A stretch of DNA of 64,000 nt. It comes from Luteibacter aegosomaticola. GTDB lineage: Bacteria; Pseudomonadota; Gammaproteobacteria; Xanthomonadales; Rhodanobacteraceae. Below are positions 1 through 64,000 of the stretch, in pieces (the first letter of the stretch is position 1; every line of letters starts with the position of its first letter). Below the pieces are notes generated by a model. That model had not been told where the DNA came from and made no database searches. It saw only the letters and a program-made list of their open reading frames with translations. The stretch covers positions 3,472,001 to 3,536,000 of the forward strand of contig NZ_CP095741.1 in NCBI RefSeq assembly GCF_023078475.1, written 5' to 3'. Made by a program: the position numbers and the translations under genes.

Positions 1-9
1 GCGATACAG

Positions 10-43
10 TGGTGGGCGATGAAACAGGGCTGATCGCCCACCA
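10..43. other. perfect 11-bp inverted repeat upstream of the SDR gene
   Basis: An 11-bp perfect stem (10-20 with 33-43, arm TGGTGGGCGAT) closes a 12-nt loop and ends just before the AAGGAG ribosome-binding site at 50-55. There is no T-tract, so it is not a classical terminator. It may be an mRNA leader or intercistronic hairpin, or a worn relative of the GTGGGCGA-containing REP elements elsewhere in the window. Confidence 0.5.
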
Positions 44-61
44 CCTACCAAGGAGCGCCGC

Positions 62-850
62 ATGGATCTTCGCCTCACCGGACGTCACGCCCTGGTCTGC
101 GGCGCCTCCCAAGGGATAGGCCGGGCCACGGCGTTCGAACTGGCCGAACTGGGAGCCAGCGTCACCCTGCTCGCCCGCTCCGCGGATACCCTGAAGGCGC
201 TCGCCGCCGAACTGCCGGCCACCCAGGCTGGCCAGAAGCACCACTACCTTGCCGTCGACATGCTCGACACCGACGCCCTGGCCGCCGCCGTGCACGGGGT
301 GGTGAAGGACCACGCGGTCCACATCCTGCTCAACAACAGCGGCGGCCCGCCGCCGGGCGCGATCCACGCGGCCGACACCGAGGCGTTCCTCACCGCTTAC
401 CGCCAGCATGTCATCAGCGCCCAGGTGCTGAGCCAGGCCTGCCTGCCAGGCATGCGCGCCGCGCGCTACGGCCGGATCATCAACGTGATTTCCACCTCGG
501 TGAAGGAGCCCATCCCGAACCTGGGCGTCTCCAACACCGTGCGCGCGGCCATGGCCGGCTGGGCCAAGACCCTGTCGGTCGAGGTCGCCCATGAAGGCAT
601 CACGGTGAATAACGTGCTGCCGGGTTACACCCGGACGCCGCGGCTGGACGCACTGGTCGAATCCAGCGTGAAAGCCGGGCGTGGCCGTGACGAAGTCGAG
701 CGCGGGCTGCTGGCGAGCGTGCCTGCGGCGCGTTTTGGCGACCCGGCCGAAGTCGGTGGCGTCATCGCCTTCCTGGCCAGCCCGGCAGCGGGCTATATCA
801 ACGGTGTGAGCCTCGCGGTGGATGGCGGCCGCACGCGCAGCCTGAACTAA
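62..850 (+). CDS. atypical short-chain dehydrogenase/reductase (SDR), kynurenine-operon associated
   Basis: A 262-residue Rossmann-fold protein of classical SDR length. The nucleotide-binding motif GASQGIG is at residues 14-20 and an NNSGG motif is near residue 91. The usual YxxxK catalytic pair is not visible: where it is expected, after the conserved S/T region, the sequence reads SNTVR. This places it in the divergent SDR subgroup that keeps the fold but lacks the standard proton-relay residues. The start follows AAGGAG by 6 nt. It ends 11 nt before an aldehyde dehydrogenase of the 2-aminomuconate pathway, so co-transcription is likely. Its reaction is unknown; a role in 3-hydroxyanthranilate breakdown is inferred from context only. 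Confidence 0.85.
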   Translation: MDLRLTGRHALVCGASQGIGRATAFELAELGASVTLLARSADTLKALAAELPATQAGQKHHYLAVDMLDTDALAAAVHGVVKDHAVHILLNNSGGPPPGAIHAADTEAFLTAYRQHVISAQVLSQACLPGMRAARYGRIINVISTSVKEPIPNLGVSNTVRAAMAGWAKTLSVEVAHEGITVNNVLPGYTRTPRLDALVESSVKAGRGRDEVERGLLASVPAARFGDPAEVGGVIAFLASPAAGYINGVSLAVDGGRTRSLN

Positions 851-861
851 GGCGGCCACCC

Positions 862-2313
862 ATGCTGACGCTCAGCAACCTGATCAACGGCGAACCCCGC
901 GCACCGAGAGGCGGGCGCTACCTTGAGGTAACCGACCCGGCGACCGGCCAGGCGTATGCGCAGTGCCCGGATTCCTCGGCCGAGGATGTCGCGGATGCCG
1001 TCGATGCGGCAGCCCACGCCCTGCTCCGCTGGTCGACGACGCCTGCCGATGCGCGCGCCCGTTGCCTCTCGCGTCTGGCCGACCTGATCGAAGCACGCAT
1101 CGATGAGTTCGCCGCGGCCGAGTCGCGCGACAGCGGCAAGCCACTGGCGCTAGCCCGCAGCCTGGATATCCCACGCGCCATCGCCAACCTGCGCTTCTTC
1201 GCCGCGGCGGCCACGCAGTTCGCTGGCGAAGCGCACGCGATGGAGCATGGTGCGATCAACTACACCTTGCGCCTGCCGCTCGGCGTGGTGGGCTGCATCA
1301 GCCCCTGGAACCTGCCGCTCTACCTGTTCACCTGGAAAATCGCGCCCGCGCTCGCCGCCGGCAATGCCGTGGTGGCCAAGCCTTCTGAGGTCACGCCGCA
1401 CACCGCATGGCTACTGGGAACCCTGGTACAGGAGGCCGGATTCCCCGATGGCATTTTCAACATCGTGCACGGCAGCGGCCCCGCCGTGGGCGAGGCGATC
1501 GTCGTCCACGATGCCGTGAAAGCCATCTCCTTCACGGGTAGCACGCGTACGGGCATCGCGATCGCATCGGCCGCCGCGCCACGCCTCAAGAAGGTATCGC
1601 TCGAGCTGGGCGGCAAGAATCCGGCCATCGTGTTCGACGATGTCGAGTTGAACGACAAGACCATGGCGACGATCGTGCGCTCGGGCTTCGCCAACCAGGG
1701 CGAGATCTGCCTGTGTGGTTCACGCCTGCTCGTCCAGCGCGGCATCTACGAACGCTTCCGCGCCGCCTATCTGGAACGCGTGCGTGCCTTGCGCGTCGGC
1801 GATCCGCTCGAGGCCAGCAGCGACCTCGGCGCCCTCGTCTCCAAACCGCATTTCGACAAGGTCATGGATTGCATCGCGCGGGCACGCGCCGAAGGTGGCA
1901 CGGTACTCGTCGGCGGCGAACAGGTCCACGTCGATGGCCGCTGTGCCGATGGGTGGTTTGTAGCGCCTACAGTAATCGAAGGCCTGCCCGTGGATTCGGC
2001 CACCAACCAGGACGAAATCTTCGGCCCGGTGGTCACGCTCATCCCCTTCGACACCGAAGACGAAGCACTCGCGATCGCCAACGGCACGCCTTACGGCCTC
2101 GCCGCATCGCTGTGGACCCACGATATTTCGCGAGCCCATCGCATGGCGGCGAAGCTCGATTTCGGTATCGTCTGGATCAACTGCTGGATGCTGCGCGACC
2201 TGCGCACGCCGTTCGGCGGCAGCAAGCAATCCGGCGTGGGTCGCGAAGGTGGCTTCGATGCCATGCGTTTCTTTACGGAGGCCAGAAATGTCTGCATCGA
2301 CCACGGGCTCTGA
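862..2313 (+). CDS. 2-aminomuconic/2-hydroxymuconic semialdehyde dehydrogenase (NAD+)
   Basis: A 483-residue aldehyde dehydrogenase covering the whole family length. Visible family elements are the PWNLPL segment (about residue 150), the FTGSTRTG cofactor-binding turn, the general-base Glu in LELGGKNP, the catalytic Cys in GEICLCGSR, and EIFGPVV near the C terminus. The resemblance is to the AmnC/NbaE/DmpC group, which oxidises a ring-cleavage semialdehyde to 2-aminomuconate or 2-hydroxymuconate. The next gene encodes a RidA-type deaminase that overlaps its end by 26 nt, which favours 2-aminomuconate semialdehyde as substrate in the 3-hydroxyanthranilate (tryptophan) route. Earlier pathway genes would lie left of the window. 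Confidence 0.85.
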   Translation: MLTLSNLINGEPRAPRGGRYLEVTDPATGQAYAQCPDSSAEDVADAVDAAAHALLRWSTTPADARARCLSRLADLIEARIDEFAAAESRDSGKPLALARSLDIPRAIANLRFFAAAATQFAGEAHAMEHGAINYTLRLPLGVVGCISPWNLPLYLFTWKIAPALAAGNAVVAKPSEVTPHTAWLLGTLVQEAGFPDGIFNIVHGSGPAVGEAIVVHDAVKAISFTGSTRTGIAIASAAAPRLKKVSLELGGKNPAIVFDDVELNDKTMATIVRSGFANQGEICLCGSRLLVQRGIYERFRAAYLERVRALRVGDPLEASSDLGALVSKPHFDKVMDCIARARAEGGTVLVGGEQVHVDGRCADGWFVAPTVIEGLPVDSATNQDEIFGPVVTLIPFDTEDEALAIANGTPYGLAASLWTHDISRAHRMAAKLDFGIVWINCWMLRDLRTPFGGSKQSGVGREGGFDAMRFFTEARNVCIDHGL

Positions 2314-2737
2314 CACCGTCCGCACCGAAAGCGCGCCCGCGCCCGTCGGTGCCTATCCCCACGCCCGTCGCGTGGGCAACCTGCTTTTCCTTTCCGGCGT
2401 CGGGCCACGCGTGCCCGGCAGCAACGCTGTGCCAGGCAATGTGATGGATGCGCACGGCATGCTCTTGTCGTACGACATCGAGGCCCAGTGCCGGCAGGTA
2501 TTCGCCAATGTGCGGGCCGTACTGGAAGCTAGCGGTGCGCGCTGGGAGGATCTGGTGGACGTCACCGTTTTCCTCACGCACATGGCGCGCGACTTCGCGA
2601 CGTATAACAAGCTCTATGCCGAAGCGTTTGCCGGTGTGGATGCGTGCCGTACCACGGTGGGCATTACCTCCCTACCCACGCCCATCGCGATTGAGTTGAA
2701 ATGCGTGGCAGCACTACCGTCGCCGTCGCAACCCTGA
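2288..2737 (+). CDS. RidA/YjgF-family 2-aminomuconate deaminase
   Basis: A 149-residue RidA-fold protein (VGNLLFLSG near the N terminus, TTVGITSLPTPIAIELKCVA at the C terminus). The IAIELK ending and the position after the semialdehyde dehydrogenase match the AmnD/NbaF 2-aminomuconate deaminases, which release ammonia to give 4-oxalocrotonate. An in-frame ATG exists 39 nt upstream, but the ATG at 2288 has GGAGG at 2278-2282 and gives the family-typical length. It therefore starts inside the preceding gene and is probably translationally coupled to it. General enamine/imine deaminase activity cannot be excluded. Confidence 0.8.
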   Translation: MSASTTGSDTVRTESAPAPVGAYPHARRVGNLLFLSGVGPRVPGSNAVPGNVMDAHGMLLSYDIEAQCRQVFANVRAVLEASGARWEDLVDVTVFLTHMARDFATYNKLYAEAFAGVDACRTTVGITSLPTPIAIELKCVAALPSPSQP

Positions 2738-2747
2738 CCATCGCCTT

Positions 2748-2795
2748 CGCTATGACCGTGGCCGTCGCCATGACCGTCACCGTCGCTATGACCGT
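2748..2795 (+). repeat. short tandem repeat, 18-bp unit, 2.7 copies
   Basis: Three consecutive units begin at 2748, 2766 and 2784 (consensus CGCYATGACCGTSRCCGT, the last unit truncated). They lie directly after the deaminase stop codon and run into the REP element at 2794. No coding frame is supported here. Confidence 0.7.
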
Positions 2796-2887
2796 AGGAG
2801 CCCACCCTGTGGGCGACGCCTTTCGCGATAACGCCACAGGGCCTGGGCGGTGAGGCGAAAGATGTCGCCCACAGGGTGGGCTCCTAC
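2794..2887. repeat. REP/BIME element, type A
   Basis: Two 24-bp arms (2794-2817 and 2864-2887) are perfect reverse complements and begin GTAGGAGCCCACC on their outer sides. The 46-bp spacer holds a second, weaker complementarity (CTTTCGC against GCGAAAG). The same arms recur at 16627-16762, 34771-34865 and, decayed on one side, 41132-41226. It lies between convergent genes, where it could act as a bidirectional hairpin. Confidence 0.85.
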
Positions 2888-2908
2888 GGGGCGTGGCGGA
2901 TGCCTTGA

Positions 2909-3706
2909 TCAGGGCGTGAGCTGCTGGGTGCCTTCGAGGCAGGCCTTTAGCATCTCGCCGATCAGCACCTGCACGCGCGCGGCGTGCTTCGGCAGGTATT
3001 CGAAGCTGTCTTCGTCCATGTAGGTGATTTGCGACAGCTCGAGCTGGATGGCGCTCACGCCTTCTTCGGGACGACCGTAATTGCGCGTGATGTAGCCGCC
3101 TTTGAAGCGCCCGTTCACCACGAACGAATAATCGCTCTGCGCCTCGAGAATCGCCGCCACCTTTGCCTGCAGTTCGCCCGCACAGCTGATGCCATCGGCC
3201 GTGCCGAGGTTGAAATCAGGCAACCGGCCGTCGAACAGCATGGGCACGTGGCTGCGAATGGAATGGCCATCCCACAGCACCACGTGGCCGAACTGTGCCT
3301 TCAGGCGCGCGAGTTCATCGGCCAGGGCCTTGTGGTACGGCTTCCACCAGTGCTTCACCCGGTCGGCGACCTCCTTGCCTTCCGGCTCGGCGCCGCCACG
3401 GTAGATATCGTGGCCGTCGAACATGATGGTGGGAACGAGCCCTGTTTCCTTCTTGCCCGGATACAGCGCATGGCCGTCCGCCGGACGGTTCAGGTCGACG
3501 ACGTAGCGCGAGACCACCGGGCGGATGATGCTGGCACCCATGCCCTTCGCAAAATCGTACAACTCGGCCACGTGCCAGTCCGTATCGGGCGAGCGGCGTG
3601 CCGGCCGCTTCATGCGCGCGGCGATCTCATCGGGGATGACGCTGCCGTTATGCGGCAGGCTGATCAGGAGCGGCGCGTTGCCGCGATGCAGGGAGTACGG
3701 GGTCAT
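2909..3706 (-). CDS. hutG: N-formylglutamate deformylase
   Basis: A 265-residue N-formylglutamate amidohydrolase. It hydrolyses N-formyl-L-glutamate to formate and glutamate, the last step of one histidine-degradation route. Family signatures visible are the N-terminal ISLPHNGSVIPDEI, DTDWHVAELYDF, VVDLNRP, the TIMFDGHDIYR loop and LWDGHSIRS. An upstream in-frame extension to 3835 would run into gor and lacks family similarity, so the ATG at 3704-3706 (MTPYSLHRG) is chosen. It starts 16 nt after the end of gor on the same strand, away from any other hut gene in the window. Confidence 0.85.
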   Translation of the reverse strand: MTPYSLHRGNAPLLISLPHNGSVIPDEIAARMKRPARRSPDTDWHVAELYDFAKGMGASIIRPVVSRYVVDLNRPADGHALYPGKKETGLVPTIMFDGHDIYRGGAEPEGKEVADRVKHWWKPYHKALADELARLKAQFGHVVLWDGHSIRSHVPMLFDGRLPDFNLGTADGISCAGELQAKVAAILEAQSDYSFVVNGRFKGGYITRNYGRPEEGVSAIQLELSQITYMDEDSFEYLPKHAARVQVLIGEMLKACLEGTQQLTP

Positions 3707-3722
3707 GGCGTGAGTGTACCGC

Positions 3723-5084
3723 TCAGCCGGGGACGCGATCACCCATGGTGACCATTTCCTCGGCCGATGTGGGGTGGATGGCCATGGTGGCGTCCAGGTC
3801 GGCCTTGGTCGCCCCCATCTTGATCGCCACCGCAAAGCCCTGGAGGATCTCGTCCACCCCGGGGCCCAGCATCTGCATGCCGACGATGCGCGAATCCTCG
3901 CCGACGCAGATCAGCTTGAAACGCACGTACATCGGGCGATGCGCCAGGGCCAGCTGCATCGGTACGAAGGTTTGCTTGTAGAGGTGGACGTCAGCCCCAT
4001 AGGCCTCGCGCGCCTGCTGTTCACTCAGGCCCACGGTGCCCAACGGCGGGTGTGAAAAGACGACACTGGGGATGTTCTGGTAATCCAGTTTCGCACCGGG
4101 GGTATTACCGAACAGGCGATCGGCAAGCTTGCGCCCCGCGTTTACTGCGACGGGCGTCAGCGCGAGACGCTGGGTGATATCGCCCACGGCGTAGACCCCG
4201 GGGATACCGGTTTCCTGGAAATCATCGACCTCGATCTGTCCTTCGCCATTCGTCGCCAGCCCGATCGCATCGAGGCCCAGTGTCGCCGCGTTGCCGTGGC
4301 GGCCCACCGCCTGGATAAGCAGGTCGTACGGCCCGGGCTTCGTGCCCTTGTCGCAATCGAGCATCAGCAAGCCATCCACCTTGTGGGCCGCATCGATCTG
4401 GCAGGTGTAGTTGATGTTGATGCCGTGCTTGGTCATCTCTTCGCCAAGCTGGTAGGCCATCTCTTCATCGAAGCTGCCCATCAGGCGATCACGCACGTAG
4501 AGATCCACCTCGCTACCGAGGGCGCGCAACACGCCGGCCAGCTCCACCGCGATGTAGCCGCCACCGATGATCGCCGTGCGCTTCGGGCAGGCGCGCAGGT
4601 CGAAGAAACCATCCGAGGTGACGCTGTGTTCGAAGCCGGGCTTGTCCAGGGTCTTCGCCGAGGAACCCGTCGCGATGATCACATGCGGCGCCGCCAGCGT
4701 TCGCTCGCCGGCCGCAATGCGGTGCGGTTCGATGAAGCGCGCCGTTTCGCGAACCAGCGTCACCTTCCATTTGTCGAGCTGCTGCTGGTAGCTGCCGTGG
4801 ATCCGGTCGATGTAGGCGTTGCGGCGATCAATGAAGCCGGGCCAGTCGAGTTGCCCCGGCTTGTCGGTGAATCCGTAATCGGCGGCGATGTATTGCGCCT
4901 CCGCCATCTGCGCGGCGTACCACATCGCCTTCTTCGGCACGCAACCGACGTTCACGCAGGTGCCGCCCAGTTCACGCGGTTCCACCAGCGCCACCTTCGC
5001 CCCGTGTTTGGCTGCGCGTATCGCCGATGCCAGGCCGCCCGAGCCACCACCTATCACGATCAGGTCGAAGGCTTCATCGGACAT
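3723..5084 (-). CDS. gor: glutathione-disulfide reductase
   Basis: A 453-residue class I pyridine nucleotide-disulfide oxidoreductase. It has the FAD-binding GGGSGG near residue 12, the redox-active disulfide in GGTCVNVGCVPKK, an NAD(P)H-binding GGGYIAVE, the second FAD motif ending in AVGDI, and the C-terminal HPTSAEE that supplies the catalytic His-Glu of the partner subunit. Length and the GCVPKK form match glutathione reductase rather than dihydrolipoamide dehydrogenase or mercuric reductase. It maintains reduced glutathione with NADPH in the cytosol. It heads the gor-hutG transcription unit on the minus strand. Confidence 0.92.
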   Translation of the reverse strand: MSDEAFDLIVIGGGSGGLASAIRAAKHGAKVALVEPRELGGTCVNVGCVPKKAMWYAAQMAEAQYIAADYGFTDKPGQLDWPGFIDRRNAYIDRIHGSYQQQLDKWKVTLVRETARFIEPHRIAAGERTLAAPHVIIATGSSAKTLDKPGFEHSVTSDGFFDLRACPKRTAIIGGGYIAVELAGVLRALGSEVDLYVRDRLMGSFDEEMAYQLGEEMTKHGININYTCQIDAAHKVDGLLMLDCDKGTKPGPYDLLIQAVGRHGNAATLGLDAIGLATNGEGQIEVDDFQETGIPGVYAVGDITQRLALTPVAVNAGRKLADRLFGNTPGAKLDYQNIPSVVFSHPPLGTVGLSEQQAREAYGADVHLYKQTFVPMQLALAHRPMYVRFKLICVGEDSRIVGMQMLGPGVDEILQGFAVAIKMGATKADLDATMAIHPTSAEEMVTMGDRVPG

Positions 5085-5161
5085 GTGCGGCTCCAGGGGA
5101 AAGGGGGGAAAACTCGCACCGTAACAAATCGGCCTGGCGCAAGCGTGTGAAAAAAGACCGG

Positions 5162-6421
5162 CTAGAGGCCGAAACGCGCGGGCGAATACGGCGCCGCGTC
5201 GAGCGCGGGTGCGGGCCCGGCGAGCAGGTTGGCCACGAGTTCACCGGTGGCGGCCGACATGCTGATACCCAGCATGCCATGCGCGGTCGCATAGACCAGG
5301 TTCGACCAGCGCGTGCTCGGCCCGATGATCGGCACCTCATCCACGCTCATCGGGCGCCAGCCCCACCAGGGCGTGACCTCGCCCTGCCCTTCGGGCTCAT
5401 GCAGGTAAGCCGCCGCACCACGACGCAGCGCTTCCAGGCGTACCTCGTTCAGCCCCTCGTTGAATCCCGAGAACTCCATGGTGCTGCCAAGCCGATAGCC
5501 CGAGCTCCACGGCGTGACGCACACCGCCGCCTCGCGCAGCACCAGCGAGTGCGTCGGCGCGTTGACCGGCGGCTGATCCCAGGTCAATGAGTAACCTTTG
5601 CCAGGCTGCATCGGCAGGCGAATATCCAGCAAACGCCCGAGCAACGGCGACCACGCACCGAGCGCCATGACAATGCGCTCGCCGCTGAATACGCCGCCGG
5701 TCGTGCGCACGTGGGTGATGCGCCCGGCATCGGTAACGAACGAATCGATGCGCGCACCGGTTTCGATGGCGCCGCCGAGTTCGCGAACGCGCCGCGCCAG
5801 CTCCGCCACGTAGAGATCAGGCCGCAGGCGCGCATCGCCCGGGTGCAACAAGCCGCCGACGACACCCTCACGCAACGAAGGCTCCAGCGCCAGCACGTCA
5901 TCGCCCAGCAGGACGCGCACGTCCATACCGAGGCGGCGTAGCAACTCGACGTGCGCGCGATCGTGCTGCAGCGCGCGCTCGTCGCGATAGACATAGAGCT
6001 CGCCGACATCTTCGAACTCGCAAGCCAGCTCATCGCTGGCGACGAGGTCGCCGATCAATGCACGCGACCGCGCGAGGATGGCGCCACGCGCCTCGCCCGC
6101 CTGCTGGTAATCCCGCCACGTGCAACGTCGGGCGAACCCCAATAGCCAGCGGGCCCGTTCCGGATCGGGCATCGGGTTCACGTATAGGGGCGCGTCCTTG
6201 CGGAGCATGGAACGCAGGGCCGTGCCGACCATGCCCGGCATGGTCAGTGGCCCGGCATGGCTGGGCGTGATGGTGCCGCAATTGCCATGGGAGCTGCCGC
6301 TGCCTGGCGTGTGCTGCTCGAGCACCCGCACGCTCGCCCCCGCCTTCAGCAGGTAGAGCGCGCACGCCAGGCCGATCACGCCGCCCCCCATGATCAGCAC
6401 ATCGCTTCGGGATCTTTCCAT
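5162..6421 (-). CDS. DadA-like FAD-dependent D-amino-acid dehydrogenase
   Basis: A 419-residue DAO-family flavoprotein with a dinucleotide-binding N terminus (VLIMGGGVIGLACALYL), a conserved SSHGNCGTI segment, MQPGKGYSLTW in the middle, and the C-terminal ATAHGMLGISMSAATGEL typical of DadA and related D-hydroxyproline dehydrogenases. It should oxidise a D-amino or imino acid and pass electrons to the membrane chain. The exact substrate is not readable from sequence. No alanine racemase or proline-catabolic gene is adjacent. It lies 77 nt before gor on the same strand and may be a separate transcription unit. Confidence 0.8.
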   Translation of the reverse strand: MERSRSDVLIMGGGVIGLACALYLLKAGASVRVLEQHTPGSGSSHGNCGTITPSHAGPLTMPGMVGTALRSMLRKDAPLYVNPMPDPERARWLLGFARRCTWRDYQQAGEARGAILARSRALIGDLVASDELACEFEDVGELYVYRDERALQHDRAHVELLRRLGMDVRVLLGDDVLALEPSLREGVVGGLLHPGDARLRPDLYVAELARRVRELGGAIETGARIDSFVTDAGRITHVRTTGGVFSGERIVMALGAWSPLLGRLLDIRLPMQPGKGYSLTWDQPPVNAPTHSLVLREAAVCVTPWSSGYRLGSTMEFSGFNEGLNEVRLEALRRGAAAYLHEPEGQGEVTPWWGWRPMSVDEVPIIGPSTRWSNLVYATAHGMLGISMSAATGELVANLLAGPAPALDAAPYSPARFGL

Positions 6422-6554
6422 GGGACGAGTCTAACGGGCCAAACGGCGCCCGGCGGCCTGTCCGGGGGATGAATTCGTGCGAAGTGAGAGGTATTCCACG
6501 CAACTTGTTGATTTGATAACCTCCCCGTGCCGATCCTGACAGGGGAAACGCCCG

Positions 6555-7130
6555 ATGCATCCCGCTCCGCCCTCATTTCGCCCGCTGCGCGCCCTTGGCT
6601 GGGTGACGATGGCGGCCGCCCTGGCCCTGCTCGCCGCCTGCGGGAGCACGCCACATAAGCGTTCCTCGTCGTCCCAGCGCAACAACCCCGCCTCCGCGGT
6701 GCCGTTGGCGAAGAACCTCAACTGGTCGACCAAGCCCGCGGCAGCCCCGCCGCCGGATGCGGCGAACGACGTCCTTTTCCGTGCCATTGGCCTGGTGGGC
6801 ACGCCGTACCGGTGGGGTGGCAATACCCCTGCGGGCGGCTTCGATTGCAGCGGCCTGGTGAATTACATCTACCTGACCTCGACCGGCGTGCGCCTGCCGC
6901 GCACCTCGTCCGAGATGGCCGACCTCGACAAGCCCAAGATTGGTGAATCCGATCTGGAAAGCGGCGACCTCGTGTTCTTCGGCCGCGGCCATGTCAGCCA
7001 TGTTGGTGTCTACGTGGGCAAAGGCCGCTTCGTCCACGCTCCGAACTCCGGTGGTACGGTCCGCCTGGATGAGCTCGATGGGGCTTACTGGAAGGAAAAC
7101 TTCGTCTATGGTCGACGCGTTCTAAACTGA
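6555..7130 (+). CDS. NlpC/P60-family cell-wall endopeptidase, lipoprotein
   Basis: A 191-residue protein with a lipoprotein signal (hydrophobic run ending LALLAACGS, Cys near residue 33), a low-complexity Ser/Pro linker and a C-terminal NlpC/P60 domain. The catalytic Cys is in GGFDCSGLVNYIY, preceded by GTPYRWGGN; the His is in GHVSHVGVYVG and a third polar residue follows in RFVHAPNSGG. This arrangement matches the Spr/MepS-like peptidoglycan DL-endopeptidases that cut cross-links between meso-DAP and D-Glu. It is expected at the periplasmic face of the outer membrane and is monocistronic by layout. Confidence 0.88.
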   Translation: MHPAPPSFRPLRALGWVTMAAALALLAACGSTPHKRSSSSQRNNPASAVPLAKNLNWSTKPAAAPPPDAANDVLFRAIGLVGTPYRWGGNTPAGGFDCSGLVNYIYLTSTGVRLPRTSSEMADLDKPKIGESDLESGDLVFFGRGHVSHVGVYVGKGRFVHAPNSGGTVRLDELDGAYWKENFVYGRRVLN

Positions 7131-7168
7131 ACGAACGGCAACATAGACTTTCGCGTCGCATGAATTAG

Positions 7169-7192
7169 ATTGCGCGCTATTTAATTGCGTGC
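7169..7192. promoter_or_regulatory. candidate regulatory direct repeat upstream of ohr
   Basis: Two near-identical 9-mers, ATTGCGCGC (7169-7177) and ATTGCGTGC (7184-7192), are spaced 15 bp apart in the otherwise AT-richer promoter region of ohr. In many bacteria ohr is repressed by OhrR bound upstream. No ohrR gene is next to ohr here, so the assignment is only positional. Confidence 0.3.
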
Positions 7193-7260
7193 TTTACTCT
7201 CTTCACGGCCCGGGACATCCCCGGCGCTTCCTCCCCTGTCAGCCAGAAAGGAAAGCCCTC

Positions 7261-7713
7261 ATGAGCAACGTGTCGAAAATCGAAAAGGTCCTCTATACCG
7301 CCCACGCTGAAGTCGCCGGCGGCCGCGAAGGCCACGCCAAGACCGACGATGGCCTGATCGACCTGCAGCTGCGCCTGCCGAAGGAAATGGGCGGCAATGG
7401 CGGCGGCAGCAACCCGGAACAGCTGTTCGCTGCCGGTTACGCCGCATGCTTCGAGGGCGCCGTGCGCTTCGTCGCCGGCCAGAAGAAGGTCAAGGTCGAC
7501 GGCGCTTCGGTGAAGAGCGAAGTCGGTATCGGTCCGCGCCAGGGGTCGGGCTTTGCGATCAACGTGAAGCTGGCCGTCAGCCTGCCGGGCGTCGATGACG
7601 CGACCGCCCAGGAAATCGTCAAGACCGCGCACGAAGACGTCTGCCCGTACTCGCACGCCACCCGCGGCAACATCGACGTGGACGTGAGCGTGAACGGCAA
7701 GGCCGTCGTCTGA
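7261..7713 (+). CDS. ohr: organic hydroperoxide resistance protein (OsmC/Ohr family)
   Basis: A 150-residue Ohr peroxidase. The protein begins MSNVSKIEKVLYTAHAEV after a short upstream in-frame stretch that lacks family similarity. The two redox Cys are visible: one in the NPEQLFAAGYAACFEGA segment and one in EDVCPYSHATRGN. Ohr reduces fatty-acid and other organic hydroperoxides, using lipoylated proteins as reductant in the cytosol. It is a single gene followed by a strong bidirectional terminator. Confidence 0.92.
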   Translation: MSNVSKIEKVLYTAHAEVAGGREGHAKTDDGLIDLQLRLPKEMGGNGGGSNPEQLFAAGYAACFEGAVRFVAGQKKVKVDGASVKSEVGIGPRQGSGFAINVKLAVSLPGVDDATAQEIVKTAHEDVCPYSHATRGNIDVDVSVNGKAVV

Positions 7714-7730
7714 TCACCAGGCGCAAGGCA

Positions 7731-7763
7731 TAAAAAAAGGCGGCCACCAGGCCGCCTTTTTTA
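7731..7763. terminator. bidirectional intrinsic terminator between ohr and slyD
   Basis: The stem AAAGGCGGCC/GGCCGCCTTT with a 4-nt loop is flanked by an A-tract on the left and a T-tract on the right. It can terminate ohr on the plus strand and slyD on the minus strand. Confidence 0.9.
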
Positions 7764-7783
7764 TGCGTGCAACACCGGGAAAA

Positions 7784-8272
7784 TCAGTGTGCGCCGTCGC
7801 CGTTCGGGTGAGCGTGGCCGTGGGCCTTCTCTTCGTCCGAGGCATCGCGCACCGACTGCACGTCGATGTTGAACGTGAGGGTCTTGCCGGCCATCGGGTG
7901 GTTGGTGTCGATATCGACGACGCTGGAACCCACCTTCTGCACGACGACCGCCTGCTGGCCGCCTTCCTTCAGCGAGAGGATGGTGGTGTCGCCGGCCTTG
8001 AGGCCCTTGCCCTGGTTCGGGAAGTACTTCTTCGGCACGCGCTGGGTGGCGCCTTCGCGACGCTCGCCGTAGCCCTGGTCCGGGGTGATCACCAGGTCGA
8101 ACTTGTCACCTTCCGACTTGCCTTCGAGGCCCGCTTCCATGCCCGGGATCAGCTGGCCGTGGCCGAGCAGGATCCACAGCGGTTCGCCACCGTCGGTCGA
8201 GGTCTCGACCTGGTTGCCGTCGACGCTGAGGGTGTAGTGGAACGAGATGACCTTGTCCTTGCCAGCCTGCAT
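7784..8272 (-). CDS. slyD: FKBP-type peptidyl-prolyl cis-trans isomerase, SlyD
   Basis: A 162-residue SlyD-type FKBP: an N-terminal half FKBP domain (VISFHYTLSVDG, then PLWILLGHGQLIPGMEAGLEG), an inserted IF chaperone flap (ITPDQGYGER to the VVQKV region), and the end of the FKBP domain in NHPMAGKTLTFNI. The His-rich tail (EKAHGHAHPNGDGAH) is a short version of the metal-binding tail known from SlyD. It acts as a cytosolic folding helper and nickel/zinc binder. The start at 8272 (MQAGKDK) is preferred over an upstream ATG. Confidence 0.88.
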   Translation of the reverse strand: MQAGKDKVISFHYTLSVDGNQVETSTDGGEPLWILLGHGQLIPGMEAGLEGKSEGDKFDLVITPDQGYGERREGATQRVPKKYFPNQGKGLKAGDTTILSLKEGGQQAVVVQKVGSSVVDIDTNHPMAGKTLTFNIDVQSVRDASDEEKAHGHAHPNGDGAH

Positions 8273-8325
8273 GATGGTTTCTACCGGATGAAAACGGGGC
8301 ATTTTACCGGGGTGCGGGCCCGGCG

Positions 8326-9561
8326 TCACGCCGCGCCGTTATCCCGGCCGAAGCCCCTGCCCCGGGCCTCGGGGCCGAGCCAGGTCAGCAGCGCCAGGAG
8401 GATGGCGACCGTGGCGATCCAGGCCGACATGGCGAAGGCGAAATCGCCGCCACGCCAGTCCGCCAGCCAGGTCTGGGCCGTGGCCGTGATAGCCGCCAGC
8501 AGGTTGCCCATCTGGTAAGCGAAGCCGGGCAAAGTGCCGCGAACGGCATCCGGCGAGAGCTCGTTGAGGTGGGTGGGCACCACGCCCCAGGCGCCCTGCA
8601 CCATCACCTGGATGAAGAAGGCACCGACGCCCAGCAGGAGCAGAGACCCGCCATAGGTCCACAGGGGAATCACCGGGATCGCCAGCAGCGCGGCGATGAT
8701 GATGGCCTTGCGCCGGCCGATCTTCTCCGAGAGCGAGCCGAAGGTCAGGCCGCCCACGAGCGCCCCCAGGTTGAGCAAGGCGGTAAGCAGGAAGGCCGTG
8801 CTCGAGCCGGCCGGGATTTTCAGGGTCTCCTGCACGAAGGTCGGGTACATGTCCTGGGACCCGTGGCTGAACATGTTGAACGCCGCCATCAGCAGCATCA
8901 GGTAGATGAAGAGCTTCCAGTGGCCACGCATGGATTCCATGACGCCCTGGCGCGGCTCCTTCTGGCGCTGCTCCCACACCGGGGATTCCGGGACCTTGCG
9001 GCGGATGTAGAGCACAAGCAGGGCCGGCATCGCGCCGACGATGAAAAGGCCACGCCAGCCGATGTGGTCCACCAGCAGCCAGTTCACCAGCGCCGCCAGG
9101 AAGAAGCCGCAGGGGTAACCACTCTGCAGCAGGCCCGAGACGAACCCACGCGACTTCGTCGGGATCGATTCCATGGCCAGCGACGCACCGATGCCCCACT
9201 CCCCGCCCATGGCGATGCCGAACAGGAACCGCAGGCCGAGCAGCACGGCAAGGCTCGGCGCGAACGCACACGCGACCTCGAGGATGGAAAACAGCACGAT
9301 GTCGAACATCAGGACGGGGCGGCGCCCGTAGCGATCAGCAAGGCGGCCGAAGATCAGGGCACCCAGCGGCCGCGCTGCCAGGGTAAGGAACAAGCCGTAC
9401 GTGACCTCGGTCTTGGGCACGTTGAACTCGTGCGCCACGGCCAGGATCACGAAGGTGAGCAGGAAGTAGTCGAACGCATCGAGGGTCCAGCCGAGAAAGC
9501 TGGCGATGACCGTATGCCGCTGGGTGTGGTCGAGTTCGCGCAGCGCAGCGGGCAACGGCAT
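8326..9561 (-). CDS. MFS transporter, sialate:H+ symporter/carboxylate-type
   Basis: A 411-residue, 12-helix major facilitator. The MFS signature GRLADRYGRRPVLM follows helix 2, GIAMGGEWGIGASLAMESIP lies in helix 4-5 and a second GSLSEKIGRRKA loop follows helix 8. The FLGWTLDAFDYFLLTF N terminus and GGEWG motif are those of the NanT/lactate-permease (SHS) branch, which import monocarboxylates or sialic acid with protons. The substrate is unknown, and no sugar or carboxylate catabolic gene is adjacent. It ends 53 nt before slyD begins and points the same way. Confidence 0.8.
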   Translation of the reverse strand: MPLPAALRELDHTQRHTVIASFLGWTLDAFDYFLLTFVILAVAHEFNVPKTEVTYGLFLTLAARPLGALIFGRLADRYGRRPVLMFDIVLFSILEVACAFAPSLAVLLGLRFLFGIAMGGEWGIGASLAMESIPTKSRGFVSGLLQSGYPCGFFLAALVNWLLVDHIGWRGLFIVGAMPALLVLYIRRKVPESPVWEQRQKEPRQGVMESMRGHWKLFIYLMLLMAAFNMFSHGSQDMYPTFVQETLKIPAGSSTAFLLTALLNLGALVGGLTFGSLSEKIGRRKAIIIAALLAIPVIPLWTYGGSLLLLGVGAFFIQVMVQGAWGVVPTHLNELSPDAVRGTLPGFAYQMGNLLAAITATAQTWLADWRGGDFAFAMSAWIATVAILLALLTWLGPEARGRGFGRDNGAA

Positions 9562-9687
9562 CAGAAATTCCTCAAAGGCAGGTCGCGCCAGAGGCTAGCA
9601 CAGCGCAAAATGCCAACATCGGGCTCACAGCCCGACGACGAGGGGCCGTTACACTGGCCCACGACATCACGACCGACGGAGGACACT

Positions 9688-10038
9688 ATGAAGTATCCGC
9701 GCTTGATCGTTTCGCTCGCCCTTGCTGGCTGCCTGGCCAGCGGCGCCTCGCTGGCGCAATCATCGACACCGCAGCCGCAACCCGCGCCGCCGCAACCCCA
9801 GCAGAGCCTGCCGACATCGGCGCCCGATGCCTCCAGCCAGAGCAGTGGTGCGCCTGCCTTCTCCGATCTCAGCAAGGACGGCAAGGGCATTACGCGCAGC
9901 GACATACCGAAGGACAACCCCGCATTGAAAGAAATGCGCGCGCACTTCAGCGAAGCGGACAAGGACCACAACGGCCGCATCGATGCTGCCGAATACAACG
10001 CCTACGTCAACAAAGGCAGTGCCACGCAACAGCAGTAA
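9688..10038 (+). CDS. exported EF-hand calcium-binding protein (paralogue 1)
   Basis: A 116-residue protein with a cleavable signal peptide (MKYPRLIVSLALAGCLASGASLAQ), a Pro/Gln-rich linker and one clear EF-hand loop, DKDHNGRIDAAE (near residues 94-105), followed by YNAYV. A degenerate partner loop (SKDGKGITRSDIP) precedes it. GGAGG stands 6 nt before the ATG at 9688. The small exported protein gene at 10810 has the same architecture, including the RSDVPRDD/RSDIPKDN motif. Periplasmic calcium sensing or buffering is the likely role; no partner is known. Confidence 0.8.
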   Translation: MKYPRLIVSLALAGCLASGASLAQSSTPQPQPAPPQPQQSLPTSAPDASSQSSGAPAFSDLSKDGKGITRSDIPKDNPALKEMRAHFSEADKDHNGRIDAAEYNAYVNKGSATQQQ

Positions 10039-10044
10039 ACTCGC

Positions 10045-10073
10045 GGACCGGGCGCATAGACGCCCGGTCCTTT
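10045..10073 (+). terminator. hairpin terminator after the first EF-hand gene
   Basis: A perfect 10-bp stem (GGACCGGGCG with CGCCCGGTCC) and 6-nt loop are followed by only three Ts. The short T-tract suggests incomplete termination, with some read-through to the methyltransferase. Confidence 0.6.
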
Positions 10074-10093
10074 CCACGGACGGTAGCCCCCTT

Positions 10094-10759
10094 ATGAGCC
10101 TCAACCGCCACGCGCGGCAACGCATCGCATCCCACTTCAGCACGCGCGGCGACCGTTTCTACGTCCACGGGAAGCTCGCCAGCGACCCGGTCTATGGCGC
10201 CTGCGCCGCAGCGATCGCTGGCCGGCACCTTCCGCTTCTCGATATCGGCTGCGGCCTGGGACTGCTCGGGCACTATCTGCACGCGTGCAGCGCACTCGAC
10301 GGCTACGTCGGCCTGGACAGCGACGCGCGCAAGATCGCCATGGGCCGCGAGGCTGCCGGTCGCGCCGGCCTGGGTCAGGCACTCGCCTTGCACCATGCCG
10401 ACGTCACCACGCCCCAACCCATGCGCGGGCACGTGGCGTTGCTTGATGTCCTCCACTACCTGCCCAGGGAGCGCCAGGCCCAGGTCCTGGCTTATGCCGT
10501 CGACCACCTGGCCGACGATGGGGTGCTCGTCCTGCGCAACGTGCTGCGGGACGACTCATGGCGGTTCCGCGCCACGGTGTGGGAAGAGAAGTTCATCAAG
10601 GCCGTCGGCTGGATTCCCGGCGGCGCCCAGTACTTCCCTACCGAGGACGACATCCGCAACGTCCTCGAACCACGGGGTATCCGGGCCCGCTTCCGCCCCC
10701 TCTTCGGCCGTACCCCCTACAACAGCTGGTTGATGACCGCCTCGCGCCACGCCGTGTGA
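10094..10759 (+). CDS. class I SAM-dependent methyltransferase
   Basis: A 221-residue protein with SAM-binding motif I LLDIGCGLGLLGHYL (near residue 45), an acidic motif II in GYVGLDSD, and motif IV HVALLDVLHYLP. The fold is the Rossmann-type methyltransferase; the acceptor is not evident. The start at 10094 (MSLNRHARQ) is taken because upstream codons belong to the terminator region. It sits between two paralogous EF-hand genes, all on the same strand. Relatives are often found beside lipid or phospholipid genes, but nothing here confirms that. Confidence 0.78.
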   Translation: MSLNRHARQRIASHFSTRGDRFYVHGKLASDPVYGACAAAIAGRHLPLLDIGCGLGLLGHYLHACSALDGYVGLDSDARKIAMGREAAGRAGLGQALALHHADVTTPQPMRGHVALLDVLHYLPRERQAQVLAYAVDHLADDGVLVLRNVLRDDSWRFRATVWEEKFIKAVGWIPGGAQYFPTEDDIRNVLEPRGIRARFRPLFGRTPYNSWLMTASRHAV

Positions 10760-10809
10760 AGGCGTATAACTGCCGCGGCAGGTAAGCCAATCACCAGGGG
10801 GAGAACCAC

Positions 10810-11115
10810 ATGAAGTGCACGCGCTTTATCGTTCTGTCCGCCGCCGGCACGCTGTTCGCCGGTAGCGCGTTTGCCCAGCTCAGCCAGGCCCCGGCCGCCC
10901 GAGCCCAGCCCGTCAATGCGGAGGTGCGCGGCAGCGACGCCCCGGCCTTCGCCGATATCGTGAAGAAACACCCGGGCTACCTGGAGCGCTCCGACGTGCC
11001 CCGGGACGACAAGACCCTCGCCATTCTCCGCGCCCATTTCAAGGAAGCCGACGCCAACGGGGACGGCCACGTGGATGAACAGGAGTACAAGGCCTACATG
11101 GCCAAGAGCCACTAA
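10810..11115 (+). CDS. exported EF-hand calcium-binding protein (paralogue 2)
   Basis: A 101-residue exported protein with signal peptide (FIVLSAAGTLFAGSAFAQ) and one canonical EF-hand loop DANGDGHVDEQE near its C terminus followed by YKAYM. It shares the APAF(A/S)D, RSDVPRDD and AHFKEAD elements with the protein encoded at 9688-10038, so the two are likely duplicates. A GGGGGAG ribosome-binding tract lies 7 nt before the ATG. It probably binds Ca2+ in the periplasm. Confidence 0.8.
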   Translation: MKCTRFIVLSAAGTLFAGSAFAQLSQAPAARAQPVNAEVRGSDAPAFADIVKKHPGYLERSDVPRDDKTLAILRAHFKEADANGDGHVDEQEYKAYMAKSH

Positions 11116-11158
11116 GCCACCCGCGGCGCATGCTGCGCTGCAAAACGTGCTAACATCG

Positions 11159-11186
11159 GGGAGTCGTGCCGCCGCTATCGACTCCC
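11159..11186 (+). other. 8-bp perfect hairpin in the rhlE leader
   Basis: GGGAGTCG (11159-11166) pairs with CGACTCCC (11179-11186) across a 12-nt loop. The 237-bp gap between the EF-hand gene and rhlE holds no ORF, so this hairpin probably lies in the rhlE promoter or 5' leader. Its function is unknown. Confidence 0.4.
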
Positions 11187-11352
11187 TTGCGGAGCTCGGG
11201 CGCGGGTCCAGCCATGGGCCCCCGCCTCTCCCCCACCCCCGAAGCGCGCGCGACACCGGCCAGCCCGTTGCCCCCATGGCACGCGCGGCCGCCGAATTCA
11301 TCGCCTGCAGCGCGGTTCCAGGGAACGCTCGGGCACACAGGAGTCACTCCAC

Positions 11353-12813
11353 ATGTCCTTTGATTCGCTGGGCCTTGCGCCCGCGTTGCTGCGCGCGCTC
11401 GCTGAAGCCGGCTACAAGAACCCGACCCCGATCCAGGCCGCCGCCATTCCCGAGGTGCTTGCTGGCCACGATCTGATGGCCGCCGCCCAGACCGGCACCG
11501 GCAAGACCGCCGCGTTCCTGCTCCCGGTGCTGCACAAGCTGGCCAACTCGGATTTCCGTGAAGGCCGCCGCCCGATCCGCGTCCTCATCCTCACCCCGAC
11601 CCGCGAGCTCGCCGCGCAGGTGCAGGAGAACCTCACCGATTACGCCAAGTACGTGCGCATCAGCAGCACGGTGATCTTCGGCGGCGTCGGCATGGGTAAC
11701 CAGCTGCACGCCCTGCGCCGTGGCGTCGAGATCGTGGTCGCTACCCCGGGCCGTCTCATCGACCACATGATGCAGCGCTCGGTCGACCTGTCGAAGGTCG
11801 AAGTGCTGGTGCTCGACGAAGCCGACCGCATGCTCGACATGGGCTTCCTGCCGGCACTGAAGCGCATCCTCTCCGCCGTGCCGCAGAAGCGCCAGACGCT
11901 GCTGTTCTCGGCCACGTTCGCACCGGAAATCAAGGCACTTGCGCAGCAGTTCATGCGCGACCCGCGTGAAGTTTCCACCGCGCCGGCCAACACCGTCGCG
12001 AACACGGTGACCCACCGCGTGCACCCGGTGGACGCCGCGCAGAAGCGTGACCTGCTGCTGCACGTGCTGGCCCAGGACAGCCGTCGCCAGACCCTCGTGT
12101 TCAGCCGTACCAAGCATGGCGCTGACAAGCTCGTGCGCTTCCTGGAAGCCGCCGGCATGCGTGCCGCCGCCATCCACGGCAACAAGAGCCAGAACGCCCG
12201 CACCCGCGCCCTGTCGGACTTCAAAACCGGCCGCACCACAGTGCTGGTGGCCACCGACATCGCCGCGCGCGGTATCGATATCGACCAGCTGCCGGTCGTG
12301 ATCAACTTCGACCTGCCGATGGTCGCCGAGGACTACGTGCACCGCATCGGCCGTACCGGCCGTGCCGGCGCCGAAGGCCAGGCCGTGTCGCTGGTGAGCC
12401 ACGATGAATCGGGCCTGCTGCGCGATATCCGCCGCCTGCTGAAGTCGGACATCGAGATCTCGAACGTGGAAGGCTTCGAGCCGACCACGCCGCTGCGCCT
12501 GGATGCCGGTGCGCCGCGTCCGAAGCAGCAGCAGCGCCAGGCCGGTGGTCGCCAGGGTGGTGGCCAGGGTGGCCAGGGCGGCGGTCAGCGCCACGGTGGT
12601 GGCCAGGGCCAGCGCCAGGGTGGCCGCAGTGAAGGCCAGGGCCGTGGCGAGAGCCAGGGTCGTGGTGGCCAGGGTGGCGAAAGCCGCTCGGGTAACGGCG
12701 GCCGTCCGTCCTCGCACCGCCCGCACGGCCATTCGGCCGCGGGTACCGGCGAGAACACCGGCAACCACAAGCGCCGCCGCCAGCGTCGCGGGCCGGCGAC
12801 CAACAAGGCGTAA
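11353..12813 (+). CDS. rhlE: DEAD-box ATP-dependent RNA helicase RhlE
   Basis: A 486-residue DEAD-box helicase. Q-motif region PTPIQAAAIP, Walker A AQTGTGKTAAF, PTRELAAQ, DEADRMLDMGF, SAT in FSATF, and C-terminal helicase motifs ATDIAARGIDI and HRIGRTGRAG are all present. After about residue 385 a low-complexity tail rich in Gly, Gln, Arg and His takes over, ending in KRRRQRRGPATNK; such RhlE tails bind RNA non-specifically and can drive condensate formation. It would unwind short RNA duplexes in ribosome assembly or decay. It is transcribed alone, with a 237-bp leader region. Confidence 0.92.
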   Translation: MSFDSLGLAPALLRALAEAGYKNPTPIQAAAIPEVLAGHDLMAAAQTGTGKTAAFLLPVLHKLANSDFREGRRPIRVLILTPTRELAAQVQENLTDYAKYVRISSTVIFGGVGMGNQLHALRRGVEIVVATPGRLIDHMMQRSVDLSKVEVLVLDEADRMLDMGFLPALKRILSAVPQKRQTLLFSATFAPEIKALAQQFMRDPREVSTAPANTVANTVTHRVHPVDAAQKRDLLLHVLAQDSRRQTLVFSRTKHGADKLVRFLEAAGMRAAAIHGNKSQNARTRALSDFKTGRTTVLVATDIAARGIDIDQLPVVINFDLPMVAEDYVHRIGRTGRAGAEGQAVSLVSHDESGLLRDIRRLLKSDIEISNVEGFEPTTPLRLDAGAPRPKQQQRQAGGRQGGGQGGQGGGQRHGGGQGQRQGGRSEGQGRGESQGRGGQGGESRSGNGGRPSSHRPHGHSAAGTGENTGNHKRRRQRRGPATNKA

Positions 12814-12825
12814 GCGCCTCGCGGG

Positions 12826-13380
12826 TTAGCCCTGCGTCCTCACCTTCGCGGTGAGGACGTGGTCTTCCCACAGGCCTTCGATCTTCAGGTAACGCTTCGC
12901 GAGCCCTTCTTTCTCGAAGCCAAGCCGTTCCAGTAAATGGCCGCTACGCACATTGCGTGGCATGTAGTTGGCCATCACCCGATGGAAATCGAGCGGGCCG
13001 AACGCATAGCGCACGGCCGCATCAAGCGCCTCGAACATCAGCCCCTGCCCCTCGAATTTACGGCCGAGGCCGTAGCCGAGGTGGCAAGCCTGGAACACAC
13101 CACGCACGACATTCGCGAAGGTGAAGCTACCGACGACTTCAGTACCGTCGGGCGTAAGCATCACGAACGGATAGCCGCGATCGGAACGCGCCGCCTCCAG
13201 ACCCGCTTCGATCGTCTGCCGGCAGCCTTCGAGCGTGTAGTGCGAGGTGGTCCGCAACGGCTCCCAGGGACGCAGGTGCTCGCGGTTTTCCATGCGATAA
13301 CGCAGCAGCAGCTCCGCTTCCTCTATATCGAGCAGGCGGACAAGCAGCCGCGGTGTGCGCATGCGGACCGGTTCGCTCAT
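12826..13380 (-). CDS. rimJ: GNAT N-acetyltransferase, RimJ-like
   Basis: A 184-residue GNAT of the ribosomal-protein-alanine acetyltransferase (RimJ) group: TPRLLVRLLDIEEAELL at the start, the LGYGLGRKFEGQGLMFEAL acetyl-CoA-binding stretch (R/Q-x-x-G-x-G/A equivalent) and the C-terminal HRVMANYMPRNVRSGHLLERLGFEKEG. It should acetylate an N-terminal or small-molecule amine. Its start codon overlaps the stop codon of fghA by 4 nt, so the two genes form a translationally coupled unit. Confidence 0.8.
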   Translation of the reverse strand: MSEPVRMRTPRLLVRLLDIEEAELLLRYRMENREHLRPWEPLRTTSHYTLEGCRQTIEAGLEAARSDRGYPFVMLTPDGTEVVGSFTFANVVRGVFQACHLGYGLGRKFEGQGLMFEALDAAVRYAFGPLDFHRVMANYMPRNVRSGHLLERLGFEKEGLAKRYLKIEGLWEDHVLTAKVRTQG

Positions 13381-14225
13381 GCCGCCAGCGCTTTGGCGTG
13401 ATGGCGGAGGTGGTCTTCGATGAAGCTCTGGATGAAGTAGTAGCTGTGGTCGTAGCCAGCGTGCATGCGCAGTTGGAATGCCTGCTTTGCCTCTTCGCAG
13501 GCGGCTTCGAAGCGCTGCGGCTGCAACTGGTTCACGAGGAAGCCATCCGCTTCCCCCTGGTCGATGAGGATGGTGCCGTTGAAGTGCGCGCCATCCTGCA
13601 CAAGCGCGGTGGCGTCGTGTTTGCGCCAGGCCTTCTTGTCGTCGCCAAGGTAGCGCGGGAACGCCTTCTGACCCCAGGGCACGCTGGCCGGGGCGACGAT
13701 AGGCGCGAACGCGGACAGCGAGCGATAGCGGCCCGGGTTGCGCAAGGCGATGGTCAACGCGCCGTGGCCGCCCATGGAATGGCCAAAGATGCCCTGCCGG
13801 CCCATGTCGAGGGCAAAGCGTTCGGCGACGAGCCGCGGCAGCTCATCGACAACGTAGCTATACATGCGGAAGCGCTCTTTCCAGGGCGTTTCCGTGGCAT
13901 CAAGGTAAAACCCGGCGCCCTCGCCGAACTCCCAATCCCCCGTGGCACCGGCGATACCGGTATCCCGCGGGCTGGTATCGGGCATGACCAGGGCGAGACC
14001 CAGCTCGGCGGCCAGGCGCTGGGCGCCGGCCTTGATCGTGAAGGTCTCCGCCGTACATGTGAGGCCAGCCAGGAACCAGAGCACCGGGACCGGGCCTTTT
14101 TCCGCAGCCGGCGGCAGGTAAACGGCAAATTTCATGGGGCCGCCGCAGGCCTCCGAGGCATGGGTGTAAAAGCCCTGAATGCCACCGAAGCAACGCTGCT
14201 CCGACACCGTATCAATTACCGACAT
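13377..14225 (-). CDS. fghA: S-formylglutathione hydrolase
   Basis: A 282-residue esterase-D family alpha/beta hydrolase. The nucleophile Ser is in FGHSMGGHGALTIAL; other family blocks are PVLWFLAGLTCTAETF, the DTSPRDTGI loop, and the C-terminal His in GYDHSYYFIQSFIEDH. It hydrolyses S-formylglutathione to formate and glutathione, completing glutathione-dependent formaldehyde oxidation in the cytosol. The alcohol dehydrogenase partner (AdhC) is not in the window. The ATG at 14225 (MSVIDTVSEQRCFGG) fits the family start; a longer frame to 14393 overlaps the divergent helicase promoter. Confidence 0.9.
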   Translation of the reverse strand: MSVIDTVSEQRCFGGIQGFYTHASEACGGPMKFAVYLPPAAEKGPVPVLWFLAGLTCTAETFTIKAGAQRLAAELGLALVMPDTSPRDTGIAGATGDWEFGEGAGFYLDATETPWKERFRMYSYVVDELPRLVAERFALDMGRQGIFGHSMGGHGALTIALRNPGRYRSLSAFAPIVAPASVPWGQKAFPRYLGDDKKAWRKHDATALVQDGAHFNGTILIDQGEADGFLVNQLQPQRFEAACEEAKQAFQLRMHAGYDHSYYFIQSFIEDHLRHHAKALAA

Positions 14226-14370
14226 GCCAAATCCCCTCTCCAAACTGACCGATGAGTGTAACGCCGGCGCGACAAACAGCCACGGCGGCGCACGTAACCC
14301 TATGATCGCTGCTACAATACCGTTACTGCCCGGCGCCGACTCCGCCGCCGCGCCCCTCCCCGAGGCTGCC

Positions 14371-16239
14371 ATGACATCCCCCGATACCGACAACGCTCCG
14401 GCCCTGCCCGGTTTCAGCGCGCTCGCGCTCGACGCTAACGTCGTCCGCGCCCTGACCGACGTGGGCTATGAGACCCCCTCTCCCATCCAGGCCGCGACCA
14501 TCCCGCCGCTGCTCGAAGGCCGCGACGTGATCGGCCAGGCCCAGACCGGCACCGGCAAGACCGCAGCCTTCGCGCTGCCGGTGCTGTCGCGCATCGACGT
14601 CAAGCCGGGCAAGCCGCAGGCGCTGGTGCTCGCGCCGACGCGCGAATTGGCCATCCAGGTGGCTGAAGCCTTCCAGAAGTACGCCACGTACATGCCGGGC
14701 TTCCAGGTCCTGCCGATCTACGGCGGCCAGAGCTACGGCCCGCAGCTGCAGGGTCTGAAGCGTGGCGCCCAGATCGTGGTCGGCACCCCGGGCCGCATCA
14801 TCGACCACCTCGACAAGGGCACGCTGGATCTTTCCGCGCTCAAGTTCGTGGTGCTCGACGAAGCCGACGAAATGCTCCGCATGGGCTTCATCGACGACGT
14901 CGAGAAGCTGCTGCAGGCGACGCCGGAAGGCCGCCAGGTGGCGCTGTTCTCCGCGACCATGCCGTCGCCGATCCGCCGCATCGCGCAGACCTACCTGAAA
15001 GATCCGGTCGAGATCACGATCAAGAACAAGACCACCACCGCGGCGAACATCCGCCAGCGTTACTGGTGGGTCAGCGGCGTGCACAAGCTCGATGCGCTCA
15101 CCCGCATCCTCGAGGCCGAAAGCTTCGATGCCATGATCGTCTTCGCCCGCACCAAGTCGGCCACCGAAGAACTCGCCAGCAAGCTGCAGGCGCGTGGTTT
15201 CGCCGCTGCCGCCATCAACGGCGATATGGCGCAGGCCCAGCGCGAGCGCGTCATCGACCAGCTGAAGAACGGCAAGCTCGATATCCTGATCGCCACCGAC
15301 GTCGCCGCCCGCGGCCTCGACGTGGAGCGCATCAGCCACGTGCTGAATTACGACATCCCGCACGACACCGAGTCGTACGTGCACCGCATCGGCCGTACCG
15401 GCCGCGCGGGCCGTAATGGCGAGGCCATCCTGTTCGTGACCCCGCGTGAGCGCAACCTGCTCCGCCAGATCGAGCGCGCCACGCGCCAGCCGATCGAGCA
15501 GATGCAGCTGCCGACCATCGAGGCGGTGAACGATACCCGCGTGAACAAGTTCAACCAGCGCATTACCGATACGCTGGCCGCGGGTGACCTGGGCCTGTTC
15601 CAGCAGCTGGTCGAGAAGTTCGAGCAGGAGCACAACATCCCTGCCATCGAGATCGCTGCCGCGCTGGCCAAGATCGCCCAGGGCGACCAGCCGCTGCTGC
15701 TCGAGCCGCCGGCGAAGCGTGAGTACTCTGAGCGTCCGCCGCGCGAGTACGACCGTAACGATCGCCCGCAGCGCGATTTCGACCGCGACCGCGGCCCGCG
15801 TGATGGTGGTGATTTCGGCGATCGTCGTCCGGTGCGCGAGGGCATGCGCCAGCCGCGTCCGCACGCGACGGAGTCGGGCAAGAAGACCTACCGTATCGAA
15901 GTGGGCCACGAGCATGGCGTGAAGCCGGGCAATATCGTGGGCGCGATCGCTAACGAGGGTGGCGTCGAGGCTAAGTTCATCGGCCGCGTGAGCATCCGTG
16001 ACGATTACAGCCTGATCGATCTGCCGGATGGCATGCCTGCTGAGACGTTCAATCACCTGAAGAAGGTGTGGGTGGCGCAGCAGCAGCTGAAGATCAGCGA
16101 GTGGGATGGCACGGAGCAGCCGCAGAGCGGCGCCCCGCCGCAGCGTCCGCGCGGTAATTTCCGCCCGCAGGGTGCCCGTTCGGGTGGCCCGGGCGGCTCC
16201 GGTGGCGGCAAGCCGCCGCGCCGCAAGCGCGACTACTGA
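14371..16239 (+). CDS. deaD: DEAD-box ATP-dependent RNA helicase DeaD/CsdA
   Basis: A 622-residue helicase with the full DEAD-box core (AQTGTGKTAAF, PTRELAIQ, DEADEMLRMGF, FSATMPSP, ATDVAARGLDV, HRIGRTGRAG), a dimerisation/linker region, an Arg/Asp-rich spacer (about residues 450-500) and a DbpA-type RNA-binding domain (KTYRIEVGHEHGVKPGNIVGA) before a basic RGG-like tail. This domain order is that of DeaD/CsdA, used in 50S assembly and cold adaptation. The ATG at 14371 has GAGG just upstream; in-frame ATGs further 5' lie in the divergent intergenic region. A terminator follows. Confidence 0.92.
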   Translation: MTSPDTDNAPALPGFSALALDANVVRALTDVGYETPSPIQAATIPPLLEGRDVIGQAQTGTGKTAAFALPVLSRIDVKPGKPQALVLAPTRELAIQVAEAFQKYATYMPGFQVLPIYGGQSYGPQLQGLKRGAQIVVGTPGRIIDHLDKGTLDLSALKFVVLDEADEMLRMGFIDDVEKLLQATPEGRQVALFSATMPSPIRRIAQTYLKDPVEITIKNKTTTAANIRQRYWWVSGVHKLDALTRILEAESFDAMIVFARTKSATEELASKLQARGFAAAAINGDMAQAQRERVIDQLKNGKLDILIATDVAARGLDVERISHVLNYDIPHDTESYVHRIGRTGRAGRNGEAILFVTPRERNLLRQIERATRQPIEQMQLPTIEAVNDTRVNKFNQRITDTLAAGDLGLFQQLVEKFEQEHNIPAIEIAAALAKIAQGDQPLLLEPPAKREYSERPPREYDRNDRPQRDFDRDRGPRDGGDFGDRRPVREGMRQPRPHATESGKKTYRIEVGHEHGVKPGNIVGAIANEGGVEAKFIGRVSIRDDYSLIDLPDGMPAETFNHLKKVWVAQQQLKISEWDGTEQPQSGAPPQRPRGNFRPQGARSGGPGGSGGGKPPRRKRDY

Positions 16240-16245
16240 TCGACG

Positions 16246-16277
16246 AAAAGCCCGGCCTCAGCGCCGGGCTTTTTTTT
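16246..16277. terminator. intrinsic terminator after deaD
   Basis: The stem AGCCCGGC/GCCGGGCT with a 6-nt loop is followed by eight Ts on the plus strand and preceded by AAAA on the left. It can serve deaD and, from the other side, the small minus-strand ORF at 16310. Confidence 0.92.
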
Positions 16278-16309
16278 GGCCCTTCGATGCGGCTCGCCTT
16301 CTACTTGCC

Positions 16310-16441
16310 TCACTGTGCCGAGGCAATCGCCGTGGCCGGCATGGTGGGCGCGCTAGTCGTCACCATCGCCCCCATCGTCAGCACGCTCAGCAGGACGGCA
16401 ACGGCAAAGAAGGTCTTCAGCAGGAAGGTTTCGGTTTTCAT
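16310..16441 (-). CDS. small exported or single-span membrane protein, 43 aa
   Basis: An unrecognised 43-codon reading frame. It starts MKTETFLLKTFF, continues with a hydrophobic stretch (AVAVLLSVLTMGAMV) and ends TMPATAIASAQ before TGA. A GGAG tract lies 9 nt before the ATG on the minus strand. The composition looks like a signal peptide or one membrane helix with a very short tail. The deaD terminator lies 33 nt beyond its stop and is usable in this direction. No family is recognised and expression is unproven. Confidence 0.5.
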   Translation of the reverse strand: MKTETFLLKTFFAVAVLLSVLTMGAMVTTSAPTMPATAIASAQ

Positions 16442-16626
16442 GGCCAGTCTCCGTGGTTTGGCAGGTGGGCGTTAGCGCCCTTCGCGAGAGAGATTGCATT
16501 CGCCGTGCCAACCGCCGAATTGCCCGGAGAACCGCGTCACAGCGCCCTTTCGCCGGATCTCACCCAGCGCCGATCGATGTCCGCGGACAGCCCGCTGTCC
16601 GCCCCCACCCGTCCGGACGCCCCCCC

Positions 16627-16762
16627 GTAGGAGCCCACCCTGTGGGCGACGCCGTTCGCGCCACCCTACAGATCTTGCGGCGTCCCGCCTTTGATCGGTC
16701 GTGATCCGAGCCAGGGCCTCGGCGTCGAGGCGAAAGATGTCGCCCACAGGGTGGGCTCCTAC
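16627..16762. repeat. REP/BIME element, type A, with long spacer
   Basis: Perfect 24-bp inverted arms (16627-16650 and 16739-16762) are identical to those at 2794-2887, but the spacer is 88 bp rather than 46 bp. The inner GCGAAAGATGTC border is kept on the right. It lies in the 626-bp gene-free stretch 16442-17067. Confidence 0.85.
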
Positions 16763-16826
16763 AACGGGGGTGTTCGCCTTGAGGTACGGCACGCGCTTTC
16801 CCACCACGCCACCTCAGTGTGTCCGG

Positions 16827-17056
16827 GAGGCCTTGGGGCCCACCCTCGAGGCGAGTTCCGCACAAGAGAGCGGCCGTAGGCCAAATAGGTACACATGCGC
16901 CGGAGGCGCACTCCTTTACGAACGCGGAGGACCTGTCTGAGCAGCGAGGGTGGGCCCCCAAGGCCTCTTCCCAGAGACGTCCGAGCGCAAGGCGGCGCCA
17001 GCCGCTGGTCACATGCATTCGCCCCAGCGAATGAACCGCTTCACCAACGCGATGCC
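16827..17056. repeat. structured repeat element, copy 1 (long hairpin plus conserved tail)
   Basis: A 22-bp arm at 16827-16848 (GAGGCCTTGGGG start) pairs with 16945-16967 with one bulged base, enclosing about 96 bp. It is followed by a 68-bp tail (16989-17056) with two small hairpins, GGCGGC..GCCGC and CATTCGC..GCGAATG. The tail aligns without gaps to 37458-37525 at roughly 80% identity. No ORF with codon signal is seen. It could be a structured RNA or a non-autonomous palindromic element. Confidence 0.55.
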
Positions 17057-17067
17057 AAAGGCGAGCC

Positions 17068-17412
17068 TTAAGCGAAATCCGCCGGCGTGAGCGGCTGCAT
17101 GCCGTGCTTGAGGCGGGCCTTGTCGCACTGTGGGCTCGGCGTCACGCCGTCTTCCCATGCGGGCTTCAGGTCATGGCACGGCGACGGGCGAACCTCATAG
17201 ACACCGCAATGCGCCGCCACGCCAATCGTCCCCACCAGCGACTTGCAGCGTGGCTCATACGCATTCGTCCCGTGCATGTTCACACGGTGCGGATCAAGGT
17301 GCTCCGTCAACGCCGCCGGCGTGATACCGCCGGCCGCATCGGTCTCCATCCAGTGGAAGGCGACGCGAAACGTCGCGCAGCAAGCGCCGCAGCGCAAGCA
17401 AGGGTGGGTCAT
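17068..17412 (-). CDS. YkgJ-family cysteine-cluster protein
   Basis: A 114-residue protein that opens with the CxxCxxCC cluster (PCLRCGACCATF) and has further Cys in EPRCKSL, AHCGVYEVRPSPCHD and SPQCDKARL. This is the YkgJ/Fe-S or zinc-binding family; the PSPCHDLKPAWEDG segment is typical. The fold is thought to bind a metal cluster, but the biochemical role is unknown. It ends the minus-strand unit that begins with the metalloprotease gene, only 3 nt separating the two. Confidence 0.82.
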   Translation of the reverse strand: MTHPCLRCGACCATFRVAFHWMETDAAGGITPAALTEHLDPHRVNMHGTNAYEPRCKSLVGTIGVAAHCGVYEVRPSPCHDLKPAWEDGVTPSPQCDKARLKHGMQPLTPADFA

Positions 17413-17415
17413 ACG

Positions 17416-18291
17416 TCAGATCGAACCTGAAAAAGTATTGCACTTGCCAATGTCACCCGACTCAAAGCCGGTCTTGAACCACCGAACGCGCTGCGCCGAC
17501 GTGCCGTGCGTAAATGAATCGGGCACCACGCGCCCCTGCGCCTCTTCCTGAAGCCGGTCATCGCCAATCGCTGTCGCCGCGTTGAGCGCGGATTCTATAT
17601 CGCCCGACTGCAGCCAGTGCTGTCGCTGCTGCGAATGGTTCGCCCACACGCCCGCGAAGCAGTCCGCCTGCAGCTCCTGGCGTACCGAAAGGCCGTTGGC
17701 TCCTTCCATCCGCGCGCCGCGCTGGCGGGCCTGGTTCACCTTGTCGAACACGCCCACGAGGTTTTGCACGTGATGGCCCACTTCGTGCGCGATCACGTAA
17801 GCCCGGGCGAAATCGCCCGATTCGTGGAACTGCTGCTGCATCTGCTGGAAGAAGCCCAGGTCGAGGTAGACCTTCTGGTCGCTGGGGCAATAGAACGGCC
17901 CCACGGCCGACGAGGCCGAGCCGCAGGCCGTACGTACGCCGTTGCGGAACAGCACCAGCTTCGGCCGCACGTATTGCTGGCCATTGGCGGCAAAGATCTC
18001 GCCCCAGGTGTCTTCGGTCTCGCCCAGGATCGCCCGGACGAAATCCACCTGCGGATCATTGGCTGCCGCGGGCTGCGCGTGCTGCTGGGTCTGCGCCTGG
18101 GGTGGGGCCATGCCCCCGCCATCCTGGCTCAGCAGGGCGGTAGGGTCCTTGTAGAACACCAGGCCCAGGATCGCGAGCAGGATGATGCCGCCGACGCCCA
18201 GCCCACGGCCGCCGCCGAATGAAGGCCCCCCGCCGCCACCCGTACCGGCGTCTTCCACGTTGTCGCTTCTACGGCCTTTGTCCCAGAGCAT
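17416..18291 (-). CDS. neutral zinc metallopeptidase, YpfJ family
   Basis: A 291-residue YpfJ-type protein. A short charged Gly-rich N terminus is followed by one membrane helix (GGIILLAILGLVFY, near residue 38) and an extracytoplasmic domain with the zinc motif HEVGHHVQ. ELQADCFAGVWA supplies the likely third ligand region, and PFYCPSDQKVYLDLGFF is a conserved block. The start at 18291 (MLWDKGRRSDN) matches the family opening MRWxxxRRSxN. It is probably a membrane-anchored periplasmic protease of unknown substrate, co-transcribed with the YkgJ gene. Confidence 0.85.
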   Translation of the reverse strand: MLWDKGRRSDNVEDAGTGGGGGPSFGGGRGLGVGGIILLAILGLVFYKDPTALLSQDGGGMAPPQAQTQQHAQPAAANDPQVDFVRAILGETEDTWGEIFAANGQQYVRPKLVLFRNGVRTACGSASSAVGPFYCPSDQKVYLDLGFFQQMQQQFHESGDFARAYVIAHEVGHHVQNLVGVFDKVNQARQRGARMEGANGLSVRQELQADCFAGVWANHSQQRQHWLQSGDIESALNAATAIGDDRLQEEAQGRVVPDSFTHGTSAQRVRWFKTGFESGDIGKCNTFSGSI

Positions 18292-18398
18292 GGCACCCTC
18301 CTCTCCCCGCTCGCGTGCTCCCGCGAGACACCGTCCGCATGATCGCACGGACGGTTACCGCTAAACTCGGCGGTTACCGTCGTACCCCGGATCGTTTC

Positions 18399-18830
18399 AT
18401 GAACAGTCAGCTCCCCGCCGTCGTCACCCTGCTCACCCTGCTCCTGATGTTCTTCACGGTGTGGGCCGTGGGCCGCGCCCGCCACCGCTACGGGATCAAG
18501 GCACCGGCGATCTCGGGCGACCCGGCCTTTGAACGGGCCTGGCGGGTGCAGATGAACACGCTGGAGAACGCCGTGATGTTCATCCCGGCCCTGTGGCTGG
18601 CCGCCCAGTACGTGGATCCGCTGTGGGCGGGTATCGCCGGCATGATCTGGCTGGCGGGGCGCCTGTGGTACGCCATTTCCTACCTGCGCGACGCCTCGCG
18701 CCGCGGGCCGGGCTACATGGTGTCGATGGTGGCCTGGGCCGCGCTGATGCTGATGGCGGCCGGCGGGATCGGCATGGCGATCATGGAAAACAACGCGGCG
18801 CCGGCAGAAGACGCCGCGCAGGCTGGCTAA
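18399..18830 (+). CDS. MAPEG-family membrane protein
   Basis: A 143-residue protein with about four predicted membrane helices (VTLLTLLLMFFTVWAV, an NTLENAVMFIPALWLAA block, AGIAGMIWLAGRLWYAISYL, and a C-terminal helix). The RVQMNTLENAVMFIP and RLWYAISY motifs are characteristic of MAPEG proteins, the group of microsomal glutathione transferases and relatives. A bacterial homologue could conjugate glutathione or act as a peroxidase, but activity cannot be assigned. The ATG at 18399 is chosen because the 60 upstream codons lack MAPEG similarity. Confidence 0.82.
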   Translation: MNSQLPAVVTLLTLLLMFFTVWAVGRARHRYGIKAPAISGDPAFERAWRVQMNTLENAVMFIPALWLAAQYVDPLWAGIAGMIWLAGRLWYAISYLRDASRRGPGYMVSMVAWAALMLMAAGGIGMAIMENNAAPAEDAAQAG

Positions 18831-18839
18831 ACCGCCCTT

Positions 18840-18873
18840 GTAGGAGCGCGCCAGCGCCGTCCGGCGCTGGCGT
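18840..18873. repeat. REP-like hairpin between convergent genes
   Basis: It starts GTAGGAGCG and folds as a 10-bp perfect stem CGCCAGCGCC/GGCGCTGGCG with a 4-nt loop. It separates the convergent MAPEG and TerC-family genes and may limit read-through in both directions. It resembles the type B REP half-sites. Confidence 0.7.
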
Positions 18874-18882
18874 GCCTGGGGA

Positions 18883-20454
18883 TCAGTCGTCCAGCGGTGG
18901 CAGGGCCAGCACGCGGACGCGCTGGATGCGGGCGCCTTCCATCGCGGTGACCTCGAAGGCAAGGCGTTCGCTTTCGAAGGTGTCGCCCACGCCCGGCAGG
19001 CGGCCCAACTGCTGGAGCACGAAGCCGGCCAGCGTGGCGAAGTTGCCTTCGTTGGCACCCGGCAGGCGGTGACCCAACAGATGTTCCACCCGGCGCACGT
19101 CCAGGCTGGCATCAAGCAGCCACGCGCCGTCCGGCTCGCTGACCGCCGAGGGATCGCCCTCGCCGCTTTCGTGCGGAAACTCACCGGCAATCGTTTCGAG
19201 CACATCGGCCGGGGTCACCAGGCCGAGGATGCTGCCGTATTCATCGACGACCAGCGCCACCTGCAGCGGCGCGCGGCGGAACTCATCGATGAGGCGCAGC
19301 ACGCTTAGCGATTCGAGCACGGTGATCGGCTTGCGCACGGCGGTTTCGGTAACGAGACGACCGTGTTCGGTGAGGCTCGCTAGCAAATCGCGCGACGAGG
19401 TGACCCCCACGAGCTCGTCGAGGTCGCCGTTGGCGACCAGCATCCAGTGGTGCGGGGATTCCCGCGCCTCGGTGAGCAGGTTCGGCAGTTCGTCGGAGGG
19501 ATCGACCCAGACGATCTCGGTACGCGGGGTCATGATGGAACGGACCGGCCGCTGGGACAGATCCAGCACGCCCTGCACCATCTCCAGCTCGTCCTTGCCA
19601 AAGACCGAGGGCTCAGCCTGCTCGGCGTCAGGCGCCTTCTTGCCTTCGCCCTCCTCGTCCACGCTACCGCCCAGCAGGCGCAGCACGGCCTTGGCGGTCC
19701 GGTCACGCATGATCCGGCCGCCGAGCAGCAACGAGCGGCGACGGTTGCGACGCATCGTCTGGTTGAACACCTCGATCATGATCGAGAAGCCGATCGCGGC
19801 GTACAGATAACCCTTGGGAATATGGAAGCCGAAGCCTTCGGCGATCAGGCTGAAGCCGATCATCAGCAGGAAGGACAGGCACAGGATGACCACGGTGGGC
19901 CGCGCGTTCACGAACGCCGTGAGCGGCTTGCTCGCGGTGATCATCAGCGCCATGGCCACGCACACGCCGACCATCATGATCGACAGGTGGTCGACCATGC
20001 CGACCGCGGTAATCACCGAGTCGAGCGAGAACACGGCATCGAGGATGACGATCTGCGCCACGGTCAGCCAGAAACTGGCCTTGCGCGCGCCCTTGCCTTC
20101 GTGATCGTCGCCCGCCTCGAGCCGCTCGTGCAGCTCCAAAGTGGCCTTGAACAACAGGAAGGCACCACCGATCAGCAGGATGAGGTCGCGCCAGGACAGC
20201 CCGAAGCCATTCCACTGGAACAGCGGCTGGGTGAGCGTGACCAGCCAGGACATGGCGGCCAGCAGGCACAGGCGCATGACCAGCGCGAGGCCAAGGCCCA
20301 ACAGCCGCGCGTGATCGCGCTGGCGGGCGGGAAGTTTGTCGGCGAGGATCGCGACGAACACGAGGTTGTCGATACCGAGGACGATCTCCAGCACGATCAG
20401 CGTGAGAAGACCTGCCCAGGCCGATGGGTCGGCTAACCAGTCAAATGCAAACAT
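18883..20454 (-). CDS. TerC-family membrane protein with CBS pair and CorC/HlyC domain
   Basis: A 523-residue three-part protein: an N-terminal TerC-type integral membrane domain with about seven helices and the [21 protein letters not shown] and [18 protein letters not shown] motifs; two CBS domains (about residues 300-420, including [11 protein letters not shown]); and a C-terminal CorC/HlyC transporter-associated domain. The same order is seen in the YoaE/YegH proteins. Members are linked to metal-ion efflux or co-translocational metalation; the ion is not known here. Confidence 0.85.
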
Positions 20455-20575
20455 GGGTCGGCGCCGGGGGCGCCACCTTTCCTCCTATGGTGGCCGCTGA
20501 CTATACAGGGCAAATGTGAAGGTCTGTGCCGGAAGCCATCGTTGCCGGGGGCCAGCCGCTCGGCTACGTTGGCGC

Positions 20576-21349
20576 ATGGCTAACGATCCTGCATTTCCGC
20601 CCCTGCCCACCGCTACCCTGCCCGAGGCCGCACCACGCCGCCCGGGGCCGGGCTGGGCCGAGACCATTCTCATCATCGCAGCGTACTTCGCCCTCCAGTT
20701 CGGCGTGGGCGGCGCGCTGGGCTACCTTTCGCAGACGCTTGCCCGGCTGTTCCCCGACGCCGTCCCCGGCCAGGGCGACCGGCTGGTTATCGTCGTGATC
20801 CTCACCCTCGCGAGCGCCGCCGCCATCACCCTTTGGCTGGTGGTCCAGCGTTGGGGCGCCCTGCTTCGCTCCGGCGGCCCGGAAGGGTTCGGCTTCACCC
20901 CGCCAACGGGTGGCCAGATGCTGTTTGGCGCCGTGATGGGCATCATCGCCCCGCTGGTCGGCGGCTTGCTCACCCAACTGCTGGCAGGCGATCACACGGT
21001 CAGCCAGTCCGTCAGCGACCTGGCTGACAGCGCCCATGTCGGCATGCGCGTCGCGCTCTTACCGGTGGCGGTCCTGGTCGGCCCGCTGGTCGAGGAAGTG
21101 CTGTTCCGCGGCGCCCTTCTTGCCCTGCTTCGCACGCGTTTTGGCGATGGCTGGGCCATCGCCGTGTCGTCTGTGTTCTTCGGTGTCATCCACCTGCCGG
21201 ACCTTGGCGGTCTTTGGTACGCCGTGCCGAACCTGATCCTTGTCGGTGCCTTCTGCGCCTGGCTGCGCGTCCAGAGCCGCTCGATCTGGCCGGCTTTCGC
21301 CTGCCACGCCGCCAATAACGCGCTGGCCACGATGGTCTGGTTTACCTAG
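20576..21349 (+). CDS. CPBP-family intramembrane glutamic endopeptidase
   Basis: A 257-residue multi-span protein with the CPBP/Abi motifs in order: EEVLFRGALLALL (motif 1, twin Glu and Arg), FFGVIHL (motif 2, His) and ACHAANNALA (motif 3). These are the residues of the Rce1-like intramembrane proteases. The substrate is unknown. The start at 20576 follows family length. Its stop codon overlaps the stop of the convergent methyltransferase gene by 4 nt. Confidence 0.85.
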   Translation: MANDPAFPPLPTATLPEAAPRRPGPGWAETILIIAAYFALQFGVGGALGYLSQTLARLFPDAVPGQGDRLVIVVILTLASAAAITLWLVVQRWGALLRSGGPEGFGFTPPTGGQMLFGAVMGIIAPLVGGLLTQLLAGDHTVSQSVSDLADSAHVGMRVALLPVAVLVGPLVEEVLFRGALLALLRTRFGDGWAIAVSSVFFGVIHLPDLGGLWYAVPNLILVGAFCAWLRVQSRSIWPAFACHAANNALATMVWFT

Positions 21350-21942
21350 AGCCGCTCGAGCGAGGCCACCATGCGCGCCAGCCGCGGGCTGGCGTAGCAC
21401 TGCGAGCCCACGGGGATGAGCCCGACCTTTTCGAACTCGCCCCGGTACCAGCCAGCGCTGCGGCCAAAGAACGCCTCGCGGTCGCCACCCGGGTCGTCTT
21501 CACGCGTGTAGCACTCCAGGAAGGCCAGACCCTCGGCCATCTCGCTGATGCCGGTCAGGCCGGCGCGGATCTCGGCCGGCTTCAGGTAGTGGAGCACGTC
21601 CGTGCACACGATCAGGTCGAAGCGCGTGTCGAAGCGCAGCTCGGCCAGCTGGCCGAAGCGGGCGTAACCGATGTTACGCGAGCGGCCATAGCGGGCCACG
21701 GCGTATTCGCTGGCTTCCAGGCCGCGGTATTCGATGCCGGGCCGAAGGCGGCGCAGCACGGCGCGCCACGGCGCCTCGCCGCAGCCCACATCGAGCACGT
21801 TGCGGACGGGGTGTCCAAGATAGAACTCGGCCTGGCCCAGCACCATGCTCACCTTGCGGGTCAGTTCCGCGGTGGAGCGCACGGCATGGTCCGCGCTGCG
21901 GTACCACTTGTCGAAATAGGCCTGGTCGTAGGTCTTGGGCAT
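21346..21942 (-). CDS. class I SAM-dependent methyltransferase (NodS-like)
   Basis: A 198-residue methyltransferase with motif I NVLDVGCGEAPWRAVL, an acidic LEASEYAV, and motif IV FDLIVCTDVLHYL. The acceptor is unknown. Two starts are possible three codons apart (MPKTYDQAYF at 21942 or MHAMPKT at 21951), neither with a strong ribosome-binding site. It converges on the CPBP protease gene and diverges from the acidic 99-aa gene. Confidence 0.78.
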   Translation of the reverse strand: MPKTYDQAYFDKWYRSADHAVRSTAELTRKVSMVLGQAEFYLGHPVRNVLDVGCGEAPWRAVLRRLRPGIEYRGLEASEYAVARYGRSRNIGYARFGQLAELRFDTRFDLIVCTDVLHYLKPAEIRAGLTGISEMAEGLAFLECYTREDDPGGDREAFFGRSAGWYRGEFEKVGLIPVGSQCYASPRLARMVASLERL

Positions 21943-22037
21943 CGCGTGCATCCCGCCGAAAACACCCATCGTACCGGGCGTACACTTCCAGCACACGCCT
22001 GCCGCCGCATCGTTGCCCCATTGCACAGGAGACCCCC

Positions 22038-22337
22038 ATGCCCCGCATCCAGCTCCGCATCACCGGCGACCGCGACGTCTTTGACGACGTGATCAACGCG
22101 ATCCATGGCCTGGACCGGATCGAGTACGTGGAAGAGATCGACGATTTCGGCAGCGATATCCGCGACGATTCCAGCTCGCTCGACCTCTCCGACGATGTCG
22201 CCTCGCGCACCTACACGGTCGAGATCGAGGTCCCCAATGACAAGGTCGGCGAACGCGTGCGCGAAGTCGCCGAAGAGACCGCCGGCACCCGCGAAGCCGC
22301 CATCGAATTCGTCTACCCCGACGAAAACGAAATCTGA
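22038..22337 (+). CDS. small acidic protein of unknown function
   Basis: A 99-residue strongly acidic protein with no signal peptide and no Cys. Predicted alternation of strand and helix (RIQLRITGD, VFDDVINAIHGL, TYTVEIEVPN, VGERVREVAEETAG, AAIEFVY) suggests a ferredoxin-like alpha/beta sandwich with a disordered Asp/Ser loop in the middle (residues 38-54). It has a good AGGAG site before the ATG. I do not recognise the family. It is divergent from the methyltransferase gene. Confidence 0.7.
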   Translation: MPRIQLRITGDRDVFDDVINAIHGLDRIEYVEEIDDFGSDIRDDSSSLDLSDDVASRTYTVEIEVPNDKVGERVREVAEETAGTREAAIEFVYPDENEI

Positions 22338-22449
22338 CCGCACCCCGCCGCGCGCGCTGCCGAAAAGTGTGAACCGCGGCCAACCCCGCGGGTAAACGCT
22401 CCCTACCCTATACCGTTTGAAGGTTATCGCGCCTCGAACGGAGACCCTG

Positions 22450-23964
22450 ATGCGTTCGTTCCTTTCGGCCTGCCTGGCCACCCTGCTCTGCCTGCCGGCA
22501 GCCGCCATGGCCGCCGACAAGCCCCTCAGCCAGGAAGACGTGGCCTGGCTCGATCGCGTCACGTTCGGCGCGGATAGCGCCACGGTAGCGAGCTATCGCG
22601 ACCTCGGCCGACGCCGTTTCCTGCAGGCGCAACTCCATCCGAAGGGCGACGGGCTGCCGCAGCCCATCGCCACCCAGATCGCTGGGTTCGATGTGATGAA
22701 GACACCGGCCGATACCTTGCTCGCGCAGGTCCGCGACCAGTACCGCGATATCAAGGACATGCCCGACGGCGATGCGAAGCAAGAGGCGCGCAAAGCGCTG
22801 CAAAAGCAGGGCAATCAGTACGCCCAGCAGGCGCAGGCCGCGGAACTGTTGCGCGCCGTTTACGATGAAAACCAGCTGCGCGAACAAATGGTCTGGTTCT
22901 GGCTGAACCACTTCAGCGTGTTCCAGAACAAGGGTCGCGTTCGCTGGCTGGTGGCCGACTACGCCCAGAACACCATCCGCCCGCATGCACTGGGCAAGTT
23001 CCGCGACCTGGTGATGGCGACACTGAAGAGCCCCGCCATGCTCGAATACCTCGACAACGCACAGAACGCCCGCGACAAGATCAACGAGAACTACGCGCGC
23101 GAACTGATGGAGCTGCATACGCTGGGTGTCAACAGCGGTTACAGCCAGGCGGATGTGCAAAGCCTCGCGCGCGTGCTCACGGGCGTTGGCGTCAACTTCG
23201 ACGGCCAGCCGCGCAAGCTCCGCCCCGACATGCGCCAGTACTACGTCCAGGAAGGCGTCTTCGAGTTCAACCCCAACCGCCACGACTTCAGCGACCAGGT
23301 ATTGCTCGGCAAGACGATCAAGGGCGGTGGCTTCGACGAAGTGGAAAAGGCCGTCGACCTGATCGTTAGCCAGCCCGCCTGCGCTACGTTTGTTTCCACC
23401 AAGCTCGCGAAGTACTTCGTTTCGGATAACCCTCCACCCTCGCTGATCGCAGCCATGGCGAAGACCTTCCGCCGCAGCGACGGCGATATCGCGGAAGTGA
23501 TGGATACGATGCTGACCTCGAAGGAGTTCATCGCATCGCTGGGTAAACGTTACAAGGACCCGACCCAGTTCCTCGTCTCCACCATGCGCCTGGCGTACGA
23601 CGGCAAGCCGGTCGAGAACCCGCGCCCCCTGGTGAACTGGATTAACCAGCTCGGCCAGGCGCCGTTCGGGCGGATTACCCCCGATGGCTGGCCCACGGTC
23701 GATTCCGAATGGTCGAGCTCGGGGCAGATCGCCAAGCGCTTCGAGATCGCCCGCGCGATCGGCAGCGGTGCCAACCACCTGTTTGATCTGGATGAGGCGG
23801 GGACGCGCAGCATCGGCGGCTTCCCGCAACTCACCACGCCGACGTACTACGCGACGATCGAGCCCACGCTCGGCCCGAAGACGCGCAACGCTCTCTCGCA
23901 AGCGACCTCGCAGCAGGAGTGGAACACCTTCCTGCTCTCGTCGCCCGAATTCAATTACCGCTGA
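22450..23964 (+). CDS. exported DUF1800-family protein
   Basis: A 504-residue protein with a signal peptide (MRSFLSACLATLLCLPAAAMAA) and the DUF1800 pattern: WLDRVTFGADSATV at the start, REQMVWFWLNHFSVF in the middle, ENYARELMELHTLGV and the C-terminal HxFxxxxF-like NPNRHDFSDQVLLGK. Function is unknown in this family. It is followed 8 nt later by a DUF1501 gene, the common partner; together they are thought to handle an extracytoplasmic substrate. The start at 22450 gives the signal peptide directly. Confidence 0.85.
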   Translation: MRSFLSACLATLLCLPAAAMAADKPLSQEDVAWLDRVTFGADSATVASYRDLGRRRFLQAQLHPKGDGLPQPIATQIAGFDVMKTPADTLLAQVRDQYRDIKDMPDGDAKQEARKALQKQGNQYAQQAQAAELLRAVYDENQLREQMVWFWLNHFSVFQNKGRVRWLVADYAQNTIRPHALGKFRDLVMATLKSPAMLEYLDNAQNARDKINENYARELMELHTLGVNSGYSQADVQSLARVLTGVGVNFDGQPRKLRPDMRQYYVQEGVFEFNPNRHDFSDQVLLGKTIKGGGFDEVEKAVDLIVSQPACATFVSTKLAKYFVSDNPPPSLIAAMAKTFRRSDGDIAEVMDTMLTSKEFIASLGKRYKDPTQFLVSTMRLAYDGKPVENPRPLVNWINQLGQAPFGRITPDGWPTVDSEWSSSGQIAKRFEIARAIGSGANHLFDLDEAGTRSIGGFPQLTTPTYYATIEPTLGPKTRNALSQATSQQEWNTFLLSSPEFNYR

Positions 23965-23972
23965 GGCTCCCC

Positions 23973-25163
23973 ATGGACCGCCGCCAGTTTCTCTTCGCGC
24001 TTGCCGCCACGGTGCCTGCCCTTACCCTGGGCGGCAAAGTATTCGCCGCGCCCGCCAGTTCACCGCGCTTCCTGCTCGTTTTCCTCCGCGGCGGCTACGA
24101 CGCCAATAACCTGCTGGTGCCGTACTCAAGCGATTTCTACTACGAATCACGGCCCAGCATCGCCCTGGCGAAGCCAACCGCCGGCGACCCGAAATCCGTG
24201 CGCGCGCTGGATGCGAACTGGGCGCTCGCGCCCGCCGTGGCGCAGACCATGGGCCCGCTGTGGGACAAGAAGCAACTCGCCTTCATCCCGTTCGCTGGCA
24301 CTGACGACCTCTCGCGCAGCCACTTCGAAACGCAGGACAACATCGAATCCGGCGAAGGCAGCGATGCGCGCAACTACGCCTCCGGCTTCATGGGCCGCCT
24401 GAGCGGCGTGCTGCGCGGCGTGCCGCCCATCGCGTTCACAGATGCGCTACCGCTGTCGTTCCGCGGTACCGGCGATGTGCCCAATGTGTCGCTGAAGGGC
24501 GCGGGCAAGGCGGTCTTCGATGATCGCCAGTCAAAGATCCTGGCCAGCATGTATGAGGGGACCTCCCTGCAGGCTGCTGCTACGGATGGCCTGCAACTGC
24601 GCCAGCAAGTCGCCCAGGACCTGCAGACCGAAATGGTCGCCGCCAGCCGCGGTGCCGTGAACGCACGCGGTTTCGCCCAGCAGGGCCAGCGGATGGCGAC
24701 GCTCATGAAGGACAAGTTCCGCCTGGGCTTTGTCGATGTGGGTGGCTGGGATACGCACGTGAACCAGGGCGGTGCCGATGGCCAACTTGCCAATAACCTC
24801 GACAACCTTTCCCAGGGCCTCGCAGCGTTCGCCGACGGGCTGGGCGACGCCGAGTGGAACAACACGGTGGTGGTGGTCGTGTCCGAGTTCGGCCGCACCT
24901 TCCGCGAGAACGGCAACAAGGGCACGGACCACGGGCATGGCACGACGTACTGGGTGCTGGGCGGCAAGGTCAACGGCGGGCACATCGCCGGTAGCCAGGT
25001 GGCGGTCAACGCGGGCAGCCTGCTGCAGAATCGTGATTATCCGGTGCTCAACAATTACCGGGATGTGCTTGGTGGGTTGATGAAGCGGATGTATGGGCTT
25101 TCGGATGCGGATGTGGGGACGGTGTTTCCCGCGGCGAAACCGCGCGATTTGCAGCTCGTGTGA
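23973..25163 (+). CDS. exported DUF1501-family protein, probable Tat substrate
   Basis: A 396-residue protein beginning MDRRQFLFALAATVPAL, a twin-Arg signal (RRQFL), followed by FLLVFLRGGYDANNLLVPY, the family opening of the DUF1501 sulfatase/alkaline-phosphatase-like fold. The SRSHFETQDNIESG block, GGWDTHVNQG and SEFGRTFRENGNKGTDHGHGT are typical and contain likely metal-binding His/Asp. It is coupled to the upstream DUF1800 gene (8-nt gap). The enzymatic activity is unknown. Confidence 0.85.
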   Translation: MDRRQFLFALAATVPALTLGGKVFAAPASSPRFLLVFLRGGYDANNLLVPYSSDFYYESRPSIALAKPTAGDPKSVRALDANWALAPAVAQTMGPLWDKKQLAFIPFAGTDDLSRSHFETQDNIESGEGSDARNYASGFMGRLSGVLRGVPPIAFTDALPLSFRGTGDVPNVSLKGAGKAVFDDRQSKILASMYEGTSLQAAATDGLQLRQQVAQDLQTEMVAASRGAVNARGFAQQGQRMATLMKDKFRLGFVDVGGWDTHVNQGGADGQLANNLDNLSQGLAAFADGLGDAEWNNTVVVVVSEFGRTFRENGNKGTDHGHGTTYWVLGGKVNGGHIAGSQVAVNAGSLLQNRDYPVLNNYRDVLGGLMKRMYGLSDADVGTVFPAAKPRDLQLV

Positions 25164-25189
25164 AAGCATCGCGCGCAAGTGCGCTCCCC

Positions 25190-27010
25190 TCAGGGCTGCC
25201 AAACCTGCCCACCCGGATTCGATAGCTGCCGGTCGAGGTAGTACGCTGCACTGATGAACGCCAGATGGGTAAGCGCCTGCGGGAAATTACCCAGCTGCTC
25301 ACCACGCAGGCTGAGTTCCTCGGCAAACAGGCCCAGGTGGTTCGAGTACAACACCCCGCGCGCCATGATTTCCCGTGCCTCGTGCAACCGGCCCGCACGC
25401 GCCAGGCACTCGACGTACCAGAACGTACACGTGGTGAACGCACCCTCCCCGCCCTCGAGGCCATCCGCGTTGCGGTAGCGGAACACCAGACCGTCGTCGG
25501 TCAACTGATCGCGGATCGCATCCAGGGTCGCGAGCCACACCGGGTCGGTCGCGGAGACGAAGCGCACCAGCGGCATCATCAGCAATGAGGCGTCGAGATC
25601 GGTGCCGCCCTTGGTCTGCACGAAATACCCGTGCTCCGGGTGCCTGAAATTCGCCCAGATATCCTCGGCGATACGATCGCGCTCCGCCGCCCACTCCACC
25701 ATCGGCCCGGGCAGCGAGCGCTTGCCGGCGAGCCGGAACGCCCGATCCAGCGCTACCCAGCACATCAACCGCGAATGCAGGAAATGCCGCGGCTTGTCGC
25801 GGATTTCCCAAATGCCCTCGTCGGCGTCACGCCAGTGCCGCGATACGTGATCGACCATCTTGCGCACGTGCATCCAGCCGCTGTGGCTCATCGCGGTGCC
25901 GTACTTGTTGGCCAGGTACAGGCTATCCATCAGCTCGCCGAAGATATCCAGCTGGGTCTGCGTGCGCGCAGCGTTACCGATACGCACCGGTACCGAGCCG
26001 GCGTAACCCGCGAAGTGAGATAGCGCCTGCTCTTCCGCTGCCTCGTCGCCATTGATCGCGTACATGATCCGCAGCGAGGAATGCTTATCGAGCGCAGCGA
26101 CGCGATCCTCGATCCAGGCGCGGAACTTCTCGGCCTCATCAACATAGCCAAGACGCATGAACGCATACACCGTAAACGAGGCATCCCGAATCCACGTCGC
26201 CCGGTAATCCCAGTTCCGCTCCGCGCCGGTTGCTTCGGGCAAGCCGAACGTCGCCGCCGCGGCGATGGAGCCGAACTTGTGCGAGGTAAGCAGCTTCAAC
26301 ACCAGGGCCGACCGATCCACGCGTTCGCGCCAGCGGCCCCGGTAGTTCGATCGTCGCGTCCAGCGGCGCCACGCTTCGAGCGTGTCCTTGAACGCCGCCT
26401 CGCACTCGTCCGTCGTCAGCGGATCGTGCTCCTCATCGCCCAGGACAAACCAGGCGTCGTGGCCGGGAACGAGGGAAAAACGTGCCTCGGCCTCGCCGTC
26501 ACCGAGCTTCAGGGGCAGGTTGGCCGAGAGCCTTAGCGAGTGCTTGCCGGCATGGAACACGGCGGTCTCACCATAGGCCTCTACCGTCGGCACCTCCCGC
26601 GCATAGTCGAAGCGCGGGCGGCAACGCACGTGGATATCCACCTTGCCGCGTAGCACGCGTACGCAGCGCACGAGCGCCCGCGGCACGCGCACATCCGCCT
26701 CGGGATGCGGCATGAAATCCGTGAGTTCGACGCTCCCCTCTTCCGACATCCAGCGCGTGATCAGCACATTGGTCTCGGGGACGTATAGCTGCATCCGCCG
26801 CGCGTCGTGCAGCAGCGGTTCAACACTGAACTCGCCGCCATTCTCCGGATCGAGCAGCGCGGCGAAGATCGTAGGGCTGTCCAGGTGCGGCCAGCACATG
26901 AAGTCCACCGTGCCATCGGTGGCTACGAGGGCCGTGGTGCCCATATCGCCGACGATGCCGTGTTCACTGATATGGCGGCCGGGGACCGGGTTCGGGTGGT
27001 GTGGTGGCAC
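25190..27010 (-). CDS. glycoside hydrolase family 15 protein (glucoamylase/trehalase-like)
   Basis: A 606-residue protein by the start chosen here. The N-terminal trehalase-like domain (HISEHGIVGDMGTTALVATDG..DFMCWP) is followed by the GH15 (alpha/alpha)6 barrel with NWDYRATWIRDASFTVYAF, NAARTQTQLDIFGELMDSLY and IWEIRDKPRHFLHSRLMCW, whose Glu in IWEIR is the expected general acid. It should hydrolyse an alpha-glucoside; trehalose or alpha-glucan cannot be told apart. An ATG at 27118 lies between two operator palindromes, so the GTG at 27010, with GGAG 8 nt upstream, is preferred. Confidence 0.82.
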   Translation of the reverse strand: MPPHHPNPVPGRHISEHGIVGDMGTTALVATDGTVDFMCWPHLDSPTIFAALLDPENGGEFSVEPLLHDARRMQLYVPETNVLITRWMSEEGSVELTDFMPHPEADVRVPRALVRCVRVLRGKVDIHVRCRPRFDYAREVPTVEAYGETAVFHAGKHSLRLSANLPLKLGDGEAEARFSLVPGHDAWFVLGDEEHDPLTTDECEAAFKDTLEAWRRWTRRSNYRGRWRERVDRSALVLKLLTSHKFGSIAAAATFGLPEATGAERNWDYRATWIRDASFTVYAFMRLGYVDEAEKFRAWIEDRVAALDKHSSLRIMYAINGDEAAEEQALSHFAGYAGSVPVRIGNAARTQTQLDIFGELMDSLYLANKYGTAMSHSGWMHVRKMVDHVSRHWRDADEGIWEIRDKPRHFLHSRLMCWVALDRAFRLAGKRSLPGPMVEWAAERDRIAEDIWANFRHPEHGYFVQTKGGTDLDASLLMMPLVRFVSATDPVWLATLDAIRDQLTDDGLVFRYRNADGLEGGEGAFTTCTFWYVECLARAGRLHEAREIMARGVLYSNHLGLFAEELSLRGEQLGNFPQALTHLAFISAAYYLDRQLSNPGGQVWQP

Positions 27011-27101
27011 TGGGGGAGCTCCGCAACCGTCTTCGGGTCCAGCAATGCCATGGCCGGTGTGAAGGCGAGGCCGAACGCCGTTCGAGCCTCTGCACACAAT
27101 G

Positions 27102-27136
27102 TAACCGATCGGTTGCATTACGTAACCGATCGGTTA
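27102..27136. promoter_or_regulatory. twin palindromic operators, TetR-type
   Basis: Two identical 12-bp perfect palindromes AACCGATCGGTT (27103-27114 and 27124-27135) lie 21 bp apart, two helical turns. The right one extends to the 14-mer TAACCGATCGGTTA. They sit between the divergent GH15 gene and the membrane-protein/XRE genes, so one regulator could control both sides. The sequence type is common for TetR-family repressors; no tetR gene is in the window. Confidence 0.7.
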
Positions 27137-27173
27137 TACGCTCCACGTCGCCATCCACAGGGGGAATAGCGCC

Positions 27174-27623
27174 ATGACCACGGAACCGCTCGACACGACC
27201 GACCTGCTCATCCGCCGCGAGCGCCGCGGTATCGCGGGCGCTCTGGTCCTGATGCTGGTGCTGGTCGCGGGCGCCGCGATGGTCTGGGTGAATGCACCCA
27301 TCCGGGCGACTTCGCCGTTCTTCTTCGCCGCCGCGCTCGCGGTTCCGCTCATCGTGGTCATGTCGCTGGGGCGTACGTTGCTCGGCCGTCGTGACCTCGC
27401 GGCCAAGCGGGCCGCCGTGCGCGACGATGAAGGCCGCCAGGCCGCGATCGACCGCGCCAGCCGCTATGCGCTGGTAGCCACGCTGGCACCGATGGCAACC
27501 TATGCCCTGCTCTCGCATGCCTATCCGTTCCCGGCGCCCGTCGCTGTGTTGCTCGCGGGCTTCGTTGTGCTGGGCGCGGGCACTTTCCTGGTGGCGTTCC
27601 TCGTCCTGGACCGCGCCGCGTGA
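27174..27623 (+). CDS. four-helix membrane protein of unknown function
   Basis: A 149-residue protein with four hydrophobic segments (near residues 20-40, 48-64, 100-115 and 122-143) and a charged loop (RRDLAAKRAAVRDDEGRQ) between the second and third. No enzyme motif is visible. Its stop overlaps the GTG start of a small XRE regulator. Such membrane-protein/HTH pairs are common in bacteria and are often controlled by the HTH protein. The twin palindromes at 27102-27136 lie just upstream. Confidence 0.72.
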   Translation: MTTEPLDTTDLLIRRERRGIAGALVLMLVLVAGAAMVWVNAPIRATSPFFFAAALAVPLIVVMSLGRTLLGRRDLAAKRAAVRDDEGRQAAIDRASRYALVATLAPMATYALLSHAYPFPAPVAVLLAGFVVLGAGTFLVAFLVLDRAA

Positions 27624-27826
27624 GCGAGAGCGGCCTCTCCAACCGCCTGAAGGTGCTGCGGGCGGAACGCGACCTGACCCAGGCCGACCTGGCCGATCAG
27701 GTCGGCACCACGCGCAAATCCATCAATGCCATCGAGGCCGGCCGCATGGTGCCTTCCACCCTGCTCGCCCTGAAGTTGGCACGCGCGCTCGGCGTGCCCG
27801 TCGAGGCCATCTTCGAACTGGCCTAG
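27620..27826 (+). CDS. small XRE-family transcriptional regulator
   Basis: A 68-residue protein that is essentially one HTH_3 domain: LKVLRAERDLTQADLADQVGTTRKSINAIEAGRMVPSTLLALKLARALGVPVEAIFEL. The recognition helix is in TTRKSINAIEAG. This length and sequence type (YozG/YgzD-like) is a stand-alone DNA-binding protein. It starts with GTG inside the stop of the upstream membrane-protein gene (GTGA overlap), so the two are translationally coupled. Confidence 0.85.
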   Translation: MSESGLSNRLKVLRAERDLTQADLADQVGTTRKSINAIEAGRMVPSTLLALKLARALGVPVEAIFELA

Positions 27827-30051
27827 AACTCCAACCGGTAGGCGACCTTCACCAGGCCTTCGTTCACGTCCTTCAGCGAGAAGCCGTGGCGGAACTGCGA
27901 ATCCACCTCATCGTTCGTATCCTGCTCGTAACCGCCGCGGTTGTAGACGATGTACAGGTTCGATAGGGGCGCGATCTCATAGCGGTAGCGCACCTGGAAG
28001 CCGAGGTTGGCGACGCCCAGCCCGTCGATCGGTTCGTCGCTGGGTGTGGCGTGGCCGGTGGGACTGATCTGATACGCGCCACGCAGCTTCGCGCCCACGG
28101 CCAGCGTCTGCAGCTTCACGCGCAGTTCCTGGCGGTTCCCGAAGTTCCAGTTCAGGCCGCTATCGATGCCGACGGTACGGCCATCGAACGAGCCCACGAG
28201 ATTGTCGTGCTGCCAGATCAGCCAGTTCGGGTCCCACTCGTAGCTCGCGCCAGCGAAGACGCTGAACGCATCGGTGATGAAGTACGTGGGGACGAACTTG
28301 AAGTAATACCCAAGGCGATGGAAACCGCTGAGCTCGTTACCGCTGATAAAACCCTCGGCCTCCCAGCTCCAGCGCCCGATGCGCGGGCGTTCGCGTTCGT
28401 AGTAAAGCTTCGCCGTGGGCGGGTTATGCACCGGGTTGCCGCCACGGGTGAGCAGATCGTCGTAGGAGGCCGTGAAGCTGTCGAGGCGCCACTGCTCCAT
28501 GCCGCCGTCCTTGCGGTTGGCATTGAGCTGGACGCGGAAGCGGCGATGCACCGTGAGGCCTTCGGTGTTGTCCAGCGCCGAGATGCGATAGCGCCACAAC
28601 AACGACGTGTACGCTGAATCCGCCGGCATGCTGGTGACGCGCTGACGCACTTCCCAGTGCAGGTATTCCATGTCGTTGCGCGGCAGGTAGCCAAAATCGT
28701 CGATATCCAGACGGTGGCCGAAGTACATGCCGAGCCACTGCTGGGCCCACGTATCATTCATCTGCCAATACGCGATGGAGGTGGCGCCCAGCCCCGAGCT
28801 ATTCGCCTGCGGCTGGTCGATCTTGCTGCCCACCACGTTGCTGGTGATGTTGAACGCCTCGTTCGGCTGCCAGCGGTGATCCAGGCCGAGAACATTGGCA
28901 TCGCGATCGAGGTACGGGTGGTTCACTCGCGTCGCCAGCATGCCGAAGCTCTGCGTATCCACGGTACGCAGCAGGCGTAGCGCGCCAAAGGTGCGGCCGG
29001 CATCGCCCTTCTCCTGCGCCGTGAGGATGCCGTAGCTGGTCTGGCCGACGCTGCCGTTGACCTTCACCGCCGCCGAAATATCGGCCGGGCCGTGACCATC
29101 ATCCGCCTCGCCGCCGACGCGGCGCGTATACACCAGCTGCGAATCGTCATCGAGCAGGCTGAAATCGAAGATGCCCTGGTTTTCGGTAAAGAACGGGCGC
29201 TTGTCCGTAAAGAAGGTTTCTTCCGGCGAGAAGTTCACGACGAGGTCGTCGCTTTCCACCTGCCCGAAGTCGGGGTTAAGCGTAGCGGTGAGCTGAGTCT
29301 GGCCGTTCGGCTTCCACAGGATATCGGCGCCTTCCTGGAACGACGCACCGCCATGGCCGTGCTCCACCTTGCCCACGACGTACGGCGTCACGGCGAACAG
29401 CGATTGCGTGTACGCCGGCATCCGCACCTTGTTGAACACCGACAGGAAGCGCCCCTGGTCGAAGCTCACCGCCGGCCACGCCATACGCTCGCCGGTGCTG
29501 CCAATGACGCGGTCGATATACAGGCCGATCGTGCGCGTATCGCCTTCGGGCTTGCGCATCTGCGCGACGTACCACGGGATCAGCACTTCCACGCTGTAGC
29601 CGTTTTCATCCTCGCTGACGGCGTGGTCCCAGATGCCATCCCAGTCGTAGCTGAAGTCGGATTCGTTGGTGATCACTTCGTCGGCGATGCCGCCGGTGGA
29701 TTTCACCTCGAAATCGAACCCGGTGCGGCCATCGCCATCGAAATCCACCATCACGTTGATGCGGTCGACCAGCGCATCTTCATCGCGGCGCGCCGCCTGG
29801 CGCGAGCGTGGAATGTCAGGCGACTGGGTGACACGAATGGCCACGGCGAGGCCCTTTGGCGTCGACAACACCCAGGCTTCGGTCGGCTGCGAACCCGGCT
29901 TGCCGGTACGCGGCTGGGTCTGGCGGAAATCGGTGATGTGCTGCGCGCCCTGCCACTCGGCCGGGTCGATATGGCCATCGATCACCACCTCCGCGTGGGC
30001 GGCGGTGGTGGCAAGGGCCAGGGCAAGGAAAGCGGTAAAGCGGCGGCGCAT
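27823..30051 (-). CDS. outer-membrane protein with N-terminal CBM9-like domain (DUF5916 type)
   Basis: A 742-residue exported protein. Signal peptide RRRFTAFLALALATTAAHA is followed by a carbohydrate-binding-family-9-like domain (VIDGHIDPAEWQGA to about residue 200, with the DFDGDGRTGFDFEV segment) and a long beta-rich region ending in YNRGGYEQDTNDEVD and a C-terminal VKVAYRLEF, consistent with an outer-membrane beta barrel. Members are annotated as DUF5916/CBM9 proteins; ligand and function are unknown. It converges with the XRE gene, their ends overlapping by 4 nt. Confidence 0.8.
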   Translation of the reverse strand: MRRRFTAFLALALATTAAHAEVVIDGHIDPAEWQGAQHITDFRQTQPRTGKPGSQPTEAWVLSTPKGLAVAIRVTQSPDIPRSRQAARRDEDALVDRINVMVDFDGDGRTGFDFEVKSTGGIADEVITNESDFSYDWDGIWDHAVSEDENGYSVEVLIPWYVAQMRKPEGDTRTIGLYIDRVIGSTGERMAWPAVSFDQGRFLSVFNKVRMPAYTQSLFAVTPYVVGKVEHGHGGASFQEGADILWKPNGQTQLTATLNPDFGQVESDDLVVNFSPEETFFTDKRPFFTENQGIFDFSLLDDDSQLVYTRRVGGEADDGHGPADISAAVKVNGSVGQTSYGILTAQEKGDAGRTFGALRLLRTVDTQSFGMLATRVNHPYLDRDANVLGLDHRWQPNEAFNITSNVVGSKIDQPQANSSGLGATSIAYWQMNDTWAQQWLGMYFGHRLDIDDFGYLPRNDMEYLHWEVRQRVTSMPADSAYTSLLWRYRISALDNTEGLTVHRRFRVQLNANRKDGGMEQWRLDSFTASYDDLLTRGGNPVHNPPTAKLYYERERPRIGRWSWEAEGFISGNELSGFHRLGYYFKFVPTYFITDAFSVFAGASYEWDPNWLIWQHDNLVGSFDGRTVGIDSGLNWNFGNRQELRVKLQTLAVGAKLRGAYQISPTGHATPSDEPIDGLGVANLGFQVRYRYEIAPLSNLYIVYNRGGYEQDTNDEVDSQFRHGFSLKDVNEGLVKVAYRLEF

Positions 30052-30131
30052 GCAGGGTCCGGTCCGAAAAATCCTGCGGAATGGATGCCTGCCGGCTCGT
30101 AAAGGTTTGCCATGACCGGTGGCACAGGCGC

Positions 30132-31019
30132 CTAGTTCGTTTCCCTGATGAGGTCGATCAGGGCCCGCAGCGTCGCGGGCACGTGGCGCCGGCCGGGGTA
30201 GTACAGGGCCAGGCGGTCGAAAGGCGGGGTCCATTCGCCCAGGACGCTTTCCAGCCGTCCGGCCGCGATATCGGCTTCGACGTCGTACTCGCTGAGGTAG
30301 ACCAGTCCGATGCCGGCCAGGGCCGCCGCGCGGAGCAAGTGCGGCTCATCCAGGGTCACATGGCCCGGCACGTCCACGCTCAACGCCTCGCCGTGGCGCT
30401 CGAACTCCCAGTGGTAGATATGGCCCGAGGCCATTCGGGCCCGAACCGAGGTGTGCCGGGCGAGGTCTCCCGGCGATTCCGGCCGGCCATGCCGCGCGAA
30501 ATAGTCCGGGGAACCCACCACCAGGTGGCGGATCCGTGGCCCCAACGGCACGGCCACCATATCCCCCGGGACGATATCGGTGGTGCGGAAGCCGGCGTCA
30601 TAGCCATCACGGACGATGTCGATCATCCGGGCCTCGGTCACCAGTTCCAGTTGCACGCGCGGATAACGCTGCATGTAGGGAATGAGCAGCGGTTGCATGA
30701 GCCGGCGGGCCGCGCCCGTCGACGTGTTCAGGCGCAGGCTGCCGACCAGTTCGTCGCTGGTTTCGCCCGCCCGGGCCATGGCATCGCGGATACCGGAGAC
30801 GGCCGGACCGACGTCGTCGACGAAGCGCACACCGGCGTCAGTCAGGCGGACGCTGCGCGTAGTGCGGTGGAACAGGCGGGTGCCCAGCCGGGCTTCCAGG
30901 GCGGCAACGGACTGGCTCAAGGCCGAGGTGGACATCTCCAGCTCGGCTGCCGCCGCGCGGAAGCTGCCGTGGCGGGCCACGGCCAGCACGGCTTCGAGTT
31001 CGGTCAGGCCACTGCGCAT
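30132..31019 (-). CDS. LysR-family transcriptional regulator
   Basis: A 295-residue LysR regulator with the N-terminal winged HTH (AVLAVARHGSFRAAAAELEMSTSALSQSVAALEARLGTRLF) and the effector domain from about residue 90. The ATG at 31019 has an AGGAG site 7 nt upstream; the ATG at 31037 is possible but lacks one. It is transcribed away from the aldehyde dehydrogenase gene at 31123, with 103 nt between them, the usual layout for a LysR regulator and its target. The inducer is unknown. Confidence 0.88.
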   Translation of the reverse strand: MRSGLTELEAVLAVARHGSFRAAAAELEMSTSALSQSVAALEARLGTRLFHRTTRSVRLTDAGVRFVDDVGPAVSGIRDAMARAGETSDELVGSLRLNTSTGAARRLMQPLLIPYMQRYPRVQLELVTEARMIDIVRDGYDAGFRTTDIVPGDMVAVPLGPRIRHLVVGSPDYFARHGRPESPGDLARHTSVRARMASGHIYHWEFERHGEALSVDVPGHVTLDEPHLLRAAALAGIGLVYLSEYDVEADIAAGRLESVLGEWTPPFDRLALYYPGRRHVPATLRALIDLIRETN

Positions 31020-31122
31020 TATCCGCTCCTGCTTCATACCGCATTCGGATTTGTCCAGCTTATCAGGTCAATGCGTTGTCCTCATCCTTGGGTGGTCCCC
31101 GAATCGCACTGGAGTACCCAGC

Positions 31123-32544
31123 ATGTATGAGCTCAACCAGATCTATATCGACGGCGCCTTCGCTACCCCGCACGGCGACGAGCGCTTTGAGCTGTTCAAC
31201 CCGGCCACCGAAGCCGTTATAGGCACCGTCCAGCTTGCCGATGCCGAGGACGCCCAGCGCGCCATCGCCGCCGCGAAGCGCGCCCTGCCCGGCTGGTCGC
31301 GGACGAGCCTGCCCGAGCGCGCCGCCCTGCTCCGCCGCATGCATGCCGCCGTCGCGGCACGTGAGGATGAGCTGTTCGATGCCATCGTCGAGGAATACGG
31401 CGCGCCCACCTCGCGCGGTCGCTGGATGGCCCAGTACGCTGCCCAGGTGTTCCTTGATGCCATTCACGCGATGGAGCATTTCGAATTCGAGCGCAAGCTC
31501 GGCATCGCCCATGTGGTGATGCAGCCGGTCGGCGTGGTTGGGCTCATCACGCCTTGGAACAGCAATGCCAGCTTTATCACCGGCAAGCTTGCCTCGGCGT
31601 TGGCCACCGGCTGCACGGCCGTGATCAAGCCGAGCGAAATGAGTGCGCTGCAGACGCGCGTGGTGATGGAAGCGCTGCATGAGGCGGGCGCACCTGCTGG
31701 CGTCTTCAATATCGTGACCGGCCGTGGCGACGTCGTCGGTGCGGCCATCGTCGACAGCCCCGATGTGCGCAAGGTGTCGTTCACCGGTTCCACGGCGGTG
31801 GGCAAGAGCATCCTTCGTTCCGCCGCCAGCGACATCAAACGCGTGACGCTGGAACTCGGTGGCAAGTCGCCGACGATCATCCTGGATGACGCCGACTTCG
31901 CCACCGCCGTACCCATGGCGATCCAGGCGGGCTTCATGAATAGCGGGCAGGCGTGCATCGCCGGTACGCGCATCCTCGTGCCGCGTTCGCGGCTTGCGGA
32001 GTTCGAGGCGCTCGCCGTCGCTGCCGTTGAGAGCTGCGTTTCCGGCGATCCCGCCCATGCGGAGACGACGATCGGCCCGATGGTGAGCCAGAAGCAGTGG
32101 GACCGCGTGCAGTCCTACATCAGCAAGGGCATCGCGGAAGGAGCTCGCCTGCTCGCCGGTGGCGAAGGCCGTCCGGACGGTTACGACCGCGGTTGGCTGG
32201 TCCGCCCCACCCTGTTCACCGACGTGCGCAACGACATGGCCATCGCCCGCGACGAGATCTTCGGGCCGGTGTTGTCGATCATCGCGTACGACGATGAAGA
32301 GGAAGCCATCGCGATCGCCAACGACACGACCTACGGCCTGTCCGCGTACATCGCCACAGGCGACCTGGCCCGCGGCGCCCGCGTCGCCGCTCGCATCGAT
32401 TCCGGCCGGGTCATGGTCAATACCCTCACCCACGAGCCCAAGGCACCGTTCGGTGGCTTCAAGCAATCGGGTCTGGGCCGCGAGAATGGCGTGATCGGGC
32501 TGGAGGCTTACCTCGAGCCGAAGGCGATCATTGGCCTTGGATGA
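31123..32544 (+). CDS. NAD(P)+-dependent aldehyde dehydrogenase
   Basis: A 473-residue aldehyde dehydrogenase with PWNSNASFITGKLASAL, the FTGSTAVGK turn, the general-base Glu in LELGGKSP and the catalytic Cys in NSGQACIAGTRI, and DEIFGPVLSII toward the C terminus. The substrate class is not evident. The upstream in-frame reading to 30682 overlaps the divergent regulator and is rejected; the ATG at 31123 gives a full-length enzyme. It is the likely target of the divergent LysR protein. Its stop lies 1 nt from the stop of the convergent hydrolase gene. Confidence 0.88.
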   Translation: MYELNQIYIDGAFATPHGDERFELFNPATEAVIGTVQLADAEDAQRAIAAAKRALPGWSRTSLPERAALLRRMHAAVAAREDELFDAIVEEYGAPTSRGRWMAQYAAQVFLDAIHAMEHFEFERKLGIAHVVMQPVGVVGLITPWNSNASFITGKLASALATGCTAVIKPSEMSALQTRVVMEALHEAGAPAGVFNIVTGRGDVVGAAIVDSPDVRKVSFTGSTAVGKSILRSAASDIKRVTLELGGKSPTIILDDADFATAVPMAIQAGFMNSGQACIAGTRILVPRSRLAEFEALAVAAVESCVSGDPAHAETTIGPMVSQKQWDRVQSYISKGIAEGARLLAGGEGRPDGYDRGWLVRPTLFTDVRNDMAIARDEIFGPVLSIIAYDDEEEAIAIANDTTYGLSAYIATGDLARGARVAARIDSGRVMVNTLTHEPKAPFGGFKQSGLGRENGVIGLEAYLEPKAIIGLG

Positions 32545-32545
32545 T

Positions 32546-33709
32546 TCACGGTGATGCCGCCGCGGCGCGGAAGCTCACCGCCATGAAGTGCTTCGGGACG
32601 CCGTTTTCGAACGGCGTCTTCTTCATGAAGGTGGCGGCGCTCGCGTCGTGTTTCAGCGTGGCATCCAGGAAGACCAGGACGTAGCGAGCCACCCATGCGT
32701 GGCTCGTGTTCGCGTCTTCGCGGCCGTAATCGGCGATCTGGTCGTCCGCAAAGCGCTCGGCGTTCTTGCGCCGCTGCATCATCGCGCCGAACTCGCCGTG
32801 CGACATGCCAAGCATGTTCACCGTGTAGAGATCGCCGTGCATCCAGGCATTCAATACACTGGGCCCGACGCGGCTGGCCGGCGGGTCGTCGGTATCGAGC
32901 TCTACGTCTTCCAGCCAGTTGGGGAACGCCGAGGTGAAGAACAGCAGCGGGATGCGGATCCGTTCCGGGTGTACGTCGCCGGCCTGCTGCACCAGCGCGG
33001 GGAAGTAACGCATGCTGCCATCCATCGAGGCCAGCGCCTTGATGCGCGGATCGCGCGCTGCCGCGAAGACGGATGCCAGCCCGCCCCAGCTCCAGCTGGC
33101 GACGGCTAGCTGTGATGTATCGGTGTCGGGCAGCGATGCGGCATAGGTGATGAGAAACGCGATGTCCTTTGCCTGGCTGTTGATGCCTTCGATGTCGTCG
33201 GTCATGTCACGCGTCGAAACGCCCATCGATGGGCTCGCGATGACGACGTAGCCGTGGCTGGCGAGGTATTCGCACAGATCGGCGTTTTCCCAGGCTACGG
33301 ATGAGTCGCTGGGAGCGTAGATGACCACCGGGTATTTGCCGGCCGCCATCGGTGCATCGCGACGCGCCCAGAGTGGCGTGGAGGCCATGGCTTTCAGCTG
33401 GGTTCGCCACTTGTTGTGGCCTGGGTCGGGACTGCGGAAGTCGGTTTCGGTGTCGGCCAGCGCGGCGTAGGCGCCCACGGTCATCGCTGCTGCCCTGTTT
33501 CGCTCAGCGGGGTACCAGACCAGGGTCTGCAGCGGGCGATGCCCTGAAGCGCCCCAGGGTCGCGACACGTCAGTGTTCTCAACAACCTTCAGCCCGACCG
33601 CGAGCGGCCCGGGCTTCTGGAGGAATGCAAACGTATCGGCATCGGCGAAAGCCGGTCCCGCGCACAGCATCACCACCACCGCGATGCACCAACGACGCAA
33701 AGGCTTCAT
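32546..33709 (-). CDS. exported alpha/beta hydrolase (PAF-acetylhydrolase/dienelactone-hydrolase-like)
   Basis: A 387-residue protein with signal peptide (RRWCIAVVVMLCAGPAFAD) and an alpha/beta hydrolase domain. The YPVVIYAPSDSSVAWENADLCEYLASHGY block is the strand-helix before the active site, and the nucleophile elbow is probably ASWSWGGLAS, with Trp in place of the usual Gly of GxSxG. A later HGEF His could complete the triad. The substrate is unknown. The start at 33709 gives the signal peptide. Confidence 0.7.
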   Translation of the reverse strand: MKPLRRWCIAVVVMLCAGPAFADADTFAFLQKPGPLAVGLKVVENTDVSRPWGASGHRPLQTLVWYPAERNRAAAMTVGAYAALADTETDFRSPDPGHNKWRTQLKAMASTPLWARRDAPMAAGKYPVVIYAPSDSSVAWENADLCEYLASHGYVVIASPSMGVSTRDMTDDIEGINSQAKDIAFLITYAASLPDTDTSQLAVASWSWGGLASVFAAARDPRIKALASMDGSMRYFPALVQQAGDVHPERIRIPLLFFTSAFPNWLEDVELDTDDPPASRVGPSVLNAWMHGDLYTVNMLGMSHGEFGAMMQRRKNAERFADDQIADYGREDANTSHAWVARYVLVFLDATLKHDASAATFMKKTPFENGVPKHFMAVSFRAAAASP

Positions 33710-33844
33710 GCCTGTCCCCACCAGACGGGTTTCGGGTAGCGCCAATGTAGACGGCTGGCGGCACGGGGCATGTGCCGCAAGTCACCGCCTCCGGCGCGCC
33801 CGGCATGCTACTTTGCGTGGGCCAAACCACACCCTGGGGATCCC

Positions 33845-34762
33845 ATGCTCGCACGTACCTGCCTCGCGCTCGCCCTCGCCGCCGCGGTGGCCCTGCCCGC
33901 CCTTGCCGATGACGCGAAGAAGTCGCCCACGCCGAAGGAGCTGCTGGCCAAGTCCACGCCTGCCGAGTGGCGCACGCCCGATCCGCAGAACCTCGTGTAC
34001 ATGGACCTGCCGCAAGGCCGGATCATCATCGAACTGGCCCAGGACTGGACCCCGGCGCACGCCGCCAACATCCGCACGCTGATCCGCGAGCACTACTTCG
34101 ACGGCACGCAGGTCATCCGCGTGCAGGACAACTTCGTCACCCAGTGGGGAGACGCTGATGGCGATGACAAGGCCAAGGCCAAGAGCATCGGCACCGCGAA
34201 GGAAACCCTCACGCCGGAATTCACCCGCAAGGGCGGCAAGCCGTACCCGTTCACCAAGCTCGCCGATGGCGATGTGTACGCGCCGGAAGTCGGCTTCTCG
34301 GAGGGATTCCCGGTCGCACGCGACCCGAAGGCTGGCGAGGCGTGGATCGCGCACTGCTACGGCACCGTGGGCGTGGCCCGCGACACCGGCCCCGAGACCG
34401 GCAACGGCAGTTCGCTCTACGCGATCATCGGCCAGGCCCCGCGCAACCTCGACCGCAACCTCGCCGTCGCCGGCAAGGTCATCAAGGGCATGGAAATCCT
34501 CTCGGCCTACCCGCGCGGTGGCGAGCCGATGGGCTTCTACGACAAGCCCGAGCAGCGCGTGACGATCAAGAGCGTGCGCCTCGCGGCTGACGTGCCCGAA
34601 GCCGAACGCACACCGATCCAGGTGCTGCGCACCGATAGCAAGACCTTCGCCGCCGTGGTCGACGCCAAGCGCAACCGCCGCGACGCGTTCTACACCCGCC
34701 CGGCGGGCAAGATCGACCTGTGCAACATCAGCGTGCCGGTGCGCGATCCGTCGAAGAAATAA
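33845..34762 (+). CDS. exported cyclophilin-type peptidyl-prolyl isomerase
   Basis: A 305-residue periplasmic protein: signal peptide (ARTCLALALAAAVALPALAD), then a cyclophilin fold with LVYMDLPQGRIIIELAQDW, REHYFDGTQVIRVQDNFVTQWGD, GTVGVARDTGPETGNGSSLYAIIGQAPRNLDRNLAVAGKVIKGME. The domain is longer than a minimal cyclophilin because of an insertion between the second and third blocks (TPEFTRKGGKPYPFTKLADG) and a C-terminal extension. It would catalyse proline isomerisation in the periplasm. Monocistronic; a REP pair follows. Confidence 0.88.
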   Translation: MLARTCLALALAAAVALPALADDAKKSPTPKELLAKSTPAEWRTPDPQNLVYMDLPQGRIIIELAQDWTPAHAANIRTLIREHYFDGTQVIRVQDNFVTQWGDADGDDKAKAKSIGTAKETLTPEFTRKGGKPYPFTKLADGDVYAPEVGFSEGFPVARDPKAGEAWIAHCYGTVGVARDTGPETGNGSSLYAIIGQAPRNLDRNLAVAGKVIKGMEILSAYPRGGEPMGFYDKPEQRVTIKSVRLAADVPEAERTPIQVLRTDSKTFAAVVDAKRNRRDAFYTRPAGKIDLCNISVPVRDPSKK

Positions 34763-34770
34763 GCCCGACT

Positions 34771-34865
34771 GTAGGAGCCCACCCTGTGGGCGACATCTTT
34801 CGCGTCGACGCCGCAAGCCATGTGGCGACATCGCGAAAGGCGTCGCCCACAGGGTGGGCTCCTAC
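34771..34865. repeat. REP/BIME element, type A
   Basis: Perfect 24-bp inverted arms (34771-34794 and 34842-34865), the same sequence as at 2794-2887, with a 47-bp spacer holding CTTTCGCG and CGCGAAAG. It sits between the convergent cyclophilin and DUF3014 genes. Confidence 0.85.
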
Positions 34866-34867
34866 GT

Positions 34868-35692
34868 TTAGGGCTGGGCGCTTTGCGGTGCGTCGGCCAC
34901 GATGGCTTCGCGTAGCGCGCGCAGCTTGGCCTTGAGTTTCGCTTCGTTCTCCGCACCGACGCGGATCATGAACTTCTGGCCCACCGAGCGCTCTTCGTAG
35001 CTAGCATCGGCGAAGACATAGCCCACCTTCTCCGGCAGCAGCTGCAGCGGGCCCTTCGGCTCCGGCGCCGCGAGCAGGTGATCGATAACTTCGATCAGCC
35101 GGTCGTTGAAGTACCCATTGGTGCCGAGGTCACGATACGCCGACTGGAACAGCGGGTAGTTGCGCTTGTACCAGGCCGCGGCCGCTTTCGGATTCACGTG
35201 GTCGGCCACGTACATGTAGGTGTCGTAACGCGCGAGGTTCTTCTTCGATTCGACGAACATGCCGTCGCTGGACTCGACCTGGAAACGGCCGGTCGGCGTG
35301 CGCATGGGCAGGATGTTCATGCCGATGGTCTGCTTGGGCAGCGCGTCGATCGTCGAAACCATGCGCGAGACGATGGCGTCGGAGCGCATGAGGGACTTAA
35401 GCGCGTCATCGCTGGTGAGCGCCAGGAGCCCAGCCATGATGGCGTCATCGCTCTGGTCCAGCGGCGGCAAAGCGGCAGTAGAAGCGCCAGCCGGGCCAAT
35501 CGGGTGCTGCGGGAGCGCCGCATCGTGCACCGCGGTCGAGGGCATGGCCGAGGATGCCGATGCCACAGGCTGCGGCGGCTGCGTGGCGTCATGCGCCTGC
35601 TTCTCGCGGTAGAGGAAGACCCCACCCAGCCCAACAATGGCGATGATCAACACACCCGCCAACCACTTCGAACCCGACGACTGACTGCTCAA
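34868..35692 (-). CDS. DUF3014-family membrane-anchored protein
   Basis: A 274-residue protein with one N-terminal membrane helix (WLAGVLIIAIVGLGGVFLY), a Pro/Ala/Ser-rich spacer to about residue 75 and a helical globular domain including LDQSDDAIMAGLLAL, SRMVSTIDALPKQTIGMNILP and YKRNYPLFQSAYRDLG. This matches DUF3014. The bulk should face the periplasm; the function is unknown. It is separated by 55 nt from the RDD gene behind it on the same strand. Confidence 0.78.
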   Translation of the reverse strand: MSSQSSGSKWLAGVLIIAIVGLGGVFLYREKQAHDATQPPQPVASASSAMPSTAVHDAALPQHPIGPAGASTAALPPLDQSDDAIMAGLLALTSDDALKSLMRSDAIVSRMVSTIDALPKQTIGMNILPMRTPTGRFQVESSDGMFVESKKNLARYDTYMYVADHVNPKAAAAWYKRNYPLFQSAYRDLGTNGYFNDRLIEVIDHLLAAPEPKGPLQLLPEKVGYVFADASYEERSVGQKFMIRVGAENEAKLKAKLRALREAIVADAPQSAQP

Positions 35693-35747
35693 AACAAGGC
35701 ACTCCGGTGAATCCAGCCCCCATGGGACTACGAATCACCGGGTTGGT

Positions 35748-36701
35748 TCAAGGCGAGTGGGTCAGGTCCGCTTCATCGAGCAGGTAGTCCCGGTAGGCGG
35801 TGCCGCTCGAAAAGCCCATGTCAAAGCCGTACTGCATGCGTACGGGAAGGTTGGTGACCACCTGGCAGTGGTAGTGAGCGACCATCCCCATCGCCACCGT
35901 GCGAGCGACCGTCTCGTCGTCGACGCCGGGCCCGGTCAGCTGGACGCGCAGGCCCTGGCACTCCGGCTTGCCGCCTGTGGCAGCCGTCGGCTTTTTCCAC
36001 GACAGCCACGCGTTGACGACCTGCACGGGCCCACCGGTTGGGGCCTTGGTGACCCGCGTGGTCAGGCCCGGCGAGAAATGCAAAAAGACAGGGAGACCCG
36101 CCAGGGCAATCGGCACCTGGAGTGCGAAGATCGCCGACGCGATCATCAAGTGCGGCCGCCAGAACCTCAGGCCCGCCAAGCCCTGGCGCGTCGCCCGCCC
36201 ACGAATGACAAACGTGCGCGTGGCCAGATCGTGCAAACCTTGCTTCGTGCGGCGGTTGAACACCAACACATACAACGACGCGATCATCCAGCCGCCGAGC
36301 AATCCGTTTACGGCAAGGTGGGGGTAGTCGCCTGCCTGGGCCATATAGAAGTTGTTGAGGATCAGCGGGGCACAGATAAGCGCAGCGCGGAGAAACGAGC
36401 GGCTCATGCCAATGACGCGCCCAGCGTCGTCTACGACACGGATGCCGATCAATTTCTTACCGGGCGAGCCCGCCCCACCCCACCCGCTGTCAAACAAGCC
36501 GAAATACACCACGGCCACGGTAAAACCAATCAGCCGCGCCCAGACACCCAGGGCAGCCAACGGTTCGAAGAACGCAAGACTGACGATGCACCCGCCCAGC
36601 GCAAGGATGATCCAGTCGATGAGAAAGGCCAGCCAGCGCCGCCATGTGGCAGCCAAGGGCGCCATCTCGGGCGCCGCGTCCATCTGCGAGTCGGTATCCA
36701 T
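35748..36701 (-). CDS. RDD-family membrane protein
   Basis: A 317-residue protein with an RDD domain (helices near residues 22-50 and 55-70, with the RRWLAFLIDWII start and the SPGKKLIGIRVVDDAGR loop), further helices to about residue 195, and a C-terminal periplasmic-looking domain with two Cys that could pair. RDD proteins may act in ion transport; the role here is unknown. The ATG at 36701 is preferred over one 36 nt upstream. It may share a transcript with the DUF3014 gene. Confidence 0.78.
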   Translation of the reverse strand: MDTDSQMDAAPEMAPLAATWRRWLAFLIDWIILALGGCIVSLAFFEPLAALGVWARLIGFTVAVVYFGLFDSGWGGAGSPGKKLIGIRVVDDAGRVIGMSRSFLRAALICAPLILNNFYMAQAGDYPHLAVNGLLGGWMIASLYVLVFNRRTKQGLHDLATRTFVIRGRATRQGLAGLRFWRPHLMIASAIFALQVPIALAGLPVFLHFSPGLTTRVTKAPTGGPVQVVNAWLSWKKPTAATGGKPECQGLRVQLTGPGVDDETVARTVAMGMVAHYHCQVVTNLPVRMQYGFDMGFSSGTAYRDYLLDEADLTHSP

Positions 36702-36846
36702 GCCTCTCCCTCTGATCCGGTGATCATGCACCCCCACGGGCGCTTGCGGGAAGTCCCCTCCGTCACGGCATAGTCGGGCCGCCGGGCATCCCCCTTAGCC
36801 GCCCGGCATCAGGGTTCATCCACATCGATAATCGTCAGGAGGAAGT

Positions 36847-37257
36847 ATGGCTTTCTCTACGCAGGCCGAGTCGTCCCCGATCGCCGGCATCAACGTCACA
36901 CCACTGGTCGACGTGCTGCTGGTGCTGCTCATCATCTTCATGATTTCCGCGCCGGTCATCGCCCACAAGACCCGCGTCGACCTACCCACCTCGACCGAAT
37001 CCGATTTCAAACGGCCAGACCCGCTCAGGGTCACCGTGGATCCCGGTGGCATGGTGTTCCTCAATGGCACCCTGGTAAGCGACGCCACGCTGGCGACGCA
37101 ACTGGATATCGCCGCCAGCAAGGGCCGCGACGATGCCGCCCTCATTCCCCACGTGGAGCTCCACGCATGTGATGAGGCCGCTTACGACGACGTCGCCCGC
37201 GTGCTGGCCCTGGTCAAAGCCCACGGCGTAACCGGCATCGACTTCGCCTCCGACTAA
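36847..37257 (+). CDS. ExbD/TolR-family biopolymer transport protein (orphan)
   Basis: A 136-residue ExbD/TolR: short cytoplasmic N terminus, one helix VLLVLLIIFMISAPVI preceded by the key motif NVTPLVDV (its Asp is the proton-path residue), then a periplasmic domain. A GGAGG site lies 6 nt before the ATG. No exbB, tolQ or tonB gene is adjacent, which is unusual as ExbD needs an ExbB partner; one may lie elsewhere. The structured repeat element (copy 2) follows downstream. Confidence 0.88.
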   Translation: MAFSTQAESSPIAGINVTPLVDVLLVLLIIFMISAPVIAHKTRVDLPTSTESDFKRPDPLRVTVDPGGMVFLNGTLVSDATLATQLDIAASKGRDDAALIPHVELHACDEAAYDDVARVLALVKAHGVTGIDFASD

Positions 37258-37267
37258 CTCACCACAT

Positions 37268-37290
37268 GTAGGAGCGCGCTTGCGACACGC
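37268..37290. repeat. single REP half-site, type B
   Basis: One 23-nt arm of the GTAGGAGCGCGCTTGC family; the inner end reads GACACGC rather than GCGCGAT, so it is degenerate. It sits 10 nt after the exbD stop codon. Confidence 0.6.
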
Positions 37291-37306
37291 AACGGGGTGT
37301 GTGGAC

Positions 37307-37525
37307 TCGGGGGCGGTCAGGCCCTTGCGGCCGACATGAGCGGAGGGCCGCCAAACGCATCGCTTATCGCGAGAGAGGGGCTACGGCCCGGTCCGAAGGT
37401 CCGCGACTGGCGGCCGCAAGGGCCTGACCGCCCCCGACCTCAGCAAGTACCCAGCCTAAGGCGGCGCAAGCCGCTTAATACACGCATTCGCGCCAGCGAA
37501 TGAACCGATCACAAGGCGCGATGCC
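37307..37525. repeat. structured repeat element, copy 2 (27-bp perfect hairpin plus conserved tail)
   Basis: A 27-bp arm (37307-37333) is the perfect reverse complement of 37411-37437, enclosing 77 bp. It is followed by a 68-bp tail (37458-37525) homologous to 16989-17056, containing a GCGGC-GCAA-GCCGC hairpin with a GNRA-type loop and a CATTCGC..GCGAATG hairpin. The long-stem sequence is unrelated to that of copy 1 although its position and pairing are the same. It fills most of the 332-bp gene-free stretch 37258-37589. Confidence 0.6.
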
Positions 37526-37555
37526 ATATACGCGCCCCGAGATACGCGGCAAACC

Positions 37556-37588
37556 TAAAAAAAGGCCCGCTGTGAGCGGGCCTTTGGG
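37556..37588 (-). terminator. intrinsic terminator of icmF
   Basis: On the minus strand the stem AAAGGCCCGC/GCGGGCCTTT with a 5-nt loop runs into a T-tract (the A-run 37557-37563 on the plus strand). It lies directly after the icmF stop codon. Confidence 0.9.
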
Positions 37589-37589
37589 G

Positions 37590-40500
37590 TCACATATTGC
37601 GGCGGTATTCGCCACCCACGTCGTACAACGCGTGGCTGATCTGGCCGAGGCTGTTGTTCTTCACGGCATCCATCAGCTGCTCGAAGACGTTGCGGCGCTC
37701 CCGGGCGGTGTTCTGCAGGGTGCGCAGGCTTTCCGGCGCCAGACCGTTTCGGGCGTTGCCGTAGCGCTGCACGTTCTCGATCTGCTGGCCCTTCTCTTCC
37801 GGCGTGGAGCGGATGAGCTCGATCTCGGTGGCGATTTCGCCAACGTGGTCCTTGGGCAGGAAGGTGTTGACGCCGATGAGCGGAAGCGAGCCATCGTGCT
37901 TCTTGTGCTCGTAGTACATCGACTCTTCCTGGATCTTGCCGCGCTGGTACATGGTATCCATGGCACCCAGCACGCCACCGCGCTCGCTGATCGCCTCGAA
38001 TTCCTTGTACACGGCTTCTTCGACCAGATCGGTCAGCTCATCGACGATGAAGCTGCCCTGCCACGGGTTCTCGTTGAAGTTGAGGCCCAGCTCACGATTA
38101 ATGATGAGCTGGATGGCCACGGCACGGCGCACGCTCTCCTCGGTCGGCGTGGTGATCGCCTCGTCGTAGGCATTGGTGTGCAGGCTATTGCAGTTGTCGA
38201 ACAACGCGTACAGCGCCTGCAGCGTGGTGCGGATGTCGTTGAACTGGATTTCCTGAGCGTGTAGCGAACGGCCCGAGGTCTGGATGTGATACTTCAGCAT
38301 CTGGCTGCGCGCGCTGGCACCGTAGCGCTCGCGCATGGCTCGGGCCCAGATACGGCGGGCGACACGGCCGATCACGGTGTATTCCGGATCCATGCCGTTG
38401 GAGAAGAAGAACGACAGGTTCGGCGCGAAGTCGTCGATCTGCATGCCACGAGCGAGGTAGTACTCGACGATGGTGAAGCCGTTCGACAGGGTGAAGGCCA
38501 GCTGGCTGATCGGATTCGCACCCGCTTCGGCGATGTGGTAGCCCGAGATCGAGACCGAGTAGAAATTGCGGACCTTGTGGTCCACGAAGTACTGCTGGAT
38601 ATCGCCCATCATGCGCAGGGCGAACTCCGTGCTGAAGATGCACGTGTTCTGCGCCTGGTCTTCCTTCAGGATATCGGCCTGCACCGTGCCGCGCACGGTA
38701 GCGAGCGTGTAGGCCTTGATCCGCGCGTAGGTGGCGTCGTCCACCACTTCCTCGCCCGAGACGCCGAGCAGGCCGAGACCCAGGCCGTCGTTACCGGCCG
38801 GCAGGTCACCGTGGTAAAGCGGACGGTTGCCATCCGGGTAAAGCTCGGCGATGCGCGCGTTCACGGCATCCCAGCGCGCGGGCTCTTCGTTAAGGTACTT
38901 CTCGATGTTCTGATCGATCGCCGTGTTCATGAACATGGCGAGGATGATCGGCGCCGGACCGTTGATCGTCATCGATACCGAGGTGCTCGGCGCGGACAGG
39001 TCGAAGCCGGAGTACAGCTTCTTCATGTCATCGAGCGTGGCGATGGAAACGCCCGAGTTACCGATCTTGCCGTAGATATCCGGGCGCGGCGCCGGGTCTT
39101 CGCCGTACAGCGTCACCGAGTCGAATGCCGTGGACAGGCGTGCGGCGGCGCCACCCAGCGAGAGGTAGTGGAAGCGGCGGTTGGTGCGCTCGGGCGTGCC
39201 CTCGCCCGCGAACATGCGGGTCGGATCCTCGCCAGCGCGGCGATACGGGAACACCCCGCCGGTGTACGGGTAGTAGCCCGGCAGGTTCTCGCGCATGAGG
39301 AACGAGAGCTGTTCGCCCCAATCCTTCGTCTTCGGCGGCGACACCTTCGGGATCTTCTGGTGGCTCAGCGATTCGCGGTAGTTCTCGACGCGGATGACCT
39401 TGTCGCGCACGGTGTATTCGTTGTACTCGGCTGTGACCGAGGCGAAGCGCACTGGCCACTCACGCAGGAGGTTGATCGCCTCGCTGCTCAGTTCGCGCAC
39501 CGCCGTGTTGTAGCGCTGGCGCAGCGTCGCGAGCGAGCGGTCACCGTCGACGGTGAGCTGGGCGTGGTCGTACAGGTCGAACGCGCGCGGCAGCGCGTCA
39601 TCGCCGATGTCCTTCAGCGATTCGAAATAGTGCTGCGCCTTGGCGGCTGCTTCGGCCTGCTTTGCGATCGAGGCATTGACGCCACGCCCCTGCTCTGCGA
39701 TTTCGGCGAGGTAGCGCACGCGGCTGCCCGGGATGAGCACCGTGGCTCGCGGCTCGCGCAGGCTGGTGTCGAGCTCCGGCGTCCAGCCCTCGCCCGGCAG
39801 CGTGAGCTTCTCGCGCAGCAGGCGGCACAGGTTATCGAACATCCAGGTAACGCCCGGGTCGTTGAACTGACTGGCGATGGTCGGGTACACCGGCACCTTA
39901 TCGTCGGCCAGGTTGAACGCGGTGCGGTTGCGCTTCCACTGCTTGCGCACGTCGCGCAGCGCGTCTTCCGCACCGCGCTTATCGAACTTGTTCAGCACCA
40001 CGAGCTCGGCGAAATCGAGCATGTCGATCTTTTCGAGCTGGCTGGCGGCGCCGTATTCGCTGGTCATCACGTAGACCGGGAAATCGACGAGGTCGACGAT
40101 CTCGGAATCGCTCTGGCCGATACCGGCGGTTTCGACGATGACCAGGTCATACGCCTGGGCCTTCAGGAAATCGATGCAGTCATGCAGCACGATCGACGTC
40201 GCGGCGTGCTGGCGGCGCGTGGCCATGGAGCGCATGTACACGCGGTGGCTACGCAGCGAGTTCATGCGGATGCGATCGCCCAGCAGCGCGCCACCGCTAC
40301 GGCGGCGGGTCGGGTCGACCGCGAGCACCGCGATGCGCATCTGCGGGAACGCGTGCAGGAAGCGCAGCAGCAGTTCATCCACCACTGAGGACTTACCCGC
40401 ACCGCCGGTACCGGTAAGGCCAAGCACGGGCGTCTTGCCGCCAGCGAGTTTCCACTCTTTGCGCAGACGCTCGAGTTCGGCGGCCGGCAGGGTGTCTTCT

Positions 40501-41042
40501 TCGATGGCGGAGAGCATGCCACCAATCGAGATTTCGTCTTCGATCGAGGTGGCCGGAGGCACCGCTTCCGCGCGCGCTTTCTGCGCATTACGCGTGCGCG
40601 TCATCACGTCTTCGATCATCTCGACGAGACCGAGCTTCATGCCATCGTTCGGGTGATAGATGCGCTCGACGCCGTAGGCCTGCAGCTCGCGGATTTCTTC
40701 GGGCGTAATCGTGCCGCCGCCACCACCGAACACGCGCACGTGGCCCGCGCCGCGCTCGCGCAGCATGTCCACCATGTACTTGAAGTACTCCACGTGGCCG
40801 CCCTGGTACGACGACAGCGCGATGGCGTCGGCATCTTCCTGCAGGGCCGCGCGCACGACGTCTTCCACCGAGCGGTTATGACCAAGGTGGATCACCTCGG
40901 CGCCCTGGCTCTGGATGATCCGGCGCATGATGTTGATCGCGGCGTCGTGGCCGTCGAACAGGCTCGCCGCCGTGACGAAACGCAGCGGCGTCGCCTCCGC
41001 GTCGGTGTTGCTGGCGGGGATGTGCTTGGGCTGCGAGCTCAT
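37590..41042 (-). CDS. icmF: fused isobutyryl-CoA mutase with G-protein chaperone
   Basis: A 1150-residue fusion. An N-terminal B12-binding domain (about residues 20-150; the cobalt-ligand His32 is in FDGHDAAIN, with SSYQGG and VFGGGGGTI) is followed by a MeaB/ArgK-type GTPase (P-loop GTGGAGKSS at 211-219) and the acyl-CoA mutase TIM barrel ([40 protein letters not shown]). This order is IcmF, which interconverts isobutyryl-CoA and butyryl-CoA with adenosylcobalamin and loads its own cofactor. It links valine or isobutyrate breakdown to beta-oxidation. Monocistronic, with a terminator. Confidence 0.93.
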
Positions 41043-41131
41043 GGAAACTCCGGGGTAGAACCGATGCGGGTGGGGAACTCGCTGATTCTACTGCCGGGGG
41101 TTCGCAGGGCTCTGACGCGGTGCAGCGAAAC

Positions 41132-41226
41132 GTGGGGACCCATCCTGGGGGCTACGGCGTTCGCGGAAGAGCCATAGGGCCTGTGGCGTCGTCGCGAAAG
41201 ATGTCGCCCACAGGGTGGGCTCCTAC
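41132..41226. repeat. REP/BIME element, type A, one arm decayed
   Basis: The right arm (41203-41226) is identical to the other type A arms. The left arm (41132-41155) has about seven substitutions, so pairing is imperfect. It lies in the intergenic gap upstream of icmF and downstream of the alpha/beta hydrolase gene, both on the minus strand. Confidence 0.75.
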
Positions 41227-41242
41227 GGGGGTAGCGCCGGAT

Positions 41243-42121
41243 TTAGGTGAAATCGACGCCGGAGAGGAAGGCCAGGGCGGCGGTTTGCACGGCCTCGTCT
41301 TCGACGATGCGGCGGTGGCCGAGGCGGCGGGTCTTGAGCAGCATGGCGCCGGGCCACAGGCTGGCGTAGAGCTCACCCTCTTCCAGCGGCACATCGCGAT
41401 CGAAGAAATCGTGGACGATCAGCGCCGGTTGCGTGCGTTTCGGTACGTGGTGGCGGATATGCAGCGTATCGATAGGCACGCCCGTGCGTTCGGTAAGCCG
41501 CTGGTGCAGTGACGGGCGAAGGTGCTGCGCCAGGCGTACAAAGCGGGCAAAACGCGAGGTGGCGGCCTCCGGGTCGGCGGCAGGCGCGATCAGTACCACC
41601 CGCTTTGCGGTCCATCCATCCTCCAGCGACAGGGCCACGGCCGCACCGCCGAGTGAATGGGCGATCACGCCCTCCGCGTCGCCGTAATGCCGGCCAATCG
41701 CCGTTACCGTGCGTACAAAGTCCGGCAACGTGCACAGATCGCCGCCGCTATGGCCGTGCGCGGGCTGATCGAAGGCCACGGCCGCCCAGCCTTTCGCAAG
41801 AAGCAGCGGCGCCCAGCTTTCCCAGCGCAAACCAAGGCTGGACCAGCCGTGCGCCAGCAGCACGTAGGGTTGTGTCGCGGGATCGCCCCACACATACGTC
41901 GCGATCGCCTCGCCGTTCACGTCGACCGTTTCGCGCCTGGCCGTCATGGAGGTGAGGGCCTGGGCGGCGCGTTCCCGGCTGCTCGGCAGCGGTGTCTGGA
42001 AAACACGGGCCGCGTGGGCCACCGTGCGGTGCGGCGCGAGCCGGCTGCCGAAACGGTAGGCGAAGCGGATACCTAGCAAGGTCGCAACGGTGCGGACGCC
42101 GAAGCGGCGGGCTGGTTTCAT
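41243..42121 (-). CDS. alpha/beta hydrolase
   Basis: A 292-residue alpha/beta hydrolase with the oxyanion-region HGWSSLGLRWESWAPLL, AVAFDQPAHGHSGGDL, the nucleophile elbow IAHSLGGAAVAL (GxSxG as AHSLGG), and a C-terminal His in GHRRIVED. Compared with YbfF/MhpC-type esterases it carries an N-terminal extension of about 90 residues, with no clear signal peptide. The substrate is unknown. The start is uncertain: ATG at 42121 or 42151. Confidence 0.75.
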   Translation of the reverse strand: MKPARRFGVRTVATLLGIRFAYRFGSRLAPHRTVAHAARVFQTPLPSSRERAAQALTSMTARRETVDVNGEAIATYVWGDPATQPYVLLAHGWSSLGLRWESWAPLLLAKGWAAVAFDQPAHGHSGGDLCTLPDFVRTVTAIGRHYGDAEGVIAHSLGGAAVALSLEDGWTAKRVVLIAPAADPEAATSRFARFVRLAQHLRPSLHQRLTERTGVPIDTLHIRHHVPKRTQPALIVHDFFDRDVPLEEGELYASLWPGAMLLKTRRLGHRRIVEDEAVQTAALAFLSGVDFT

Positions 42122-42303
42122 CGTCGTGGCGCGGTTCTGGGGGTTTGGCATCAGGTATTTGTAAGGATGGAGCGTGCCAAGGTTCCCTGACGGCAAGCTT
42201 TCACGAAGCTGAATATCGCACAGCGAGAGGGTCAACCCGATGACATCCTCTCCGTTTTTCCTCACGAGTCTGCACTCCCGCGGACCTCGAAAGGAGACAG
42301 CGT

Positions 42304-42639
42304 ATGCGTAACCTTACCCGCACCCTTGCCGCCGTGGCCGCCCTGGGCATGGCCGTTGGCGCCGCGAGCTATACCCCGCCGGCTGCCGCGCGGGAAGTGG
42401 TCATCATCCGCAACGCCCCGCCGCCGCCGCGCTTCGAACGAGTACCGGTGGCGCGCCCCGGTTACGTCTGGGCCCCGGGCTACTGGAACTGGTACGGCGG
42501 CCGTTACGTCTGGGTCGGTGGCCGTTGGGCCGCAGCCCGTCCGGGCTACGTTTATCGCGGCCCGGGCTGGCGTCCGTACCGTGGTGGATACCACTACGAA
42601 CGCGAGGTCTGGGTGCGCGATCCGCACTGGCACCGCTAA
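42304..42639 (+). CDS. exported YXWGXW-repeat protein
   Basis: A 111-residue protein with signal peptide (RTLAAVAALGMAVGAASYTPPAAA) and a mature part of aromatic/Gly-rich repeats: YVWAPGYWNWYGGRYVWVGGRW, then GWRPYRGGYHYEREVW. These are the YXWGXW repeats of the small secreted or outer-membrane-associated family. The role is unknown, possibly envelope stress. A GGAGA site lies before the ATG. Confidence 0.82.
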   Translation: MRNLTRTLAAVAALGMAVGAASYTPPAAAREVVIIRNAPPPPRFERVPVARPGYVWAPGYWNWYGGRYVWVGGRWAAARPGYVYRGPGWRPYRGGYHYEREVWVRDPHWHR

Positions 42640-42717
42640 ATTCTTAACATCTGCGTGCTGCGACGCATCTAGCAACTCCTGAATATCGGTTTAGACTACG
42701 CAGCTGACACGACATCT

Positions 42718-42751
42718 CGCCCCCGCCTCTAAAGGCAGGGGCGATTTTTTT
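42718..42751 (+). terminator. intrinsic terminator between YXWGXW gene and leucine dehydrogenase
   Basis: CGCCCCCGCC pairs with GGCAGGGGCG (one C-A mismatch) across a 5-nt loop and is followed by seven Ts. It terminates the YXWGXW transcript, or could act as a leader terminator for leucine dehydrogenase. Confidence 0.85.
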
Positions 42752-42769
42752 GGAAGGTCATATCCCCAA

Positions 42770-42808
42770 CCGTTGGCTCCGGCCAACGGGACGCCCCAAA
42801 GGGGGGCG
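42770..42808 (+). promoter_or_regulatory. tandem hairpins in the leucine dehydrogenase leader
   Basis: The perfect 8-bp hairpin CCGTTGGC-tccg-GCCAACGG (42770-42789) is followed at once by CGCCCC-aaagg-GGGGCG (42792-42808), 34 nt before the ATG. With the terminator just upstream they make three hairpins in a row. A regulatory leader is possible but not proven. Confidence 0.4.
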
Positions 42809-42842
42809 GGCTGCTAACAATGAACACTGGAGTTTGCGTTCG

Positions 42843-43946
42843 ATGATTTTCGAAACCATCGCCAACACGGGCCACGAAGAAGTCGTCTTCTGCCATAACA
42901 AGGACGCGGGCCTCAAGGCCATCATCGCGATCCACAACACCGTGCTTGGTCCGTCGCTGGGCGGCCTGCGCATGTGGCCCTACAAGTCCGAGCAGGACGC
43001 CGTGAACGATGTGCTGCGCCTGTCGCGCGGTATGACGTACAAGAACGCGGTGGCCGGCCTGAACCTCGGTGGCGGCAAGGCCGTGATCATCGGCGATCCC
43101 TCCAAGGACAAGTCCGAAGCGCTGTTCCGCGCCTTCGGCCGCTTCGTCAACTCGCTCAACGGCCGTTACATCACGGCGGAAGACGTGGGTATCGACGTGA
43201 ACGACATGGAATATGTCTACCGCGAAACCGAATACGTCACCGGCGTGCACCAGGTGCACGGTGGTTCGGGCGATCCCTCGCCGTTCACCGCGTTCGGCAC
43301 GCTGCAGGGCCTGATGGCCGCGCTGCAGGCCAAGCACGGCAACGAAGACGTGGGCAAGTACAGCTACGCCGTCCAGGGCTGCGGCCACGTGGGTAGCGAG
43401 TTCATCAAGCTGCTCCGCGAGCAGGGCGCCAAGGTGTTCGTCACCGACATCAACAAGGATGCCGTGCAGCGCTGCGTCGACGAGCTGGGCTGCGAAGCGG
43501 TCGGCCTCGATGAAATCTACGACGTCGACGCCGACGTCTACAGCCCGTGCGCCCTGGGTGGCACGGTCAACGAGCAGACGATCGACCGCATCAAGGCGAA
43601 GATCATCTGCGGTGCCGCGAACAACCAGCTGGCCACCGACGCGATCGGTGACGAACTGGCCCGCCGTGGCGTGCTGTACGCGCCGGATTACGCCGTGAAC
43701 GCTGGCGGCGTCATGAACGTCTCGCTCGAGATCGACGGCTACAACCGCGAGCGTGCGATGCGCATGATGCGTACGATCTACTACAACGTCGGTCGCATCT
43801 TCGAAATCTCCGGCCGCGACAACATCCCGACCTACAAGGCCGCGGACCGCATGGCCGAAGAGCGCATCAGCGCCATCGGCAAGATCCGCCTGCCGCACAT
43901 GGGCAACGGTGCACCCCGTTTCCAGGGCCGCATGCGCGGCCAGTAA
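42843..43946 (+). CDS. leucine/branched-chain amino acid dehydrogenase
   Basis: A 367-residue Glu/Leu/Phe/Val dehydrogenase. N-terminal catalytic domain: GPSLGGLRMWPY, then the catalytic Lys in GMTYKNAVAGLNLGGGKAVI; Rossmann domain with VQGCGHVGSEFIKLLREQG. The length and GGLRMW/LNLGGGKA form are those of leucine dehydrogenase (NAD+, oxidative deamination of Leu, Val, Ile). The start at 42843 (MIFETIAN) is the family start. It provides the 2-oxo acids upstream of the pathways that isovaleryl-CoA dehydrogenase and IcmF serve. Confidence 0.9.
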   Translation: MIFETIANTGHEEVVFCHNKDAGLKAIIAIHNTVLGPSLGGLRMWPYKSEQDAVNDVLRLSRGMTYKNAVAGLNLGGGKAVIIGDPSKDKSEALFRAFGRFVNSLNGRYITAEDVGIDVNDMEYVYRETEYVTGVHQVHGGSGDPSPFTAFGTLQGLMAALQAKHGNEDVGKYSYAVQGCGHVGSEFIKLLREQGAKVFVTDINKDAVQRCVDELGCEAVGLDEIYDVDADVYSPCALGGTVNEQTIDRIKAKIICGAANNQLATDAIGDELARRGVLYAPDYAVNAGGVMNVSLEIDGYNRERAMRMMRTIYYNVGRIFEISGRDNIPTYKAADRMAEERISAIGKIRLPHMGNGAPRFQGRMRGQ

Positions 43947-43970
43947 GGCGTCCCGGCAGGGTCGACCCGA

Positions 43971-44000
43971 GAGCCACCGGATTCGTCCGGTGGCTTTTTT
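43971..44000 (+). terminator. intrinsic terminator of leucine dehydrogenase gene
   Basis: A perfect 10-bp stem AGCCACCGGA/TCCGGTGGCT with a stable TTCG loop is followed by a T-tract. Confidence 0.93.
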
Positions 44001-44040
44001 CTTGGCCAGGCCAGGGGCCTGAGTGACGGCACCGGCGCCT

Positions 44041-44063
44041 ATCGCGTGCAAACGCGCTCCTAC
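44041..44063. repeat. single REP half-site, type B
   Basis: One 23-nt arm, outer end CGCTCCTAC, inner end ATCGCGTGC. The remainder of the 411-bp gap 43947-44357, between leucine dehydrogenase and the pigment operon, holds the terminator and a presumed promoter region; no ORF is supported in it. Confidence 0.75.
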
Positions 44064-44357
44064 AAATGGCCGTGTGAGGCCGTTTCCGGCAAATGTGAAC
44101 GGCCCGGGCCAATCAACTTCGTAAGAATCTCCCGATGCCGTTTGCCTTGGGTCATGATCTGTTACACTTCGCCACGCCCGGCCTCGCGTAAGGCTTTGCC
44201 TTTACGAAGCTTTTGGGTGTAGGGGGAACCTCCGCCACCCGGGCGGAATCACCAATTCAAGATCACGACCTTCGTCGCCCCGGCGGCGCTGCCCAGCTCT
44301 TGTCCCGTGTGGATAGCCAGGCGCGCTCCAAGGGGTTGAAATGGACTTACCGAGCAT

Positions 44358-44627
44358 ATGAGCGCGATCCCCGCCGAAACCTTCACCCAAGATGACATCC
44401 TGGCTCGCCTGCGGTCCGTCCTGCATGAGACGTTCGAGATCGACCCGGCGAAGGTAACCCCGGAGGCTAACCTCTTCTCCGACCTGGAGCTGGACAGCAT
44501 CGATGCGATCGATCTGGCCATCCAGGTGCAGGACATGACCGGCACCCGCATCAAGCCCGAAGACTTCAAGAGCGTGCGTACCGTGGGCGATGTCGTCGCC
44601 ACCGTGCAGCAGCTCGTCGCGCGCTGA
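44358..44627 (+). CDS. acyl carrier protein of the pigment cluster
   Basis: An 89-residue ACP with the phosphopantetheine-attachment Ser in LELDSIDAIDLAIQ (about residue 50), followed by the expected helices (KPEDFKSVRTVGDVVATVQQL). It carries the growing polyene chain as a thioester. It is the first gene of an operon running to 54508. Aryl-polyene clusters usually have two ACP genes; only one is found here. The start has a weak ribosome-binding site. Confidence 0.9.
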   Translation: MSAIPAETFTQDDILARLRSVLHETFEIDPAKVTPEANLFSDLELDSIDAIDLAIQVQDMTGTRIKPEDFKSVRTVGDVVATVQQLVAR

Positions 44628-44633
44628 GGCGTC

Positions 44634-45419
44634 ATGCTGGGCCCCGCCGGACCGCGCGCCAACGCGGAACGTAGGTTCGCGCCCTGCGCGGTCATACCCA
44701 TCTACAACCACGGCCGCACCATCGCGGCCACGGCCAACGCCCTGGCGGCGCACGGCCTGCCCGTGCTGGTCGTGGACGATGGCTCGAATGAAGAAACCCA
44801 ACGCATCCTGGACGAGCTCGTCGCCGGGCGCGATGACCTGCGCCTGATCCGCCAGCCACGTAACGGCGGCAAGGGCGTGGCCCTGTCGACCGGGTTCCAG
44901 GCCGCCTACGAGGCCGGCTACACCCACGTCCTGCAGATCGATGCCGATGGCCAGCACGATACGGCCGACGTGCCGCGTTTCCTCGCCGAGGCCCAGGCCG
45001 CCCCGGATGCGATGATCTGCGGCTGCCCCGTGTACGACGCTTCGATCCCGAAGGCACGCTACTACGGGCGCTATCTCACCCATGCGTGCGTCTGGCTGGA
45101 AACACTCTCCTTCGACATCAAGGACTCGATGCTGGGCTACCGCCTGTATCCGCTGGCCGCGACGTGCGAGGAGATGGCCCGCAAGCCCTTCCCGCCCCGC
45201 ATGGATTTCGATACCGAGATCGCGGTGCGCCTGTTCTGGCGCGGCGTGCCGGTACGCAATGTAGCCACCCGGGTGATCTACCCGGAGAATGGCCTCTCCC
45301 ATTTCCGCCTGTGGCGCGATAACGCACGCATCACGGCCATGCATACCCGCCTGCTCCTGGGCATGCTGCCGCGCGCGCCGCGCCTGCTCCTGCACAAGCT
45401 CACACGGAAAAACGCCTGA
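44634..45419 (+). CDS. family 2 glycosyltransferase of the pigment cluster
   Basis: A 261-residue GT-A-fold glycosyltransferase: CAVIPIYNHGRTIAATANAL, VVDDGSNEET, the metal-binding DADGQHD, then the acceptor region MDFDTEIAVRLFWRG. It has no membrane helix of its own except possibly a C-terminal amphipathic stretch. It may transfer a sugar or act on the lipid head group of the pigment; the acceptor is unknown. It ends with TGATG, sharing its stop with the next start. Confidence 0.88.
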   Translation: MLGPAGPRANAERRFAPCAVIPIYNHGRTIAATANALAAHGLPVLVVDDGSNEETQRILDELVAGRDDLRLIRQPRNGGKGVALSTGFQAAYEAGYTHVLQIDADGQHDTADVPRFLAEAQAAPDAMICGCPVYDASIPKARYYGRYLTHACVWLETLSFDIKDSMLGYRLYPLAATCEEMARKPFPPRMDFDTEIAVRLFWRGVPVRNVATRVIYPENGLSHFRLWRDNARITAMHTRLLLGMLPRAPRLLLHKLTRKNA

Positions 45420-46033
45420 TGCGTCGTCTTATCGCCCTGTTCGCCCTGCTCTGTGCCGCTACCGCCGCCCACGCCCAGGCGGTACCGCCGCTGGTCGACG
45501 ACATCCTGGCCCACCTCGGCAAGCACCAGCAGGTCCGCGCCGAGTTCACCCAGAGCCGCGCGAACCCCGACCTGGCCGAGCCGCAGGTGAGCAAGGGCGA
45601 CCTGCTGTTCGTCGTGGGCAAGGGCATGATCTGGCGCACGCGCGAGCCGTTCGAGGACACCCTGGTGCTTACCTCGGGCGATGCCCGCCGCCTGAATGCC
45701 CAGGGCAAGCTGGAGCGCGTGCGCGACGGCAACCGCGGCGTCAGCCAGGTCTCCGGCATGCTGCAGGGCATGCTGGCTGGCAAGGCGGATGAAGCCGCGC
45801 GCCAGTTCACGATCACCGCCGAAGGCACGCTGGACGACTGGACCCTGCATTTCGTGCCGAAGCAGGCGCGCGTAGCTCGCGTGCTGGCCGGCATCACCCT
45901 GAAGGGCGATGCCTTCCTCGAAGGTATCGAGGTGAACCTCGCCAGCGGCGAGAAGACCACGATCACCTTCGCGAACACCCGCGATGCCGGTGAGCTGAGC
46001 GCACAGGAAGCCCAGGTCCTCGGCGTCAAATGA
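45419..46033 (+). CDS. LolA-like outer-membrane lipoprotein carrier of the pigment cluster
   Basis: A 204-residue exported protein with signal peptide (RRLIALFALLCAATAAHAQ) and a LolA-type fold (VRAEFTQSRANPDLAEPQVSKGDLLFVVGKGMIWRTREPFEDT). LolA homologues in aryl-polyene clusters are thought to carry the lipidic polyene across the periplasm. Its stop overlaps the start of the exporter (ATGA). Confidence 0.85.
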   Translation: MRRLIALFALLCAATAAHAQAVPPLVDDILAHLGKHQQVRAEFTQSRANPDLAEPQVSKGDLLFVVGKGMIWRTREPFEDTLVLTSGDARRLNAQGKLERVRDGNRGVSQVSGMLQGMLAGKADEAARQFTITAEGTLDDWTLHFVPKQARVARVLAGITLKGDAFLEGIEVNLASGEKTTITFANTRDAGELSAQEAQVLGVK

Positions 46034-48381
46034 AGCCGTCACGGACCACTTTCCGCGCGGTGGTATTCGCCGCGGTGTCGCTGCTGGTGTGCGCACTGGG
46101 GGCGTGGTTGCTGTTCGGCCGGGCCACCTCGCCCCTGCAGACCGACCTTCTGGCGATGCTGCCAGCCACCGAGCGCAATGCGCTGGCGGAAAACGCCGTG
46201 GAACGCCTGTCGCGTGCCAGTGGCGACCGCATGATCCTGCTGGTGGCGAACAAGGATGACGATGCAGCGAAGGATGCCGCGCGCGAGCTAGGTGCCGAGC
46301 TGGGCAAGGACAAGGTCTTCGCCCACGTGCTGGCCGAGCTGCCGCCGTTCGACATGGAGCAACTGGTCAACCCGTTCCTGCCGTACCGCTTCCACCTGCT
46401 GACCGGCGATGACCGCGCCGCACTGGCCACGGCAGGCTTCAATCCCGTCGATACGCTGAAGCGCCGGCTGAACGAGCCGTTCGGCGCCACGATCGGCCCC
46501 CGGCTGGGGGACGATCCGTTCGGCTGGTTGTCACACTGGCTCGAACAACAGCCGTGGAACCGCTCCACCCTCGTGCCGGAAGATGATCTGCTCACGGCGC
46601 ATCGCGACGATGCCAGCTACGTGCTGGTGGTCGCCACGCTGGATGGTTCTTCGTATGACGATGGCGTGCAGCGCCGTGCGCTGGCCGCGCTGGACCATGC
46701 CGAGCACGATATCGTCGCGAAGCACCCGGGGACGCGCCTGCTCCGTACCGGCGCGATTTTCTATGCAGCCTCGGCGCGTGCCGGTGCCGAACGCGATACG
46801 CATGTGGTCGGTATCACCTCCACCATCGGCATCGCGATTCTGCTGCTGTTCGTGTTCCGATCCATGCGGCCGCTGGCCATCGCGTTCCTCTCCACGGCGC
46901 TGGGCGTCGTGGGTGCCGTGGTCGCCACCATCCTCGTCTTCGGTCAGCTCCACCTCCTGACCCTGGTGTTCGGCGCCGCGCTGCTCGGCGAGGCCGTCGA
47001 CTATTCCATCCAGTATTTGTGTGCCCGCGCGAACATGGGCCCCGTGTGGGAGCCGTCGCGTGGTGTGCGCCAGGTGCGCCCTGCCCTGTTGCTCGCCCTC
47101 GCCACGTCGTTGCTTGGCTATGCGCTGCTCGCCATGGTGCCGTTCCCGGCGCTGCGCCAGATGGCCGTGTTCGCCATCGCCGGCATGGCGGTGGCCTGCG
47201 CCAGCGTGTTCTGGCTGCTGCCCGCCCTGCTCCGCAAGCCCGCCAACACGCCGCTGGCCACGCCGTTCGTGCGCGTGGCCCTGGCCTGGCAGCGCGCGGC
47301 TTCGGGTCGCCGAGCCTTCATCGCCATCGGCGTGCTCACGCTGGCGGCCATTCCAGGCTGGCTCAAGCTGGGCCACGATGACGATATCCACCTGCTGATC
47401 TCGCCCCCTGCCTGGCTCGAAGCGCAGACCAACGAGATCCGCGACGTCGCCGGCTTCGGCGGTGGCAGCCAGTTCTGGCTCGTGGAAGGCGATTCCACCG
47501 AAGCCGTGCTCGAACATGAAGAAGCACTGGCCGACCGCCTGCGCAACGAAGGCATCGCCTTCACCGGCGTGAGCGGCATGTTGCCTTCTCAGAAGCGCCA
47601 ATCCGAAAACCTGGCAGCCATCTGCAGGAGCGTGCTTGCACGCGATGGGGCTTGCGATAACGCCGATCGCGCGCAAGCGCGCTCCTACATGACTGGCGCT
47701 GGATTTAAGGCTGAGGCGGCCGAGGCGTATTTCGCCGCGTTCCCGGGCAAGGCGTTTACGCTTGAGGACTGGAAGCGCATTCCCGCCTACATGCCGTTCC
47801 AGTACCTGTGGATGGACAAGGGCAGCATCGTGGTGCCGCAGGGTGATGTCGACGTGGCGCGGATGCGCGCCATGGCCGATGGCCTGCCGGGTGTTTCGGT
47901 GATCGACAAGCCGGCAAGCATCTCGACGCTGTTCGGCGAGTACCGCGGCTTCGCCAGCCTGTGGCTAGGCGCCGCCATGATCCTGGTCGCCGCCGCGTTC
48001 GCCTGGCGCTACGGGCGCCGTGGCGCGCTGCGCGTGCTGCTGCCGCCGCTGGCCGGCATCGTCTTCAGTGTCGCTGCGCTGGGCTACCTGGGCCAGCCAC
48101 TCACGCTGTTCCACCTCATGGCCCTGATGCTCGTGCTGGGCGTGGGCGCAAACTATGCCGTCTTTCTACGCGAAGGCGAGCCGCACTCGGCACATACGCC
48201 TGGCGCCGCCTACGCGGGCGTGCTGCTTTCGGCGGTGACCGCCCTGCTCTCCTTCGGCCTGCTCGCGCTGAGCACGATGCCTGCCCTGCAACATTTCGGG
48301 CTCACCCTGTTGCTCGGGATCGGCTTCACCGCCCTCCTGGCACCGGTGAGCGCCCCCGCACCCGTGAAGAACCCCGCATGA
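46030..48381 (+). CDS. RND/MMPL-type exporter of the pigment cluster
   Basis: A 783-residue transporter with the MMPL repeat pattern: helix 1 at residues 10-28, a periplasmic domain, five helices (about 258-410), a second periplasmic domain (about 440-630) and six more helices. GEAVDYSIQYLCAR and GVGANYAVFLREG are the paired helix-4 motifs. It presumably exports the polyene lipid with the LolA-like protein. Odd: residues about 532-553 of the second periplasmic domain are encoded by a REP pair (47624-47688). Residues on both sides keep family-like character and the frame stays open. Confidence 0.88.
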   Translation: MKPSRTTFRAVVFAAVSLLVCALGAWLLFGRATSPLQTDLLAMLPATERNALAENAVERLSRASGDRMILLVANKDDDAAKDAARELGAELGKDKVFAHVLAELPPFDMEQLVNPFLPYRFHLLTGDDRAALATAGFNPVDTLKRRLNEPFGATIGPRLGDDPFGWLSHWLEQQPWNRSTLVPEDDLLTAHRDDASYVLVVATLDGSSYDDGVQRRALAALDHAEHDIVAKHPGTRLLRTGAIFYAASARAGAERDTHVVGITSTIGIAILLLFVFRSMRPLAIAFLSTALGVVGAVVATILVFGQLHLLTLVFGAALLGEAVDYSIQYLCARANMGPVWEPSRGVRQVRPALLLALATSLLGYALLAMVPFPALRQMAVFAIAGMAVACASVFWLLPALLRKPANTPLATPFVRVALAWQRAASGRRAFIAIGVLTLAAIPGWLKLGHDDDIHLLISPPAWLEAQTNEIRDVAGFGGGSQFWLVEGDSTEAVLEHEEALADRLRNEGIAFTGVSGMLPSQKRQSENLAAICRSVLARDGACDNADRAQARSYMTGAGFKAEAAEAYFAAFPGKAFTLEDWKRIPAYMPFQYLWMDKGSIVVPQGDVDVARMRAMADGLPGVSVIDKPASISTLFGEYRGFASLWLGAAMILVAAAFAWRYGRRGALRVLLPPLAGIVFSVAALGYLGQPLTLFHLMALMLVLGVGANYAVFLREGEPHSAHTPGAAYAGVLLSAVTALLSFGLLALSTMPALQHFGLTLLLGIGFTALLAPVSAPAPVKNPA
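47624..47688. repeat. REP/BIME element, type B, inside the exporter coding sequence
   Basis: Two 23-nt arms, 47624-47646 and 47666-47688, face each other as in the intergenic copy at 57956-58010. Only one base differs in the outer GTAGGAG (GCAGGAG here). The 65 bp are translated in frame with the exporter. Confidence 0.88.
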
Positions 48382-48413
48382 ACACCACCGCAAACGCTAC
48401 GGGAGGTCGCGCG

Positions 48414-49640
48414 ATGAAACGCGTTGTCGTTACCGGTATCGGCGGCATTACGCCCCTGGGCCACGACTGGGCCACGATCGAGCCGCGCCTGCGCGCCTTC
48501 CGCAACGTCGTCCGCCGCATGGGCGAATGGGATTACTTCGATGCGCTTAACGGCCGCCTCGGGGTTCCCGTCGATGACTTCACGCCGCCGGCGCACTGGT
48601 CGCGCAAGCAGATGCGCTCGATGGGCCGCGTGGCCTTGCTCGCCACTGCCGCCAGCGAGCGCGCCCTCGCCGATGCGGGGCTGCTCAATGACGAGAGCAT
48701 CCAGGATGGCCGCATGGGCGTGGCCTACGGCTCCTCGGGCGGCAGCATCGAACCCGCGCGCACCGTGGGCCGCATGCTGGAAACCGGCTCGATGCAGGGC
48801 GTCACGGCCACCAGCTATATCCAGATGATGGCGCATACCACGGCGGTGAACGTGGGTGTGTTTTTCGGCTTGAAAGGGCGGGTGATCACCACCTCGAGCG
48901 CGTGTACCTCGGGCAGCCAGGCCATCGGCTACGGCTACGAGGCGATCCAGCAGGGCAAGCAGAAGCTCATGTTGTGCGGCGGTGCCGAAGAGCTCTCGGG
49001 CCCCGGCGCGGCGGTGTTCGATACGCTGTTTGCCACCAGCACCCGCAACGACACACCAGAGGTCACGCCGCGCCCGTTCGATGCGAAGCGTGATGGCCTG
49101 GTCGTCGGCGAAGGTGCGGTGACGCTCGTGCTCGAAGAGTACGAGCACGCCGTGGCCCGCGGCGCGCGCATTTACGCGGAAATCGTCGGCTTCGGGACGA
49201 ATTCGGATGGCGCGCACATCACCCAGCCCACGCGCGAGACCATGGCGGCGGCGATGCGCATGGCGCTCGCCGACGCGGATCTGGAATCTTCGGCCATTGG
49301 CTACGTGAGCGCGCATGGCACCGCCACCGATCGCGGCGACGTGGCCGAAAGCCACGCCACGCACGATGTCCTCGGCGGCGGCGTGCCGATCAGCTCGATG
49401 AAGAGCTATGTAGGTCACACGCTGGGTGCGTGCGGTGCGCTGGAATCGTGGTGGATCATCGAAATGATGCGTGGCGGCTGGTTCGCGCCGACGATCAATC
49501 TTGAGACGCCCGATCCGGAATGCGCCGCGCTGGATTACGTCACGGGCGAAGGCCGCGAGATCCAGACGCGCTATGTGATGAACAACAACTTCGCGTTCGG
49601 CGGCATCAACACCTCGCTGATCTTCAAGGCGCACGACTGA
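48414..49640 (+). CDS. beta-ketoacyl-ACP synthase (KS) 1 of the pigment cluster
   Basis: A 408-residue FabF-type ketosynthase with a full Cys-His-His triad: Cys in TTSSACTSGSQAIG, His in SAHGTATDRGD and His in KSYVGHTLGACGALE. It elongates the polyene by decarboxylative condensation with malonyl-ACP. The ATG at 48414 (MKRVVVTGIGG) has GGAGG 8 nt upstream and matches the family start; an ATG at 48378 overlaps the exporter stop (ATGA) and could also be used, adding 12 residues. Confidence 0.9.
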   Translation: MKRVVVTGIGGITPLGHDWATIEPRLRAFRNVVRRMGEWDYFDALNGRLGVPVDDFTPPAHWSRKQMRSMGRVALLATAASERALADAGLLNDESIQDGRMGVAYGSSGGSIEPARTVGRMLETGSMQGVTATSYIQMMAHTTAVNVGVFFGLKGRVITTSSACTSGSQAIGYGYEAIQQGKQKLMLCGGAEELSGPGAAVFDTLFATSTRNDTPEVTPRPFDAKRDGLVVGEGAVTLVLEEYEHAVARGARIYAEIVGFGTNSDGAHITQPTRETMAAAMRMALADADLESSAIGYVSAHGTATDRGDVAESHATHDVLGGGVPISSMKSYVGHTLGACGALESWWIIEMMRGGWFAPTINLETPDPECAALDYVTGEGREIQTRYVMNNNFAFGGINTSLIFKAHD

Positions 49641-50875
49641 TGCGTCGCGTCGTCGTCACCGGCATGGGCGCGGTGTCCTGTCTTGGGGCGGGACGCGAGG
49701 CTTTCTTCAGCGGCCTTCGCGAGGGCCGTACCGGCTTTCGCGATATGCCGGATTACGCCGAGCTCGGCATGCGTTGCCGCACGGCAGCGCCCGTGGATCT
49801 GGGCACGCTGGAGCCCCCGCCGCGTAAGCTGCGCCGGTACTTCCCGCCATCAGCGGAGTTTGCCTGGCACGCCACGCGCGAAGCCCTGGCCGAGGCGGGC
49901 CTCGATGAAGCGCGCGTGCGCGAGCGTGACGTCGGCCTGGTGATGGGCGGCTCCTCCGCCCTCTCGGAATACGAAGCCGGCCTGAATGTGTACCGCGCCA
50001 AGGGCTATGCACGCCTGTCGCCGTTCATCGTCCCGCGCAGCATGGGCAGCGCGCTCGCAGCGAGCCTGATCAACGCGTTTGGCTTCGGCGGCCGCGGCTT
50101 CACCATCGGTTCGGCCTGCACCAGCGCCACCCACGCGATCGGCCAGGCGATGGAGCTGATCCAGCTCGGCCGCCAGGACATCGTGGTGTGCGGCGGCGCG
50201 GAGGAACTGCACGACAAGGCCTCCATGTGCTTCGACGTGATGAACGCGCTCACGACCACGAGCACCGTGGGCGAGCGCGTTTCCACGCCTTATGCCGCGG
50301 ATCGCGACGGCATCGTGCTGGGCGGCGGCGCCGGCGTGCTGGTGCTCGAATCCCTCGACCACGCGCTGGCGCGTGGCGCGACGATCCTGGCCGAAATGGC
50401 TGGCTACGGCGCGGCGTCTGACCCCGAGGCCATGATCAGCCCGCGCAGCGAAGGCATGGCCGAGGCCATGCACCAGGCCATCGACCTGGCCGGCGTGATG
50501 CCGGATTACGTGAACACCCATGCCTGCGCCACGATCGACGGCGATGCCGCGGAATGGCAGGCGCTGCGCAAGGTTTTCGGCGACCGCGGCCACGCGGTGC
50601 CGTGGATGTCGTCGATCAAGGGCCTGGTGGGCCACGCCACGGCCGCCGCGGGGGCGCTGGATGCCATTGCCTGTATCGGCATGATCGAACACGGCGTGCT
50701 CCTTGCGGGCGCCCCGCCGCACAAGGTCGATCCCACCTTCGACGACGCCCCCCTGCTGGATGGCGAACGCAATGCGATGGTGGACGCCGTCCTTTCGAAC
50801 AGCTTCGGTTTCGGCGGAAGCTGCGCAGCGCTGGTGATCCGGCGCTACCATGAGCCCGACCTCGCCCAGGCCTGA
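49640..50875 (+). CDS. beta-ketoacyl-ACP synthase (KS) 2 of the pigment cluster
   Basis: A 411-residue ketosynthase starting MRRVVVTGMGAVSCLG, with Cys in GSACTSATHAIG, His in NTHACATIDGD and His in KGLVGHATAAAGALD. The triad is intact, so it is not a chain-length factor lacking the Cys. The THACATIDGD site differs from the usual HGTxTxxGD, as in other pigment-cluster KS partners. It starts at TGATG within the stop of KS1; the two probably form a heterodimer. Confidence 0.9.
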   Translation: MRRVVVTGMGAVSCLGAGREAFFSGLREGRTGFRDMPDYAELGMRCRTAAPVDLGTLEPPPRKLRRYFPPSAEFAWHATREALAEAGLDEARVRERDVGLVMGGSSALSEYEAGLNVYRAKGYARLSPFIVPRSMGSALAASLINAFGFGGRGFTIGSACTSATHAIGQAMELIQLGRQDIVVCGGAEELHDKASMCFDVMNALTTTSTVGERVSTPYAADRDGIVLGGGAGVLVLESLDHALARGATILAEMAGYGAASDPEAMISPRSEGMAEAMHQAIDLAGVMPDYVNTHACATIDGDAAEWQALRKVFGDRGHAVPWMSSIKGLVGHATAAAGALDAIACIGMIEHGVLLAGAPPHKVDPTFDDAPLLDGERNAMVDAVLSNSFGFGGSCAALVIRRYHEPDLAQA

Positions 50876-50880
50876 CCCCC

Positions 50881-51669
50881 ATGGAACTTGCAGCCGACAC
50901 GACGAAACGCCGCGCCGACGCCTGGGCTTGCCGGTTCATATTCACCGCCCTTTCCTTCGCTTTTTTCGGTCTGGGCGGGCTGTTCCTGCGTATCGTGATC
51001 CTGCCGATCGTGATGCACTGGCCTGCCCCCATCGAAGTGCGCCGCCGCCGGGCGCGCCGCACGGTCGGCAAGGCGTTCTGGCTGCACTCGCAGTTCATGG
51101 CGCGCACCGGCGTGCTCACCTACCAGTTTGAAGGCCTTGAGCGGCTGGGCCGGCCCGGCCAGATGATCGTGGCCAACCACCCCTCGCTCATCGACGTGGT
51201 GTTCATCATCGGCCACGTGCCGAACGCGAATTGCGTGGTGAAACACAGCCTCTGGAAGAACCCGTTCATGCGCGGTCCGGTGACCGTGGCCGAATACATC
51301 AGCAACGACGGCAGTGCCGACATGCTGGACCGTGCCGCCGATGTGCTGCGCGACGGGCAGACACTGATCGTGTTCCCCGAAGGCACTCGCACCACCCCCG
51401 GCCACGCCCCCGTGTTCCATCGCGGTGCGTCGGCCATCGCCATACGCGGAGCGAAGGTGATCACGCCGGTCTTCATCACCGTCAAACCGACCACGCTGAC
51501 CAAGGCCGAGCCCTGGTACCGGATCCCCGATCGCCGCGTGCACATGCACCTGCGCGTCGGTGAGGACATCGACGTGGCGAGCTACAGCCTTGATACGCCG
51601 GCACCCATCGCTTCGCGCCGCCTCAACGAACACCTGCACCAGCTTTATGCGCGGGAGCTCCACGCATGA
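50881..51669 (+). CDS. lysophospholipid/1-acylglycerol-3-phosphate-type acyltransferase
   Basis: A 262-residue PlsC-type acyltransferase with an N-terminal helix (IFTALSFAFFGLGGLFL), the acyltransferase HX4D motif in NHPSLIDV, the FPEGTRTT motif and the ITPVFITV region. In aryl-polyene clusters such enzymes attach the polyene chain to the glycerol or sugar part of the lipid anchor. It is an inner-membrane protein and shares ATGATG with the next gene. Confidence 0.88.
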   Translation: MELAADTTKRRADAWACRFIFTALSFAFFGLGGLFLRIVILPIVMHWPAPIEVRRRRARRTVGKAFWLHSQFMARTGVLTYQFEGLERLGRPGQMIVANHPSLIDVVFIIGHVPNANCVVKHSLWKNPFMRGPVTVAEYISNDGSADMLDRAADVLRDGQTLIVFPEGTRTTPGHAPVFHRGASAIAIRGAKVITPVFITVKPTTLTKAEPWYRIPDRRVHMHLRVGEDIDVASYSLDTPAPIASRRLNEHLHQLYARELHA

Positions 51670-52880
51670 TGCCGCAAAGCCATGCTTCGGGCCCGCGCAA
51701 GCTGGCCAACCTCCTGCTCGTCGTGGTGGGCGTGCTGTACCCGTTCATCGTGTACTTCGGCGGCGACCACGTTTCGCCCCCGCTGTTCGGCTTGATCCTG
51801 GGCGCCCTTTGGCTGGTACGTGCACCGGCGTTGCTGCACCAGCCCGGCGGCAAGTGGATGCTGGGCGCCACGCTCGCCTACTGCGGCGTGCTCGCGTTTG
51901 GTGGGCACGACGAACTGCTGCGCTGGTACCCAAGCCTCATCTGCGCCCTGTTGTTTGCGGGCTTTGTGCACAGCCTCATTTACGGGCCGCCGATCATCGA
52001 ACGCATCGCGCGCACGATGGAGCCCGATCTTCCGGCGGCGGCCATTCCCTACACACGCAAGGTCACCTGGGTGTGGGCTGCGTTTTTTGCCGTGAACGGT
52101 ACCTGCTCGGCCCTGCTGGCCCTGTGGGGGCCGCTGTCGTGGTGGACCTTCTACAACGGCGTGCTCGCCTATGCGGCCCTCGCCACGCTGTTTGCGGTGG
52201 AGTGGCTTTGCCGCCAGCGCATGCGGCGGCGCCTTCGCACCTCGCCCATGGGCACGGCGGCCAGTGGCCTGGCTTCACACCCGTGGGTATCTGCCGCAGC
52301 CGGTGGTGACGCTGGCCACGGTTCGCCGGGCATGGTTGTCGCGCTGACCGCCTCGGGCCGTATCGCCCTTGCACGCCACGGCCGCGCTGGCCTCATCGGC
52401 GAGCTGGGCCAGCACGCCGCGGGCGACGATGCGCTTGCCACGCCGATGGTCTGGCGCTTCGTGGAGAAGCTCCCGGAGGCCGCGCGGATCGATCTTCTGT
52501 TGCAGGCCCCCCTGCCGCGCATCGCGACGGTGGAGGCCGAACGGATGGAAGGTGACACCCACGTGCTGTCGCTAACCCTCCCCCTGGACCTGGCCTGCTT
52601 CGTCGATCATTTTCCGACCGCGCCGGTACTGCCAGGTGTCTTGCAGATTGCATGGGCGCTGGAATTCGCATCGTCGCGTTTCGGCACGCCGACCACCTGC
52701 CGCGGCATGGACCAGCTCAAGTTCCAGCGCCTGCTGCGCCCCGGTGACCGCATGACGCTTTCGCTGCGCCACGACACCGCGCGCGGCCGCCTGCATTTCA
52801 CCTACCGCATCGGCGATGCGGTCTGTTCCTCTGCGCACCTTCGCGTGGATGCCGTTCCGGGAGCCATTGATGCGCGGTAA
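51666..52880 (+). CDS. COG4648 membrane protein fused to AMP-ligase C-terminal remnant and ApeI-like dehydratase
   Basis: A 404-residue composite. Residues 1-190: a five- to six-helix membrane domain (KLANLLLVVVGVLYPFIVYF..VWAAFFAVNGTCSALLAL) of the COG4648 type. Residues 201-275: a segment that reads like the extreme C terminus of an acyl-AMP ligase (GLASHPWVSAAA, VVALTASGRIALARHGRAGL, VWRFVEKLPEAARIDLL), but without the catalytic-Lys motif. Residues 290-404: a hotdog dehydratase-like domain with FVDHFPTAPVLPGVLQIAWA (ApeI type). In related clusters the COG4648 gene is followed by a ligase-dehydratase gene, so this looks like an in-frame deletion of the ligase body. It overlaps the next gene by 11 nt. 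Confidence 0.78.
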   Translation: MMPQSHASGPRKLANLLLVVVGVLYPFIVYFGGDHVSPPLFGLILGALWLVRAPALLHQPGGKWMLGATLAYCGVLAFGGHDELLRWYPSLICALLFAGFVHSLIYGPPIIERIARTMEPDLPAAAIPYTRKVTWVWAAFFAVNGTCSALLALWGPLSWWTFYNGVLAYAALATLFAVEWLCRQRMRRRLRTSPMGTAASGLASHPWVSAAAGGDAGHGSPGMVVALTASGRIALARHGRAGLIGELGQHAAGDDALATPMVWRFVEKLPEAARIDLLLQAPLPRIATVEAERMEGDTHVLSLTLPLDLACFVDHFPTAPVLPGVLQIAWALEFASSRFGTPTTCRGMDQLKFQRLLRPGDRMTLSLRHDTARGRLHFTYRIGDAVCSSAHLRVDAVPGAIDAR

Positions 52881-53310
52881 GGGTGTGCTCGCCGCCGAGA
52901 TCGATGTCGTCGTGCCGTTCTTCGACGTGGATTCGCTCGAGATCGTGTGGCACGGGCATTACGTCAAATACCTTGAAGTGGCCCGCTGTGCGCTGCTCGA
53001 CGACCTCGGCCACAACTACGTGCGGATGAAGGAAACCGGCTTCGCGTGGCCCATCATCGACCTGCAGTTGCGCTATGCGCGTGCCGCACGCTTCGGCCAG
53101 GCGCTTCGCGTTCGCGCCGAACTGGTCGAATGGGAGAACCGGCTGAAGGTTCACTACACGATTAGCGATACAGCGACCGGCGAGCGGCTCACGCGCGCCA
53201 GCACCATCCAGGTCGCCGTGCGCCTGTCCGACGGGGAAATGCAGCTCGTTTCGCCGGGTTGCTTCATCGCCGACGTGGAAAAGCGGTTAGCGCGAGGGAA
53301 TACGCTATGA
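52870..53310 (+). CDS. 4-hydroxybenzoyl-CoA-type thioesterase (hotdog)
   Basis: A 146-residue hotdog thioesterase. VPFFDVDSLEIVWHGHYVKYLEVAR contains the Asp of the YbgC/4HBT active site, with LQLRYARAARFGQALRVRAEL further on. It would release the acyl chain from the ACP or remove stalled chains. The ATG at 52870 lies inside the preceding gene, consistent with translational coupling; the end overlaps the next start (ATGA). Confidence 0.85.
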   Translation: MRGKGVLAAEIDVVVPFFDVDSLEIVWHGHYVKYLEVARCALLDDLGHNYVRMKETGFAWPIIDLQLRYARAARFGQALRVRAELVEWENRLKVHYTISDTATGERLTRASTIQVAVRLSDGEMQLVSPGCFIADVEKRLARGNTL

Positions 53311-53783
53311 CATCGTGGAGCATCGAACAGCTGTTGCCCCATGCCGGTCGCATGGTTTGGCTGGATCGCGTCGTGGAATGGGATGCCGACCGCGTGCTGT
53401 GTGAACGCACCGTGCGCCATGGCGATCTCGAAGTCACGGCCGACGGCCTGCCTTCCTGGGCTGGCATCGAACTGATGGCACAGGCCATCGCCGCATGGAA
53501 TGGGTGCCAGGTCCTGTCAGCGGGTGGTGAGGTACGGCCGGGTTTCCTGCTCGGCACGCGGGCCTACCGCGCCGATGGCGACGCCTTCCCTGTCGGGAGC
53601 GTGCTGCGCATCGAAGCCGTACGCACGTTCCATGATGAAGACGGCATGGCCTCGTTCGCGTGCCGCATCACGAGCGCCGACGCGCAGGCCGAAGCCCGCC
53701 TGACCGTGTTCAGCCCGGTCGATCCGACGCCCTTCCTCGATCCGCGCAATACCCATCTCGACCCCACCGGAAACGCTTCATGA
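53307..53783 (+). CDS. ApeP-like 3-hydroxyacyl-ACP dehydratase (hotdog)
   Basis: A 158-residue dehydratase-like protein: LLPHAGRMVWLDRVVEWD (FabZ/FabA-type His), then LPSWAGIELMAQAIAAWNGCQVL with the acidic partner. This matches the small dehydratase ApeP of aryl-polyene clusters, which pairs with ApeI to keep the chain unsaturated. The ATG at 53307 shares ATGA with the thioesterase stop; it ends ATGA with the ketoreductase start. Confidence 0.85.
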   Translation: MTSWSIEQLLPHAGRMVWLDRVVEWDADRVLCERTVRHGDLEVTADGLPSWAGIELMAQAIAAWNGCQVLSAGGEVRPGFLLGTRAYRADGDAFPVGSVLRIEAVRTFHDEDGMASFACRITSADAQAEARLTVFSPVDPTPFLDPRNTHLDPTGNAS

Positions 53784-54508
53784 CCGACACCATCCTCGTT
53801 ACTGGCTCCAGCCGCGGCATTGGCCGCGCTATCGCGCTTTCCCTCGCGGATGCCGGCTACGACCTCGTGGTGCATTGCCGTTCCCGCCGCGATGAGGCCG
53901 AGGCCGTGCAGGCCGAGATCATGGCCCGCGGCCGCAGCGCGCGCGTGCTGCAGTTCGATGTGGCCGACCGTGCCGCGACGGCCGAGGCGCTCGAGGCGGA
54001 CGTGGCCGCGCACGGCGCGTACTACGGTGTGGTCTGCAATGCGGGCCTGACCCGCGATGGCGCCTTCCCCGGCCTGACGTCCGAGGATTGGGATCAGGTG
54101 CTACGGACCAACCTCGATGGCTTTTACAACGTGCTTCACCCGCTGGTGATGCCGATGATCCGTCGGCGTGCCGCTGGTCGCATCGTTTGCATCACGTCGG
54201 TATCGGGGATCATTGGTAACCGTGGCCAGGTGAATTACAGCGCCTCGAAGGCTGGCGTCATTGGCGCCGCCAAGGCGCTTGCCGTCGAGCTGGCCAAACG
54301 CAAGATCACCGTGAACTGCGTGGCGCCGGGCCTGATCGATACCGACATGCTCGATCCCGAAGTACCCGTGGAGCAGATCCTGAAGGTCATTCCGATGGAA
54401 CGCAGCGGGACGCCTGAAGAAGTCGCCGCGGCCGTGCGTTTCCTCGTGAGCCCGGAAGCGGGCTACATCACCCGCCAGGTGCTCGCCGTCAACGGCGGCC
54501 TCTGCTGA
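53780..54508 (+). CDS. 3-oxoacyl-ACP reductase (FabG-like) of the pigment cluster
   Basis: A 242-residue SDR with TGSSRGIGRAIALSL, NAGLTRD, the Ser in CITSVSGIIG and intact catalytic YSASK, and the C-terminal GGLC. It reduces the 3-oxoacyl-ACP with NADPH in each elongation cycle. It is the last gene of the operon, followed by a REP repeat at 54521-54560. Confidence 0.92.
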   Translation: MTDTILVTGSSRGIGRAIALSLADAGYDLVVHCRSRRDEAEAVQAEIMARGRSARVLQFDVADRAATAEALEADVAAHGAYYGVVCNAGLTRDGAFPGLTSEDWDQVLRTNLDGFYNVLHPLVMPMIRRRAAGRIVCITSVSGIIGNRGQVNYSASKAGVIGAAKALAVELAKRKITVNCVAPGLIDTDMLDPEVPVEQILKVIPMERSGTPEEVAAAVRFLVSPEAGYITRQVLAVNGGLC

Positions 54509-54520
54509 CAACGTCCGTTC

Positions 54521-54560
54521 GCGCTCCTGCCCCCCCTGTAGGAGCGCGCTTGCGCGCGAT
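54521..54560. repeat. REP element after the pigment operon, type B
   Basis: GCGCTCCT (54521-54528) pairs with AGGAGCGC (54540-54547), and the sequence from 54538 is a 23-nt type B arm GTAGGAGCGCGCTTGC-. It can form a hairpin downstream of the operon. Confidence 0.75.
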
Positions 54561-54602
54561 ACACCCACAAAGCGATGACGCGGGGCAGGTAAGCTAGCCC
54601 CC

Positions 54603-56711
54603 ATGCCCACCCTCCGCCACCTCGCCGAATCCGACCGCTTCGCCGACGTACTCCGCGTCTTCCTGGCGCTGGCCGGCATCACGGCGTGGTGCACGTGGCA
54701 CGGGCCGGCGGAGGCCATCGTACCCGCGCTCCTCGGTGCCATCGCCTGCGCGCTGGCCGAAACCGACGATGCCTGGCGAGGACGGTTGCGCGGCCTGGTG
54801 GTCACGCTGGTCTGCTTCACCCTGGCCGCGCTGGCCGTGAAGGCCACGATCGGCACGCCTGTAGCGTTCGCCATGGTGCTGCCGGTGGGTACGTTCCTGC
54901 TCGTGATGCTGGGCGCGGCGAGCGGCCGCTACGCCACGATCGCAACGGCCACGCTCATCCTTGCCGTGTATACGATGATCGCGTCCGACGCCGCAGGTGC
55001 CGCAGGCGCTGAAGGCACGCTCGCGCTCGTGGCGGGCGCCGCATGGTACGGCGTGCTTTCGATGCTCTGGAGCGCCCTGGCACCGCAACGTGCGCTACGC
55101 CACGCACTGGCCCGGCTATTCGAATCGCTCGCCACGCTGATCGATGCGAAGGCCGCGCAGTTCGAACCCGTGCATGGGCTCGACCACGACGCGCTTGCGC
55201 TGACCTTCTCGCGGCGCAACCAAGGTACGGTGCAAGCCCTGACCGAAGCACGTATCGCCCTTATCGATCGCATCGGCCGACGCCAGCCGCGCGGCCGGGC
55301 CGCCTCCATGCTGGCCATGTTCTTCGTCGCGCAGGACATCCAGGAGCGGATCACTTCATCGCATTATCCGTACGATGAACTGACCACGGCGCTGTACCAC
55401 AGCGATCTCATGTTCCGCTTCGGTCGGCTGCTGCGCCTGCAGGCGCAGGCTTGCCGTGAGCGCGCCGATGCCATCCGCCGTGTGGGCCCGCTGCGCTCGA
55501 TCGCGCTGCCACGCGCGGCGCTGGAGGATCTGCGCCAGGCGGTCGCGTTCCACCAGCGCACGCAACCCGCGGACGAAGCGCTCGACGATGCCCTGGTGGC
55601 GCTGCTCAGGAATATGGAGAGCCTGCAGGCGCTGATCGAAGACGAAGGCAGCCTGCGCGAAGACAGCGACATCGCCTTGCAGGGCAACGAGCCTTCGTCC
55701 TTCGCCGATGCGATGCGCCGCGTGCGGCTGCGCCTGAACCGGCGGTCGATGCATTTCCGCCATGCGATGCGTCTCTCCATCGGTATGCTCGGCGGCTACC
55801 TGATCATGCTCGCCCTGCATCCCTTGCACGGTTACTGGATCCTGCTGACCACCCTCTTCGTCTCCCAGCCGGGCTACGGCGCGACGCGACGCCGGTTTAT
55901 CCAGCGCATCATCGGCACCACGGCCGGCCTCGTCATCGGCTGGGCGCTGCTGCGCGCATTGCCCGGCGGTGACTGGCGCCTGCCAGTGCTCGTCGCCAGC
56001 GGCGCAGCGTTCTTTGCCTTCCGCCTGCGCCGCTATGCGCTCGCCACCGGCGTCATCACCTTGTTCGTGCTGCTCTGCTTCGACCGGGTCGGCGCGGGTT
56101 ACGACGCCATCGGCCCGCGCCTGCTCGACACGCTGCTCGGGGCATTCGTCGCCGCCGTGGTGATCCGCTACGTGCTCCCCGACTGGCGCGTGCGGCGCCT
56201 CGACGACCTCGTCGCCGACGCCCTGCTGGCCTACAGCCGCTATCTCGAACGCATCGCCGCGCAGTACACGCACGGCCGCGCGGACGACCTGCCCTACCGG
56301 ATCGCCCGCCGCGACGCCCACGCCGCCCAGGCGATGGTCGCAGGCAATGTCACCGAACTGCTCGCCGAGCCGGGACACGCAGCGGCCAAGGGCGAGCACG
56401 CGCTGCGGCTGTTGACTGCGCTACAGGCGGGCCTGTCCTACCTTTCCACCCTGGGCACGCATCGGGAAGCCCTGGCGCCCGACGATGCCACGGCCGTCGA
56501 GGCGACGGCCCACCGGGTGGCCGTCAGCTTCGCAGCACTGGCCGAACACCTGCATGCGGGCACCCCCGCGCCCTTCCTGGGCACGCCGGAGCTGGAGGTG
56601 GGCACCGCCCTGCGCAGCCTGGCGCCCGGCGATATCCGCCGCCTGGTCGATCGCCAGTGCCTGCTACTGGTTCGCGTCCACGACCGCATCGCAGGCCTCG
56701 CCCGGGGCTGA
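54603..56711 (+). CDS. FUSC-family inner-membrane transporter (YccS-like)
   Basis: A 702-residue protein with two similar halves, each with a block of membrane helices (about residues 15-165 and 385-520) followed by a cytoplasmic helical region. The order and length fit YccS/YhfK; the second TM block (LSIGMLGGYLIMLALHPLHGYWILLTTLFV) carries the FUSC signature. Relatives are proposed exporters of aromatic acids. Its position right after the pigment operon is suggestive but they are separated by 94 nt and a REP hairpin. Confidence 0.82.
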   Translation: MPTLRHLAESDRFADVLRVFLALAGITAWCTWHGPAEAIVPALLGAIACALAETDDAWRGRLRGLVVTLVCFTLAALAVKATIGTPVAFAMVLPVGTFLLVMLGAASGRYATIATATLILAVYTMIASDAAGAAGAEGTLALVAGAAWYGVLSMLWSALAPQRALRHALARLFESLATLIDAKAAQFEPVHGLDHDALALTFSRRNQGTVQALTEARIALIDRIGRRQPRGRAASMLAMFFVAQDIQERITSSHYPYDELTTALYHSDLMFRFGRLLRLQAQACRERADAIRRVGPLRSIALPRAALEDLRQAVAFHQRTQPADEALDDALVALLRNMESLQALIEDEGSLREDSDIALQGNEPSSFADAMRRVRLRLNRRSMHFRHAMRLSIGMLGGYLIMLALHPLHGYWILLTTLFVSQPGYGATRRRFIQRIIGTTAGLVIGWALLRALPGGDWRLPVLVASGAAFFAFRLRRYALATGVITLFVLLCFDRVGAGYDAIGPRLLDTLLGAFVAAVVIRYVLPDWRVRRLDDLVADALLAYSRYLERIAAQYTHGRADDLPYRIARRDAHAAQAMVAGNVTELLAEPGHAAAKGEHALRLLTALQAGLSYLSTLGTHREALAPDDATAVEATAHRVAVSFAALAEHLHAGTPAPFLGTPELEVGTALRSLAPGDIRRLVDRQCLLLVRVHDRIAGLARG

Positions 56712-56794
56712 TTGTTGCGACGCGCCGTGGCTCGGCGCCCCCAAAACGCTAGCATGGTGGGGTTTTCCCCGCCTTTTTCCCCGGAGTTGCACCC

Positions 56795-57952
56795 ATGCGT
56801 CCGTTTTCCCTTGGCGAAGACCTCGACCTCCTGCGCGAAACCGTCCGCGCGTTCGCCGAGAAGGAGATCGCCCCCCGCGCCGATCGTATCGATCGCGAGA
56901 ACCATTTCCCCGAAGACCTCTGGGCCAAGCTGGGCGAGATGGGCCTGCTGGGTATCACCATCCCTGGTGAGCTCGGTGGCTCCGACCTGGGCTTCCTCGC
57001 CCACATGGTCGCCATGGAAGAAATCTCTCGTGCGTCGGCCTCGGTAGGCCTTTCGTACGGTGCGCACTCGAACCTTTGCGTGCAGAACATCTACCACAAC
57101 GGCACGGTCGAGCAGCGCCAGAAGTACCTGCCGAAGCTTGCCAGCGGCGAGTGGATCGGCGCGTTGGCCATGAGCGAACCGGGCGCCGGCTCGGACGTGG
57201 TCGGCTCCATGAACTGCAAGGCCGAGCTGGTCGGCGATACCTGGGTCGCCAACGGTACCAAGATGTGGATCACGAACGGCCCCGACGCCGACGTGCTGCT
57301 GGTCTATATGCGTACCGCGCCGCGTGCCGCGGGTAGCCGCTGCATGACCGCATTCATTATCGAAAAGGGCATGAAGGGCTTCAGCACGGCGCAGAAGCTC
57401 GACAAGCTCGGCATGCGCGGCTCGAACACCTGCGAGCTCGTGTTCGAGAACTGCGAGATCCCTGCCGCGAACATCGTGGGTGAGGTGAACGAAGGCGTCC
57501 GCGTGCTGATGAGCGGCCTGGATACCGAGCGCCTCGTGCTCTCGGGCGGCCCCATCGGCATCATGCAGGCCGCCGTGGACCTCGTGCTGCCCTACGTGCG
57601 CGAGCGTAAGCAGTTCAACGCACCGATCGGCACGTTCGGCCTCATGCAGGGCAAGGTGGCCGATATGTACACCGCGCTGCAGTCGTCGCGTGGCTTTGCC
57701 TACATGGTGGCCGAGCAGTTCGATAACGGCGTGAAGTCGCGCATCGATCCGGCGGCCTGCCTGCTCAACGCCTCCACCAATGCGGTGAAGGTGGCCCTGG
57801 AGGCTATCCAGGCCCTCGGTGGCAACGGCTACATCAACGAGTTCCCGGCGGGTCGCTTGTTGCGTGACGCCAAGCTCTACGAGATCGGCGCCGGCACCAA
57901 CGAGATTCGTCGCATGCTGATCGGCCGCGAGTTGTTCCACGGCAAATCCTGA
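56795..57952 (+). CDS. ivd: isovaleryl-CoA dehydrogenase
   Basis: A 385-residue acyl-CoA dehydrogenase with the FAD/substrate motifs [17 protein letters not shown] and [14 protein letters not shown], the sequence [16 protein letters not shown] in the position of the isovaleryl-CoA-specific catalytic Glu (helix G), and [36 protein letters not shown]. These match isovaleryl-CoA dehydrogenase of leucine breakdown, which passes electrons to ETF. The other leucine genes (MCC, HMG-CoA lyase) are not in the window. Confidence 0.92.
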
Positions 57953-57955
57953 CGT

Positions 57956-58010
57956 ATCGCGCGCAAGCGCGCTCCTACAACAGCAATGTAGGAGCGTGCT
58001 TGCACGCGAT
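57956..58010. repeat. REP/BIME element, type B
   Basis: Two 23-nt arms, 57956-57978 and 57988-58010, face each other across a 9-nt spacer. They differ at two inner positions (GCGCGC against GTGCAC), each still self-pairing. The element sits between the convergent ivd and autotransporter genes. Confidence 0.88.
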
Positions 58011-58015
58011 CACGG

Positions 58016-60868
58016 TTACCAGGCCACCTTCACACTGGCGGTGGCCGAGCGCGAATGATCCCGGCTGGCAAAGCGCTGATCCACGCCAAACGTCAGTTGC
58101 GTCCGCGCGCCGATATCCATCCCCGCATTCAGACCCAGCGTCGCCGCCTGCCGCGACAGGCCGATGCCATCGACCGGCGCCCACTGCGAAAGACCCGTGT
58201 AGCGTGCCGAGAAGACCTCGCCCTTCGTGGCGAAGGCGTTCTGCCAGCCCAGCTTCATGTCCATGCGGAACTTGCCGTACGAGGTGAGCCACGTGCTGCC
58301 CGCACGCAGACCCAGCCCCGCCTGCCAGCGCGACGTCGTGTGGCCATCGGCGGCCAGGCCGAAGCCATCGCCACCGAGTTCCGCGAAGCCATCGCGATGG
58401 ATGCTGGCGTACTGCACATCGGCGTACGGGGTGAAGTCGAACGCACCCAGATGGCTGCGATAGCCCATTTCGCCGTAGGCGACGTTGTAGCGGCCGCTGT
58501 AATCGCCGCCGGTGAACGCGCCGCCCATGTCGCCAAAGCGCAGCAGGCGCTGCGTATCGCCACGGTAGCTGCCGAAGGCGACGCGGCCCACGCTGTACCA
58601 GTTCGCACCCTGCGTACCGACGTACAACGAGCCTTCCGTGGAGCGGTTGCGCTGGCGGTCGAAGTTGCCCGAGAGCTGGCCATTGCTGCGCATCTGCGCC
58701 ACGGCAAGGCCGGCGAAGCCATTCGCCCCGAGGCGAATATCGTTACCGACCATGTTGCCGCCGATGTTGAAACCGACGTTGCCGTAACCGCTGCGGCTCA
58801 TGCCGCCCTGCGAATCCAGCGACTGCATCCACGCGCCACCCTTACCCATGGCATCGAGGTGCTGCATCAGCGCGTCGTTGCCCGCGTCGATGCCTGCCAG
58901 CGTCACCGCGGTGCCGGCCGCGTAAAGCTGTCCGGAGAGAGACTCCAGGGAGGCGCGTGCTGCCGTATCGTCGTGTGCCTGCTGGATCTGGCCCGCGGCA
59001 ATCAGCGTGCTATCGGGCAATGATGAGCCTGCCGCATTCGCGTTAAGCGAGGCGGTGACGTTCCTGAGCGCACTATCGAGCCGTGCGGCCGATGAGGTTG
59101 CTGCGGCCGAGGACGACATCACGGCACTGCTATTGGCGACGGCGGAAATGCTCAGGCTCGTCGTATCCATCCACACTTCACCGGGTGAATACTTCACCTG
59201 GGACGACAGGAACACGCCCGAAGCAAGCGTCGTTGTGGCGAACTGCCCCGACACCGACGAGGCCTTGAGGATCGTCTGGTGCGACGTACGCGTGTAACCG
59301 TCCACCGCACCAAGGATCCGCAGGTCTGCACCCGCGACCGTCGCGCTCTGGTCGACCGTGACAGGTGCCCCGAGCACAACCGCCAGGTGTCCACCCGCGC
59401 TTATGTTCAGGAGCCCGTGGACGGTCGACGGATGCGCGGTGAACTGCAAGGTGCCAGTGACCGAGGTCACCGTGGGTTGCCCAGCCCGTGCGGCACCCAC
59501 ACCGACGTCGGCATGAGCGATAACGCGAGAGCCGGCCGTCGATACGGTGACATCGTAGGGAAGATCCGTCATGGCCTCGACCGTGCTGTCGCCCGCGACA
59601 AACGTGCCCTGCTGCGTGTTGTGTCCGGTGAGCGTCAGCTTGCCGCCGCCGGTTACGTACAGGTCGCCGATGCCCGATATGTCGTTCGAGAAGGTAACGT
59701 TAGCCGTACCGATGTTCGCCCAGAAACGTCCCCAGTCGAGCCTGCCCGGGCCGAGAATCGCACGCCCGAGGTTCAGCCGGCCATTGCCGTAAATCGCATC
59801 CGTACCGGGGGCACCAAGATCATCCGCGGTACCGAGCATGAGATCGCGGATGGCATGCATCGGAAGATGCGGGAACTCCCTGGAAAGCACTGCAGCGGCG
59901 CCAGAGACCTCAGCGGCGGCATACGCTGTCCCTACCGATATCCGGTAGGCCGGCTGGGCCGTCGTAGCCGCTGGGGAGAACGGCATCGTTTCGCCAGGCG
60001 CGGCGATGCAGAACGATTTCGCGGCGCCACACTGGTTGGAATAGGTGGCGATCGTGCCGAGGTTACGGCTCTGCAGGGCGACGACCGTGACCCAGCCAGG
60101 CTCGATACCCTGGGTGACTCGAAGTGGCAGAGACGCAAGGTCCGATGGATTGGCTTTACCACCGTTACCTGCGGCAAACACATACAGCGTGCCGTACTCA
60201 CCATGCGCTGTGTCACCGACGTATTTATAGGCATCCGCAAACGCCTGTGTCAGCGCGGTATTTGACGCACTCCAATACACATCGCTTACGGAGTTGTTGA
60301 CGATTCGCGCGTTCTCCTGGAAGAACATCGCATTGGCCGCAGCCATCGGCGCGGCCGTCGTGGCGGTCACGGGATGCCCAGCGAGGTTGTCGAGATCCTT
60401 ACCGTCACTCACGAGGGCGGAAACGATGGACGCGCCTGGTGCGACGCCACCGGGAAAGCTACCTACGGGCTGGCCCGCCGCGATCTCCGCCACGGCCGTC
60501 CCATGGTCCATCCGGCCATCAAGCAGATCACCCTGTCCGCCATCGTCGTAACTCACCTGGCTGATGAAATGTCCGGTCAGCGCTGGATGAAACCCATTCA
60601 CGCCGCTGTCGACGATACCGATGTACACGCCCTGCCCCGTGTAGCCGGCCGCGTGCGCGATGTTGGCGCCAGTACCGGTGAGCTGGACATCCGGTGGAGG
60701 CAAGTCAGCCGAGGGCGAGGACGGCTGCGTCGGGTTAACCTGCGTCCCGCTGCTGGCACTGCTCGTGCCACGCGCGCCACCGCCCCCTCCGCCACACGCG
60801 CTTAGCGCGAGGCTCACGCACACCGCCAGCGCGGCCCTACGCCGCCGCAGTAGACCCTTCGGTTCCAT
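58016..60868 (-). CDS. subtilisin-type autotransporter with inactivated catalytic Ser
   Basis: A 950-residue S8-type autotransporter. Lipoprotein-like signal ending LALSAC followed by a Gly run, a short Pro/Ser linker, a subtilase domain (about residues 65-375), a beta-helix/linker region and a C-terminal autotransporter barrel (about 690-950). The triad Asp (GIVDSGVNG) and His (MDHGTAVAEIAAG) and the oxyanion AGN (FAAGNGG) are present. The Ser motif, however, is GTAYAAAEVSG where the tandem copy has GTSLAAPQVSG, so the catalytic Ser is Ala. The barrel is almost identical to that of the neighbouring gene. It should be surface-displayed and non-proteolytic. Confidence 0.88.
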   Translation of the reverse strand: MEPKGLLRRRRAALAVCVSLALSACGGGGGGARGTSSASSGTQVNPTQPSSPSADLPPPDVQLTGTGANIAHAAGYTGQGVYIGIVDSGVNGFHPALTGHFISQVSYDDGGQGDLLDGRMDHGTAVAEIAAGQPVGSFPGGVAPGASIVSALVSDGKDLDNLAGHPVTATTAAPMAAANAMFFQENARIVNNSVSDVYWSASNTALTQAFADAYKYVGDTAHGEYGTLYVFAAGNGGKANPSDLASLPLRVTQGIEPGWVTVVALQSRNLGTIATYSNQCGAAKSFCIAAPGETMPFSPAATTAQPAYRISVGTAYAAAEVSGAAAVLSREFPHLPMHAIRDLMLGTADDLGAPGTDAIYGNGRLNLGRAILGPGRLDWGRFWANIGTANVTFSNDISGIGDLYVTGGGKLTLTGHNTQQGTFVAGDSTVEAMTDLPYDVTVSTAGSRVIAHADVGVGAARAGQPTVTSVTGTLQFTAHPSTVHGLLNISAGGHLAVVLGAPVTVDQSATVAGADLRILGAVDGYTRTSHQTILKASSVSGQFATTTLASGVFLSSQVKYSPGEVWMDTTSLSISAVANSSAVMSSSAAATSSAARLDSALRNVTASLNANAAGSSLPDSTLIAAGQIQQAHDDTAARASLESLSGQLYAAGTAVTLAGIDAGNDALMQHLDAMGKGGAWMQSLDSQGGMSRSGYGNVGFNIGGNMVGNDIRLGANGFAGLAVAQMRSNGQLSGNFDRQRNRSTEGSLYVGTQGANWYSVGRVAFGSYRGDTQRLLRFGDMGGAFTGGDYSGRYNVAYGEMGYRSHLGAFDFTPYADVQYASIHRDGFAELGGDGFGLAADGHTTSRWQAGLGLRAGSTWLTSYGKFRMDMKLGWQNAFATKGEVFSARYTGLSQWAPVDGIGLSRQAATLGLNAGMDIGARTQLTFGVDQRFASRDHSRSATASVKVAW

Positions 60869-61044
60869 GTTGTTCCCCTGTCACTGACGCCGATCTCGTG
60901 CGCACGCCGTCTGACGGCGCATCGGATGAATGCCGCAACTAACACCCACAACGCGCTATGGCTTGAGCCTTCCTAAGCGCGGCGGAGCCGAGGGTGGCAC
61001 AGGATTTTGAGAATTACCTCATGAACTTTCGACCTATGCCGAAC

Positions 61045-61072
61045 GAAAGAGCGCCCCTCAGGGCGCTCTTTC
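61045..61072 (-). terminator. hairpin after the second autotransporter
   Basis: A perfect 12-bp stem GAAAGAGCGCCC/GGGCGCTCTTTC with a 4-nt loop lies 5 nt beyond the minus-strand stop codon. The T-tract is short, so termination may be weak, allowing co-transcription of the downstream copy. The rest of the 209-bp gap 60869-61077 holds no gene. Confidence 0.6.
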
Positions 61073-61077
61073 GCTCC

Positions 61078-63906
61078 TTACCAGGCCACCTTCACACTGG
61101 CGGTGGCCGAGCGTGAATGATCCCGGCTGGCAAAGCGCTGATCCACACCGAACGCCAGTTGCGTTCGCGAGCCGAGGTCCATACCTGCGTTTAGTCCCAG
61201 CGTCGCCGCCTGCCGCGACAGGCCGATGCCATCGACCGGCGCCCACTGCGAAAGACCCGTGTAGCGTGCCGAGAAGACCTCGCCCTTCGTGGCGAAGGCG
61301 TTCTGCCAGCCCAGCTTCATGTCCATGCGGAACTTGCCGTACGAGGTAAGCCACGTGCTGCCCGCACGCAGGCCCAGCCCCGCCTGCCAGCGCGAGGTCG
61401 TGTGGCCATCGGCGGCCAGGCCGAAGCCATCGCCACCGAGTTCCGCGAAGCCATCGCGATGGATGCTGGCGTACTGCACATCGGCGTACGGGGTGAAGTC
61501 GAACGCACCCAGATGGCTGCGATAGCCCATTTCGCCGTAGGCGACGTTGTAGCGGCCGCTGTAATCGCCGCCGGTGAACGCGCCGCCCATGTCGCCAAAG
61601 CGCAGCAGGCGCTGCGTATCGCCACGGTAGCTGCCGAAGGCGACGCGGCCCACGCTGTACCAGTTCGCACCCTGCGTACCGGCGTACAACGAGCCTTCCG
61701 TGGAGCGGTTGCGCTGGCGGTCGAAGTTGCCCGAGAGCTGGCCATTGCTGCGCATCTGCGCCACGGCAAGGCCGGCGAAGCCATTCGCCCCGAGGCGAAT
61801 GTCATTGCCTACCATGTTGCCGCCGATGTTGAAACCGACGTTGCCGTAGCCACTGCGGCTCATGCCGCCCTGCGAATCCAGCGACTGCATCCACGCGCCG
61901 CCCTTACCCATGGCATCGAGGTGCTGCATCAGCGCATCGTTGCCCGCGTCGATGCCTGCCAGCGTCACCGCGGTACCGGCCGCGTAAAGCTGTCCGGAGA
62001 GGGACTCCAGGGAAGCCTGTGCGCTACGGGTCGAGCTGGCCTGCTGGATGCCACCGGCAGCAATCAGCATCGAGATATCGACCATGCCGGCGCTCGTCGC
62101 ACCCGGCGCCAGGATGTTGCTGATTTGCGTCATGGCGCCATCGACACGCTGCGCCGACGAGGTTGCCGCGAGCGATTGCGACATGGTGCTGTTGGCGACG
62201 CTGGTGACGCTGAGTGACGTGGTATCGAGAAAGACTTCGGTAGCTGCGTACTGCAACGTCGACGAGAAGAATACGCCAGGGCCTTTCACCGTCTGGGCGA
62301 ACTGTCCCTGGACGCTACCAGCGGACAGTACCTGCTGATGCGAGGTCTTCATGTAGTTAGGCACCGCGCCGGTGAACGCGATGGTGCCGCCGAGCGTCGC
62401 CGTGCCACCTACGGTGAACGGTGTGCCGATCAGCAGTGAAAGCGTCCCGTCGCTGGCGAGATTCAGGTTGCCATCAATATGCGCACCCTCGAGGCCCACT
62501 GGGTCGGATCCACCCACCGTCAACGAACCGTGGTTCGTCACGCTTCCGTGCAGGGTCGCATTCAACTTCGCGCTACCGGCGTGTCCGACAGTCAGGGAGC
62601 TCGCAAGATCGTTCATGACCTGAAGCGTCGCATTGCCGTCCACCGTCGTGGGACCGGTATACGAGTTGTTGCCCAGTAGCGAGAGCATGCCCGCGCCGGT
62701 GACATTCAGGCCGCCAGTGCCTGCGATATCGTTTGAGAACGTCATGGTGCTGCCGGTGACGTTCGCGTTGAAATTGCCCCAGTCGAAGCGGCCTGGGCCG
62801 CGTACCGCGCGGCCGACATTAAGGCGCCCGTAGCCGTAGATGGCATCGGGACCCGGGTCACCCAGGTCATCGGCAGTGCCCAGGATGATCTGGCGCACCG
62901 CGTTGTAATCGAGCGAAGGGAACGCGCTGTGTACCACGGCCGCGGCACCTGACACCTGCGGCGCGGCAAGCGATGTGCCCGACCAGATCTGGTAGGTGGT
63001 ATTGGCCGCGGTGGAATCCGCCGAGGCCACGATCACGTCACCCGGCGCGGCCAGGCAATAGTTCTTGGCGATACCGCAGCGGTTGGAGTACGACGCGATC
63101 TGCGAGGTGTTGTTGCTGTCAAGCGCAACGACCGTCAGCCACCCCTGTTCAAGATCGGGCGCTCGCGAGGGCAGCGCCGCCACGTCGGAAGGATTCGGAT
63201 CGCCGTTGTTACCTGCCGCGAACACGAAGAGATGCGCGCCGTTCGCCGTCAGCGACGCGTAGGCGTCGTGGAAGCTCTTCGTCGCCGCCGTGTCCGTGAC
63301 GTCCCAATAAACGCCACCCCACGAATTGTTGATGATGCGCGCGCCGTGGCTGGCGACGTCGCTATTGACCTGGCCGAGCGGGTCAGCGGAAGTGGTCTTG
63401 TTACCCTGCCCCGAGCCATCGTCGGTGGGTGCCTTGTCGTTGATGATGCGCGCCGACACGATCGTGGCCTGCGGGGCCACACCGCCAACGAACAGGCCGA
63501 AGGGCGTGCCAGCCGCGATTTCGGCCACGGCCGTGCCGTGGCCAACCACATCGTCGACGCCGGTGTTGTTCGTGGAGGGATCGACATACGTGAGGTTGCT
63601 CGTGACCCGGCCTGCGAGCGCAGGGTGCGCGCGAGTAACGCCGGTGTCGATGATGCCAATGACCTCACCCTGGCCATTGAAACCGGCGCCCTGGGCGATA
63701 CGCACGTTCGTGGCCGTCAGCTGGACATCGATCGGGGGCTGTGGCGTCGATGGGGTGGTCGGCTGGGTCGGGGTGGTCGGTGGGTTGATGACGGTGCCGC
63801 CGCCCCCACTGCTCTTCCCGCCGCCTCCGCCACCACAGGCGGCCACGCCAAGGCTCACGCAAACGGCCAGCGCAAGTTCGCGCTGGCGAAGGATATTCCT
63901 GCCCAT
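61078..63906 (-). CDS. subtilisin-type autotransporter serine protease
   Basis: A 942-residue S8 autotransporter of the NalP/SphB1 type. A lipoprotein-like signal (VCVSLGVAAC then Gly-rich) and Pro/Thr/Gln linker lead to the protease with all three residues: Asp in GIIDTGVTRAHPAL, His in GHGTAVAEIAAG and Ser in GTSLAAPQVSGAAA, plus AGN. A passenger stalk with GTGGLNVTGAGMLSLLG-type repeats and a barrel of about 260 residues ending VKVAW follow. The chosen start (MGRNILRQRELALAVCVSL, 63906) lies after an in-frame extension without signal character. The protease would process itself and perhaps other surface proteins. Confidence 0.9.
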   Translation of the reverse strand: MGRNILRQRELALAVCVSLGVAACGGGGGGKSSGGGGTVINPPTTPTQPTTPSTPQPPIDVQLTATNVRIAQGAGFNGQGEVIGIIDTGVTRAHPALAGRVTSNLTYVDPSTNNTGVDDVVGHGTAVAEIAAGTPFGLFVGGVAPQATIVSARIINDKAPTDDGSGQGNKTTSADPLGQVNSDVASHGARIINNSWGGVYWDVTDTAATKSFHDAYASLTANGAHLFVFAAGNNGDPNPSDVAALPSRAPDLEQGWLTVVALDSNNTSQIASYSNRCGIAKNYCLAAPGDVIVASADSTAANTTYQIWSGTSLAAPQVSGAAAVVHSAFPSLDYNAVRQIILGTADDLGDPGPDAIYGYGRLNVGRAVRGPGRFDWGNFNANVTGSTMTFSNDIAGTGGLNVTGAGMLSLLGNNSYTGPTTVDGNATLQVMNDLASSLTVGHAGSAKLNATLHGSVTNHGSLTVGGSDPVGLEGAHIDGNLNLASDGTLSLLIGTPFTVGGTATLGGTIAFTGAVPNYMKTSHQQVLSAGSVQGQFAQTVKGPGVFFSSTLQYAATEVFLDTTSLSVTSVANSTMSQSLAATSSAQRVDGAMTQISNILAPGATSAGMVDISMLIAAGGIQQASSTRSAQASLESLSGQLYAAGTAVTLAGIDAGNDALMQHLDAMGKGGAWMQSLDSQGGMSRSGYGNVGFNIGGNMVGNDIRLGANGFAGLAVAQMRSNGQLSGNFDRQRNRSTEGSLYAGTQGANWYSVGRVAFGSYRGDTQRLLRFGDMGGAFTGGDYSGRYNVAYGEMGYRSHLGAFDFTPYADVQYASIHRDGFAELGGDGFGLAADGHTTSRWQAGLGLRAGSTWLTSYGKFRMDMKLGWQNAFATKGEVFSARYTGLSQWAPVDGIGLSRQAATLGLNAGMDLGSRTQLAFGVDQRFASRDHSRSATASVKVAW

Positions 63907-64000
63907 ATTCAGTTTTCCCCAGAGTTCGACATCAATGTCGCGCCACCACATCGTGACATGGCGCCCTGCGGAATCTTTACACAAAATACTGCGGATCGTC
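63907..64000. promoter_or_regulatory. upstream region of the active autotransporter
   Basis: This 94-bp end of the window is the 5' region of the minus-strand autotransporter gene. It contains a short inverted repeat CGACAT-CA-ATGTCG (63927-63940) just before the ribosome-binding site. Nothing else can be supported. Confidence 0.35.

Follow-up and report, generated by a model that had tools for sequence, protein, structure and literature searches.

A fusion of ApeG and ApeI across a probably non-catalytic ligase remnant in an aryl polyene cluster of Luteibacter

The open reading frame (ORF) at 51666..52880 (+ strand, ATG to TAA, 404 aa) of Luteibacter aegosomaticola is likely to encode a fusion, in an aryl polyene cluster, of the membrane protein ApeG, a catalytically dead C-terminal subdomain of the ligase ApeH and the dehydratase ApeI, with a XanA2-type enzyme substituting for the lost ligase. 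The window, that is the whole stretch of DNA analysed, has 64,000 nt (G000:C1:3472001-3536000) and belongs to a 5.09 Mb genome assembled as a single contig (G000).

Residues 1-190 (51666..52235) were proposed in the initial annotation to be a COG4648-type membrane protein. This agrees with the structure model and with the hydrophobicity and charge count, which give membrane-type helices, and with homologues at the apeG position. There was no Pfam match in residues 1-285, and NCBIfam gave only weak matches to IspZ/septation proteins in the N-terminal part (E 0.001-0.005). Table 1 of PMC8253772 gives the E. coli order as apeG (COG4648), apeH (acyl-ACP synthetase) and apeI (dehydratase). By analogy with that order, and with homologous membrane proteins found at the same position before a ligase or dehydratase, residues 1-190 are assigned to ApeG; the Arg-rich residues 183-190 suggest a cytoplasmic tail of this domain. 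The Luteibacter fusion resembles the tabulated E. coli genes in its three components and their order, but E. coli has three separate full genes (PMC8253772), whereas here a single ORF holds all three, and of the ligase only the C-terminal subdomain is left.

The other end of the protein, residues 290-404 (52533..52877), is an ApeI-type dehydratase domain, as had been expected. PF22818 (ApeI-like) matches residues 298-382 with 43.4 bits (cut-off 28.5), and Foldseek places the domain on 6qsr_A, from the ApeI:P heterocomplex of Xenorhabdus doucetiae (TMt 0.88, rmsd 1.8). An ApeP-like gene is also present downstream in the window. Unlike the X. doucetiae ApeI, that of Luteibacter is fused to a membrane protein.

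Between these domains, residues 196-285 (52251..52520) are, judged from sequence, the C-terminal subdomain of an ApeH-type ligase without its catalytic-Lys stretch. Ligase-dehydratases with PF00501 and PF22818 are known from Pseudomonas indica (P0050) and from G004 (561 aa), and their last 200-215 residues align with the remnant plus dehydratase. Residues 200-392 of the fused ORF are 43% identical to residues 350-552 of P0050 (E 3e-41). The remnant alone matched the ApeH-type ligase-dehydratase profile with a probability of 96.8% (hhalign, profile to profile, E 2.5e-10); similarity to ligase C termini, on which the initial annotation had made its case for a last ligase segment depend, was thus found. 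These two alignments also rule out a chance resemblance of residues 195-290 to ligases. Among the matches listed for the structure model of the 90-residue remnant, all 42 are adenylate-forming enzymes; its fold, that of the C-terminal subdomain of ANL enzymes, is confident in the full-length model. Searching solved structures by sequence with the remnant profile gave nothing believable, the top rows being MarR at E about 0.09.

Compared with the P0050 and G004 proteins, the Luteibacter ORF lacks the adenylate-binding body (Pfam finds no PF00501 core in it) and the catalytic Lys, and is joined to ApeG. The remnant begins at P0050 ligase residue 343-350 and contains both GLASHPWV and WRFVEKLPEAARIDLL, the two stretches to which attention had been drawn. 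The ligase motif NxQGK, present in the single full-ligase row of the remnant alignment, is missing from all 19 remnant rows (8 fused, 11 free), and 18 of these, the window's protein included, have no Lys at its place, which bears out the claim that the catalytic-Lys region is gone. We take the lost stretch to be the A10-type motif of ANL enzymes. The free remnant of G049 (L025) has DAGK near the catalytic-Lys place of ligases.

An assembly or frameshift artefact is ruled out by the presence of the fusion at full length in 20 of 23 Luteibacter genomes. Two of these 20 matches (G089 and G155) were flagged with one TGA; the gene lies within open frames of 390 and 489 aa. No plasmid record covered 80% of the query. 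The codon for Met195 (52248..52250), near the ancestral gene junction, is kept in all 19 fused genes read, and this internal ATG might give an additional, free remnant-dehydratase product. No ribosome-binding site was seen by eye 5' of it in the window sequence.

The acyl carrier protein, ketosynthases, ketoreductase, dehydratases, thioesterase, LolA and exporter of the aryl polyene cluster (cluster A), which is taken to make a yellow pigment, are all encoded in the window, on the + strand. Upstream of the fused ORF are genes for the acyl carrier protein (ACP; 44358..44627; PF00550, 48.4 bits), a family 2 glycosyltransferase (44634..45419; PF00535), a LolA-like carrier (45419..46033; PF19574/PF03548), an MMPL/RND-type exporter of the cluster A type (46030..48381; PF03176) and two ketosynthases (48378..49640 and 49640..50875; each PF00109/PF02801), the second of which is perhaps a chain-length-factor partner. 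The stop codon of the acyltransferase gene (50881..51669; PF01553) and the start codon of the fused ORF overlap. Downstream are a 4HBT thioesterase (52870..53310; PF13279/PF03061), the ApeP-like dehydratase (53307..53783; PF22817), which is likely to be the partner of the ApeI domain, and a FabG-type ketoreductase (53780..54508; Pfam and NCBIfam). No starter ligase (ApeH) is encoded in the cluster, and the 10 PF00501 matches of the genome are all outside the window. Positions 37590-41042 (- strand) encode a 1150-aa fused acyl-CoA mutase with B12-binding, MeaB GTPase and methylmalonyl-CoA mutase domains.

The fused protein was matched in 62 of 147 family genomes, some of them weakly and through the dehydratase only. 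The three Luteibacter genomes without the full-length fusion are G147, which matches with the first part only, and G062 and G151 (80% complete), which do not match. Cluster A is absent or lost in G062 and G147; in G147 a degraded cluster (L129, G147:C15) retains only apeG and flanking genes, and that of G017 (L055) is without the main ketosynthases and ApeI. The remnant was also found in six genera besides Luteibacter. Dyella and other genera of the family have free remnant-dehydratases with the same two parts, likewise without NxQGK, but encoded by a gene of their own that overlaps the apeG stop. This gene (199-211 aa, about 205 aa) is separate in all 11 non-Luteibacter relatives read with both apeG and the remnant.

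Loci read in other genera have one of three spacings between the apeG stop and the dehydratase: 1350-1418 nt where the ligase is whole (6 rows), 261-300 nt where the remnant is left (11 rows) and 15-58 nt where there is no insert (18 rows). An NTGA start/stop overlap marks the end of apeG in 11/11 remnant rows and 16/18 no-remnant rows. It was flagged in all six full-ligase rows, and in four of them a ligase frame starts there (561 aa in G004, 458-465 aa in three Aeromonas). The other two frames end early, after 131 aa in G099 and 22 aa in the fourth Aeromonas. In the distant aryl polyene cluster of G099 (L041), ligase homology runs on past the 131-aa stop. By alignment, residue 3 of a free remnant gene corresponds to ligase residue 343, and the ligase body, a stretch of about 340 codons that begins shortly after the apeH start, is absent from every cluster-A-type cluster of the family that was read. 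It is retained in G004 and G099, whose clusters are distant. The supposition that a COG4648 gene is followed by a ligase in related clusters is therefore correct for other lineages. The initial annotation was also to be given up if the fusion were universal in the genus and no ligase had ever stood at that position; the fusion is indeed nearly universal there (20/23), but the ligase does occur at that position in other lineages.

A tree of eight cluster proteins (48 rows, quick method) included 13 of the 20 fused genomes and left out the degraded clusters L129, L055 and L058 and also L059, which is on the same contig as G157. All 13 fused rows and G011 form one clade (support 100), within which G011 pairs with G153 at 85. 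The cluster of G011 (L043) has retained the remnant-dehydratase, and apeG, LolA and the exporter are gone from it. Each of the four main branches, the order of which is not settled by the tree, contains remnants, and well supported branches require the no-remnant state to have changed at least five times. Since the free-remnant and full-ligase loci have the same NTGA overlap, the body appears to have been deleted inside apeH with the start codon kept. Fusion to apeG would be a second event, which probably came after the loss of the ligase body. The best reading of these loci places the loss of the body on the stem of the family's cluster, followed by repeated dropping of the remnant elsewhere and one fusion in the Luteibacter line.

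Activation of a starter would require a gene at another locus, as the initial annotation had concluded, and the search for an acyl-AMP ligase elsewhere in the genome that it had recommended gave a candidate. This is a complete, stand-alone XanA2-type ligase (G000:C1:294241-295593; 452 aa, PF00501), which sits between tsaC- and purD-like genes and contains NETGK (both identified by eye). The ApeH-type profile was used to rank eight of the 10 AMP-binding matches together with the XanA2-type ligase (the tenth match shares an open frame with L004). The XanA2-type ligase, the closest relative of ApeH in its genome, scored 180.9 bits and the next ligase 77.3 bits. A 77%-identical protein is named XanA2 in NCBI, under an odd organism label. 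P0010 and P0120, labelled 'Bacillus sp. NP157' and 'Rothia nasimurium', are 73-77% identical to Luteibacter proteins, and their organism labels look wrong. XanA2 is presumably the same protein as Xcc4015. PMC3949708 describes Xcc4015 as an AMP-ligase essential for xanthomonadin pigment in Xanthomonas, and ArcT of Azoarcus as active on 3-hydroxybenzoate (3-HBA). The stand-alone ligase is a likely counterpart of these AMP-ligases for an aryl starter (PMC3949708), with orthology to Xcc4015 taken from the database name and its function in Luteibacter predicted.

Of the 147 family genomes, 142 have the XanA2-type ligase (E ≤ 1e-30): 59 of the 62 that match the fused protein and 83 of the 85 that do not. 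It is missing from G004, G099, G020, G023 and G097. The cluster itself has a full ligase in G004 and G099, and G023 has neither pigment marker. The gap in G020 is probably technical, as the neighbouring PurD is also without a good match, and the genome of G097 is 87% complete. The XanA2-type ligase is probably the best substitute for the lost cluster ligase. Its frequency in genomes that do not match the fused protein and its absence from G020 nevertheless complicate a straightforward account of these losses, as do the repeated changes of the no-remnant state and the DAGK of G049.

A second pigment cluster of the xanthomonadin type (cluster B) lies at about G000:C1:319-326 kb and encodes an ACP, two dehydratases, an acyltransferase, a halogenase-like protein, a glycosyltransferase, a half-ketosynthase and a ketosynthase. 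Its half-ketosynthase marker was present in 142/147 family genomes (E ≤ 1e-10) and was weak (E 1e-12 to 1e-22) in G002, G028, G017, G137 and G088. Four of these five have kept XanA2 despite the weak marker: G002, G028 (in two pieces) and G137, in which cluster A looks complete, and G017, in which it is degraded.

Comparison of 48378-54508 of the window with the eight other cluster-A rows read in the genus (L056, L067, L074, L075, L078, L081, L082 and L130) showed that five genes kept in those rows have been lost in the window's subclade (the window, G112, G033, G149 and G157). They encode a half-ketosynthase (PF13723), a second ACP, an acyltransferase, a 242-aa protein of unknown function and a third ketosynthase. 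For four of the five, cluster B of the window's own genome encodes a homologue with 31-51% identity; in the case of the half-ketosynthase the alignment spans 54% of its length. This cluster B is itself without an MMPL exporter, its acyltransferase gene abutting the ApeP-like gene (L084:1947-3342, G000:C1 about 319.9-321.3 kb), at a site where G143 has one. Among the 23 Luteibacter genomes, seven have both exporter types, nine the A type only, seven the B type only and none neither (P = 0.014 for the last, relatedness ignored). Loss of the A type was read directly in G047, G076, G101 and the degraded G147, and loss of the B type in the window's own genome; other absences are by a criterion of E ≤ 1e-20. 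With relatedness ignored, this distribution suggests that clusters A and B have parts in common.

Both the origin and the present state of the remnant could be otherwise explained. The initial annotation had a single deletion joining apeG to the 3' end of a ligase-dehydratase gene (apeHI), which would yield the identical three-part protein, with the separate genes elsewhere being later splits. Early fusion followed by splits is compatible with parsimony alone, the base of the tree being unsettled. However, the splits would have had to recreate the NTGA overlap that free-remnant and full-ligase loci share, and fused rows are confined to one clade, making this history quite improbable; the remnant being a separate gene in all 11 relatives also speaks against it. 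That the remnant is decaying junk, functionless in-frame filler on its way out, would fit its absence from many relatives, with those at least five supported changes, and the disappearance of its Pfam match. It is nevertheless unlikely. In 19 of the 20 fused genes (G148 left out; 171 pairs), the remnant has a median dN/dS of 0.19, calculated from the 170 pairs in which pS was usable, against 0.20 in ApeG and 0.25 in ApeI. The remnant, not above its neighbours, is therefore held as firmly as they are; it also folds confidently in the full-length model and is retained across Luteibacter and present in the six other genera. Given this purifying selection, the remnant has probably been retained as a non-catalytic domain.

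The supply of the starter has alternatives of its own. Cluster A may have dropped the aryl starter, its product having changed so that no ligase is necessary; the missing ligase body fits this, as does the absence of a second ACP, third ketosynthase, half-ketosynthase and acyltransferase from the window's subclade. Against it, the XanA2-type ligase accompanies nearly all matches to the fused protein (59/62), including three genomes with cluster A but no strong cluster-B marker, and ketosynthase, ketoreductase, dehydratase and thioesterase genes are conserved, as mostly is the exporter. A changed product is accordingly considered rather unlikely. With 10 AMP-binding matches in the genome, a different ligase, for example L007 (549 aa), could load the starter, but XanA2 is so far ahead on the ApeH-type profile that such a ligase seems very unlikely.

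In the favoured reading, that of a dead ligase tail with XanA2 as substitute, the XanA2-type ligase, tied to cluster B, would load hydroxybenzoate or another aryl starter for cluster A in trans, as its co-occurrence suggests. If it also loads the cluster-A starter, the in-cluster ligase could be lost. The ketosynthases, the ketoreductase and ApeI:ApeP would then elongate the chain. The remnant may persist as a non-catalytic spacer or docking domain, through which fusion to ApeG would keep ApeI, and hence ApeP, close to the exporter on the cytoplasmic side of the inner membrane. A bolder proposal, which we hold only tentatively, is that clusters A and B are one pathway over two loci, the dead tail being a docking domain that receives XanA2-loaded substrate and feeds a membrane-anchored ApeI:ApeP. 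Cluster A would have given up its ligase and then, in the window's subclade, the second ACP, third ketosynthase, half-ketosynthase and acyltransferase, the four lost genes with cluster B homologues; the exporter lost from cluster B would be covered by cluster A.

The component parts of the fusion are known, and a selected, catalytically dead ligase tail between ApeG and ApeI was not found in titles or abstracts among the matches listed from the open literature. The ORF appears to be a natural case of an acid-activating enzyme that has lost its catalytic body, leaving a small C-terminal subdomain under selection for another purpose. Lack of a ligase need not mean that an aryl polyene cluster is defunct, because the activating step can lie at another locus; for cluster A, that step is probably common to the second pigment cluster. 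Both points could be tested in Luteibacter and Dyella with the help of the series that runs from full ligase to free remnant and on to a remnant either fused or dropped.
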